Translations under genes and position numbers: made by a program
Origin: Pseudomonadota bacterium
GTDB lineage: Bacteria > Pseudomonadota > Gammaproteobacteria > Steroidobacterales > JBCBZW01
Reading direction: 5' to 3'
Assembly: GCA_039815145.1 (NCBI GenBank)
Contig: JBCBZW010000034.1
Location: 1 to 45,006 of the forward strand
DNA length: 45,006 bases
Part shown: positions 1 to 45,006 of the stretch, piece by piece
How positions within the stretch are numbered: position 1 is the stretch's first letter
Layout of the letters: the number at the start of each line of letters is the position of its first letter
Notes under the pieces: generated by a model
Told to the model about the DNA's origin: nothing
Seen by the model: only the letters and a program-made list of their open reading frames with translations
Databases searched by the model: none

Positions 1-3000
1 CCCGACACCGATGACGGCTTCGAGATGCTCCTCGAGACGGCGAGCGGCCTGCGGGCTAGCGAACTCGGATATGTGGTGGTCGGCAACGAGGACGGCCGTA
101 TCGGACGCTTGCTCGACTCAGGACAGGTGCAGTGGCAGGAGACAGCCTATCCCGGGCGCGTGACGGAATTCGGCTTTGATCCGCAGGGAGAGCTCGGGTG
201 GGTACTCATCGACGAGCGCACCTGGCTGGAGGCCGAGGACCCCTCGCGCAGCTTCTCCCTGGAAGGCGCCGACGGCACCATGCTGTTCGACCACGAGCAG
301 GTGCAGTGGATCCCGACCCGTCACGGCCTGGCGAGACACTTGGGTGATCGCTTCGCCCACTACGGCCTGGAGGTCGACGGGACACGTCCAGAGGTGTTTG
401 CCATCCAACCCGGCACGCAAGGTGACGCCTGGTTCGGCACCAATGACGGCCTCATCCGCGTCGATGAGCAGGGACGCATCGAGAACGTCTCCGAAGCCCT
501 TGGCATCGAGCGGGTGGAGGTGCGCGGGGTCGCCATGTCGACGGATGGCCGCTCCCTCTACATCGGTCATGTGGGCGAGGACTTCTATCACATCGATCTG
601 CCGACGATGACGGCGACGCCGATCATCACCGGCGAGTCGGTGGTCAGTACCGGGCTCGACATCGACGCCCAGGGGCGGGTCTGGATCGGCTCCTTCCGCG
701 GCGCGCTCATCCTCCATGACCCACGCGATGGCAGCCTGCGCCGCTATCCCCTGGGCACGGGTGCCTCCGTGTACGGTGTCGACAGCAGCCAGGCCGGCGA
801 GGTGTGGTTTACCGCCCACCAGCAAGGCTTGTATCGCCTGGACACCGGTAGCCTTGATAACGAGCCGGAGCTCATCGTGCCCGTCGAGGCCTTCGGGCGC
901 GAGTACTTCACCCAGGTGGTGGTCGATCCCAACGAATCACTGCGCACCGTCTGGGTGGCGACCGTGGAGGGGGGCGTGTTCCGCTGGCGTGACGGTGAAC
1001 TAGAGCGCTTCGAGATCGGCGCCGCCCTTGGCGACTACACGGTCTACGCCCTCCATCCCCTCGCCGACGGCACCGTGGTGCTCGCCACCAACCGCGGCGC
1101 CTATCGCTACGATCCCGACACCGGGGCGCTGGACCACTACACGGCCCTCGACGGCTTCGTCTCGCTGGAGGCGAAGGCGCATGCCACCTATTTCGACGGC
1201 GACCATACCCTGTGGATCGGGACCACCTCCGGGGTCACCGCCATGGACGTGCGGCAAGCCCCTGCGCGCCCGATACCGCCCCGTCCGTTGATTCGCCGAC
1301 GCCTCCTCGACGGTGAGGTGCACGAGGAGGACGGCGCCGCCAACGCGAATCGGGGCAACATCCTGGTCGACTTCACGGCGATCTCGATGCGTCGCCCGGA
1401 CGGCATCGAGTTCAGCTATCGCCTCGAGGGTCACGATGGGCTCTGGAGCGAACCCACGCGTACCACCTCCATCGGCTACTCGAGCCTGGCGTCGGGTGAG
1501 TACCGATTCTCGGTGCGGGCGCGCTCGCCTGGCAGTGCTTGGAGCGAGCCGGTGAGTTGGTCCTTCGCCGTGCCCACGCCCTTCTGGCGAACCTACTGGT
1601 TTGCGGCGCTGATGACACTGCTGGCGGCGAGCATCGCCTGGGCGGCGGTGCAGCTGCGCATGCGTGCCATCGAGGGGGCGAACGAGCGCCTGCGCCAGCT
1701 GGTCGCCGAGCGCACGGCCTCCATCGACGCAGGGCGCAGGGAGCTGGAAGCGGCGAACAGAAGCATTAGTCAGGAGATCGAGGAGCGGCAACGCGCCGAT
1801 GCGGCGCGGGCCGACGTCGAGGCGCGCTTTCGCCAGGCCTACCGGAACTCACCGATCGGCATGGCGCTGGTGGATACGCAGGGGCTCGCCTACGAGGCTA
1901 ACCCCAAGATGAAGAGCTTGTTCTGGCCCGATGCGAAGGAGGAGGACGTCGAGCCGCTGATCAGCGTGGTCACCGAGGCCGATCGGGTGGCCTTCGCCCA
2001 GCGCTTCGATGCCCTGGTGAGCGATGGGGAGCGCCGCTTCGACAGCCTGGAAGTAGATTGCCTGTCGCACGCTGGTGATCTGCATCGGGTGGACTTCCTT
2101 CTGTCACCCGTGCGCGATGCGCACGGGGTCATCCAGTATGTGGTGGTGCTGGCGCAGGACGTCACCGCGAGTCGCGCCATGACGCGCCAGCTCGAATTCC
2201 AAGCGAGCTACGACGAGCTGACCGGGCTTCTGAACCGCCGGGCCTTCAAGGAGTGTCTGGCGCGGGTCAATCAGGGTGACGATAAGAAGAATGCCCACCT
2301 GCTGTTCCTCGATCTCGATCAGTTCAAGGTGGTGAACGACACCTGCGGCCACGCGGCGGGTGATGAGCTACTCGCCACGGTGGCCCAGCTCATCACCGAG
2401 AGCGTTCGCAAGGACGATGTGGTGGCGCGCCTCGGGGGCGATGAGTTCGCCGTGATCCTGCTCGATTGCCCCGAGGACGTCGCCCTGCAGCGGGCGGAGC
2501 GCATCCGCATGGCTATCCAGGAGCTGGAGTTTCTCTGGGACGCCGACGTCTTTCGCATCGGGGCCAGCATCGGCTTGGTCCCGCTGGGGGACTCGACTCA
2601 CGACTTCGACGAGCTGCAGCAGATCGCCGACGCGGCCTGCTACGCCGCCAAGGACGCCGGGCGAAATCGTGTTCATCTGGTGTCGGGGGTGGAGGATGCG
2701 GTGCATGCGAGGCGCGGTGAGATGCGCTGGGTGCAGCGCCTCAATCAAGCGATCGATACCGATAGCTTTATCCTCTACGGGCAGCGCATCGCCCCTCTCA
2801 ACGGGTCCGACGCCGAACGGATCGAGGTGCTTCTGCGGATGGTCGATCGGTCAACCGGGCGCTTGATTCCGCCCGGCGCGTTCCTGCCAGCGGCTGAGCG
2901 CTACGGCTTGCAGTGCAGGCTCGACCAGTGGGTGGTGAGCCAGGTCATGCGGATGCTGTCATCGATCGGCAGCGACGCCGAGGGTCGCTACCAGCTCTGG

Positions 3001-3510
3001 GTGAACCTCTCGGGCGCCAGCGTGGGCGAGGAGTCCTTCTCCCGTGGGCTCCAGGCGCAGATGCAGGCGGCGGCCCTGCCTCCCGGATGCCTGAACTTCG
3101 AGATCACCGAGACCGCCGTCATCCGTCAGATCGACAGCGCGACGGCGCTGATCGATGCCTTGCGTCGCATGGGATCGTGCTTCGCCCTCGATGATTTCGG
3201 CAGTGGCCTCTCCTCCTTTGGGTACCTGAAGCGCCTGCAGGTCGATTGCGTGAAGATCGATGGCCAGTTCGTGCGCGACATCACCAAAGATCCGACCGAT
3301 CGCATCTTCGTCAAATCCATCATCGACATCGCCCACACGCTCGGCATGCAGGCCGTGGCGGAGTTCGTCGAGGACGACCAAGTGCTCGCGATGGTGCGGG
3401 AACTCGGCAGCGACTTCGCCCAGGGCTTCGGCGTGCACCGCCCGCAACCGCTGGCGGAGCTGCTGGGCGTGAGTGAGCGCGCGGTCGTGCAGGCCAGCGA
3501 CTCCGCCTGA
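1..3510 (+). CDS. Propeller-sensor diguanylate cyclase/phosphodiesterase (5' partial)
   Basis: Membrane c-di-GMP enzyme. The frame is open to the window edge, so the true start lies upstream; the first in-frame ATG is at 25, and residues below count from it. Repeated WFG/WIG/WVA beta-propeller blades fill about residues 1-410, then a Y_Y_Y-type beta-sandwich (about 440-515), one membrane helix (about 520-545), a short coiled coil, a PAS domain (about 600-715), GGDEF (about 720-885) and EAL (about 905-1145). The cyclase motif GGDEF is intact at 804-808. An RxxD product-inhibition site (RKDD, 795-798) sits exactly five residues before it. The EAL motif reads EVL (934-936), a common variant; DDFGSG (1056-1061) and VKID (1076-1079) are present, so both activities look possible. 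Propeller/Y_Y_Y sensors usually feed a histidine kinase; here the output is c-di-GMP. The ligand is unknown. Confidence 0.9.
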   Translation, partial: PDTDDGFEMLLETASGLRASELGYVVVGNEDGRIGRLLDSGQVQWQETAYPGRVTEFGFDPQGELGWVLIDERTWLEAEDPSRSFSLEGADGTMLFDHEQVQWIPTRHGLARHLGDRFAHYGLEVDGTRPEVFAIQPGTQGDAWFGTNDGLIRVDEQGRIENVSEALGIERVEVRGVAMSTDGRSLYIGHVGEDFYHIDLPTMTATPIITGESVVSTGLDIDAQGRVWIGSFRGALILHDPRDGSLRRYPLGTGASVYGVDSSQAGEVWFTAHQQGLYRLDTGSLDNEPELIVPVEAFGREYFTQVVVDPNESLRTVWVATVEGGVFRWRDGELERFEIGAALGDYTVYALHPLADGTVVLATNRGAYRYDPDTGALDHYTALDGFVSLEAKAHATYFDGDHTLWIGTTSGVTAMDVRQAPARPIPPRPLIRRRLLDGEVHEEDGAANANRGNILVDFTAISMRRPDGIEFSYRLEGHDGLWSEPTRTTSIGYSSLASGEYRFSVRARSPGSAWSEPVSWSFAVPTPFWRTYWFAALMTLLAASIAWAAVQLRMRAIEGANERLRQLVAERTASIDAGRRELEAANRSISQEIEERQRADAARADVEARFRQAYRNSPIGMALVDTQGLAYEANPKMKSLFWPDAKEEDVEPLISVVTEADRVAFAQRFDALVSDGERRFDSLEVDCLSHAGDLHRVDFLLSPVRDAHGVIQYVVVLAQDVTASRAMTRQLEFQASYDELTGLLNRRAFKECLARVNQGDDKKNAHLLFLDLDQFKVVNDTCGHAAGDELLATVAQLITESVRKDDVVARLGGDEFAVILLDCPEDVALQRAERIRMAIQELEFLWDADVFRIGASIGLVPLGDSTHDFDELQQIADAACYAAKDAGRNRVHLVSGVEDAVHARRGEMRWVQRLNQAIDTDSFILYGQRIAPLNGSDAERIEVLLRMVDRSTGRLIPPGAFLPAAERYGLQCRLDQWVVSQVMRMLSSIGSDAEGRYQLWVNLSGASVGEESFSRGLQAQMQAAALPPGCLNFEITETAVIRQIDSATALIDALRRMGSCFALDDFGSGLSSFGYLKRLQVDCVKIDGQFVRDITKDPTDRIFVKSIIDIAHTLGMQAVAEFVEDDQVLAMVRELGSDFAQGFGVHRPQPLAELLGVSERAVVQASDSA

Positions 3511-3516
3511 CCCCGC

Positions 3517-4398
3517 CTAGCGAACCGCTTTGGGGTGCTGCAGGAGAAACTCCACGACGCCTGCGGCGAAGGCTGGTTCGAAGCTCGGGACGTGACCCGT
3601 CCGTGGACTCGACCACAGCTCCACCGCCGAATCGACGCAGCCGTCGAACCCCTGGCGCAGCGTGTCCAGCCCCGGCCGCCGCTCCACGATATCCAGCAGC
3701 GGTAAGCGTGCGGTGATCTGTGGATCACACCCGTTGAGGGCTGCCCAGGTGTCCGCGGTGGTGCGCGCGGAGGGGTGGCAGGCCAGACCCGGGATGCACC
3801 CGCCGCCGTACGGGATCGTGAAGTCAGCGGTGCCGTGGAACTGCACCACGCTCACCGGCTCGCTGGGCAGGCAACGCTCCACATCCTCCCACTGGGCACC
3901 CGCGAAGCTAAAGATCGCCGCAACCTGATCGGCGTGATCGCAAGCCATGCGGTGGCTCATGAAGCCGCCGTTGGAATATCCGACCACGTAGATCCGTAGT
4001 GCATCGGTCGGGTAAGCCTGCGCGATCACCTCGATCAGCGCGCGCAGGTAGGCCGAATCGTCGGGCGCGGCCCCGAAGAAATCGCAGCACCCATCCGTGG
4101 CGTTCCAGTAGCGCAACCCCGACAGGTCTTGCGTGCCGTCGGGGATGGCGACCATCAGCCCCTGGGCGTCGGTCTGCGGTAGCAGGCCGAAGTAGCCTTG
4201 CTGGCCTTCGCCGTCGCCGCTGTAGCCGTGCAGGTTCAGGATCAGGGGCAGGGGCGTGAGCCCATCGAAGGCCGGCGGTAAGTGCAGGGTGACGAGTCCG
4301 CGGCCGGCATCGACGCTCACGTCCGTTTGGGCGTGGGACGGGGCGATGGCGAGGAGCGATGCGAAGGCGAGTGCGGTCGCCACGAGTTTGTTGAGCAT
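3517..4398 (-). CDS. Secreted PHB depolymerase-like esterase (alpha/beta hydrolase)
   Basis: 293 residues, resembling the extracellular poly(3-hydroxybutyrate) depolymerase / feruloyl-esterase group of alpha/beta hydrolases. A signal peptide covers about residues 1-23 (ending SHAQ). The lipase box GYSNGG places the nucleophile at Ser142. Asp192 in HGTADFTIPY and His269 in RTGHVPSF complete a plausible triad. Several cysteines, including the pair in DGCCDFF, suggest disulfides in an exported enzyme. No separate substrate-binding domain follows the catalytic domain, so an oligomer, a small ester or a plant-type ester is as likely a substrate as polymeric PHB. The ATG at 4398 has GGAAG about 10 nt upstream. 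The gene converges on the c-di-GMP gene, with 6 bp between their stops. Confidence 0.8.
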   Translation of the reverse strand: MLNKLVATALAFASLLAIAPSHAQTDVSVDAGRGLVTLHLPPAFDGLTPLPLILNLHGYSGDGEGQQGYFGLLPQTDAQGLMVAIPDGTQDLSGLRYWNATDGCCDFFGAAPDDSAYLRALIEVIAQAYPTDALRIYVVGYSNGGFMSHRMACDHADQVAAIFSFAGAQWEDVERCLPSEPVSVVQFHGTADFTIPYGGGCIPGLACHPSARTTADTWAALNGCDPQITARLPLLDIVERRPGLDTLRQGFDGCVDSAVELWSSPRTGHVPSFEPAFAAGVVEFLLQHPKAVR

Positions 4399-4734
4399 GG
4401 GGTGCGCTTCCGTGTGCAGCTGATGCGATGAGCACCGACGCCTCGTCGGGCCAATGGTGCGGTTGCGATGACGTTACCACCGCTGGCGGGTTCAGGTCGC
4501 GCCGCCACCTCCGGGCGGTTGGTCATAAGTCGGCTTCGAATTATTCGGCGGCGATCACAGTCTTCGCCTTGCACTGACGGGCGGCGGGCGCGTACCACGC
4601 GGGGGAGAAGCCCACACTAAGCGCCATCGACCAGGCGATGCTCGAAAGCCTAACGCGTTCTATCGTCGCCTGAACCCCGTAGACACGATCGCTCACCCGT
4701 CGAGCGCGACGGCAAGCGCCAAGAGGATACGACG
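4399..4734. other. Divergent intergenic spacer (336 bp)
   Basis: No coding potential recognised. It separates the esterase (leftward) from the chemoreceptor (rightward), so it should hold both promoters; I cannot place either with confidence. A perfect inverted repeat CCGACG-cct-CGTCGG lies at 4435-4449, about 40 nt before the esterase start, and would fold as a tight hairpin in that mRNA. A weaker CCGCC/GGCGG pair lies at 4502-4518. The chemoreceptor start at 4735 is preceded by AAGAGG with about 8 nt spacing. Confidence 0.5.
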
Positions 4735-6453
4735 ATGGACACTTCTCCAAAGACGCACGACGACTACCACGCCCAAGTCCTGGCCCAGGCGATCGATGCC
4801 GTCGTGACCATCGATGAGCACAACAACGTCACCTTCTTCAACGCCTCTGCCGAGCGCCTGTGGGGCTACACTGCCGACGAGGTGATCGGACAGAACGTCA
4901 AGATGCTGGTGCCGCAGGAAATTCAGCACCGACATGACGGCATGGTGAACGCCAATCGCACCACGGGCGTCGACAAGATCGTAGGCACCAGCCGAGACAT
5001 CGAGGTGCCGCGCAAGGACGGCGAGACCCGCTGGTGCAACCTGTCGCTCTCGAAAGTGGACGTGGGCGGTGGTGTCCTCCACTACACGGCCTTCGTCAAA
5101 GATGTGACCGAAGAGAAGCTGCGTCGAGACATGATTCAGCAGACCCTGACCCAGGCCTTGGATGCGGTGGTCACGATCGACGAGCACAACAACGTGACCT
5201 TCTTCAATCCGGCGGCCGAGCAGTTGTGGGGCTGCGCGGCGCAGGAGGTGATCGGTCGCAATGTGCGCATGCTGGTGCCGATGGCCATCCAGGCCAACCA
5301 CGACGATCTGGTGAACGCCAACCGCCACACGGGCGTCGACAAGATCGTCGGCACCTCGCGGGAGGTGGAGATCAACCGCAAGGACGGCGACAAGAAGTGG
5401 GGGCGCCTATCGCTGGCCAAACTCACCGTGGGCACGAAAATCCTCTACACAGCGTTCGTGCGCGATGTCACCGAAGAGAAGCGTATGCGCGACGGCCTCA
5501 AGTTGGAGGCTGCCCAGGTGATGAAGGCGATCGCTGCCGGGGATCTTCGCTCGCGCATTGAAGGGGACTACGGCGATGACATGCGCGAGCTGACCGATGC
5601 GATCAACGACTGCGCCTCCTCCATCCGCCAGATGGTGATGGGTATCCGCAATTCCTCCACCGTGTTGGAAGACAAGGCCATGGAGGTGCTCAAGGAGAAC
5701 AATGGTCTACGCGAGCGCACGGAGGCTCAAGCCTCATCCCTCGAGGAGACCTCGGCCAGCATGGAGCAGATGGCGACGAGCGTCGAGTCCAACGCGTCGA
5801 GCTGCTCGGAGGTGGCGACCCTGTCGAGCCAGGCCAAGGGCATCGCCAGCAGCGGCCAGTCCGTGGTGGGCAACGCCGTGGAGGCCATGGCGGCCGTGCG
5901 TCAGACCAGCACCGAAGTGGCGGACATCATCGGGGTGATCGATGAGATCGCCTTCCAAACGAACTTGCTGGCGTTGAATGCTGCCATCGAAGCCGCTCGA
6001 GCTGGCGAGCAGGGTCGTGGCTTCGCCGTCGTCGCCACCGAGGTTCGCTCGCTGGCGCAACGCAGTGCTAGCGCGGCGAAGGAGATCAAAGGGTTGATCA
6101 GCACCAACATGGAACGGGTGACGGCGGGCACGGATCTGGTCAACGAGTCGGGCGCCAAGCTAGAGGAGATCGTGACCTCCGTCGGCAAGGTGACGGACAT
6201 CATCAACGACATCGCCAAGGCGAGCGCCGAACAGAGCGATGGCATCAAGATGATCAGCCGAGCCGTCGCCCACATGGACAAGCTGACCCAGGAGACCGCA
6301 GCGGTGGCTGACCGGGCCGCCGCCACGAGCACCTCCATGCGCGACGATGCGCTCTCCCTCCACGCGTCGGTGGCGGACTTCGTACTCGATGAGAGCGATC
6401 TCCAGGGCCGCACCCATGCCGATCGCGGTGCCCATCACTCGGTCGCCGCGTAA
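4735..6453 (+). CDS. Soluble chemoreceptor with tandem PAS domains
   Basis: 572-residue methyl-accepting chemotaxis protein without any transmembrane segment, hence cytoplasmic. Order: PAS1 (about 15-123), PAS2 (about 136-246), a HAMP-like linker (about 250-303), then a coiled-coil signalling domain (about 325-540). The signalling tip around 400-450 carries the invariant [20 protein letters not shown] core that contacts CheA and CheW. The two PAS domains are close copies of each other at a 122-residue offset; both begin [15 protein letters not shown] and both contain [18 protein letters not shown] soluble receptors include Pseudomonas BdlA (biofilm dispersal) and Aer-like redox sensors. The cofactor here, haem, FAD or none, cannot be told from sequence. 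SD AAGAGG lies about 8 nt before the ATG. No che genes are in view. Confidence 0.92.
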
Positions 6454-6463
6454 GGCGGCGCGC

Positions 6464-7030
6464 TTAGAAGATCGGCAGCTGGCGGTGCTCTGCATTGTCG
6501 ATGAACGATGCCCCCTCGTGCGCGAGCAGCCACCGCTTGCGCGCGAGCCCGCCGCCGAACCCGGTGAGTTGGCGGTCCGCGCCGATCACCCGGTGGCAGG
6601 GAATGATGATAGGGATCGGATTGCGCCCGTTGGCCCCGCCGACGGGCCGGGCGTGCGCCTTCGGTCGCAGGCGATCGGCGAGCTCGGCGTAGCTCCAGGT
6701 CTCGCCGTAGGGGATCTGCTGCAACAGGGCCCACACCCGCTGTTGAAAGGGGGTGCCGATGGGCGCCAGCGTGATGCCCTCGAAGGCTCTGCGCTCGCGA
6801 GCGAAGTACTCGCCCAGCTGAGCGATCACGCGCTGCAGGGGCGGGAAGGCCAGGTCCGCGGGCGCCAGCGCCGAGGCCGGATCCTCTCGACCATCGAAGG
6901 CGATGCGCAGCAGGGCGCCCGAGTCGTCGATGACGACGTCGAGGGGTCCCACGGGGGAGTCCACCGTGGTCCTGCGTGCGGTCGCGGGGTAGGGCGCGGT
7001 GGGAGCGCCCGGCGCGAGATCTGTCGCCAC
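6464..7030 (-). CDS. ogt: Methylated-DNA--protein-cysteine methyltransferase (Ogt-type)
   Basis: 188-residue suicide repair enzyme that moves the methyl group from O6-methylguanine or O4-methylthymine in DNA to its own cysteine. The active-site block IIIPCHRVIG puts the acceptor at Cys145. It is preceded by GGANGRNP and followed by the GFGGGLARKRWLLAHE helix. There is no Ada-type sensor or HTH, so it is an Ogt-like single-domain protein. The start is GTG at 7030, supported by a strong SD (GAGGAGG, 7 nt spacing) inside the 3' end of the glycosylase gene. Only 12 bp separate it from that gene, so the two are almost certainly co-transcribed. It converges with the chemoreceptor gene, 10 bp apart. 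Confidence 0.93.
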   Translation of the reverse strand: MATDLAPGAPTAPYPATARRTTVDSPVGPLDVVIDDSGALLRIAFDGREDPASALAPADLAFPPLQRVIAQLGEYFARERRAFEGITLAPIGTPFQQRVWALLQQIPYGETWSYAELADRLRPKAHARPVGGANGRNPIPIIIPCHRVIGADRQLTGFGGGLARKRWLLAHEGASFIDNAEHRQLPIF

Positions 7031-7042
7031 TGTACGACCTCC

Positions 7043-8323
7043 TCAAAAACCGGCTTGCCACGCCCACAGATGCTGGCAGGCCACGCTGCGCGCTGGCGCG
7101 AAGGGCGCCAGGCAGCGGGCCACATCATCGGCCTTCGGGCGTTCAGGTGTACCGAGTATCCCATGCAGGTTGCGCATGAGACCTGCGTCGGCTGCGGGCA
7201 CGCAGTCGTTGTAGCCCATGCCACGCAACATCACGTACTGCGCCGTCCAGTCGCCGATGCCCTTGCGCGCGACGAGCGCGGCGTACGCCTCGTCCGCCGG
7301 TCCCAGGCTCAGGGCCTGCAAGCGTAGATGCCCCTCGGCGATGGCGGCGGACAGGTCGACGATCCAGTGTGCCTTGCTGCGCGAGAAGCGTCGTCGCTGT
7401 AGCTCGGCCGGATCCAGGCCAGCCACCTGCACAGGCGCCGGGTGCGGAAGCAGCTGCGGGTGGTCAGCGCAAAGCGCCGGTTGCGCCAAACGAATCAGTT
7501 CGGCGCGCAGTTGTGCGGCGAAGGTGAGATTGACCTGTTGGCCGAGGATAGCCCAGATCAGCGCCTCGTACTCGCTGCCCATCAGCGGCACGCGAAGGCC
7601 TGGTCGGCGGGCGAGCAGCGGAGCGAACCAGGCGCACTCGGCGCGACGCGCCTGCGCCCGCAGGGCCGGCAGGTGGGTCTCGAAGCCCAGCAGTCGTCGG
7701 GCGACGGCGTGGGCGGCGAGGCGTTGGGCCGGCGTGCAGGTGGAACCGCTGCGTGGGGTGATGTGCACGTGGGCGTCGCGGCCGCGCACGGTGAGGTGAA
7801 GCACCGCCGCTTTCTGTTCCCGCTCGTCCTGGAAGCCGCGCTCGAGGCGCAGCCCATGCGCGTGTGTCTCGAGCACACGCTCGCTCGCGCTGCTCGGGTC
7901 GCGGGCCATCAGGTGACGCACGGGTTCGGTCGCAAACCCCGCCGGTAGGCGCAGGGTGAAGGCGCTTGCCCGGCCGCTGCTCGCCAGGGTTCGGTACGCG
8001 GCCGGTGTCAGCCCCTGGTATTGCTGAAAGCTCCGGGCGTAGGCGGGTTCGCTCGCGAAGCCCGCGTCGCTACCGGCACTCGCTGCTCGAGCACCCTCGG
8101 CCAGGGCTGACCGCGCGGCGTCCACGCGCGCGCGCTCGATCAACGCGTTGGGGCTCAAGTGATAGTGGCGCTGGCATAGTTCCGTGAGTCGGGTTCGGGC
8201 AACGCCCGCCTGCTGCCCGAGCGCTCGTGCGTCCGCGATGCCGGCGGGCTCTGCGCGCAGCGCCTGGACGGCCTGGTGCAGGCCAGTGGTGGGCGTCTGT
8301 GCGCGTGGAGACGGGGGTGACAT
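7043..8323 (-). CDS. AraC-HTH / AlkA 3-methyladenine DNA glycosylase fusion
   Basis: 426 residues. About residues 15-112 form an AraC-type double helix-turn-helix. About 120-190 match the AlkA N-terminal domain. The rest is the HhH-GPD glycosylase, with hairpin KGIGDWTAQYVMLRGMG (354-370) and catalytic Asp379 in VPAADAGL. It should excise alkylated bases such as 3-methyladenine. Known Ada-AlkA fusions carry an Ada zinc/cysteine methyl-phosphotriester sensor before the HTH; here the protein starts directly at the HTH, so that sensor is missing. The ATG at 8323 has no clear SD and directly abuts a perfect inverted repeat. The upstream VOC gene stops 15 bp away and ogt follows 12 bp downstream, giving an alkylation-repair transcription unit. 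Confidence 0.88.
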   Translation of the reverse strand: MSPPSPRAQTPTTGLHQAVQALRAEPAGIADARALGQQAGVARTRLTELCQRHYHLSPNALIERARVDAARSALAEGARAASAGSDAGFASEPAYARSFQQYQGLTPAAYRTLASSGRASAFTLRLPAGFATEPVRHLMARDPSSASERVLETHAHGLRLERGFQDEREQKAAVLHLTVRGRDAHVHITPRSGSTCTPAQRLAAHAVARRLLGFETHLPALRAQARRAECAWFAPLLARRPGLRVPLMGSEYEALIWAILGQQVNLTFAAQLRAELIRLAQPALCADHPQLLPHPAPVQVAGLDPAELQRRRFSRSKAHWIVDLSAAIAEGHLRLQALSLGPADEAYAALVARKGIGDWTAQYVMLRGMGYNDCVPAADAGLMRNLHGILGTPERPKADDVARCLAPFAPARSVACQHLWAWQAGF

Positions 8324-8343
8324 GGTGACCAGTGTAGGTCACC
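8324..8343. repeat. Inverted repeat abutting the alkA start codon
   Basis: GGTGACC (8324-8330), a 6-nt spacer, and GGTCACC (8337-8343): a perfect 7-bp inverted repeat. On the transcribed minus strand it lies immediately before the ATG of the HTH-AlkA gene and overlaps the VOC stop codon. It could be an operator for the HTH of the downstream protein, or an mRNA hairpin that hides the start until ribosomes finish the VOC gene. Confidence 0.5.
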
Positions 8344-9082
8344 CAACTCTCGCTGGGTCAGCGCCCAACGCGGCCTCGTGCACCACGATCGGCAGCTTGT
8401 CGGGGCCAGTGAAGCTGAAGGCCATCTCCGCACCCGCCGGGGGCGTGGGCAAGGTGGTCCAGGGGATGTCCGCGTCATCGAGGCGCATGGCGAGGCGGCC
8501 CGGTTCCGCGCACGCGAAGCGCAGGGCGCGACGCGGTAGCACCGACGCATCGTGCAGGCCGATGGTGACGTCTTCGCCGGCGAGATGGGCGTGAGCGTAA
8601 GGCGTCTCGCGCAAACCCGCTGAGCGCAGGCCGATCGACTCCCAGTAGCGCAGTTCCGCCGCCACATCCGCGCACGGCACCATGAGTTCGACGAAGCGGC
8701 CGAGGTCCGACACATCGGGCGTGTCGAAGGCGGCGGGCGAGTAGGTGCGCGCCTCGAGCAGGGTGATCATCTGCCCCGTGGGGCTCACGAAGCCCGCCTC
8801 GTTGAACTGATCGTCGCCGGTCTTGGCGAAGGCGAATTCGATCCCCTGATCCGCCAGCCGAGGCAACTTCGTACGCAAGGACTGGAGCACGAAGGTTACG
8901 GCAGGTGAATCGAACTCATAGGCGTGCAGGCCGATGACCGCGCGGCCGTCGGAGACCACGGCGTAGGGGTGCGACCAGATCTCACCCACGCTCAGTTGAC
9001 GCAGGCCCAAGCGCTCGTAGTGGTGCACGGCGGCCAGCACATCCGGGGCGTAGACGCTGAACTCGAGGAAGCGACCGATCAT
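8339..9082 (-). CDS. Two-module VOC (glyoxalase/dioxygenase-fold) protein
   Basis: 247 residues when started at the ATG at 9082, which has GGAG 9 nt upstream; a TTG at 9103 would add seven residues. Two vicinal-oxygen-chelate modules are visible: about 1-115 (FLEFSVYAPDVLAAVHHYERLGL) and about 130-245 (LGRFVELMVPCADVAAELRYWESIGL). Each opens with the typical strand-helix of the glyoxalase/bleomycin-resistance fold. VOC proteins include glyoxalases, extradiol dioxygenases and drug-binding proteins; I see no signature that picks one. It lies 59 bp downstream of hemH and 15 bp upstream of the AlkA fusion on the same strand, probably one operon. The link to DNA repair or haem synthesis is by position only. 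Confidence 0.75.
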   Translation of the reverse strand: MIGRFLEFSVYAPDVLAAVHHYERLGLRQLSVGEIWSHPYAVVSDGRAVIGLHAYEFDSPAVTFVLQSLRTKLPRLADQGIEFAFAKTGDDQFNEAGFVSPTGQMITLLEARTYSPAAFDTPDVSDLGRFVELMVPCADVAAELRYWESIGLRSAGLRETPYAHAHLAGEDVTIGLHDASVLPRRALRFACAEPGRLAMRLDDADIPWTTLPTPPAGAEMAFSFTGPDKLPIVVHEAALGADPARVG

Positions 9083-9141
9083 CGACGAAGGCTCCGACTG
9101 CAAGCGGCGATGGGCGCGCCGTGTCTGTCAGTCGTGCCCGC

Positions 9142-10242
9142 CTATCGCGCGGCGCCCATGGCGAGGGCGCGCTTGACCGTGTTCTCGTCCTTGTAGGGCG
9201 TTTGGCTGGGCGTGACTTCCGGCCACCCGCTGGCGTGGCGCACGACCAGATCATACAACGCCTCGATGTGGTCATCGCGGTCGTTAAGTGCGGGCACGTA
9301 GGAGAACTCGCCACCGCCCGCTTCCTGGAAGATGTCGCGATTCTCCAGCTGGATCTCCTCCAGCGTCTCCACGCAGTCGGCGGAGAAGCCCGGGCAGATC
9401 ACGTCCACCCGCTTGGTGCCGGCCTTGCCGAGCTCTTCCATGGTGGCGGCGGTGTAGGGCTGCAGCCATTCGGCGGGGCCGAGGCGCGACTGGAAGGTCA
9501 CGCGGAAGCTGCCCTCGGCGAGCTGCAGCCGTTCCGCCACCAGGCGGGCCGTCTTCAGGCAGTGGCAGTAGTAGGGATCGCCGGCCAGCATGCTCTGGCG
9601 CGGGATGCCGTGGAAGGAGAACACCAGCACGTCGCCACGGCCGTTCGCCTGCCAGTGCTCGCGCAGGCTGGCGGCGACGGCTTCGACGTAGGCGGGGTCG
9701 TCGTGGTAGCTGTTGACGAAGCGGAACTGGGGCACCCAGCGCTGACCGTTCAGCACCCGGGTCACCTCGTCGAAGGTGGAGGCGGTGATGGCGGAGCCGT
9801 ACTGCGGGTAGAGGGGCAGCACCAACAGGCGCCGCACGCCCGCGGCGAACATCTCCTTCATCGCGCTCTCGATGGAGGGGTTGCCGTAGCGCATGCCTAA
9901 GGCGACGAGCGGCGGGTTCTCGAAGCGCTCGTCCATCATCACCTGGAGGGCGTCGCGCTGGCGCTTGCAGATGGCCAGCAGCGGTGAGCCTTCATCGGTC
10001 CACACGGAGGCGTAGGCCTCGGCGGATTTGGCCGGGCGTGTGCGCAGGATGACCAGGTTCAGGACCAGCCACCAAATGGGCCGAGGCAACTCGATCACGC
10101 GGGGATCTGACAGGAACTCCCGCAAATAGCGGCGAAGCGCCTTCGGCGTGGGCGCATCGGGCGTGCCGAGATTGCTCAGCAGGATGCCGAGGCGGTCTGA
10201 GCTGCCGTGGTCGAACTGGCGTTGGCCGGCGAATCGGGGCAT
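9142..10242 (-). CDS. hemH: Ferrochelatase
   Basis: 366 residues from the ATG at 10242; an upstream in-frame ATG at 10293 would add 17 atypical residues. Inserts ferrous iron into protoporphyrin IX, the last step of protohaem synthesis. The N-terminal LGILLSNLGTPDAPT, the catalytic His211 in SFHGIPRQSM, and the PGFSADCVETLEEI block with its conserved acidic residues are all present. Length and order match bacterial HemH. It leads the minus-strand cluster hemH-VOC-alkA-ogt. A perfect palindrome CCTCGCGAGG (10256-10265) lies just upstream of the start and may be part of its control region. Cytoplasmic or peripherally membrane-bound. Confidence 0.95.
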   Translation of the reverse strand: MPRFAGQRQFDHGSSDRLGILLSNLGTPDAPTPKALRRYLREFLSDPRVIELPRPIWWLVLNLVILRTRPAKSAEAYASVWTDEGSPLLAICKRQRDALQVMMDERFENPPLVALGMRYGNPSIESAMKEMFAAGVRRLLVLPLYPQYGSAITASTFDEVTRVLNGQRWVPQFRFVNSYHDDPAYVEAVAASLREHWQANGRGDVLVFSFHGIPRQSMLAGDPYYCHCLKTARLVAERLQLAEGSFRVTFQSRLGPAEWLQPYTAATMEELGKAGTKRVDVICPGFSADCVETLEEIQLENRDIFQEAGGGEFSYVPALNDRDDHIEALYDLVVRHASGWPEVTPSQTPYKDENTVKRALAMGAAR

Positions 10243-10380
10243 GGAGCGGGGGTGACCTCGCGAGGGACTGAACAGAACGATACCGCAACGCACGCAGGCT
10301 CGCGCGTGACGTGTGACTCACCTCCAGCTTTCGCTAGCGGCAAGCGTTTCGGATTCGCGTCAGGCGACCCCGTCTTGGAT

Positions 10381-10399
10381 GCTAAGCAGTTGTCTTAGC
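10381..10399. repeat. Inverted repeat downstream of the symporter gene
   Basis: GCTAAG-CAGTTGT-CTTAGC is a perfect 6-bp inverted repeat with a 7-nt loop, 5 bp beyond the symporter stop codon on its transcribed strand. There is no run of U after it, so it is at best a weak terminator or mRNA-stabilising hairpin. It could also be an operator for hemH, whose start lies about 140 bp further downstream on the same strand. Confidence 0.4.
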
Positions 10400-10404
10400 G
10401 ACAG

Positions 10405-12087
10405 TTATTGCGGTTCTTCGAACTCGCCAGAATCAAGGCGGCGAATATAGTCCCGGTAGGCGTTGATCGCCTGGTGGCCGAACAGCCACATGATCGGCAG
10501 GTTGGCCACGAGCATCACGCCCATGCCGATGCCCGTGAGGTTGTCGAGCTCGGTGCTGGTGCGGATGAAGCCCAGGGTGGCCACGATGATGAGCCCGCAG
10601 TAGGCGAGCTTGTACGGCAACACCGCCCGCTGGCCGGCCAGGTACACGATGCCCTGCTCGCCGTAGTAGCTCCAGGACACCATGGTGGAGATGGCGAACA
10701 GCCAGGCGGCGAAGGTCACCAGCCATTGGCCGAGGCCTGGGGCCACGCTGTCGAAGGCCTGGGCCGTGAGCGTCGCGCCCGTGTAGTCGACGTAGATGCC
10801 CGCATGCTCCACCTGCGGCACCACCCCGCTCGTGAACTCGTCCCACACCAGCGTGGCGCTGCCGGGGCCGTCGAACTCGACGTGGCCGTAGAGGCGATGC
10901 AGCGCGTTGCCCGAGGCGGGGTTCAGGTCTGCCTGGTAGATCAGAAAGACATCGTCCGTCGTGCTCCACGGGCGTCCGTCATCACGGGGCGGGGCGACCA
11001 TCGTCTCCACGGTCCACATCGACGCGGAGACGGGCAGCACCGTCGGGGTGGTCTCGAAGGCCGCCGCCGGCGGTCGGTTCCACACGCCTGTGCTCAAGAT
11101 GATCAGGGCCGTGAAGGTGCACACCACCACCGTGTCGACGAAGGGCTCGAGGCCCGCGACCACGCCTTCGCGCACGGGTTCGTGGGTTCGCGCGGCGGCG
11201 TGCACGATCGGTGAGGTGCCCTGGCCGGCCTCGTTGGAGAACTGCGCGCGCTTCATGCCGAAGAGGAACGCGCTGGCGACGCTGCCGCCGATGAACGCGC
11301 CCTCGGCCTCGGCGGGGCTGAAGGCCGACGTCACGATCAGGATCAGCATCTGGGGAATGGCCCCGAGATTGCTGATCAGGACGAAGCTGCCCGCGAGCAG
11401 GTAGAGCACCACCATCGCGGGTACCAGCTTCGAGGTGACCGCGCCGATGCGACTGATGCCGCCGATGATCACCGAGCCCACGATGAGCGCGAGGATGATG
11501 CCCGTGATCACGCTGGGCACGCCGAAGTAACTCTCCGTGAGATCGCCCACGCTCCAGGCCTGGAACATGTTGCCGCCGGTGGTGGTGGCGATGAGCAGGG
11601 TGACGCACAGGAGCACCCCCACCGCCTTGCCGAAGCCAGCCAGGTCCGCGCGCTTGGCGGCGAAGCCCTTGCGCGCCACCCACATGGGGCCGCCGTGGGG
11701 ATTCTGGGGGTCGTCGACGTTGCGGTAGAGCATCGCCAGGGTCACTTCCGTGAGCTTGGTGGCCATGCCGACCAGCCCCACGAGCCACATCCAGAACACG
11801 GCCCCCGGGCCGCCGAGGGAAATGGCGAGGGCGACGCCGCCGATGTTGCCGAGCCCGACCGTGCCCGAGAGGGCGGCTGTCATCGCCTGGAAATGGCTGA
11901 CCGCGCCGGGGGCGTCGCTGGCGTCGTAGCGTCCGCGCAGGAGCTGGGTGCCGTGGGAGAGGGCGCGGAACTGGGAGAAGCGACTCCACACGGTGAACAG
12001 CACACCCGTGCCGAGCAGGGCGAAGAGCACGATCTCATGCCACAGCACCGCGTTGATCGCGGCCATGAAATCGTTCAGTTCCTGCAT
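10405..12087 (-). CDS. Sodium:alanine/glycine symporter (AGCS family) with soluble insertion
   Basis: 560 residues from the ATG at 12087. Multi-pass inner-membrane protein of the alanine-or-glycine:cation symporter family, importing small amino acids with Na+. The family core GTVGLGNIGGVALAISLGG lies at about 75-93, and QFSNEAGQGTSPIVHAAART at about 282-301. Unusually, about 110 hydrophilic residues (about 336-447) separate the helices ending LIILSTGVW and GLGQWLVTFAAWLF, where typical members have only a short loop. The insertion contains LVWDEFTSGVVPQVEHAGIY-like beta segments and reads as in-frame, well-composed coding sequence. An ATG at 12150 would add 21 residues but looks like leader. 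Divergent from the MATE gene across an inverted-repeat-rich spacer. Confidence 0.88.
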   Translation of the reverse strand: MQELNDFMAAINAVLWHEIVLFALLGTGVLFTVWSRFSQFRALSHGTQLLRGRYDASDAPGAVSHFQAMTAALSGTVGLGNIGGVALAISLGGPGAVFWMWLVGLVGMATKLTEVTLAMLYRNVDDPQNPHGGPMWVARKGFAAKRADLAGFGKAVGVLLCVTLLIATTTGGNMFQAWSVGDLTESYFGVPSVITGIILALIVGSVIIGGISRIGAVTSKLVPAMVVLYLLAGSFVLISNLGAIPQMLILIVTSAFSPAEAEGAFIGGSVASAFLFGMKRAQFSNEAGQGTSPIVHAAARTHEPVREGVVAGLEPFVDTVVVCTFTALIILSTGVWNRPPAAAFETTPTVLPVSASMWTVETMVAPPRDDGRPWSTTDDVFLIYQADLNPASGNALHRLYGHVEFDGPGSATLVWDEFTSGVVPQVEHAGIYVDYTGATLTAQAFDSVAPGLGQWLVTFAAWLFAISTMVSWSYYGEQGIVYLAGQRAVLPYKLAYCGLIIVATLGFIRTSTELDNLTGIGMGVMLVANLPIMWLFGHQAINAYRDYIRRLDSGEFEEPQ

Positions 12088-12248
12088 CGAGTGCTCGGCC
12101 CCTCGGGGCCCCATGCCCTGCTCGCGCCCATGATCGCGAGCCCCCGGCACCGGTGCAAGCAGCGCACGGCCCTGCTAGGCTCCCCGGCCCGGCGAGCGTC
12201 GCCGGTGCGCGCCGCCGACGGCGCGATCAGCTGATCAGCGAGTCCGCT
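12088..12248. repeat. Spacer packed with tandem inverted repeats
   Basis: 161 bp between divergent transporter genes. Perfect inverted repeats follow one another: GGCCCC-tc-GGGGCC (12097-12110), GCTCGCG-N8-CGCGAGC (12120-12141), palindrome GCACCGGTGC (12147-12156), AGCAG-N9-CTGCT (12158-12176), CCGGCGA-gcg-TCGCCGG (12189-12205), CGCGCCG-ccga-CGGCGCG (12208-12225), and palindrome GATCAGCTGATC (12225-12236), which ends 12 bp before the MATE ATG. It must contain both promoters and may form structured 5' leaders on either strand. Confidence 0.6.
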
Positions 12249-13643
12249 ATGAGCGCCCCCCCGTTCCCCCGCCGCCTGAGCCGCGAATTGCGCGCGATGT
12301 TGCACCTCGCGGCGCCGATCATCGTCAACAACCTGGCGACCACCGGCATGGGGTTCTTCGACACGGTGATGTCCGGCCGGCTCGGAGCGACCACCCTGGC
12401 GGCGGTGGCGGTCGGCCACGCGCTCTACATGATGCCCTACCTCCTCGGCCTCGGCTTGCTGATGGCCGTCAACCCGCTCACGGCCCATCGCATCGGCGCC
12501 GGCGAGCGGGGGCGGGTAGGGCGCCTCTTTCGCCAAGCCCTGTGGCTGGCCCTGGCACTGTCGATCGTGCTCCTGCTCGCCCTGCAGGGGAGCGGACGGT
12601 TTCTGCTTTGGATCGGCATCGATCCGGCGGTCGTGCCGGAGACAGCGGGCTACATCGGTGCCATCGCCTGGGGCCTGCCCGCACTCTTTGTCTTTCTCGT
12701 GTTGCGCTACACGAGCGAGGGCATCGGTCACACGGCTCCGATTCTGCTAACAGCAGCGATAGGTTTTGCGGGCAATCTGCTGGGCAACTACGTGCTCATG
12801 TTCGGACACTTCGGATTTCCCGCCCTGGGGGCTGTCGGCTGTGGGTTGGCCTCGGCCCTGGCGCAGTGGCTCATGCTCGTCGTGCTGCTGATCTACGTGC
12901 TCGTGCGGCGGCAGGTCTACGCGCGGCTGAATCTCTTCTCCCGCTTCGAGTGGCCGCGCCTCGACCGCCTGCGCGAAATCGTTGCCCTCGGGCTGCCCAT
13001 CGGCGGCTCCGTGCTGGCCGAGGCGAGTCTGTTCTCCTGTGTCGGGTTGATGATGGGCACGCTCGGCGCAAGCGTGGTCGGTGCCCATCAGATCGCCATT
13101 AACTACGCGGCGATGATGTTCATGCTGCCCTTGTCGGTGCACAACGCGGTGACCGTGCGGGTGGGGCATGCGTTGGGAGCGGGGCGCGCCGATGACGCTC
13201 GCTTTCGCGCGTGGTTGGGGGTCGGGCTGTGCGGCGCCTTCATGCTGTTGTCGGCCATCGTGATGCTGATCTTCGGCGAGCAGATCGTGGGCTTCTACCT
13301 GCGTCCCGGCGAGGCGGACGAGGTGCGCACGATCGCGATCAGCCTGCTCGGCATGGCCGCCCTGTTCCAGATCTCCGATGGCCTGCAGGTGGGCGCAGCC
13401 GGTGGACTGCGCGGCTACAAGGACACGCGCATCCCCTTTCTCATCAACCTCTTCTCCTATTGGGTGGTGGGCTTTCCGCTTGCATACGGGCTCGGCATCG
13501 TTCTCGATTGGGGGCCGCGCACCGTGTGGGTGGGGCTCGTGGTGGGGCTGACCGTGTGCGCGGCGTTGCTCAACTATCGCCTTTGGCAGGTGAGCAGGCG
13601 GCCGTGGGCGCCTGAGCGCTCGGCGGCGCCGGTCACGCCGTGA
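12249..13643 (+). CDS. MATE-family multidrug/sodium exporter
   Basis: 465 residues from the ATG at 12249. Twelve hydrophobic segments; two MatE halves, about 15-180 and about 245-410. The first half opens LAAPIIVNNLATTGMGFFDTVMSGRLG, a NorM-type start, and the second contains ALGLPIGGSVLAEASLF. Such proteins export cationic drugs, dyes or metabolites in exchange for Na+ or H+ across the inner membrane. The substrate cannot be inferred. The gene overlaps the next one (DUF429) by 4 bp (GTGA), so the two are translationally coupled. The leader contains three inverted repeats within 60 bp of the start. An in-frame ATG at 12153 lies within these repeats and gives an arginine-rich, non-family N-terminus, so it is not preferred. 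Confidence 0.9.
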   Translation: MSAPPFPRRLSRELRAMLHLAAPIIVNNLATTGMGFFDTVMSGRLGATTLAAVAVGHALYMMPYLLGLGLLMAVNPLTAHRIGAGERGRVGRLFRQALWLALALSIVLLLALQGSGRFLLWIGIDPAVVPETAGYIGAIAWGLPALFVFLVLRYTSEGIGHTAPILLTAAIGFAGNLLGNYVLMFGHFGFPALGAVGCGLASALAQWLMLVVLLIYVLVRRQVYARLNLFSRFEWPRLDRLREIVALGLPIGGSVLAEASLFSCVGLMMGTLGASVVGAHQIAINYAAMMFMLPLSVHNAVTVRVGHALGAGRADDARFRAWLGVGLCGAFMLLSAIVMLIFGEQIVGFYLRPGEADEVRTIAISLLGMAALFQISDGLQVGAAGGLRGYKDTRIPFLINLFSYWVVGFPLAYGLGIVLDWGPRTVWVGLVVGLTVCAALLNYRLWQVSRRPWAPERSAAPVTP

Positions 13644-14371
13644 CGACGGTCGCGCTGGGGCCGGCTCGTGGGGGCGTCGTCGGCGTCGACGGATGCCGCG
13701 CTGGCTGGTTGGCGATTCATCTGACCAAGGCCGGGGCGACGAGTTGGGGCGTGTTCACCGGCGTCGACGAGGTGCTGGCGCGCTGGCCTCGCGGCCGGAT
13801 TCTGGTCGACATGCCGATCGGCCTCGCGGACGACGCTCCGCGTGCCGTCGAGCGCGAGGCGCGCCTGCGCCTGGGGCGTCCCCGCGCCTCGTCGGTGTTC
13901 GCCGTGCCGAGCCGGACCGCCGTCTACGCGCCCAACTACGAGAGCGCTTGCGCGCGCAACCGTGAGCGCCTGGGGGTGGCGATCAGCAAGCAGGCCTGGC
14001 ATCTCACGCCCAAGATCCGCGAACTCGACCGACTCCTGGCGGCAGACCCGATCCAGCGCCGGCGCGTCCTGGAAGCGCACCCGGAGCTGTGTTTCGCCGC
14101 GTTGGCGCCCGATGGGGAGGCGCTGGCGGAAAGCAAGAAGTCCGACGCTGGCCAGGCAGCCCGCTACGCCATCCTGAAGCAGCACTTTCCCACCGCACAG
14201 GTGCTCAAGGACGATATCGTGCGATCCACCCGCCGCGCCGACGTGGCCCTGGACGACATCGCTGACGCCCTGGTGCTGGCGATCAGCGCCCGCCTGTCCC
14301 TCACGAGAATCCCAGCGGACGCCGACGCCTGTGCGCACATGGTGTTCCCGGCTAGTCGCAATGATCGGTGA
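13640..14371 (+). CDS. DUF429 protein (predicted RNase H-fold nuclease)
   Basis: 243 residues, GTG start at 13640 within the MATE stop (GTGA). It matches DUF429, a family predicted to have an RNase H-like fold. The N-terminal VVGVDGCRAGWLAIHL has the first-strand acidic residue and the GxAGW signature. ILVDMPIGL follows, and VLKDDIVRSTRRADVALDDIADALVLAISA contributes the later acidic residues and the D(D)xxDA motif. No biochemical role is established for the family. The 3' end (after LSLTRIPADADA) overlaps, on the opposite strand, the terminal codons of a dockerin-type gene remnant, so the last few residues may be junction-derived. Confidence 0.8.
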   Translation: MTTVALGPARGGVVGVDGCRAGWLAIHLTKAGATSWGVFTGVDEVLARWPRGRILVDMPIGLADDAPRAVEREARLRLGRPRASSVFAVPSRTAVYAPNYESACARNRERLGVAISKQAWHLTPKIRELDRLLAADPIQRRRVLEAHPELCFAALAPDGEALAESKKSDAGQAARYAILKQHFPTAQVLKDDIVRSTRRADVALDDIADALVLAISARLSLTRIPADADACAHMVFPASRNDR

Positions 14372-14504
14372 GTTCGCTCGGCCCCGGGGGCTGGAAGAGG
14401 TAGGGGCGCAACGCGCGGAAGTCGCCCAGGTTCACCACCCCGTCTTCGTTGAGGTCGAGCTCCGGGTCTGAGCCGGGGATGCCGGCGCGCAGGTTCTTCT
14501 TCAG
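14352..14504 (-). pseudogene. 3' remnant of a dockerin/EF-hand-tailed secreted protein gene
   Basis: Reading the minus strand into the TAG at 14354-14352 gives 50 in-frame codons: NLRAGIPGS, then an EF-hand-like DLNEDGVVNLGDFRALR, then FQPPGPSELTDHC. This has the form of the C-terminal dockerin-type repeat that ends many large secreted proteins of marine Gammaproteobacteria, including the PPGPS tail. The frame has no start. It runs into a TGA about 20 codons upstream, inside the DUF4160 sequence. The rest of the gene is not in the window. It looks like the tail of a deleted gene, with its stop overlapping the DUF429 3' end. Too short for a gene finder. Confidence 0.7.
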
Positions 14505-14689
14505 TCGAGAGGAGTCCCGCCGCCATGTGCACGTCCTCTCCGGTCAGGGAGAGGCCAAGTTCCGGCTTGAACCTAGAATCAGCCTGGCTAGGAATCACGG
14601 TCTGTCGGCGGCACACAAACCGCATTCAACGCATCGTCGAGGCACACTCCGATGAGCTCATCGCGGCGTGGGACACCCACTTCGGTTGA
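14479..14689 (+). pseudogene. Frameshifted DUF4160 gene
   Basis: The frame from the ATG at 14479 encodes FFFSREESRRHVHV, GEAKFRLEP and ISLARNHGLSAAH, clearly the first two thirds of a DUF4160 protein. The family C-terminus NRIQRIVEAHSDELIAAW...HFG continues in another frame from about 14618 and ends at the TGA at 14687-14689. A two-base loss or one-base gain at about 14614-14620 explains this. As read, translation instead ends at 14655 after KPHSTHRRGTLR. DUF4160 genes are commonly paired with DUF2442, a pairing suspected to be a toxin-antitoxin-like module but not proven. The N-terminus is short for the family and abuts the dockerin remnant. A sequencing error is possible. Confidence 0.75.
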
Positions 14690-14909
14690 GGTGACCAACA
14701 TCTCACAACATGGCTTCTGGCTGTTGGTCAGCCAAGAGGAGCTGTTCCTGTCATTCGATCAGGTTCCATGGTTTCGCGAGGCGACCGTCGCGGCGATCCA
14801 GTGCGTTGAGCAACCGGCTGCCGGGCACCTTCGCTGGCCGGACCTCGATGTGGACCTCGCCCTGGACAGCATTCGCCATCCAGAACGCTATCCGTTGACG
14901 GCTCGCTGA
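14652..14909 (+). CDS. DUF2442 protein (partner of DUF4160)
   Basis: 85 residues, intact. VEVTNISQHGFWLLVSQEEL, FDQVPWFREATV and HLRWPDLDVDLALDSIRHPERYPL are characteristic of DUF2442. The start overlaps the 3' end of the DUF4160 frame, the usual arrangement for this pair; translation was probably coupled to DUF4160 and may now be reduced by the frameshift. Function is unknown; a role as antitoxin-like partner is a suggestion only. Its 3' end overlaps the PDS histidine kinase gene convergently by 22 bp. Base composition is somewhat less GC-rich than its neighbours, consistent with acquisition. Confidence 0.78.
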   Translation: MSSSRRGTPTSVEVTNISQHGFWLLVSQEELFLSFDQVPWFREATVAAIQCVEQPAAGHLRWPDLDVDLALDSIRHPERYPLTAR

Positions 14910-17065
14910 GTCCCTGACCTAACCAAAACCCTCGGTAGCGTGCAGGTGAATTTGACGCCGGCAGGACGCTCCGTGTTGCTTGCTTCTACTCGTCCACCGT
15001 GCAGCTGAGCCACCAGCCGGACCACGTAGAGCCCAAGGCCCAGATGCGGTGAACCGTCTTCGCGTTCGTCGTCCGTGCGTCGCGAGCCGCCCTCACGCAC
15101 CGACACCATGCTGTCGAACAAGCGCGCTTGCATATCCTGCGGTAACGGAGGTCCCTCGTTACGCACGATGAGACGGTACTCGTCTGCGTCCTCTTCCAGA
15201 GTCAACCCTATCGGCCTATCGGGGGGCGAGAAGCTAACGGCATTGTCGACCAGCTTGTCCAGTAACTGCGCGATCAGCTCTGGCGCGCCGTCCAGCGGGC
15301 TCTGTGCACCCCCGGAAGGGAGGCGCAGCTCGATGGTCGCCTGCGGATACGCGGCGCCGTACCCCGCGTGCATGCCCGTCACCAGCGCCCGAAGGTCGAA
15401 GCGTTCGAACTCCACCGACTCCAAGCTCTGCTCCAGGCGCGTCGCCTCGCTCATCGCCTTGAGGATCGCGCCAAGCCGTCGCGTACCGGCCGCGGCACGG
15501 GTGAGGTACTCCTGGGTCTCGCCGTCCTGCTCGGAATCCAGGTTCTCCAATGACGACTGGACGATGGTCAGCGGCGTACGCAGTTCGTGCGAGAGCTTCT
15601 GGGCCAGGGTCTTCAGGTAGTCCGTCTGCTCCCGAAGGCGTTCGAGGAGCACCTGGAAGCTACGGGCCAGGTCGCCGAGTTCGTCCCCCGCGCGCGTCAG
15701 GGGCATCCGCGGACTCAGTACGGCCCCGGGACGCATCACCCCTTCGGCAGCGCGCTCGGCGGCGTTGCGTAAGCGTGCGATGCGCAGGGATAGCACCGTG
15801 GCGTACGCCAACAAGCCTATTGCAGCGATAAGGCTGGCGAGCACAGTGGTCTGCATCAGGCCCGAGAACGCGGGGGTGTTGAGGGTGAGGTAGGTGTCCG
15901 TCGACTGCTCGATGAGCACAGCGCCCAGCACTTCGTCGTTGCGCCCCCGCATGGGGTGGGCGGCGGACAGGACCACCGTGCGATCTTCGCCGCCGGCCAC
16001 CCGGTAGCGCATGCCGGCAGGGGATCCGCCCAGGGTTTCGTCCAGGCTCACCAGGGACGGCCTCGGCAGGTCCGTCTGCACCACCGGCATCGCCTCGTCT
16101 TCCTGACGGAGCAGAAAGCGAAGCAGCGCTTCGGCGAGGGGCACGTTGGTGGGTTCGGTGGTGCCGTCGATGGCGTAGCGCTCGGCGGCTAGCAGGTCGC
16201 TAAGCTGCCCCGCGCTGGCCACCCGCCATCCCGCGCTGTCCACCACGCTCAAGCGCTGACCGGGTCGTCGCAGTTGGCCAAGTAGATCGTTGACGCGCGT
16301 CGCGGGGCGGATCAGCAGTCCGGGCTGCACCGAGCGCCATGCGCTCACGGTGGCGGGGCGGGGCATGGCGTCGAGATCGCCATCCAGGGTGCCGGTAAGC
16401 CGTGCGTAGGATCCGGCCTCGTCGGCGTCGAGGACGGCGAAGCCGAAGCGGTCGCCGACCATGTCCAAGGGGAGGCGCACTTCGATGGCGTGTCCGTCGG
16501 GCCCGGCGCGCCAGAAGCCGCGGATGCGTGGCAGCACGTCGTCGTCGCGCAGGTGGCGGGCGCTGACGGGGCCAGGCGAGGGCGTATCGATGCGCGCGTA
16601 GGTGCGCGCGCCGTCGGGGGCGTCGAAGATCAGGATCAGGGCGTCGTGATCGGCGTCGCCAGCGCCCGGGGCGGAGCGGTAGCGCGGCGAGGCGTCGTCG
16701 GCTTCCACGTAGAGGTAGAGGAAGCGGTCGTCGAGCCCTGCCTGCCAGCGCGTGCCCTGCGCGCCGGTCGTCGTGCTGGCGAGCGGCGCCCACTCGTCGA
16801 CGAAGCCGTCGATCAGCACCGTGCGCGTGAGGCGGCGTGCGCTGAGCTCGTGGTTCGGGTCCCGGCCCTGGGTCTCCAGCAGCGGATCGGGCAAGCGCTC
16901 GAGGCGGGCCGACAGGATGCGCTCCACCAGGGCGGCGTTCTCCATCAAGCCCGCTTGGCGGTCGGCGCGCTGGGCGCGCTCCACGGCCACCGTGTAGCGC
17001 CACCCGGCCCAGGGCAGGGCCAGGGTGAGCAGGCTCACGAGCAGCAGTTGCCAGCGCAGGCGCAT
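14888..17065 (-). CDS. pdsS: Proteobacterial dedicated sortase system histidine kinase
   Basis: 725 residues. N-terminal membrane helix (about 5-24), a large periplasmic region with a CBM9-like/DOMON-type beta-sandwich (about 80-225), a second membrane helix (about 404-428), HAMP (about 429-482), HisKA with phosphate-accepting His493 in KLSHELRTPLT, and HATPase_c (about 595-712) with N-box DKLVDNAV and G-box HLGLGLYVV. This architecture and the adjacent regulator match the dedicated kinase of the marine proteobacterial sortase system. The sortase and its target are present 13 kb away. It lies 9 bp after the regulator, same strand, one operon. The C-terminus runs about 13 residues past the usual ...TCTLPR end into the DUF2442 overlap, perhaps a junction effect. 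The periplasmic domain may sense a carbohydrate or envelope state. Confidence 0.82.
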   Translation of the reverse strand: MRLRWQLLLVSLLTLALPWAGWRYTVAVERAQRADRQAGLMENAALVERILSARLERLPDPLLETQGRDPNHELSARRLTRTVLIDGFVDEWAPLASTTTGAQGTRWQAGLDDRFLYLYVEADDASPRYRSAPGAGDADHDALILIFDAPDGARTYARIDTPSPGPVSARHLRDDDVLPRIRGFWRAGPDGHAIEVRLPLDMVGDRFGFAVLDADEAGSYARLTGTLDGDLDAMPRPATVSAWRSVQPGLLIRPATRVNDLLGQLRRPGQRLSVVDSAGWRVASAGQLSDLLAAERYAIDGTTEPTNVPLAEALLRFLLRQEDEAMPVVQTDLPRPSLVSLDETLGGSPAGMRYRVAGGEDRTVVLSAAHPMRGRNDEVLGAVLIEQSTDTYLTLNTPAFSGLMQTTVLASLIAAIGLLAYATVLSLRIARLRNAAERAAEGVMRPGAVLSPRMPLTRAGDELGDLARSFQVLLERLREQTDYLKTLAQKLSHELRTPLTIVQSSLENLDSEQDGETQEYLTRAAAGTRRLGAILKAMSEATRLEQSLESVEFERFDLRALVTGMHAGYGAAYPQATIELRLPSGGAQSPLDGAPELIAQLLDKLVDNAVSFSPPDRPIGLTLEEDADEYRLIVRNEGPPLPQDMQARLFDSMVSVREGGSRRTDDEREDGSPHLGLGLYVVRLVAQLHGGRVEASNTERPAGVKFTCTLPRVLVRSGTQRAVNG

Positions 17066-17074
17066 GGGCAGCGT

Positions 17075-17770
17075 CTAGCGGCCGTCCAGCCAGCGATAGC
17101 CCATGCCGTACACGGTCTCGATGGCGTCGAAGGCCTGGTCCGCCGCGACGAACTTGCGCCGGATACGCTTCACCTGGGAGGTCACGGTGCTGTCGTCGAA
17201 GACCACGTTGGCGGCTTCCATCAGCTGCTGGCGGTTCTTCACGTGGCCGGGGTAGCGGGCGAGGGCATGGACGATCCAGAACTCCGTGAGCGTGAGGGGC
17301 ACCTCTTCGCCATCCCAGCTCGCGTGCATGCGGTCCACGTCGAGGCGCAGCTTGCCGCGCTCGAGCACATCCTCGGCCGCCTCCTGGCTGGTCAGGGCGT
17401 CGACCCGGCGCAGCAGCGCCACCACCCGCGTGGTGAGGTGGGCGATGGAGATGTCCTTGGTGAGGTAGTCGTCGGCGCCGAGGCGCAGGCCGGAGATCAC
17501 GTCGAGCTCGGAGTCGCGGGCGGTGAGGAAGATCACGGGCAGGCGCTTCGACATGCCGCGCAGCTCGCGGCACAGCTCGAAGCCGCCTTCCACGTCGTCG
17601 CCGAGGCCCACATCGACGATCACCAGTTCCGGCAATCGATCGCGAAAGGCGCGCAGGGCGTCCTCGCGATTGCCGTAGGTGCTCACGCGGTAGCCCAGGC
17701 GCGTGAAGGCGGCCGAGTAGTTGGCGCGGATGTCGGGTTCGTCCTCGACGATGGCGATGTGGCGGCTCAT
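17075..17770 (-). CDS. pdsR: Proteobacterial dedicated sortase system response regulator
   Basis: 231-residue OmpR/PhoB-type regulator. The receiver domain (about 1-120) has the acidic pair ED (10-11), phosphorylated Asp53 in IVDVG, and Lys in LTKDIS (about residue 105). The C-terminal winged helix (about 135-228) ends ...IRRKFVAADQAFDAIETVYGMGYRW, the typical recognition helix and wing. Its partner is the kinase gene 9 bp downstream. It is expected to control the sortase/target genes at 30.9-33.8 kb, an inference from the known system; I cannot identify its operator. Divergent from ggt across a 142-bp spacer that should contain its promoter. Confidence 0.85.
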   Translation of the reverse strand: MSRHIAIVEDEPDIRANYSAAFTRLGYRVSTYGNREDALRAFRDRLPELVIVDVGLGDDVEGGFELCRELRGMSKRLPVIFLTARDSELDVISGLRLGADDYLTKDISIAHLTTRVVALLRRVDALTSQEAAEDVLERGKLRLDVDRMHASWDGEEVPLTLTEFWIVHALARYPGHVKNRQQLMEAANVVFDDSTVTSQVKRIRRKFVAADQAFDAIETVYGMGYRWLDGR

Positions 17771-17831
17771 GGCGCTCCGTTGGGCGGCGGATCAGCGGCG
17801 GATAACTATCCTGCTAGAGTAGCGTGCGACA

Positions 17832-17878
17832 GGGGTCGGGCGGGCCAGTTCCCGCTCGTGTCCGGCCGGCGCGACCCC
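17832..17878. repeat. Nested inverted repeats in the pdsR-ggt spacer
   Basis: GGGGTCG (17832-17838) pairs with CGACCCC (17872-17878). Inside lie GCGGG-ccagtt-CCCGC (17840-17855) and the palindrome CCGGCCGG (17862-17869). On the ggt strand this would be a branched structure ending 34 nt before the start codon. It could be a structured leader, or chance in GC-rich DNA. Confidence 0.35.
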
Positions 17879-17912
17879 GTCCGGCACCCGTGAACACCTG
17901 AAGGAGTATCGC

Positions 17913-19690
<1,778 letters not shown>

Positions 19691-19694
<4 letters not shown>

Positions 19695-20446
19695 CCGCCC
19701 ACCACCTCGCGATACCCCGCCTCGAGGGCGGCCTGCGCCTGAAGATAGGGCGCAGGCCCGAAGCTCACGCGCGCGACCCCCAGGTCAGCGAAGGCGGCGA
19801 TGGGGCGCCGGTGATTCAGGAGCATGACGTTCACCGGCAACACGGTGTCCTTCACCAGCCGCTCCACCAGACGATCATCCGTTAGGCCAGGTACGAAGAA
19901 ACCGTCGGCGCCCGCATCGCGGTACGCAGCGCAGCGGTCGACCGCCTCGTCCGTGAGCCCTTCGTGCAGACCTCCATCGACCCCAAAGAACAGATCGGTC
20001 CGGGCGTTGATGAACAGCTCGACGCCCGCGTCCGTCGCGCCGGCGCGGACGGCGGCGATTCGGGCAACCTGCGTCTCTACCGAATAAAGACCTTCACCAC
20101 TGACGATTCGGTCCTCGACGTTCACGCCAACAGCCCCCGTGGCGATGAACCGCCGCGCGTTAGCCCTGCCGCTGGCGGGGTCTTCCGCGTAGGCACCTTC
20201 GATGTCGATGCTGAAGGGGACAGCGACCGTGGCGGCCACACGTTCGGCCACCCTGAGCACGGCATCCATGGGGACCTGTTCCCCATCCTCGTACCCCTGT
20301 GCGGCGGCCACCGCCCAGCTTCCCGTGGCGACCGCAGGCGCTCCCGCCGACGCAACAGCGTTGGCGCTGCCCGCGTCCCAGACGTTGTACAGCACCAGCG
20401 GCTTGCCCGGCACGTGCAGCGATCGAAAGGTGGCGGCGTTGTTCAT
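19691..20446 (-). CDS. Isocitrate lyase/PEP mutase-family protein
   Basis: 251 residues from the ATG at 20446. TIM-barrel enzyme of the PEP mutase/isocitrate lyase superfamily. PLVLYNVWDAGSA, ATGSWAVAAAQGYEDG, the metal-binding block SIDIEGAYAED, VNVEDR and INARTDLFF are the subfamily marks. The KKCGH-type catalytic loop of true isocitrate lyases is absent, so a C-C or P-C lyase acting on another oxyacid is expected; the substrate is unknown. It overlaps the Ada stop by 4 nt (ATGA), implying translational coupling. Members of this subfamily next to ada occur elsewhere, but the reason is not known. Confidence 0.82.
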
Positions 20447-21510
20447 CGTGTCGTCGGTCGGTAGCACGCTTCGATCTCCAGCAGTTTCTGCTTGCGCCAC
20501 AAGCCACCGCCATAGCCGGCCAGGGATCCGTCCGCGCCGATCACCCGATGGCAGGGCACGATCAACGCCAGCTGATTGGCCCCGTTGGCGCGAGCGACCG
20601 CACGGGTGGCGGTGGGTTGGCCGATGGTCCGGGCGATGTCCGCATAGCTGCGCGTTTCGCCTGGCGGAATCTCCACCAGCGCGCGCCAGACGCTCTGTTG
20701 GAAGGGCGTTCCCGCAAAAGCTACCGGCGTTTTAAAGGCCGCCGAGGTGCCCGCGAAGTAGGCCTCGAGCTCGGCGCCGATCTGCTCCGCCGGCGAAGAT
20801 GCGCCAAAGCCAATGCGGCCTTTCACCGCTGCCGCGAGCTTGTTCAACTCCGTCTTCAAGGCCTTGCGCTCGAAGAATTCCAGTAGGTGTAAGTGCGTCC
20901 GCGAGGTCACGCTGATCATGTCGCCTAGCGGAGTCGTCAGCCAGTTCACCATCAGGGTCGGCTTCGCATCGAGCGCGCTCGGCGCGCAGCCGAGGAGTTG
21001 GGCGAAGGCGCTGCGGAAGGCGCTGGGGGAGTCGAAGCGAGCGTCCAGTTGGGCATCGATCACGTCGCCGCCGTCGCGCAGGGTGTCGAAACCGGCCTTG
21101 AGGCGCCGTTGCCGCGCCATCTCCAGGAAGGTCATGCCGAACTGGCGTTTGAAGTGCTTGCGCACGGTCGATGGGTCGTAGCCGAGGCGTTGTACGTCGG
21201 CCTCCAGCCAGCGCCGTGTAGGGTCCGCCTCCAGAGCGTTGAGCAGGGCGCCGATCATCGGGTCCATCGCCGTCGCGTCCGCCAAGGGCTGGCAGCGCTT
21301 GCAGGCGCGGTAGCCAGCCTCCAGGCATTCGCCGACGGTGCCGTAGAACGTGCAGTTCTCGCGCTTGGGCTTGCGGGCCGGGCAGGTCAGGCGGCAGAAG
21401 ATGCCCGTGCTGGCCACGCACACGTAGGCGCGACCCTCGTAGGCGCTGTCGCGTGACAGGAGCGCGGCGTAGAGCGCCTCATCGCTGGGCAGATCGAATA
21501 GGGCGTGCAT
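20443..21510 (-). CDS. ada: Ada: methyl-phosphotriester sensor, regulator and O6-alkylguanine methyltransferase
   Basis: 355 residues with the full Ada layout. The N-terminal zinc domain has four cysteines (Cys39 and Cys43 in FCRLTC; Cys70 and Cys73 in ACKRC); Cys39 accepts methyl groups from phosphotriesters and switches the protein to an activator. An AraC-type HTH follows (about 85-180), then the C-terminal methyltransferase (about 190-345) with acceptor Cys320 in LIVPCHRVIG. It should activate alkylation-response genes, probably itself and possibly the ogt/alkA cluster at 6.5-8.3 kb. The HTH is more divergent than the other two domains. Followed with a 4-nt overlap by the PEP-mutase-family gene and preceded, 70 bp away, by the TPR lipoprotein gene on the same strand. 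Confidence 0.95.
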   Translation of the reverse strand: MHALFDLPSDEALYAALLSRDSAYEGRAYVCVASTGIFCRLTCPARKPKRENCTFYGTVGECLEAGYRACKRCQPLADATAMDPMIGALLNALEADPTRRWLEADVQRLGYDPSTVRKHFKRQFGMTFLEMARQRRLKAGFDTLRDGGDVIDAQLDARFDSPSAFRSAFAQLLGCAPSALDAKPTLMVNWLTTPLGDMISVTSRTHLHLLEFFERKALKTELNKLAAAVKGRIGFGASSPAEQIGAELEAYFAGTSAAFKTPVAFAGTPFQQSVWRALVEIPPGETRSYADIARTIGQPTATRAVARANGANQLALIVPCHRVIGADGSLAGYGGGLWRKQKLLEIEACYRPTTR

Positions 21511-21580
21511 GGGCGCACCCTACCATCGCCATCCCGCGGTGCCGCCGGAAATCGGGCCGGGAATTGCGTAGCGGGTCGCC

Positions 21581-23584
21581 CTAGCCGGCGTCCAGGGGCA
21601 AGCGGCCGAGGCTGCCGGCGCGATAGCGGCCTAAGTTTTCCTGGATGCGATTGAGCTGGGCCTCGCTGGCGCGCCCCCGGGCTTGGCCGAGCACCTGTTC
21701 CTGCAACTCGACGGCGTCGGCATTGCGACCCGCTGCTACCAGAGCTAGGGCCAGGGTCTCCGCGTGGCCGATGGCGCCGCTGCGGCGCAGGGCCTGTTCG
21801 GCGAGCCCCAGGGCCCGGTCCACGTCGCGCACCGCCGGATCGCCGGTGAGTACCAGCAGGCGGGCCAGGGAGGAGAGCACGCGGGGGCTGGGGCTCTCCA
21901 GCGCCGCGCCGGCCTCGAGCAGGCGCAGGGCGTCGGGGCCGCTGCCGCCGAGCACCGCGCTCATGGTGGCCTCCATGCGCACCTGCGTGTCGTCAGGTGC
22001 CGAAGCTAAGTAACCCTCATAGGTGGTGACGGCGGAGGCGTAGCGCCGGCCGCCGGCCTGGGTGCGCGCGAGGGCGAGGCGTGAGGGTTGGTGATCGGAG
22101 TCGGCGCTGAGGGCTTGCTCGAAGGCCTCGATCGCTTCCGGCACCTTCTGCGCTTCCTGCTCGAGGCGGCCCACGGCGTACCAGACGCGGGCGCGGCCTG
22201 CCTCGTCACTGGCCTGGGCGAGGGCATCGTTCAACTCGGCGGCTGCATCCTCCGCCCGCCCCGCTTGGGCCAGGAGGATGCCGTAGGCACCTCGCAGCAC
22301 CCCATCTCCCGGGTTGGCCTGCGCCGCTGCCGCGATCGGCGCCAGCGCCTCCTCCGTGCGACCGAGCGCCAGCAGGGCCTCCGCGCGCGTGAGCAGGAGT
22401 TGGCGGTCATCCGGGGCCAGGGCGAGGGCGGCATCGTAGGCCTCGATGGCGGCCTCTTGGCGCTCGGTGGCGATCAGCAGCTCAGCCAGGCCGAGCTGGG
22501 CGTCCGCCAGAGCCGGGTCGAGCGCCAAGGCGCGGCGAAAGTGCGGTTCGGCATCGTCGTAGCGTTTGCTCGCCAGCTGCAGTTCCCCGAGCGCCAGATG
22601 GGCATCGGCGCTCTCTTCGATGGCGAGCGCTCGTTCGTAGGCCTCCGAAGCGTCATCGCCTTGGCCCAGGCGGGTGAGGGCGCGGGCGAGGCCTACCCAG
22701 GCCCGTGCGTCGTTCGGCAGATCTTCGGTCGCCTGACGGAATTGTTCGGCGGCGCGGCGGTAGTCGCCATCGATGAGCGCTTCGGAGCCGAGGGTGAGCG
22801 AGGTGTACAGGCCGCCGATGCGCGATTCGCCGCCGCTGATGGCGTCGAACAAGGGGTCCTCGAAGGACGGTTCCACCACGCCGTGCTGGGCGAGGCTCGC
22901 GCGCGCCTTCTCGTTCTCGCCGAGGTTGCGGTAGGCGAGGCCGAGGAGGTAATGGGCGCGGTTGGCGCCGGGCTGTTCCGCGAGGACTGTTTCGAGGTGG
23001 CGCACGGCGGCGCGATCATCGCCGCGGGTGCTTGCGATCTGGCCGAGGCCGTAGTGAGCGGAGGCTTCGCGAGGCGAGCTCGCCAACACCTGTTCGTAGG
23101 CGTCGCTCGCCTCGTCCAGGCGTGCTTGCTCGAAGCGGACGTCGCCGAGGCGCAGCAGGGCCGGGACGTCGCCGGGACGTTGGTCGAGCACCTGTTCCAG
23201 GGCGGACGCGGCCTGGTCGAAGTCGCCCGTGAACTGGTGCAGCAGGGCGAGGAAGTAGACCCAGCGGGCGTCGTCCGGATCGAGGGCGACGGCGTTCTCG
23301 AAGGCGATCTGCGCGGGCAAGACGAGGCCGTTGCCGAAGCTCGCGAGGCCGTAGTCCGCGTAGGCCTCGGCGCGGGCCGTGTCGCCGTCGGCGGCGTCGA
23401 GGTTGGTTTGGAACTCTTCCCAGCGCTGCGCCATGTAGGCCGCCACGTCCTCGCTCATCGCATCGGCGACGGGCGCCTCCAAAGTGCGCAGGGGCGCAGG
23501 GGGTGCGTCGGGGGCCTCCGGCGCGCAGGCGCCGAGCAGCGCAGCTAGGGCGCTGAGCCCGAGGATGTGCGCGCGCCGGATCAT
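21581..23584 (-). CDS. TPR-repeat lipoprotein
   Basis: 667 residues. Lipoprotein signal with lipobox LLGAC (Cys20), followed by a Pro/Ala-rich linker. Then at least a dozen tetratricopeptide repeats cover most of the chain (for example DPDDARWVYFLALLHQFTGDFDQAASALEQVL and later AIEAFEQALSADSDHQPSRLALARTQ). It is expected to be anchored in the envelope and to act as a protein-binding scaffold. The start codon overlaps the stop of the upstream CRTAC1 gene by 4 nt (ATGA), so the two are made together. CRTAC1/ASPIC-UnbV and TPR proteins often occur side by side in marine bacteria, but no function is established. Confidence 0.85.
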   Translation of the reverse strand: MIRRAHILGLSALAALLGACAPEAPDAPPAPLRTLEAPVADAMSEDVAAYMAQRWEEFQTNLDAADGDTARAEAYADYGLASFGNGLVLPAQIAFENAVALDPDDARWVYFLALLHQFTGDFDQAASALEQVLDQRPGDVPALLRLGDVRFEQARLDEASDAYEQVLASSPREASAHYGLGQIASTRGDDRAAVRHLETVLAEQPGANRAHYLLGLAYRNLGENEKARASLAQHGVVEPSFEDPLFDAISGGESRIGGLYTSLTLGSEALIDGDYRRAAEQFRQATEDLPNDARAWVGLARALTRLGQGDDASEAYERALAIEESADAHLALGELQLASKRYDDAEPHFRRALALDPALADAQLGLAELLIATERQEAAIEAYDAALALAPDDRQLLLTRAEALLALGRTEEALAPIAAAAQANPGDGVLRGAYGILLAQAGRAEDAAAELNDALAQASDEAGRARVWYAVGRLEQEAQKVPEAIEAFEQALSADSDHQPSRLALARTQAGGRRYASAVTTYEGYLASAPDDTQVRMEATMSAVLGGSGPDALRLLEAGAALESPSPRVLSSLARLLVLTGDPAVRDVDRALGLAEQALRRSGAIGHAETLALALVAAGRNADAVELQEQVLGQARGRASEAQLNRIQENLGRYRAGSLGRLPLDAG

Positions 23585-25350
23585 GGGCGCGTGTTACCCG
23601 TGCCGCGTACCAGCGTGTGGTAGCGCTGCGAGGGCAGGGGGCCGAACTGCTCGCGGGCGCCGTCCACCCACCGCACGGTGACCGTCACGTCCTGCGGGCT
23701 GCTGCCCCGTGCACCTAATCCGAAGAGTAGGCGGGGATCGTTGGCGGAGACGTAGCTGCCGGCGGTGCGCACGCGACGCAGCCATTGCTGTCCGTTGGCC
23801 AGGGTCACCGTCGCGGCGGCGCCGAGGGCGTACCCTTGATCAGGTCCCACCCGTAGGGACAGGCCGATCCAGTCGCCGTCCTGGCCGACGCGGTTTTCCA
23901 GCACGCGCGCCGGGCCGCCGTTGTTGGTGATCACCACGTCCGTGTCGCCGTCGTTGTCGAGGTCGCCGAAGGCGGCGCCGCGGCTCACCTCGGAGCGGGC
24001 GAAGGGGTCTTGGGCGTCGTGGGTGTAAGCCTCGAAGGCGAGCGTGTCGCCCGCGCTCACGTTGCGGAACAGTTGGTTCGGTTGGTGGTACGGAAAGTCG
24101 TCGCCGGCGAGGGCGAGCTTCTCCTCCACGGTGACGGCGCCGTTCACGGCGAGCAGATCCAATAGGCCGTCGTTTTCCACGTCGAGCCAGGCGGTGCCGA
24201 AGCCGGTGGCGGAGAGGCTGCTGGCGGCGAGGCCGAAGCGCAAGGTGCGATCCTCGAATACGGCGTCGCCCCGGTTCAGGTACAGCGTGTTGGTCTCACC
24301 GCGCAGGTGAGTCATGAAGATGTCTTCGTCACCGTCGCCGTCCACGTCGGCGGCGTCGACGCCCATGCTCGCCTCAGGCGCGCCCTCGAAGTTCACGGCG
24401 CAGCCGGCGAAGAGCGCGTCCTCCTGGAAGGTGCCGTCGCCCTGGTTGACCCAGAGTTGGTTGGCGACGCCGTCGTTGGCCACGTAGAGGTCCGTGCGGC
24501 CGTCGTCGTTGAAGTCGCCGGTGATCACGCCTAGGGCCTTGCTGGCGATCCCGCGCACGCCGGCGGCAGCGCTCACGTCCTCGAAGGTGTCCTCGCCCGT
24601 GTTGCGCAGGAGCCGATCGCGGGTGGAGCCGTAGCTCAGGGGGCTGCAGTAGTCCGAGGCGCCGGTGGCGGTGAAGCAGTCCTGGTGGTTGGCGAGGCGG
24701 AAGTCGACGTAGTTGCCGACGAAGAGATCGAGGTGGCCGTCGGCATCCAGGTCCAAGAACGTGGCGGGCACGGACCAGGCGGGATCGTCCGCACCGGCTG
24801 CGTCCGTGATGTCCTCGAAGGTGCCGTCGCCGCGGCTGAGCAGGAGGCGGTTGGGGCCCCAGTTGGTGATGTAGAGATCGGCAAGGCCGTCGCCGTTCAC
24901 ATCGCCCGTGGCGACGCCCATGCCGTAGCCGTCGGCGGGGATGCCGGCGTCGGCGGTGATGTCCGTGAAGCGCAGTTCGCCCTCGGCGCTGAGGTCGTTG
25001 CGCATGAGCACGTCCTGGCGGGGTACGGCGGGATCGTCCAAGGGGCCGCCCTGGAGCAGGTAGACGTCGAGGTCGCCGTCGCCGTCGACGTCGAAGAGGG
25101 CGGCGCCGGCGCCCATGATCTCCGGCATGTAGCGCTGATCGGAGCGACCGTTCTCGTGCACGAAGCGCATGCCGCTGGGGTCGGTGATGTCCGCGAAGGG
25201 GGCGGGGCCGCGGCTCGTCTGCCCGGTAGCGTCCGAGGGCGTCTGGGGCTCAGCGCCTGCCGGCGGCGTTGGCGGTGTCTCCTCGCACGCGGCCAGACCG
25301 AGGGCGCACACGACGGCGATGACGTGGCGGAGAGAAACGAGTCGTGACAT
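23581..25350 (-). CDS. CRTAC1-family lipoprotein (VCBS repeats + ASPIC/UnbV)
   Basis: 589 residues. Lipobox LGLAAC (Cys22). Seven or so FG-GAP/VCBS calcium-loop repeats of the form DxDxDGxxD are visible (DVDGDGDLDVYLL, DVNGDGLADLYITN, DLDADGHLDLFVGN, DFNDDGRTDLYVAND, DVDGDGDEDIFMTH, DVENDGLLDLLAVN, DLDNDGDTDVVITN), which build an integrin-alpha-like propeller. An ASPIC/UnbV domain closes the chain (about 515-580), from LRVGPDQGYALGA to TVRWVDGAREQFG. Likely envelope-anchored and calcium-bound, with an adhesive or ligand-binding role that is unproven. Translationally coupled to the TPR lipoprotein downstream. The unknown exported protein lies 60 bp upstream on the same strand. Confidence 0.88.
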   Translation of the reverse strand: MSRLVSLRHVIAVVCALGLAACEETPPTPPAGAEPQTPSDATGQTSRGPAPFADITDPSGMRFVHENGRSDQRYMPEIMGAGAALFDVDGDGDLDVYLLQGGPLDDPAVPRQDVLMRNDLSAEGELRFTDITADAGIPADGYGMGVATGDVNGDGLADLYITNWGPNRLLLSRGDGTFEDITDAAGADDPAWSVPATFLDLDADGHLDLFVGNYVDFRLANHQDCFTATGASDYCSPLSYGSTRDRLLRNTGEDTFEDVSAAAGVRGIASKALGVITGDFNDDGRTDLYVANDGVANQLWVNQGDGTFQEDALFAGCAVNFEGAPEASMGVDAADVDGDGDEDIFMTHLRGETNTLYLNRGDAVFEDRTLRFGLAASSLSATGFGTAWLDVENDGLLDLLAVNGAVTVEEKLALAGDDFPYHQPNQLFRNVSAGDTLAFEAYTHDAQDPFARSEVSRGAAFGDLDNDGDTDVVITNNGGPARVLENRVGQDGDWIGLSLRVGPDQGYALGAAATVTLANGQQWLRRVRTAGSYVSANDPRLLFGLGARGSSPQDVTVTVRWVDGAREQFGPLPSQRYHTLVRGTGNTRP

Positions 25351-25410
25351 AGGGCGGGTGGCGTTCGGCGCAAAGCGCTAGAGCTTACTGTATCGCCGGG
25401 CGCCTCGCCT

Positions 25411-26892
25411 TCAGGGCGCCGGGCCGAAGAATGCCGGGAAGTCGGCTCGCAGGCGCTGCGCAAAGCGCTCACGTCCCACCTGCGGCGTGTCGGGCGCGCG
25501 GGCCCCCGGCACAGGTAGGGACCAGGCCACCTCGATCAGCCGGTAGGCCGTGGCGGTGTCGTAGTCCTCGGTGTAGCGGTCGCTGAGATCGACCCAGAAG
25601 CCGGGGTGGTAAGGCTGGGCCTTGAGGTTCTGCCGCATCATTGCGATGGGGTCGTGGGGTAGGCCGGTGCCTCGTGCCTGGTCGATGGCCTCCCGGCCGC
25701 CGCGTACCAACGCCAGGGCGAGGGATTGCTGGAAAGCGGGGCTGGCGACGCCGGGTGCGTCCTTGATCGCAGCGCTCGCGCTGATCGCCGCGTCCAGGCC
25801 CTGATTGGTTTGCTCGGCGGTGATGATCTGCATGTAGGTCGCCGCCACGCCGCCGTCGGCCCGCGTACGCAGGGGCGCGAGGGCGCGACAGATGCCTTCG
25901 GTGCTCGTCGCGCACTGCTCCATCAGGGCCGGCACCTGGGCGACCCGCGCCATGAAGAGCATGGCCGCCTCGTCCGCTCGGTCGTCGGCCAGTAGGGCGT
26001 CGAGCTCGCCAGTCACAGAGGCGATGTCGGGCGGCTCACTATCAGCAGATCCATTAACTGCGTCCAGGGCGACTTGGGCCAGGGTCTCGCCGATGGCGTC
26101 GGTCAGGTCGCTGAGGGTCTGGCTGCGCATGGTGGAGCGCAGTGGATACGAGGAGCGTGCCTCCTCCCGGGAGAGCAGCGTCCAGCGATGGCGGTGGGTG
26201 ACCTGGCCGGCGAGGTCGCGGTACTCAGTCTCGATCAGCTCGGGTAGCTCATTGGCGGTGATCAGGGCCTCGCTGGCCTTGGGATGTAGCGCCACCATCG
26301 ACGAAACGGTGCTGGCGAAGGAGGCTGGCACGGTGCCTGGGCGGAAGCGTAGGCGGGCGAGGGTGGTGTCCTCGCAGATCACGGTGATCACACCGTCATC
26401 GCGCGCGACGCTGACCATCGGATCGGGCGTGTCCGGCGGCACGCTCACGCCGAGTTCGGCGTCCTGATCGCAGCGTCGCGCGACGTTGGGGATGAAGGTG
26501 CCGAGGCCATTGCTCAGGAAGTCGCGGTTCTGCCGCTCCTGCACTCGGGCGGCCACGCCAGCGCTGAGCGGGAGTGATCCGAAGCGGATGCCCGTGCCGT
26601 CGATGGAGAAGATACGGCCCGTGGCGTAGTCGTAGAGGCCGATCGTCGATTCGCCGTCGGTCTCCACACTCGCCCAATCGGGGCCCAAGCGCAGGGTGAC
26701 CTGCGGGCCCGCCTCGTCGTTCTTCTCGGTTGCGTAGACGAGCGTCGTCGTCGCATCTGCTGCCGCCCCGCGCTCGGCGAGGACTGTCTGTCCGTCGGCG
26801 AAAGGATTGGCAAACGTGGCGGGTGCGCCGAGCGCGCCGGGGGCGAGGGCGAGCGCACCGATGGCGGCGGCGAAGGTCAGGGAAAGACGCAT
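25411..26892 (-). CDS. Exported protein of unknown function
   Basis: 493 residues from the ATG at 26892. The same frame stays open far upstream inside the ybbP gene, but that part is antisense-like, arginine/glycine-rich noise; the ATG at 26892 begins a clean signal peptide (MRLSLTFAAAIGALALAPGALG). The mature part has a beta-rich first half (TTTLVYATEKNDEAG, TIGLYDYATGRIFSID) with two cysteines (ARRCDQD and VICED) and a helical second half (about 270-490) containing LFMARVAQVPALMEQC and QNLKAQPYHPGFWVDLSDRY. I do not recognise a family. It is the first gene of the minus-strand group with the CRTAC1 and TPR lipoproteins, which suggests a shared envelope function. Confidence 0.7.
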   Translation of the reverse strand: MRLSLTFAAAIGALALAPGALGAPATFANPFADGQTVLAERGAAADATTTLVYATEKNDEAGPQVTLRLGPDWASVETDGESTIGLYDYATGRIFSIDGTGIRFGSLPLSAGVAARVQERQNRDFLSNGLGTFIPNVARRCDQDAELGVSVPPDTPDPMVSVARDDGVITVICEDTTLARLRFRPGTVPASFASTVSSMVALHPKASEALITANELPELIETEYRDLAGQVTHRHRWTLLSREEARSSYPLRSTMRSQTLSDLTDAIGETLAQVALDAVNGSADSEPPDIASVTGELDALLADDRADEAAMLFMARVAQVPALMEQCATSTEGICRALAPLRTRADGGVAATYMQIITAEQTNQGLDAAISASAAIKDAPGVASPAFQQSLALALVRGGREAIDQARGTGLPHDPIAMMRQNLKAQPYHPGFWVDLSDRYTEDYDTATAYRLIEVAWSLPVPGARAPDTPQVGRERFAQRLRADFPAFFGPAP

Positions 26893-26963
26893 GAGGAAGA
26901 CCGTTGAGGGACGAAGTCCGCAGCCTACTGGAGCCAGCCGACGGAGCGAAGCACCAGGCGGCC

Positions 26964-29462
26964 CTACCCAGCCAACACCCGCACCGGCGGTACGGACGCG
27001 CTGCGCCCCGCGGACGCGACCCCCGCCAACCCCACCAGCAGCAACCCGAGCACCACGCCGAGCAGCAGCAGCGAAGGGGCCGGCACGTAGTCGAAGGAAA
27101 ACGCCTCGCGGGCGAGGAAATACCCCGTGACGCCAGCCCCGATGGCGCCGCCGAGCCCGGCCAGCGCCCCGATCGCCGAGTACTCGGCGGCGATTCCGGC
27201 CAACACCTGCCGTCGGGAGGCTCCCAGGGCACGCAGGGTGGCCGCCTCCACCATGCGCGGCTCGCGCGTCGACTCCACCGCGGCCAGCAGCACCAGCACG
27301 GCGGCGACCAGGCTCAAGGCGAACACGTACTGCACCGCCGCCACCGCCCGCGACACGGTCGAGCGCACCTGCGTGAGCAGGGCGTTCACGTCGTACACCG
27401 TGACCGTGGGGTAGCGCTGACCCAGGGCGACCAGTGCCCCGCGTTGGTCGTCGTCCACGTGGGCGCTGGTGAGGTAGCTCGCGGGAAAGTCGCCGAGGGC
27501 GCCGGGGGAGAACACCAGGAAGAAGTTCGGTTCGAAGGAGTCCCAGTCCACCTCGCGCACGCTGGTGACCGACGCTTCGAACTCCTCGCCCGCGGCGGAG
27601 AAGATCAGCCGATCGCCGAGGGACAAGCCCAGGGTGGCGAAGGTCTCCTCCTCCACGGACACCTCCGAGACGGCGCCGCCGTCCTCCCACCACCGCCCGC
27701 GCAGCACCCGGTTGGCGGGCGGCAGATCGGCGGCCCAGCTGATGTTGGCCTCGCGACTGGCGAACACGCCGCCCTCGTCGCGGGGAAACGCCACCTCGTC
27801 CACGGCGATGCCGTTGATCGATACGAGGCGTCCTCGGCTAAGGGGGGCGTAAGCCGCGGTTTCCACACCGGCATCCTCGAACAGGGCGCGCACGCCTTCG
27901 CGCTCGTCCGGTTGGATGTTGAGCAGGAAGTAGTTCGGCGCGTCGGGCGGCAAGCTGCGCTGCCAGGCCTCCAGCAGATCGCCGCGCAGGAGCGCCAGGA
28001 GCAACATCACGGCGAGGCCGAGGCCGAAGGCGACCACCTGGGTGGCGCTGTCCCACCCCCGTCGGGCGAGGTTGGCGAGCCCGTAGCGCCACGCGACGCC
28101 AACGCCGCCGCGCGTCATCCCCACCAGGCGCACCACGGCGTAGGCCAGCAGCAGCATCAGGAGGGCCGCGGCCCCGAGGCCGCCGAGGAGCCAGAACACC
28201 AGGTGCGGATCGTCCACGATCAACCACAGCAGTCCCCCCAACGCGACCAGGGCGCTGAGGTAGCTGACCAGCTGACCGGCGCCGGGAGCGGGCAGATCCG
28301 CGCGCAGGACGCGCAGGGCGGGCGTGCGCTGCAGGGCGAGGAGCTGGGGCAGGGCGAAGCCGCCGGTCACAAGTACGGCGGTGACCAGGCCTACGCCGAG
28401 GGGCCAGGGCGCAGCGGGAGGCAGCGTGACATCGATGAGTCTTGCGGCGATGCCCGTGAGCCCCGTCTGCACGAGCAAGCCCAGGAGCATGCCGAGGACG
28501 GCGCCGCCCACGGCGACGGCGCCGAGTTCCACCGCGAACACGAAGGCCACCTCACCTTGCCTGCGACCGAGCACCTTCATTAGGGCAGCCGTATCCAGAT
28601 GCCGACGCATGAAGCGCGACGCGGCGATGGCCACCGCGGCGGCGGCGAGGATCACGGCACTCATCGCGGCGAGGCCGAGAAAGCGGCGCAGGTTGTCCAG
28701 GGCATCGCGGATCGGGCCCTGCAGCGAGGCGGGGTCGGTGAGGGTCTCGCTCGGGGCGAGGGTGCTGTCGAGGGCGATCTCCAGGGCGCCGATCGACGAG
28801 GCGTCACCGGCGAAGAGCTGGCGGTAGACGACGCGACTGCCCGGCCGCAGTAAGCCCGTGCTGGCGAGATCGTCGAGGCGCATGAGCAGGCTGGGGGCGA
28901 TCTCGGCGAAGGCGAAGGCCTGGTCGGGGCGGCTCACAAGTACACGGCCGACGCGGAAGCTGGCGGTGCCCACCTTGAGCTGCGTGCCCACCTCGCCGCC
29001 GAGGCGCAGGAGGAGATTGGTGTCGACCCACACCTCGCCCGGCGCGGGCAACCCCTCGGCCACGCGCCCCTCCTCGCCGATGCTGTCGGTGATCAACACA
29101 TCACCGCGCAGGGGGTAGCCATCTTCGGCCGCTTTCAAGGACACGAGCTCACGACGCAGATCGTCGCCCTGCGCCCAGGAGACCACGGTGGGAAAGCCTA
29201 CGGTCTGTACGGTTTGCGTATTGGTGGCGGCCGCCAGCTGCACGATCTCCGGCCGCGGTGGATGCGCGCTGCGCACGCTGAGATCGGCGGCTAACACGGA
29301 TGCTGACTGTCGCTCGACACCGCGCGCGATGCGATCGGTGAACAACCCGACGGCGGTGAGCGCCCCCACGGCGACCACCAGGCCGAGCAACAGCACCGTC
29401 AGGTGACCGGCCCGCAGGTCGCGCACCAGCAGGCGCAGGGCAAAGGCCAGCAGGCGCGTCAC
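26964..29462 (-). CDS. ybbP: ABC transporter permease, YbbP/FtsX-like
   Basis: 832 residues, the long MacB/FtsX-type permease that pairs with YbbA. N-terminal membrane helix (about 18-42), a large periplasmic domain (about 43-255), then FtsX-type helices near 260-420, further helices around 425-500, a second periplasmic domain (about 510-715), and a final three-helix FtsX module to the end (LVAAVLVLLAAVESTREPRMVEAATLRALGASRRQ carries the conserved coupling helix). In E. coli ybbA-ybbP lies beside tesA, as here. The pair is thought to act in lipoprotein or lipid extraction from the inner membrane; the substrate is not established. Start overlaps the ybbA stop by 4 nt. Confidence 0.9.
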   Translation of the reverse strand: MTRLLAFALRLLVRDLRAGHLTVLLLGLVVAVGALTAVGLFTDRIARGVERQSASVLAADLSVRSAHPPRPEIVQLAAATNTQTVQTVGFPTVVSWAQGDDLRRELVSLKAAEDGYPLRGDVLITDSIGEEGRVAEGLPAPGEVWVDTNLLLRLGGEVGTQLKVGTASFRVGRVLVSRPDQAFAFAEIAPSLLMRLDDLASTGLLRPGSRVVYRQLFAGDASSIGALEIALDSTLAPSETLTDPASLQGPIRDALDNLRRFLGLAAMSAVILAAAAVAIAASRFMRRHLDTAALMKVLGRRQGEVAFVFAVELGAVAVGGAVLGMLLGLLVQTGLTGIAARLIDVTLPPAAPWPLGVGLVTAVLVTGGFALPQLLALQRTPALRVLRADLPAPGAGQLVSYLSALVALGGLLWLIVDDPHLVFWLLGGLGAAALLMLLLAYAVVRLVGMTRGGVGVAWRYGLANLARRGWDSATQVVAFGLGLAVMLLLALLRGDLLEAWQRSLPPDAPNYFLLNIQPDEREGVRALFEDAGVETAAYAPLSRGRLVSINGIAVDEVAFPRDEGGVFASREANISWAADLPPANRVLRGRWWEDGGAVSEVSVEEETFATLGLSLGDRLIFSAAGEEFEASVTSVREVDWDSFEPNFFLVFSPGALGDFPASYLTSAHVDDDQRGALVALGQRYPTVTVYDVNALLTQVRSTVSRAVAAVQYVFALSLVAAVLVLLAAVESTREPRMVEAATLRALGASRRQVLAGIAAEYSAIGALAGLGGAIGAGVTGYFLAREAFSFDYVPAPSLLLLGVVLGLLLVGLAGVASAGRSASVPPVRVLAG

Positions 29463-30145
29463 GCGTCCGCCTCGGCGAGGCGGCCCTCGACCAGGCGCAG
29501 TACGCGATCGCAGCGCTGGGCGAGGCGGTCGTCGTGGGTCACCAGGACCAGGGTCACCCCCGAGTCGTGCTGCAGGCGGAACAGGAGATCGGCCACGCGC
29601 TGGCCGGTGCGCGTGTCGAGGTTGCCCGTCGGCTCATCGGCGAAGAGCAGCTGCGGCTCTGTCACGAACGCGCGCGCGATCGCCACGCGCTGGCGTTCGC
29701 CCCCGGAGAGGTGTTTGGGGTAGTGGCGGGCGCGATGGCTGAGATCGACCGCATCCAGCGCGGCCAGGGCGCGCTCGCGCGCATCCGTGGTGCCGGCGAG
29801 CTCCGCCGGCAGCATCACGTTCTCCACCGCCGTCAGGGACGGCAGCAGGTGGAAGGACTGGAATACGAAGCCGACGCGCGCGTTGCGCAGCTGCGCCCGC
29901 GCATCCTCGGACAGGCTTGTGATCGCCTGGTCCCCCAGCCACACTTCGCCGGCAGTGGGCGTGTCCAGGCCCGCCAGCACGGCCAGCAGCGTCGACTTGC
30001 CGGCGCCGGACGGGCCGACCAAAGCCACCGACTCGGAAGGCGCGATCTGTAACGTGATGTCCGACAGAATCTCCAGCGTGCCCTCGGGGCCGGCGACCTG
30101 CTTGCCCACGCCCTGCGCGCGCAGTACGGATTGGCCCTCGTCCAT
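29459..30145 (-). CDS. ybbA: ABC transporter ATP-binding protein, YbbA-like
   Basis: 228 residues from the ATG at 30145, which has GAGGAG about 9 nt upstream; the frame is open for 34 more codons that overlap tesA and are not family-like. Walker A GPSGAGKST, Q-loop FVFQSFHLLP, signature LSGGERQRVAIARA, Walker B LLFADEPTGNLD and H-loop LVTHD are all intact. LolD/MacB-type ATPase that energises the YbbP permease encoded immediately downstream. Divergent from tesA, with start codons only a few bases apart, so both promoters must lie within the opposite coding sequences or in the shared few bases. Confidence 0.92.
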   Translation of the reverse strand: MDEGQSVLRAQGVGKQVAGPEGTLEILSDITLQIAPSESVALVGPSGAGKSTLLAVLAGLDTPTAGEVWLGDQAITSLSEDARAQLRNARVGFVFQSFHLLPSLTAVENVMLPAELAGTTDARERALAALDAVDLSHRARHYPKHLSGGERQRVAIARAFVTEPQLLFADEPTGNLDTRTGQRVADLLFRLQHDSGVTLVLVTHDDRLAQRCDRVLRLVEGRLAEADA

Positions 30146-30152
30146 CGTCGCC

Positions 30153-30821
30153 TTGCTCCTCAGTGCCGTGCTAGGCATCGCATCGTTGGTGGTCTCTCCC
30201 CGCGTATTCGCTGAAGCGGCGGACCGCGATGCGCCTGCCGTCTCCACCGTGCTGCTTTTCGGGGACAGCCTGACCGCAGGCTACGGCCTTGCACCCGGCG
30301 AAGGTTGGGCAGATCTGCTGGCGGGCGAACTCGCCGAACGCACACCCCCGTGGCGGGTGGTCAACGCGAGCGTGAGCGGGGAGACCACGGCTGGCGGCCG
30401 CACGCGCCTTGCGCGCGCCCTCGCCAAGCATCGCCCACAGGTGCTGGTGCTGGAGCTCGGCGGTAACGACGGCCTGCGCGGCATGCCCCTGGACGTGACC
30501 CGGGCCAATCTCGCGGCGATGATCGCCGAAGCACGGAAGGTTGGTGCGCAGGTGCTGGTGGTGGGCGTTCGGATTCCGCCGAACTACGGTCCCGACTACG
30601 CGGCGGACTTCGAGGCGGTCTTTGCGGAACTCGCCGCCGAGGGCGCGCAAGGGGTGTACGTGGTGCGCTACCTGCTCGAAGGCGTCGCCCTCGACTTCAG
30701 CTTAATGCAGCCGGACGGCATCCACCCGACGGCGGCCGCCCAGCCGCGCCTGCTCGATAACGTGCGCGAGGCGCTCCTGCAGGCTCTCGACGCGGCCGGC
30801 GCCACAATTCGTCAGGATTGA
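30153..30821 (+). CDS. tesA: Multifunctional acyl-CoA thioesterase I / lysophospholipase L1
   Basis: GDSL/SGNH hydrolase of about 220 residues, periplasmic, cleaving thioesters, lysophospholipids and aryl esters. Block I FGDSLTAGYGL holds the nucleophilic Ser, GGNDGLRGMP gives the oxyanion residues, and DGIHPTAAAQ holds the Asp-His pair. A signal-like stretch LLLSAVLGIASLVVSPRVFAEA precedes the mature part. There is no ATG at the right place: candidates are TTG 30153 (used here), GTG 30168, or a distant ATG at 30057 inside ybbA. None has a convincing SD, and the N-region lacks its usual positive charge, so the start is uncertain. Divergent from ybbA as in E. coli. Confidence 0.88.
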   Translation: MLLSAVLGIASLVVSPRVFAEAADRDAPAVSTVLLFGDSLTAGYGLAPGEGWADLLAGELAERTPPWRVVNASVSGETTAGGRTRLARALAKHRPQVLVLELGGNDGLRGMPLDVTRANLAAMIAEARKVGAQVLVVGVRIPPNYGPDYAADFEAVFAELAAEGAQGVYVVRYLLEGVALDFSLMQPDGIHPTAAAQPRLLDNVREALLQALDAAGATIRQD

Positions 30822-30912
30822 TCACGGCGGCGTCCCCGCCCGTCCCCAAGTCCACCCCGCGCGAGCGCTCCAATGACGGCCATCCCCACCGTCGTCACGG
30901 AGATCGACCGCC

Positions 30913-33156
30913 ATGGCCAGCGCCCCGCCTTCCACCTCGCCTCGACCCGAGTCATCCGCCTCGCCGCGGGCTGAATCCAGCCGTTCCCTCGCGCCGCCGA
31001 TGTCCTCGGCGCAAGACGAGCGCGACTGGTATCGGCTGATCGCCCTCACGATCGGCCTCGCCGTGCTGCTGCTGGCGGCGGGAATCGCCAACGCGGCGCC
31101 GCAGGGCGAGCCCTTGCCGGAGCGCCCCGCCGCTTCGCGCCCTGCGTCGACGTCCGCCGGCAGCTCCAGCGGCGCCCCCACCGCGCCGGCGCCTGGCACC
31201 AGCGCCCGCGCCGCCCAGGTGGCCACGCGCCTGTTGGACACGAGCGGCGCTGGCCGCTTGCTCCTGCACGACGAGGCGGGCAATTCGGCGCTGGCGCCCT
31301 GGGTGGATAGCGATGTGGACGTACGCATCTCCGGCGTGGTGGCGCACGTGACCCTGCGCCAGGGCTTCATCAACGTGGCCGAGGGCTGGGTGGCGGGCGA
31401 GTACACCTTCCCCCTGCCCGCGGACGGGGCCATCCGGGACATGCGCCTGGTGCTGGCCGATCGCGAGATCGTCGGTCAGATCGAGGAGCGTGCCCAGGCG
31501 CGAGCCACCTATGAGGCGGCGAAGGCGGCAGGTCAGCAAGCGGGCTTGCTGGAACAGCAGCGCTCGGACATCTTCGGCCTCAACGTGGCCAACATCCCGC
31601 CCGGTGAGCGCATCGACGTGGTGTTGGAATACGTGCAGCCCCTGCACCTCGAGACGGGCGCGTTCGAGTTTCGCTTCCCGATGACCATCACACCGCGCTA
31701 CTCGCCGACCGAGATCAGCGCAGCGGATCGCCGGCCAACCCCCGCTGCCGTCTTGCGCACCGCCATTCTCGACGACGCGGAGGATTACCGTGCGCTAGCC
31801 TCCCTCGAGGTCACCTTGGATGCAGGTATCGCAGCGGACTCGATGGTCAGTCCTAGCCATGCCTTCGACGTGCGCAGCGACGCCGCAGGACACCAGCTGA
31901 CCTTACGTGACGGTAAGGTGGCGATGAACCGCGATTTCGTGTTGCGCTTCTCGCCCGCCGCTCAGGATCAACCGCGCTTCGGCATCTACACGGAAGCCCG
32001 CGACGGCTATCACTACGCCCTGGCGATGGTGGTGCCCCCCAACACCTTGCCGACCCAGCGCCGCCCGCGGGAAATGATCGTGGTGGTCGACACGTCGGGC
32101 AGCATGCAGGGCGAGTCGATGCGCCAGGCCCGCCGCGCAGCCCAGTTGGCCCTCGACGCGCTCATGCCCACCGATCGCCTGAACGTGATCGCCTTCTCCG
32201 ACGAGCCCACGGCCCTGTTCCCCTTCCCCGTGCCCGCCGATCACCACCAGATCCGTAAGGCGCGCGAATTCCTGCGGCGGCTCGACGCGAACGGCGGCAC
32301 GGAGATGCACAAGGCCCTGACCCGCGCCCTCGACGTGCGCCCCCCGACGGACCACCTGCGTCAGGTGGTGTTCGTGACCGACGGCGCCGTGTCCTCCGAC
32401 GGCTCGCTCGAATCGCTCGTCCGCCGCCTGCGCGGTGAGGCTCGCCTGTACCCCGTGGGCATCGGCGCGGCCCCGGCCACGCACCTGATGCAACGCTTAG
32501 CCGAAGTGGGTCGCGGCACCTACACCCAGATCGCCACCCTCACGGAGGTGGCCGAGCGCATGAGCGGTCTGTTCGCGCGCCTCGAGCACCCGGTGCTCAC
32601 GGACATCACGATCGCCTGGCCGCCGGGGGCGGAGGTGTGGCCGCAGGAGGTGCCCGATCTGTACGCCGGCGAGCCGCTGCTGGTCAGCGCGCGCCTGCCG
32701 AGTGCGCAGGGCGTGGTGGCGCTCGAGGGTCGCTACGGCGGCTCGGGGTCGACGTGGCAGGCTGAGATCCCCCTGGCGAGTGCTATCGAGGCGGACGGCG
32801 TCGGTGTGCTCTGGGCTCAGCGCAAGGTGGCGACCCTGCTCGCGGACGGTACCCGCAGCGGTCGCAGTCAGGACGACGTTCGAGCGATGGTGGTGGAAAC
32901 GGGATTGCGTCACGGCTTGCTCACGCCGCACACGAGCTTCGTGGCCGTCGAACGCGCGCGTGAGCGTCCCCTGTTCGCATCCCTGGAGGACACGGTGGTG
33001 CCGACCCTCGCGCCCGCTGGTGGACGTCAGGTCGGGTATTTGGCGACCGCCACCCCTGCGCCCTGGCTCGGGTCCGTCGCCTTGTTCATGCTGCTGTTCG
33101 GTGCCTTGCTGCTGACCCTGTCGCGCGCGTCCAGCACCCGAGCCTGCCCGGCGTGA
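30913..33156 (+). CDS. Marine proteobacterial sortase target protein (VIT + vWA)
   Basis: 747 residues. Signal/anchor helix at about 40-62 (or a shorter form from the ATG at 31000), a Ser/Pro/Ala-rich linker (about 63-100), a VIT domain (about 115-245) with GEYTFPLPADGAI and EERAQARATYEAAKAAGQQ, and a vWA domain (about 385-550) with a complete MIDAS: DTSGS (393-397), GGTEM and TDGA. The C-terminus has the three parts of a sorting signal: a short motif (YLATATP, 709-715), a hydrophobic helix (about 718-736) and a short basic tail. The motif lacks the Leu-Pro of LPxTG. The dedicated sortase gene overlaps the stop by 4 nt (GTGA). An exported, inter-alpha-trypsin-inhibitor-heavy-chain-like adhesive protein is likely. 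The ATG at 30913 has GGAG 10 nt upstream. Confidence 0.88.
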   Translation: MASAPPSTSPRPESSASPRAESSRSLAPPMSSAQDERDWYRLIALTIGLAVLLLAAGIANAAPQGEPLPERPAASRPASTSAGSSSGAPTAPAPGTSARAAQVATRLLDTSGAGRLLLHDEAGNSALAPWVDSDVDVRISGVVAHVTLRQGFINVAEGWVAGEYTFPLPADGAIRDMRLVLADREIVGQIEERAQARATYEAAKAAGQQAGLLEQQRSDIFGLNVANIPPGERIDVVLEYVQPLHLETGAFEFRFPMTITPRYSPTEISAADRRPTPAAVLRTAILDDAEDYRALASLEVTLDAGIAADSMVSPSHAFDVRSDAAGHQLTLRDGKVAMNRDFVLRFSPAAQDQPRFGIYTEARDGYHYALAMVVPPNTLPTQRRPREMIVVVDTSGSMQGESMRQARRAAQLALDALMPTDRLNVIAFSDEPTALFPFPVPADHHQIRKAREFLRRLDANGGTEMHKALTRALDVRPPTDHLRQVVFVTDGAVSSDGSLESLVRRLRGEARLYPVGIGAAPATHLMQRLAEVGRGTYTQIATLTEVAERMSGLFARLEHPVLTDITIAWPPGAEVWPQEVPDLYAGEPLLVSARLPSAQGVVALEGRYGGSGSTWQAEIPLASAIEADGVGVLWAQRKVATLLADGTRSGRSQDDVRAMVVETGLRHGLLTPHTSFVAVERARERPLFASLEDTVVPTLAPAGGRQVGYLATATPAPWLGSVALFMLLFGALLLTLSRASSTRACPA

Positions 33157-33752
33157 GGCGTACCCTGCATGTGAGGACGCTGACCACGGGCGTCGCCCTG
33201 TGCGCGCTCCTGGGCGGCGTCGTGGTCGGATTGCAGGCGGCGGTGATCCCTGCCAAGGCGGTCCTCGCTCAGCACCTGCTGAGCGACGCCTGGCGCCGCG
33301 CGCAAGCCGGGGAAGTGGCGCCGACGCCTTGGTCCTGGGCCGACGCCTGGCCGGTGGCGCGCCTGCAGCTGCCCGACGCCGCCCATGTCGTGTTGGCGGG
33401 CAACGAGGGCAGCGCCCTGGCGTTCGCGCCGGCGTGGGTGCCGGCATCGGCGCCGCCCGGCGCGCCCGGCACCACGGTGATCGCCGCCCACCGCGATACG
33501 CACTTCCGCGGCCTGGAGCGCTTGGAGGTGGGTGATGCGGTCACGGTGCAGACGGCTGCCGGCACCACCGTGACCTACGAGGTATCCGCCACGGAAGTGC
33601 ACAACCTTCGTCGCTCACCGTTGCTGGCCCTGCGCGAGGACGGCGAGCGCCACCTGGCCCTCATCACCTGCTACCCCTTCGATACCTTGCAGGCCGATCC
33701 CACCCGGCGCTACGTGGTGTGGGCGCGCGCTACGGGGAGCGAACCAGGCTGA
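33153..33752 (+). CDS. Class GN sortase
   Basis: 199 residues, GTG start inside the target stop codon. N-terminal membrane anchor (about 8-32), then the sortase beta-barrel. Catalytic His113 in VIAAHRDTHF, Cys173 in LITCYPFD and Arg185 or Arg186 in DPTRRYVV form the transpeptidase triad. The ITCYPF context is the mark of the Gram-negative class that serves a single dedicated target. It should cut the VIT/vWA protein encoded just upstream and join it to an unknown acceptor in the envelope. Expression is probably tied to that of the target by translational coupling. The pdsS/pdsR regulators are elsewhere in the window. Confidence 0.92.
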   Translation: MRRTLHVRTLTTGVALCALLGGVVVGLQAAVIPAKAVLAQHLLSDAWRRAQAGEVAPTPWSWADAWPVARLQLPDAAHVVLAGNEGSALAFAPAWVPASAPPGAPGTTVIAAHRDTHFRGLERLEVGDAVTVQTAAGTTVTYEVSATEVHNLRRSPLLALREDGERHLALITCYPFDTLQADPTRRYVVWARATGSEPG

Positions 33753-33788
33753 TAAGCTGCACGGCCCCCGCGCGCCTGATCGACCCCC

Positions 33789-34955
33789 GTGTACCGACGC
33801 CTCCTGTTCCCCATCTACGCGCCATCCTCCTGCACCTCCTTGGCGCAGGAGGGAATGCTGGTGCTGGTGCCCCTGTACGTGCTGGCGCTCGGCTACTCGC
33901 CTGCTACGGCAGCCTTCGTGGCGGCCGCCCGTGGCCTCGGCATGTTGCTGGTGGATCTCCCCATCGGCCTGCTCGCCGCGCGCCACGGCGAACGTGCCGT
34001 GATGCTCGGTGGCCTCACGGGGTTGACCGTGGCGATGATCGGGCTGGCCCTCGCCAGCACGCCGCTCGGGCTCGCCCTGTCGGCCTTGCTCTCAGGCGCG
34101 GCGTTCTCCGCTTGGATGCTCGGCCGCCAGTCCTACCTGGCCGGCGCGTGCGCGAGCGCCGAGCGGGGCCGTGCCATCGCCGTGCTGGGCGGTCTGATGC
34201 GGGTGGGGGCGCTGACCGGGCCCCTGGCGGCGGGCTTGATCGCCGATCGCTTCGGCTTTCCGTCGGCGCTCCTCGTGTCGGCGGGGCTGTGCGCCCTGGC
34301 CGCCGTGTTCGTGGCGGCGCGGGCGCGCCCGGTGGACCACGATGCAGCTGCCGCGCGTGAACCGGCCGCGGCCCGCTTGAGCAAGCTCATCGCCGATCAC
34401 GGCGGCATCTACGCCCGCGCGGGCTTCGCCTCCATCTCCCTGCAGCTGATGCGCTCGGCGCGCGCCATTCTCCTGCCCCTGATGGGGCACGCGCTCGGCC
34501 TGGACCTGGTGACGATCGCCCTGGTGGCCACCCTGGCCGCCTGCGCAGACCTCGTGCTGTTTCTGCCGGCCGGGCTGGTGATGGATCGCTACGGCCGCAA
34601 GTGGTCCGCCGTGCCCTGCATGATCGGACTCGCGGCCACCTTGGCGCTGCTGCCCTTAGTCAACGATTTCACCAGCTTGGTGGCCGTGGCGATGGCGATG
34701 GGATTGGCCAACGGCATGGGATCCGGCGTCGTGCTTACCCTCGGTGCAGACCTCGCGCCCGCGCACGATCGCGCCACCTTCCTCGGCGTCTGGCGCTTGA
34801 TCGGCGATACGGGGCGCGCCGGCGCCCCCTTGCTGGTGGGGGCGCTCGTGGCGCAGGTGGGCAGCCTCGGTCTGGCGGCGTGGGTGATCGGTGGCGTGGG
34901 GCTGGTCGGCGCCGGCGTCTGGTCCTGGTTGGTGCCGGAGACGCTCGAACGCTAG
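33789..34955 (+). CDS. Major facilitator superfamily transporter
   Basis: 388 residues, GTG start at 33789, 36 bp after the sortase. Twelve hydrophobic segments in two halves. Loop 2-3 has IGLLAARHGERAVMLGG and loop 8-9 has MDRYGRKWSAV, both forms of the MFS signature GxxxDRxGRR. Probably exports a small molecule or drug by proton antiport; no substrate can be inferred. It may be the last gene of the tesA-target-sortase run on the plus strand, but no functional link is evident. Its TAG stop shares the palindrome CTAG (34952-34955) with the convergent patatin gene. Confidence 0.85.
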   Translation: MYRRLLFPIYAPSSCTSLAQEGMLVLVPLYVLALGYSPATAAFVAAARGLGMLLVDLPIGLLAARHGERAVMLGGLTGLTVAMIGLALASTPLGLALSALLSGAAFSAWMLGRQSYLAGACASAERGRAIAVLGGLMRVGALTGPLAAGLIADRFGFPSALLVSAGLCALAAVFVAARARPVDHDAAAAREPAAARLSKLIADHGGIYARAGFASISLQLMRSARAILLPLMGHALGLDLVTIALVATLAACADLVLFLPAGLVMDRYGRKWSAVPCMIGLAATLALLPLVNDFTSLVAVAMAMGLANGMGSGVVLTLGADLAPAHDRATFLGVWRLIGDTGRAGAPLLVGALVAQVGSLGLAAWVIGGVGLVGAGVWSWLVPETLER

Positions 34956-37168
34956 CGGAAATTCCTGCCCAGGTTCAGGAAGAAGTTGTAGCGACCTTCA
35001 TCGCTGAACCCGATACCGAGGAACGCGGGCCCCACGAAGGTATCCGCGCCGATGTAGACGGACAGGGCGCCGAAGTTCTCCTCCGCATCCTGGGCGAAGG
35101 TATCGAAGCTCACGTTGGCGAATTCGAGGTCGGCGCCGAAGTACAGGGGTAGCGTGCCGACCTTGTCCGGCGCATCGAGGCGCCGATAGTAGCTGATGCC
35201 CATCAGGGCGTATTCGGTGGAAGGGATCGAGTTCGGCGAGAAGGCGCCCAGGCGACGGAAGCCTCCGAGGCTAAGAATTTCGATCACATCATTGCCTTCC
35301 GCATCGATCGACTCGGCGCGCGCGCGGAAGTTGAGCACGTTGCGACCGAAGGGCACCGCCTGGCTGACACTGAAGCGGTACTTGGCGTTGACGTCGTCGT
35401 CGCGCAGATCCACCAGTTGCTCCGCGGAGATGTTGAGGGCGATGCCCTGGCGGGGGAAGGTGGCCGAGTCGAGCGTGTCCACGGCGAAGCGGGCGCCGAC
35501 ACCGGCGTTGCTGAAGCCCTCCGTCGGGAAGAGGTCCGGGGCGACGGTTACCTGAGGTCGTACCCGTCCTTCGTTGATCAGCGCATCGAAGGAGAGCACG
35601 CCCCAGAGGCCGAGTTCCCGGCCCACGCGTAGGCGCGCATTCCCCGATTGCTGCCAGAATTCACCGAGGCGCAAATCGCCGACGTCGAAGAAGATCTCCT
35701 CCGCCCGATAGGAGATGGACGGCAGGAAGAAGTAGCGACCCTCGGCGCCGACCGGGCGGTACAGTTCGGCGGTCACGCCGAGGTTGGTGCCGAACTCGCC
35801 GGAGACGGCGAACTCCCCGCCCTTCGGGCCAAAGGGGCGGCGAGAGATACGCGCCAGCAGGGCGAAGTTGCTGTCGCCGTCGAGATCGGTGGCGCCTCGT
35901 GCGCCCGCTTGGATCAGCGTGGTGCCGAGGGGCCGTTCCACCGTACGCACCACCGGCGTCAGGCCGTCGAGGGAGAGGTCTACTTCGCCGAAGCCACCGA
36001 AGGAGGCGAGGTCGCGCAGCTTGCGGCGCAGGCCGGCGGGCTGCTCCAGATCCTCGGGTTCGAAGTCGAGGCGGCCGCGCAGGGCATCGTCGCTGATCTT
36101 GGTGGCGTTGCGAATCTGCACCTCGGCGAGCACGCCCTCCGGCGCGGTGCGCGACAGCGTCTTCTCCGTCGGCGTGGCGGCGAGTTCGCGTATCTTGAGG
36201 AGCGCCTCACGGTATTGTTCGGCGGCCTCGCGACCGCGGACGTAGCCGTCATCCGCATCCTCCGGTGCGAAGGAGCTGACGCTGAGACCCTCGAAGTCTG
36301 GCTTGATCACCACGTCGAGCTCGCTGAGCAGCTCCAGCTGCTTCAGGTAGTTGTTCCACACGGTGATGCGGTTCAGCTGCAAGTTGATGTCGGCCAGGGA
36401 GACGCTGCGGTCCATCTTCGGCGGCTCGATCGTGAGGTCGATGCCGATCACCATGTCCGCCCCCATCAGCAGCGCGGTCTCCACCGGCAGGTTCTGGGCT
36501 AAGCCACCGTCCACGTAGACCTCACCCTCGATGAAGCGGGGCGTGAAGACGGCGGGCACGGCCATGCTCGCCAGCATGGCCTCGACGAGATCACCGCGTT
36601 CGAACACGTAGGCCTGACCGGTGGAGAGGTTGGTGGCCACCGTGCGCACGGGCACGCGCAGCTCGTCGAAGTCCGAGGTCAGCGGCACGTGGCGCGTGAG
36701 CTCGCGGAAGTACTGCTGCATGCTGCCCATGCCGACCACGCCGCCGGGCAGGGCGAGCCCCTCGCTCTTGATGCCGGCGATGTACTCGGAGAAGAACTGA
36801 TCGCGCCGCTCCTTGGCGATGAAGGGCGTGTCGCGGCGCGACTGGACGTTGGCGAAGAGGTCAGGCCAGGGAGCCGTGCGGAAGATCTCGCGGATCTCCC
36901 CCACGTCGTAGCCAGCGGCGTAGAGCCCCGCCACCACGGCGCCCATGCTGGTGCCGACCACGCAGTGAATGGGGATGTTCAGCTCCTCGATCACGGCCAT
37001 GGCGCCGATCTGGGTATTGGCCAGGGCGCCGCCGCCGCTCAGCACGAGCGCCACCGTGGGGCCACCGCCCTCGGGGGCGCGGCAGGCGTGGGCAGCGGTG
37101 GAGGCAAGGCTGGTGAGGCCGACGAGGCACACGAGGAGGGCGCGCCAGCGCATGGTTGCTTGGCTCAT
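34952..37168 (-). CDS. Patatin-like phospholipase with outer-membrane barrel (PlpD-like)
   Basis: 738 residues. Signal peptide about 1-28; patatin domain about 37-320 with nucleophile Ser74 in GTSMG and Asp220 in DGGLAQNLPVE; one POTRA-like module (about 340-400); then a BamA/Omp85-type beta-barrel (about 405-738) ending NLGRNFR. This is the type Vd layout of Pseudomonas PlpD, a lipase displayed or released through its own barrel. The glycine-rich oxyanion loop reads SGGGALANTQIG where patatins have GGGxR/KG, so the basic residue and following glycine are lost; activity may be changed. An ATG at residue 6 is an alternative start. Confidence 0.88.
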   Translation of the reverse strand: MSQATMRWRALLVCLVGLTSLASTAAHACRAPEGGGPTVALVLSGGGALANTQIGAMAVIEELNIPIHCVVGTSMGAVVAGLYAAGYDVGEIREIFRTAPWPDLFANVQSRRDTPFIAKERRDQFFSEYIAGIKSEGLALPGGVVGMGSMQQYFRELTRHVPLTSDFDELRVPVRTVATNLSTGQAYVFERGDLVEAMLASMAVPAVFTPRFIEGEVYVDGGLAQNLPVETALLMGADMVIGIDLTIEPPKMDRSVSLADINLQLNRITVWNNYLKQLELLSELDVVIKPDFEGLSVSSFAPEDADDGYVRGREAAEQYREALLKIRELAATPTEKTLSRTAPEGVLAEVQIRNATKISDDALRGRLDFEPEDLEQPAGLRRKLRDLASFGGFGEVDLSLDGLTPVVRTVERPLGTTLIQAGARGATDLDGDSNFALLARISRRPFGPKGGEFAVSGEFGTNLGVTAELYRPVGAEGRYFFLPSISYRAEEIFFDVGDLRLGEFWQQSGNARLRVGRELGLWGVLSFDALINEGRVRPQVTVAPDLFPTEGFSNAGVGARFAVDTLDSATFPRQGIALNISAEQLVDLRDDDVNAKYRFSVSQAVPFGRNVLNFRARAESIDAEGNDVIEILSLGGFRRLGAFSPNSIPSTEYALMGISYYRRLDAPDKVGTLPLYFGADLEFANVSFDTFAQDAEENFGALSVYIGADTFVGPAFLGIGFSDEGRYNFFLNLGRNFR

Positions 37169-37216
37169 GGAGATCTTCGGGCCGGTGGAGGAGGAGTGGA
37201 AAGCCTACCAGCCCGC

Positions 37217-37234
37217 GGCGGTCTGACAACCGCC
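37217..37234. repeat. Inverted repeat after the fused E1 gene
   Basis: GGCGGT-ctgaca-ACCGCC, a perfect 6-bp stem with a 6-nt loop, lies about 10 bp past the E1 stop and before the patatin start on the same strand. It could end transcription or stabilise the upstream message. No U-run follows. Confidence 0.35.
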
Positions 37235-37244
37235 CAGCCAACCT

Positions 37245-39557
37245 CTAGCGCAACAGTTTTTCGGCCGCCTCGCGAATCTGCCCTTCGCTGACCAGCACGA
37301 GGTTAGCGGCATCGCCCAAGGGGATGTAGCTGTCCTCGCCGGTCACCCGACGCTTGTGCACCGAGGGGGCGTGTTCGTCGAGGAGGGTGAAGATCTCCTC
37401 GGAGATGCCGCCCGTGCGGCGACCCTCGTCCACCACCAGCACGCGTCCTGTGTCACGGGCGTGGCTGGCGATCACCGGCGCGTTCAGGGGCTTCAGCCAG
37501 CGCAGGTCCAGCACGCGCACGCGCGCACCCCGCTCCTGCTCCAGCTGGCGGGCGACGCGCAGGGACATGCGTACCCCGTTGCCGTAGGTCACGATCAGCA
37601 GCACCGGCTCGCGCGAGTTGCCCTCGGCCTCCTCGTACACGCGTGGCGCACCGAAGGGTGCGGCCTGGTTCGGGGCGGGGTAGGGGAACACCCACTTGCC
37701 GTCGCGCTCCTCGTACAGATCCTTGGTCATGTACAGAGCGATAGGCTCGAGGAAGGCCACCACGCGGCCATCGAGCTGCGCCAGCGCCGTGCAGGTGCGC
37801 AAGAGCTCCGCCGCATCATCGCCGCGCGAGGGGCAGGCGATGATCAAGCCCGGGATGTCGCGCAGGGCGGTGATCGAGTTGTCGTTGTGGAAGTGTCCGC
37901 CGAAGCCGCGCTGATAGCCCAGGGAGGCGATGCGCATCACCATCGGGTTGGTGAACTGGCCGTTGGAGAAGAACTTCAGGGAGCACGCTTCGCCGCGGAT
38001 CTGGTCACCGGCGTTGTGGAAGTACGCCAGGTACTGGATCTCCGGGAAGGGCAGCAGGCCCATGTGGGCGGCGCCTTGGGCGATGCCGAGCACGGTGGTC
38101 TCGTCGAGCAGGGTGTTGAAGACGCGCCGGCCACCGAAGGTGTTCGCCAGGCCCGTCGTCACCGTGTACACGCCGCCCTTCTGCGCCACGTCTTCCCCGA
38201 ACAGGGTCATCTGCGGGTACTTGACCATGAGGTCCGTGAGGGCGCGATTGATCTGGATGGCGAGATGACGGGGAGCTGCTTGCGTTTCGGGCAGTCCGCC
38301 GCGGGAGGCAAAGGCCTTCTCGCGGGCTTCCGTGGGCGCTTCGCGCGTCGCCTCCTCGAGCACGCGGTCGGCCGGGGAGACGCGCGTCAGGGGCCGCATC
38401 ACCTCCTGGGCGGTGCGCAGCTTCGGCGCTTTGGCGGCGCGGCGCGCGGCGATCTCCGTGCGTTCGCGGATAGCCTCGTAGCGTTGGCGCAGTTCCATCA
38501 CGCTCAGCAAGCGGGCGGCGACGATGGAGCGGGCCGAGTTCAGGAGCGGGTCGCGGGCCTCGTCGGCCTCGATCTCCGCCAGCGGGCGATACTCCGCCTC
38601 CGCGTCCGTCCCGGCGTGCGCCAGCAGGCGTGGGTGGGTGATGTGCAGGAAGACGGGGCGCCGTTCTCGGCGGCACCAATCGATCGCCTCACGCGCTGTG
38701 CCCACCGTGTCGAGCAGGTCCGTGCCGTCGGCGTGAAGGTAGTGCAGATCCGCCCGGTGCGCGAAGTTCTGCCTCACCCAACCGCCCGGCGTGCGCACGG
38801 AGATGCCGAGGCCGTTGTCCTCGCAGACGAACAGGATCGGCACGGGCAAGCGCTGGTAGGCGGTCCAGGCCGCCGAGTTGAAGGCGCTGAGGGCCGTGGC
38901 GTGGTTGGTGCTGGCATCGCCGAAGCTGCAGTAGACGATGCTGTCGTCGGGCACGGGGAGGGCGCCTTCCACCCGTGCGGCCTGGGCGAGGGCCACGGCG
39001 GCACCTACCGCTTTCGGTAGCTGGCTGGCGATCGTCGAGGTCTGCGGCGGAATCCACAGGGGGCGGCTACCCCACACCTTGTGACGACCGCCGGAGATCG
39101 GGTCCTCTGCGCTGGCGGCGATGCCGTGCGCCGTGTCGAGCACGGGGTCTACACCGGGCACCTTCATGCCGCGCGCCATCACGAAGGCGCCGCTGCGGTA
39201 ATGGAGGAAGGCGGGGTCGGTGACGCGGGTCAGCCAACCGAGCACGGCATTGGCCTCGTGGCCGGCGCTGCCGATCGTGTAGAAGCCCTCGTTGCGCGAG
39301 CGCATGCGGCGCGCTGCGTAGTCGAGGTGGCGCGACATCAGCTGAGCTTCGAGGATCTGCAGGGCGTCGTCGCTCGCAAGGCCCGCGGCTTCGAAGTCGG
39401 CGCGGGTCACCTTCGGCAAGGTCTGCTCGGGCCTCGCCTCGATGTCGGCGAGCAGCTCGAGGAAGTTGCGGTCGATGATGTCGGCGCGGTTGACGCTGCG
39501 CGTGGCGGCCTTCGTGGCGCGCGCAGAGGTCGGCGGCGGCGTGGGCGTGGCAGCCAT
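37245..39557 (-). CDS. Fused alpha/beta E1 component of a 2-oxoacid dehydrogenase
   Basis: 770 residues. The N-terminal half (about 60-390) is the alpha subunit with the thiamine diphosphate/Mg site SFGDASTNHATALSAFN (211-227) and CEDNG. The C-terminal half (about 425-770) is the transketolase-like beta subunit with LFGEDVAQKGGVYTVT (452-467) and the ending ...IPLGDAANLVLVSEGQI. Together they decarboxylate a 2-oxoacid, most likely a branched-chain one, and pass the acyl group to an E2 lipoyl carrier. The fusion of both subunits on one chain occurs in some bacteria. No E2 or E3 gene is in the window, so it must draw on partners elsewhere or act alone. ATG at 39557. Confidence 0.87.
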   Translation of the reverse strand: MAATPTPPPTSARATKAATRSVNRADIIDRNFLELLADIEARPEQTLPKVTRADFEAAGLASDDALQILEAQLMSRHLDYAARRMRSRNEGFYTIGSAGHEANAVLGWLTRVTDPAFLHYRSGAFVMARGMKVPGVDPVLDTAHGIAASAEDPISGGRHKVWGSRPLWIPPQTSTIASQLPKAVGAAVALAQAARVEGALPVPDDSIVYCSFGDASTNHATALSAFNSAAWTAYQRLPVPILFVCEDNGLGISVRTPGGWVRQNFAHRADLHYLHADGTDLLDTVGTAREAIDWCRRERRPVFLHITHPRLLAHAGTDAEAEYRPLAEIEADEARDPLLNSARSIVAARLLSVMELRQRYEAIRERTEIAARRAAKAPKLRTAQEVMRPLTRVSPADRVLEEATREAPTEAREKAFASRGGLPETQAAPRHLAIQINRALTDLMVKYPQMTLFGEDVAQKGGVYTVTTGLANTFGGRRVFNTLLDETTVLGIAQGAAHMGLLPFPEIQYLAYFHNAGDQIRGEACSLKFFSNGQFTNPMVMRIASLGYQRGFGGHFHNDNSITALRDIPGLIIACPSRGDDAAELLRTCTALAQLDGRVVAFLEPIALYMTKDLYEERDGKWVFPYPAPNQAAPFGAPRVYEEAEGNSREPVLLIVTYGNGVRMSLRVARQLEQERGARVRVLDLRWLKPLNAPVIASHARDTGRVLVVDEGRRTGGISEEIFTLLDEHAPSVHKRRVTGEDSYIPLGDAANLVLVSEGQIREAAEKLLR

Positions 39558-39676
39558 GCGTTACGGCCTGTCCTTAGCCTGGTTGACGAGCGAAGAGTGT
39601 AGCTTCGTTGCGCGCGGCAAGCATCAGGACGCCGCCATCATCGAAGACGTCCTGAGCCTGCCGGCGACGGGATTTG

Positions 39677-40894
39677 CTAAAACGCGTTGGTGCCGGTCAG
39701 TTCCTGACCAACCACCAGCTCGTGCACGGTCTCCGTGCCCTCGTAGGTGATGACACTCTCGAGGTTGAGCATGTGGCGAATCGGGCAGTACTCGGTGCTG
39801 ATGCCGGCGCCGCCGAGCAGGTCGCGGGCGTCGCGGGCGATGTCGATGGCCATGCGCACGTTGTTCCACTTCGCCACGGACACCTGGCTCGGCGTCATTG
39901 CGCCGCGCTCCTTCAGGCGGCCGAGCTGCAGCGAGAGCAGCTGGGCGGTGGTGATGCGACGAGCCATGTCGGCGGCACGGCGCTGCACGGTCTGGGTGTG
40001 ATCGAGCGGGCGACCGAACAGTTCGCGTGACTTGGTGTAGTCGAGCACTTCGCGCAGGCAGGCCTGGGCGGCGCCGATGACGCCCCAGGTAATGCCGTAG
40101 CGGGCTTGGGTGAGGCAACTCAAGGGGCCCTTCAGGCCTTTCACGCCCGGCAGCATGGCTGAAGCGGGCACGCGCACATCGTCGAAGAACAGGCCCGAGG
40201 TGATGGAGGCGCGCAGGGAGAACTTGCGTTCGATCACGGTCGCTTCGAAGCCCGGCGTGCCCTTCTCCACCAGGAAGCCGCGGATGCCGTCGTCCGTCTG
40301 GGCCCAGACCACGGCGACGTCGGCGATGGCGCCGTTGGTGATCCACATCTTGGCGCCGTTGATGACCCAGTCATCGCCGTCGCGGCGGGCGTGGGTCTTC
40401 ATGTTGGCTGGGTCGGAGCCGCCGTGAGGCTCCGTGAGGCCGAAGCAGCCGATCGCCTCACCGCGCGCCATGGCGGGCAGCCAGCGCTGGCGCTGCTCTT
40501 CGCTGCCGAAGGCGTGGATCGGGTACATCACCAGGCTCGACTGCACGGAGACGAAGCTGCGAAGACCGGAGTCGCCGCGTTCGAGCTCCTGGCAGATCAG
40601 GCCGTAGCAGATGGCGTTCAGGCCGGCGCAGTCGTAGCCCTCGATGGAGCTGCCGAACAGGCCCAGCTCGGCGATCTGCGGCACCAGTTCCATGGGGAAG
40701 GTGTGATCGTCGAAGGCCTTGGGGATCAGCGGCAGGGCCACCTCGTCGACGAAGCGGGCCACGGTGTCCTGCACCATGCGCTCTTCGTCGTTGAGTTCAC
40801 CGCGCACGTCGTACAGATCCATGGGATCGAGGCGGCGGCGGGAGGTGGCGGCTGGCGCGGGGGCGACAGCGGGATCTTGGGCTGCGGTAGACAT
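39677..40894 (-). CDS. gcdH: Glutaryl-CoA dehydrogenase
   Basis: 405 residues from the ATG at 40894, which has GGAG about 8 nt upstream; an ATG at 40912 would add six residues. FAD enzyme that oxidises and decarboxylates glutaryl-CoA to crotonyl-CoA in lysine/tryptophan breakdown. Catalytic Glu385 sits in ITYEGTETVHELVVGQELTG, the GCDH form. CFGLTEPHGGSDPANM is the FAD/substrate block, and LRSFVSVQSSLVMYPI contains the arginine used by GCDHs to bind the distal carboxylate. The near-perfect family fit separates it from ordinary acyl-CoA dehydrogenases. Alone on its strand between the E1 gene and rpoH, with an inverted repeat upstream. Confidence 0.93.
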   Translation of the reverse strand: MSTAAQDPAVAPAPAATSRRRLDPMDLYDVRGELNDEERMVQDTVARFVDEVALPLIPKAFDDHTFPMELVPQIAELGLFGSSIEGYDCAGLNAICYGLICQELERGDSGLRSFVSVQSSLVMYPIHAFGSEEQRQRWLPAMARGEAIGCFGLTEPHGGSDPANMKTHARRDGDDWVINGAKMWITNGAIADVAVVWAQTDDGIRGFLVEKGTPGFEATVIERKFSLRASITSGLFFDDVRVPASAMLPGVKGLKGPLSCLTQARYGITWGVIGAAQACLREVLDYTKSRELFGRPLDHTQTVQRRAADMARRITTAQLLSLQLGRLKERGAMTPSQVSVAKWNNVRMAIDIARDARDLLGGAGISTEYCPIRHMLNLESVITYEGTETVHELVVGQELTGTNAF

Positions 40895-40938
40895 AGCGTC
40901 AGCTCCGTGCACGGGCTCTTATTTGGGGGCGCAATGAT

Positions 40939-40966
40939 ACCCGTGCGGGCGAGGGCCCGCACGGGT
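40939..40966 (-). terminator. Strong hairpin between rpoH and gcdH
   Basis: ACCCGTGCGGGC (40939-40950), loop GAGG, and GCCCGCACGGGT (40955-40966): a perfect 12-bp stem with a 4-nt loop. It lies 41 bp beyond the rpoH stop and 44 bp before the gcdH start on the same strand. Only a poor U-stretch (ATCATT) follows. It is the best candidate in the window for a transcription terminator, here of the rpoH unit; it would also protect the 3' end of the mRNA. Confidence 0.65.
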
Positions 40967-41007
40967 CGACGCTAGTCGTGAATCAGCGCCGGGAGGCGCG
41001 TTTGGCC

Positions 41008-41880
41008 CTAAGCGGCGGCGACCAGTTTGCCGAGCTTCTTGATCGCGGCGGCTTCGATCTGGCGGATGCGTTCCGCCGACACGCCGTAGCGATCGGCGAG
41101 CTGGTGCAGGGTCGCCTTGTTCTCGGTCAGCCAGCGCGACTGCACGATGTCCCGGCTGCGCTCGTCGAGCGCGTCCAGGCCCGCGGTGAGGCTGGCGTGG
41201 TTCGCCGCCTCCCAGTCGTCCGCCTCGAGGGCCACGGCGGGGTCCTCCTCGGCAGCCGGCAGGTAGGTCTGGGGCGAGTAGCCGCCGTCTTCGTCGTCCT
41301 CACCGGGCAGGGGATCGAAGGACTGGTCGCGGGCCGCGAGGCGCCGCTCCATCTCCGTCACCTCCGCCGGCGTCACGCCGAGGTCCTCGGCTACCGCCTT
41401 GGTCTCGTCGGCCGAGAGCCAACCCAGGTGTTTCTTGGCTTTTCGTAAATTGAAGAACAACTTACGCTGGGCCTTGGTGGTCGCCACCTTGACCACGCGC
41501 CAGTTGCGCAGCACGAACTCGTGGATCTCGGCGCGGATCCAGTGCACCGCGAAGGACACCAGGCGTACGCCCACCTCCGGGTCGAAGCGCTTCACGGCCT
41601 TCATGAGACCGACGTTGCCTTCCTGCACCAGATCGCCGAGCGGCAGGCCGTAGCCCATGTAGCCGCGAGCGATGTGCACGACGAAGCGAAGGTGCGCGAT
41701 CACCAGCGAACGTGCCGCTTCCACGTCGTTATCTTCGCGGAAACGAGCCGCCAGGCTGCGTTCCTCTTCCACCTCGAGCACGGGCACGGTCTGTACGGCG
41801 CTGATGTACGCGTCCAGGTTGCCGACGGGGCCGACGGCCAGCAGGTTGTGCTGATTGTTGATAGTCAGGGCAGTACTCAT
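41008..41880 (-). CDS. rpoH: RNA polymerase heat-shock sigma factor (sigma-32)
   Basis: 290 residues. Region 2 includes [38 protein letters not shown] (59-96) and [20 protein letters not shown]. The RpoH box, unique to sigma-32, is [10 protein letters not shown] (137-146). Region 4 is the C-terminal [30 protein letters not shown]. It directs RNA polymerase to heat-shock promoters and is controlled in E. coli by DnaK and FtsH. A strong SD (AAGGAGG, about 8 nt) precedes the ATG. It follows ftsX as in E. coli but with a 191-bp spacer that contains a perfect CIRCE operator, so HrcA repression is likely. Confidence 0.97.
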
Positions 41881-41922
41881 GAGATCGCCCTCCTTCCAAG
41901 CATGGATGTCATTACCTTAAAT

Positions 41923-41949
41923 TTAGCACTCAACCGTAGGGAGTGCTAA
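41923..41949. promoter_or_regulatory. CIRCE operator (HrcA binding site) upstream of rpoH
   Basis: TTAGCACTC (41923-41931), a 9-bp spacer, and GAGTGCTAA (41941-41949) match the CIRCE consensus TTAGCACTC-N9-GAGTGCTAA at all 18 positions. It ends 43 bp before the rpoH ATG. On the rpoH strand, TTAGCA could serve as -35 and TAAATT, 18 nt later, as -10, so bound HrcA would cover the promoter. The promoter placement is inference; the operator match is exact. Confidence 0.93.
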
Positions 41950-42071
41950 CACCAGCGGCGTTCCTGTGACGCATTACCGTGAATAACGGTGGGGTCAGTG
42001 CCGTCGAACGGTGACCTGGGGCGCAAACGGGGCACGCAAATACGCTTACGCCCTATTAGTGTACCGACCGG

Positions 42072-43190
42072 TCAATTTGGTTCCATCGATCGTAAAACGC
42101 GATCGGCAGCGATCCAGGCGCTCGTCGCCCCAAGAAATGCCGCGCCACCGATCACGGTCGCCACGGGGCCGACGCCGAGGCCAGACAGCGTGAACGACGT
42201 GCCATAAACCTCCGCCAGTCTCGCCACCGGGCCGCCGAGGGCTAGCAGGGCCAGGGCGACCAGCACGATCGCAAGCACGCCACCGCCGAAGCCGTACCAC
42301 AGGCCGCTGAACACGAAGGGTTGGCGCACGAACCCGTCGCTGGCCCCGATCAGACGCGAGATCACGATCTCCTCTCGTCGTGCGCTCACATCGCCGCGAA
42401 TCGCATTGGCGATGACGAGCAGGGCGGCGAAGCCGAGCAGCACGGTGGTGAGCAGGCTCGCCTGGCCAAGGAGGCTGAGCGTGGCCCGCAGGCGCCGCAG
42501 CCAGGCGAGGTCCTCGGTGACCGTATCCACCTGCCTCAGGCCTTGCAGCTCGCTCACCAGGGCCCGGACGGATGCATCGTCGTCGCGACCAGGCGCTGGC
42601 ACGACCACCAACGTGTGGGGGATGGGATTGGCCGGATCCCCGCGTTCGTCGGTGAGCGACTCCAGTAGCTCGTCCATGCCGCTGTTCTCGCGGAACCAGG
42701 TCAGGCCCTCGTTGGCAGGGATCGCCTCCACCGCACTGATGCGTGCATCGGCCCGGTAGCGGGTCGCCAGCTCCTGCAGCGTGGTCTCCGCCACGCCCGG
42801 CGTGAGGTAGGCGGAGATCTCCGCCCGGTAGCGCCAGGCCGAGGTGGCGCGCGTCGCGTTGTCGGTGAGGAGCTTCAGCGCCAAGGGCAGGGCAAGGGAG
42901 ACGCCGATCACCGCCACCGTGAGTATGGATGTCGTTGGCGTACGGGCTAATCGGCCGAGGGCGCCGATGAGCATCTGCGCCTGACGGAGTCCATAGGTGC
43001 GCAGGCGGGCAAGAGTGCCTTGTCCTTCGCCGTCGCGGCGTGGCACCCGTTTGGTCTCGCGCTGTGCGGTCTGCTCTGCCGCCACCTCGCGCTCGCGTCG
43101 GGCGCGGCGGCGACGGCGCTCCGCTGCGGCCTGGCGGTCCGGGCCTGGATCGGCACCGGCGTTGCGCGAGCCGTCACGACGGATCGGCAT
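42072..43190 (-). CDS. ftsX: Cell division ABC permease-like protein FtsX
   Basis: 372 residues. A long, arginine-rich cytoplasmic N-tail (about 1-60), one membrane helix (about 88-112), a periplasmic domain (about 113-250) with YRAEISAYLTPGVAE, then three helices (about 255-280, 310-335, 345-365) with the FtsX coupling segment VSARREEIVISRLIGASDGFV. With FtsE it activates septal peptidoglycan hydrolases through EnvC-type partners. The start overlaps the ftsE 3' end by 17 bp. The N-tail is longer and more basic than in many homologues. Confidence 0.94.
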   Translation of the reverse strand: MPIRRDGSRNAGADPGPDRQAAAERRRRRARREREVAAEQTAQRETKRVPRRDGEGQGTLARLRTYGLRQAQMLIGALGRLARTPTTSILTVAVIGVSLALPLALKLLTDNATRATSAWRYRAEISAYLTPGVAETTLQELATRYRADARISAVEAIPANEGLTWFRENSGMDELLESLTDERGDPANPIPHTLVVVPAPGRDDDASVRALVSELQGLRQVDTVTEDLAWLRRLRATLSLLGQASLLTTVLLGFAALLVIANAIRGDVSARREEIVISRLIGASDGFVRQPFVFSGLWYGFGGGVLAIVLVALALLALGGPVARLAEVYGTSFTLSGLGVGPVATVIGGAAFLGATSAWIAADRVLRSMEPN

Positions 43191-43875
43191 CGTTGGGCTC
43201 GGCGGTGGTGGCTTGGCGATTGGCGAGGAGCTGACCCTGATCGAGGGTCAGGACCCGGCTACCCATCAAACGGATTAGCTGTACGTCGTGGCTGGCGATG
43301 AGCACGGTCACCCCCACCTCGTTGAAGCGCAGGAAGAGCTTCATGATCTCGTAGGAGAGGAGCGGATCGAGGTTGCCCGTGGGTTCGTCGGCGATCAGCA
43401 GGCGCGGCCGACTGACCACAGCCCGGGCGATGCCCACGCGCTGCTGCTCGCCGCTCGAGAGGGCGTCGGGCGATGAGCGCTCGTACTGCGCGAGCCCCAC
43501 CTGGTCGAGGGCCGCACGCACGCGTTTGCCTATCTCCCGCGTGCCGGCGCCGGCGATGACCAGCGGCAGGGCGACGTTGTCGAACACGGTGCGATCGGCG
43601 AGCAGCTTGTGATCCTGAAAGACGATGCCGATGCCGCGGCGAAAGGCGGGCACAGCACGCCGGGACAAGCGTGAGGTGTTGGTGCCGCCCACGAACACCT
43701 GGCCGCGGGTGGGGCGCTCGACGAGGGCGATCAAGCGTAAGAGCGTGCTCTTGCCGGCCCCGGAGCGACCGGTGAGAAAGACCATCTCGCCGTCATCGAC
43801 GGTGAAGCTGAGCTCGCGCAAGGCGTCGCGTCCGCCCTGGGCGTAGCGCTTGGTGACGTTGTCGAACTGGATCAT
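43174..43875 (-). CDS. ftsE: Cell division ATP-binding protein FtsE
   Basis: 233 residues. The opening MIQFDNVTKRYAQGG is typical of FtsE. Walker A GRSGAGKSTLL, Q-loop VFQDHKLL, signature LSSGEQQRVGIARA, Walker B LLIADEPTGNLDP and the H-loop in IASHD are intact. It forms the FtsEX complex with the product of the overlapping ftsX gene and couples ATP hydrolysis to septal wall splitting. It lies 57 bp after ftsY on the same strand, in the order ftsY-ftsE-ftsX known from E. coli. Confidence 0.96.
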   Translation of the reverse strand: MIQFDNVTKRYAQGGRDALRELSFTVDDGEMVFLTGRSGAGKSTLLRLIALVERPTRGQVFVGGTNTSRLSRRAVPAFRRGIGIVFQDHKLLADRTVFDNVALPLVIAGAGTREIGKRVRAALDQVGLAQYERSSPDALSSGEQQRVGIARAVVSRPRLLIADEPTGNLDPLLSYEIMKLFLRFNEVGVTVLIASHDVQLIRLMGSRVLTLDQGQLLANRQATTAEPNDADPS

Positions 43876-43932
43876 GGGGGCGAGCTCTCAGCCCTCAGGC
43901 GCCACGACGGCACGCAGCCTCGGCCCAGCACT

Positions 43933-44976
43933 TCAGTGCGCCTCACCGTCCTCGGCGGCGAGCAAGGCTTCGGCGTACTGGCGTGCGTCGAAGGGCCCGA
44001 GGTCTTCCAGCCCCTCACCCACGCCGATGTAGCGAATCGGTAGTCCCAGCTCCCCGGCGATGGCGAGCAAGGTGCCGCCGCGGGCGGTGCCGTCGAGCTT
44101 GGTGATCGTGATGCCCGTGACGCCGATCGCTTCGTGGAAGGCCTTCGCCTGTTGCACGGCGTTCTGGCCCATGCCCCCATCGAGCACGAGCATCACCTCG
44201 TGGGGGGCGTCGGGGTCGTGGCGGGACACCACCCGCTTCACCTTGGCCAACTCGTCCATGAGCCCACCTTGGGTGTGCAGGCGGCCTGCCGTGTCGGCGA
44301 TCAGTACGTCCGCCTTGCGGGCGCGGGCTGCTTCCATGGCGTCGAACACGACGGCGGCGGGATCGGCGCCGTCGGTCTGGGCGATGACGTCGATCTGATT
44401 GCGCTCGCCCCACACCTTGAGCTGCTCGACCGCGGCGGCGCGGAAGGTGTCGCCGGCGGCCATCATCACCCGCTTGCCCTGGGCTGCGAAGTGGCGGGCG
44501 AGCTTGCCGGCGGTGGTGGTCTTGCCGGCGCCGTTGACGCCCACCATCAGGATCATGAAGGGGGCGACGTCGTCCGGCAGCTCGAGGGGCGCGGTGACGG
44601 GCTCGAGCAGTCGCACGATCTCCTCGCGCAGGGCGGCGGCGAGGGCGTCGTAGTCCGCCAGCTCCGCGCGGGCGACGCGCTTGTGCAGGCCGCTCATGAT
44701 CTGCTCGGTGACCCCGAGGCCCACGTCGGCCATGATCAGGTTGGTCTCGAGTTCCTCGAGCACCTCGTCGTCGATCTTGCGCCCGGGCAGGAGGCTGCCC
44801 ACCTTGAGCCAGGAGTCCTTGCGCCCCAACCTGTCCCGCATGCGAGAGAAGAATCCCTTGCGCGGTTTATCCTCGACAGGCGGCGCCTCAGCCTCCACCT
44901 CGGGGGCGGCTGCTGCTGCGGTGGGTTCGGGGGGCGTCGCCTCGGCGTCGCCTTTCTTTTTCTTACGTCCAAACAC
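43933..44976 (-). CDS. ftsY: Signal recognition particle receptor FtsY
   Basis: 347 residues, GTG start at 44976 with no clear SD in the 30 bp left before the window edge. A short acidic/alanine-rich A domain (about 1-40) leads to KGFFSRMRDRLGR and the membrane-targeting helix, then the N domain (about 55-140) and the GTPase G domain (about 140-340). G1 is GVNGAGKTTTAGKLA, then DTFRAAAVEQL, DTAGRLHT, TKLDGTARGG and the closing GVGEGLEDLGPFD. It docks ribosome-SRP complexes at the inner membrane. The acidic A domain is much shorter than in E. coli FtsY. First gene of the ftsY-ftsE-ftsX(-rpoH) group. Confidence 0.97.
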   Translation of the reverse strand: MFGRKKKKGDAEATPPEPTAAAAAPEVEAEAPPVEDKPRKGFFSRMRDRLGRKDSWLKVGSLLPGRKIDDEVLEELETNLIMADVGLGVTEQIMSGLHKRVARAELADYDALAAALREEIVRLLEPVTAPLELPDDVAPFMILMVGVNGAGKTTTAGKLARHFAAQGKRVMMAAGDTFRAAAVEQLKVWGERNQIDVIAQTDGADPAAVVFDAMEAARARKADVLIADTAGRLHTQGGLMDELAKVKRVVSRHDPDAPHEVMLVLDGGMGQNAVQQAKAFHEAIGVTGITITKLDGTARGGTLLAIAGELGLPIRYIGVGEGLEDLGPFDARQYAEALLAAEDGEAH

Positions 44977-45006
44977 GGCGCCGGTATGGTAGCGCAGGGG
45001 CCACGG

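What the first reader, a model, noticed from the sequence alone, without database searches (positions are those of the whole stretch)
41923..41949. Perfect CIRCE operator upstream of rpoH
The 9+9 bp inverted repeat with 9-bp spacer matches CIRCE exactly and lies just upstream of the sigma-32 gene, over the likeliest promoter. CIRCE normally controls groESL and the dnaK operon through HrcA. In E. coli, rpoH is not under HrcA. Placing it under HrcA makes a cascade in which the GroEL-responsive repressor controls the heat-shock sigma factor, joining two usually separate circuits.
Basis: partly seen in the sequence, partly recalled or inferred. Interest (0 to 1): 0.72.

Follow-up and report, generated by a model that had tools for sequence, protein, structure and literature searches.

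The report
Chaperone repressor operator over rpoH promoter
The DNA switch that usually lets the chaperonin system turn off its own genes also sits on the promoter of the heat-shock master gene rpoH here and in most sampled relatives that carry the repressor, where it is usually fused to other promoter signals; E. coli, which lacks the repressor, is not typical.

Summary
The CIRCE operator is real: TTAGCACTC-N9-GAGTGCTAA, no mismatch, 42 bases before the rpoH start. The assembly has one hrcA and two CIRCE sites within 3 mismatches: rpoH (perfect) and groESL (2 mismatches). In one genome per family across 140 families of the class, CIRCE (up to 3 mismatches) lies upstream of rpoH in 90 of 98 genomes with hrcA against 5 of 31 without. 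So the link is the rule among hrcA-bearing relatives, not an oddity. A perfect CIRCE at rpoH was already predicted in Geobacter sulfurreducens. Possibly new: at rpoH, unlike groESL, CIRCE is fused with promoters. A sigma-E -35 box (GGAACT, up to 1 mismatch) starts 15-17 bases before it in 64 of 95 rpoH sites and 0 of 29 groESL sites, in 64 of 83 sites with RpoE and 0 of 12 without. The left arm supplies the start of the sigma-E -10, the right arm an extended sigma-70 -10. In the window's own genus the sigma-E half is eroded. Binding and transcription are untested.

The parts
41923..41949 (-). CIRCE operator (perfect consensus), predicted HrcA binding site
   Evidence: 0 mismatches, chance 0.01; 80 of 80 nearest loci carry it at up to 3 mismatches
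41920..41928 (-). extended sigma-70 -10-like element TGC-TAAATT overlapping the right CIRCE arm (rpoH direction)
   Evidence: its last T is kept in 84 of 95 rpoH sites against 3 of 29 groES CIRCE sites; consensus recalled; no start site mapped
41944..41949 (-). TTAGCA, -35-like hexamer (4 of 6 to TTGACA), 18 bases before the -10, inside the left CIRCE arm
   Evidence: read from the sequence; weak, and the simple promoter scan reports no promoter here
41958..41964 (-). GGAACGC, eroded sigma-E -35 box where relatives carry GGAACTT
   Evidence: whole sigma-E site 3 of 10 mismatches in this genome, 73% of shuffles as good
41938..41942 (-). place of the sigma-E -10 (often TCTAA in relatives); reads TCCCT here, so probably weak or lost in this genus
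41888..41895 (-). Shine-Dalgarno-like AAGGAGGG before rpoH
   Evidence: read from the sequence
41008..41880 (-). rpoH, heat-shock sigma-32 (290 aa; carries QRKLFFNLR, the RpoH box, name recalled)
   Evidence: sequence
42072..43190 (-). ftsX, upstream neighbour on the same strand

Best explanation
It is an HrcA operator laid over the core promoter of rpoH. In unstressed cells HrcA, kept active by GroEL, binds the repeat and hides the -10 region, holding down rpoH together with groESL. When misfolded proteins occupy GroEL, HrcA lets go, and rpoH and groESL are transcribed; sigma-32 then raises the rest of the heat-shock genes. In most sampled relatives with RpoE the same stretch of about 45 bases also holds a sigma-E promoter whose -10 starts inside the left CIRCE arm, so HrcA should gate both the housekeeping and the envelope-stress input to rpoH. 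Shown: the site, hrcA, the co-occurrence, the overlapping elements. Inferred: binding, repression, release by GroEL titration, gating of sigma-E.
For: Perfect site, chance 0.01 per window. One hrcA and a groESL CIRCE in the same genome. 80 of 80 nearest rpoH loci carry it at up to 3 mismatches, none at up to 4 in 478 kb of the same loci outside the upstream region. Relatives of the same order, the window's own genome counted: 28 of 30 at up to 1 mismatch. Across the class, own genome counted: 90 of 98 hrcA+ genomes against 5 of 31 hrcA-, odds ratio 58, p 2e-15 with families treated as independent. Contrast: 1 of 20 families of another class of the phylum, best rpoH copy only. Promoter overlap specific to rpoH: GGAACT 64 of 95 against 0 of 29 groES sites; T29 84 of 95 against 3 of 29; A11 71 of 95 against 4 of 29. 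GGAACT goes with RpoE: 64 of 83 against 0 of 12. HrcA of H. pylori covers core promoter elements, and GroE raises HrcA binding (passages of PMC6032397).
Against: No binding or expression data. 8 of 98 hrcA+ genomes lack the site and 5 of 31 hrcA- genomes keep one. In some relatives the right arm is degraded, for example GACTGCTAG. In the window's genus the sigma-E -10 is lost and the site is no better than chance. A simple sigma-70 scan finds no promoter here. hrcA-grpE-dnaK-dnaJ has no CIRCE in this genome, so HrcA does not visibly control its own operon.
Confidence: 0.87

Rival explanations
1. The repeat is conserved because it is a promoter (sigma-E -10, extended -10, -35-like hexamer), not because HrcA binds it.
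For: Both arms overlap promoter-like elements. In the 78 named loci the left arm is more constant than the right; in the 95 family representatives this is not clear, since position 2 of the left arm varies (A 68%).
Against: Positions outside every proposed promoter element (C6 of the left arm, G18-A19-G20 of the right) are 89-97% constant. The repeat goes with hrcA presence, p 2e-15. The same repeat stands before groES, where these promoter elements are absent or rare (0, 4 and 3 of 29). It persists in 12 rpoH sites of genomes without RpoE above cut-off, none with GGAACT.
Confidence: 0.07
2. HrcA binds but the effect on rpoH is minor, sigma-32 being set mainly by mRNA structure and chaperone-driven proteolysis as in E. 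coli.
For: The RpoH box is present, so chaperone control of the protein is likely (recalled from E. coli); transcript-level control is secondary there (recalled).
Against: Retention of the operator in 90 of 98 hrcA+ families, and a better match than the groESL site in this genome (0 against 2 mismatches), argue for selection on the effect.
Confidence: 0.25
3. Chance inverted repeat.
For: None found.
Confidence: 0.01

Closest known systems
CIRCE upstream of rpoH in Geobacter sulfurreducens (Rodionov et al. 2004, PMC545781; passages including part of Table 8 seen)
   Same: Perfect TTAGCACTC-N9-GAGTGCTAA at -51 of rpoH in a genome with hrcA; predicted by sequence.
   Different: A deltaproteobacterium; there hrcA-grpE-dnaKJ also has CIRCE, here it does not; no overlap with promoters is described in the passages seen.
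Class I CIRCE/HrcA control of groESL (B. subtilis type)
   Same: Same operator, same repressor family, groESL in the predicted regulon.
   Different: At groES of the sampled families CIRCE tends to follow a -10-like element (CTATTA/CTATCA, seen by eye, not counted); at rpoH it contains the -10-like elements.
E. coli rpoH P3 sigma-E promoter
   Same: TGAACTT-N16-TCTGA before rpoH, 1 of 10 mismatches to the module used here; P3 as RpoE promoter: passages of PMC8103513.
   Different: E. coli, one of the control genomes, gives no HrcA hit and has no CIRCE in the 617 bases upstream of rpoH (best 7 mismatches).

Membership tests
CIRCE operator | TTAGCACTC-N9-GAGTGCTAA | tested here: met
   0 mismatches
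CIRCE operator | hrcA in the same genome | tested here: met
CIRCE operator | lies near the start of a heat-shock gene | tested here: met
   42 bases before rpoH
CIRCE operator | bound by HrcA; gene derepressed in an hrcA mutant | not testable with these tools
   needs gel shift and mutant
HrcA regulon of this genome | groESL carries CIRCE | tested here: met
   2 mismatches, 43 bases before the first ATG of the groES frame
HrcA regulon of this genome | hrcA-dnaK operon carries CIRCE (frequent, not universal) | tested here: not met
   best site 7 mismatches in 14 kb
sigma-E promoter at rpoH | GGAACTT-N15/16-TCNNA (consensus recalled) | tested here: not met
   in the window 3 of 10 mismatches, 73% of shuffles as good; in CIRCE-bearing rpoH sites of the class 44 of 95 reach up to 1 mismatch against 1 expected
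sigma-E promoter at rpoH | RpoE in the genome | tested here: met
   306 bits, cut-off 236
sigma-70 extended -10 promoter at rpoH | TGN-TANNNT with a start site downstream | tested here: inconclusive
   TGCTAAATT present and its last T conserved; no start site mapped; consensus scan reports no promoter
sigma-32 (RpoH) | TIGR02392 above cut-off | tested here: met
   397.5 against 323.1 bits

The most novel reading that the evidence does not exclude
Across hrcA-bearing Gammaproteobacteria rpoH is driven by one composite element in which the HrcA operator is fused with a sigma-E and an extended -10 sigma-70 promoter. HrcA would then act as a gate: neither the housekeeping nor the envelope-stress sigma factor can raise sigma-32 until GroEL is overloaded. 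The E. coli P3 promoter with its neighbour P4 (recalled) would be what is left after hrcA was lost.
Probability: 0.45. Interest if true: 0.72.

Novelty: new variant of a known kind. Interest (0 to 1): 0.57.

Why it matters
Textbook bacterial heat shock keeps two circuits apart: HrcA/CIRCE repression and sigma-32 activation. The survey suggests that in most families of this class that carry hrcA (90 of 98 sampled) they are wired in series at the rpoH promoter, often with the envelope-stress sigma factor entering at the same 45 bases. That would make E. coli a derived case and gives a direct, cheap test of how three stress inputs combine on one promoter.

Tried and rejected
Sigma-32 promoters upstream of hrcA and groES in this genome, which would close a feedback loop: 46% and 14% of shuffles were as good, so not supported. 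A sigma-E promoter in the window itself: position kept, sequence eroded, 73% of shuffles as good. Sigma-E modules before rpoH in CIRCE-less, hrcA-less genomes: 3 of 26 at up to 1 mismatch against 0.6 expected; in CIRCE-less genomes with hrcA 2 of 9 against 0.05: too few to say that the module generally outlives CIRCE. mis-oriented four of the first 30 loci (stop counting); corrected by shared residue words. One search mislocated the gene in most loci and is discarded in favour. Two papers that bear on priority, Permina and Gelfand 2003 (cited in PMC545781) and a 2007 paper on Geobacter RpoH (recalled), are not held, so what they say about rpoH is unknown to me.

Full report
Observation. The repeat TTAGCACTC-N9-GAGTGCTAA is at 41923-41949 with no mismatch. 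It is the only hit at up to 3 mismatches in the window, shuffles giving 0.01. It lies 42 bases before the ATG of a gene on the minus strand (41008-41880) that is rpoH by TIGR02392 at 397.5 bits against a cut-off of 323.1. Upstream on the same strand are ftsX, ftsE and ftsY.

The genome's own HrcA system. One hrcA match, heading hrcA-grpE-dnaK-dnaJ. Two CIRCE sites at up to 3 mismatches in the 6.0 Mb assembly: rpoH (0) and a site with 2 mismatches before groES-groEL; the reversed-pattern control gives one. The hrcA operon has no CIRCE (best 7 mismatches in 14 kb). So the visible regulon is groESL plus rpoH, and rpoH has the better site.

Near relatives. Their record titles (Woeseiaceae, Steroidobacter, Thioalkalivibrio, other Gammaproteobacteria) are my basis for placing the window in that class. 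Among 30 genomes, the window's own included (one of the same genus, the rest of the same order), 28 have it at up to 1 mismatch; the 2 without belong to one family.

Class-wide survey. One genome per family, 140 genomes including the window's: rpoH in 130 at E up to 1e-60, CIRCE at up to 2 mismatches somewhere in 107, HrcA in 105. I fetched the rpoH upstream stretch of 129 of the 130. G113 was left out; it has no CIRCE at up to 2 mismatches anywhere and is not among the HrcA matches. With HrcA, 90 of 98 genomes have CIRCE at up to 3 mismatches within about 600 bases upstream (47 perfect, 31 with one, 7 with two, 5 with three); without, 5 of 31; Fisher p 2e-15, families taken as independent. 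One genome (G030) has two rpoH genes, one with the site. Of the families that lie in the same phylum but another class I examined 20, the best rpoH copy of each: 1 of 20 has it; their HrcA status was not tested and second rpoH copies were not looked at. E. coli K-12 has no CIRCE in the 617 bases upstream of rpoH (best 7 mismatches).

Promoter overlap. Anchoring 95 rpoH sites of the family sample (90 with, 5 without HrcA) on CIRCE shows a box GGAACTT at -16 to -10, T-N-A at spacer positions 9-11, and A-A-T after the right arm. The 78 of 80 named loci with enough upstream sequence show the same, more strongly (GGAACT at up to 1 mismatch in 74 of 78). Read against recalled consensus, this is a sigma-E promoter (GGAACTT-N15/16-TCTNA) whose -10 begins with the TC of the left arm, and an extended -10 sigma-70 promoter (TGC-TAAAAT) whose first six bases belong to the right arm. 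Control: one search listed only part of its matches; of 33 listed sites at neither rpoH nor hrcA I fetched 30, and 29 could be tied to groES (L243 could not); of 13 listed hrcA sites I fetched 10. GGAACT at up to 1 mismatch, start at -17 to -15: rpoH 64 of 95, groES 0 of 29, hrcA 1 of 10. A at position 11: 71 of 95, 4 of 29, 2 of 10. T at position 29: 84 of 95, 3 of 29, 5 of 10. The same box sought 10, 20 and 30 bases further upstream at rpoH: 0, 1 and 0 of 95. The whole sigma-E module reaches up to 1 of 10 mismatches in 44 of 95 CIRCE-bearing rpoH stretches against 1.05 in shuffles.

Independent test. If the box is a sigma-E element it should vanish where RpoE is missing. With RpoE above the curated cut-off (99 of 140 genomes), 64 of 83 CIRCE-bearing rpoH sites have the box; without, 0 of 12 (one of these genomes, G112, has a match below the cut-off); p 3e-7. 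Several of the 19 exceptions show a GGAACTT-like box at another distance (rows; seen by eye, not counted). E. coli rpoH has the same sigma-E module at 1 of 10 mismatches, 121 bases before the start. In G067, without an HrcA match, the sigma-E module stands beside a broken CIRCE (left arm TTGGCACTC, right arm changed and one base shorter), as expected of a relic.

The window's own copy. CIRCE and the extended -10 are intact. The sigma-E part is eroded: GGAACGC and TCCCT, 3 of 10 mismatches, 73% of shuffles as good, and the same-genus genome agrees. The gating idea thus rests on relatives, not on this genome; RpoE itself is present. A simple sigma-70 consensus scan reports no promoter in this stretch.

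Mechanism. Shown by sequence: operator, repressor gene, co-occurrence, overlap with promoter-like elements. From the literature: HrcA of H. pylori binds over core promoter elements and GroE raises its binding (passages of PMC6032397). Inferred: HrcA represses rpoH here, GroEL titration releases it, and in relatives HrcA gates sigma-E input too.

Novelty. CIRCE at rpoH was predicted in G. sulfurreducens (PMC545781, passages including part of Table 8). In the open-access library I saw no description of it in Gammaproteobacteria or of the overlap with sigma-E: search listings, and passages of PMC545781, PMC10696704, PMC3989490, PMC1978210, PMC8103513, PMC3224663 and PMC6032397; the other listed papers were seen as titles and abstract beginnings only. 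Permina and Gelfand 2003 on beta-, gamma- and epsilon-proteobacteria could not be read and may hold part of this.

Noticed in passing
L166 (G008), upstream of rpoH: A second CIRCE-like repeat (one mismatch) stands directly before the perfect one, so rpoH has two operators in a row in a genome without RpoE above cut-off.
   Followed up: no
L121 (G067), upstream of rpoH: A genome without an HrcA match keeps the left CIRCE arm and the sigma-E promoter while the right arm is broken: a likely relic operator.
   Followed up: partly
L283 and L286 (G163, G150; one family): Two order-level relatives lack CIRCE before rpoH; whether they lost hrcA was not tested.
   Followed up: no
L134 and L172 (G030): Two rpoH genes in one genome, only one with CIRCE: a natural comparison of gated and free copies.
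   Followed up: no
L224-L253 (groES CIRCE sites): Many groES CIRCE sites follow a CTATTA/CTATCA -10-like element, a different layout from rpoH in the same genomes (by eye).
   Followed up: partly
L056, L073, L027: Metagenome bins labelled Klebsiella pneumoniae, Janthinobacterium lividum and Rhodospirillales carry rpoH loci close to the window's; the labels may be wrong.
   Followed up: no
L301 (G294), other class of the phylum: The single site among the 20 families examined outside the class: CIRCE with 1 mismatch 69 bases before the rpoH match.
   Followed up: no
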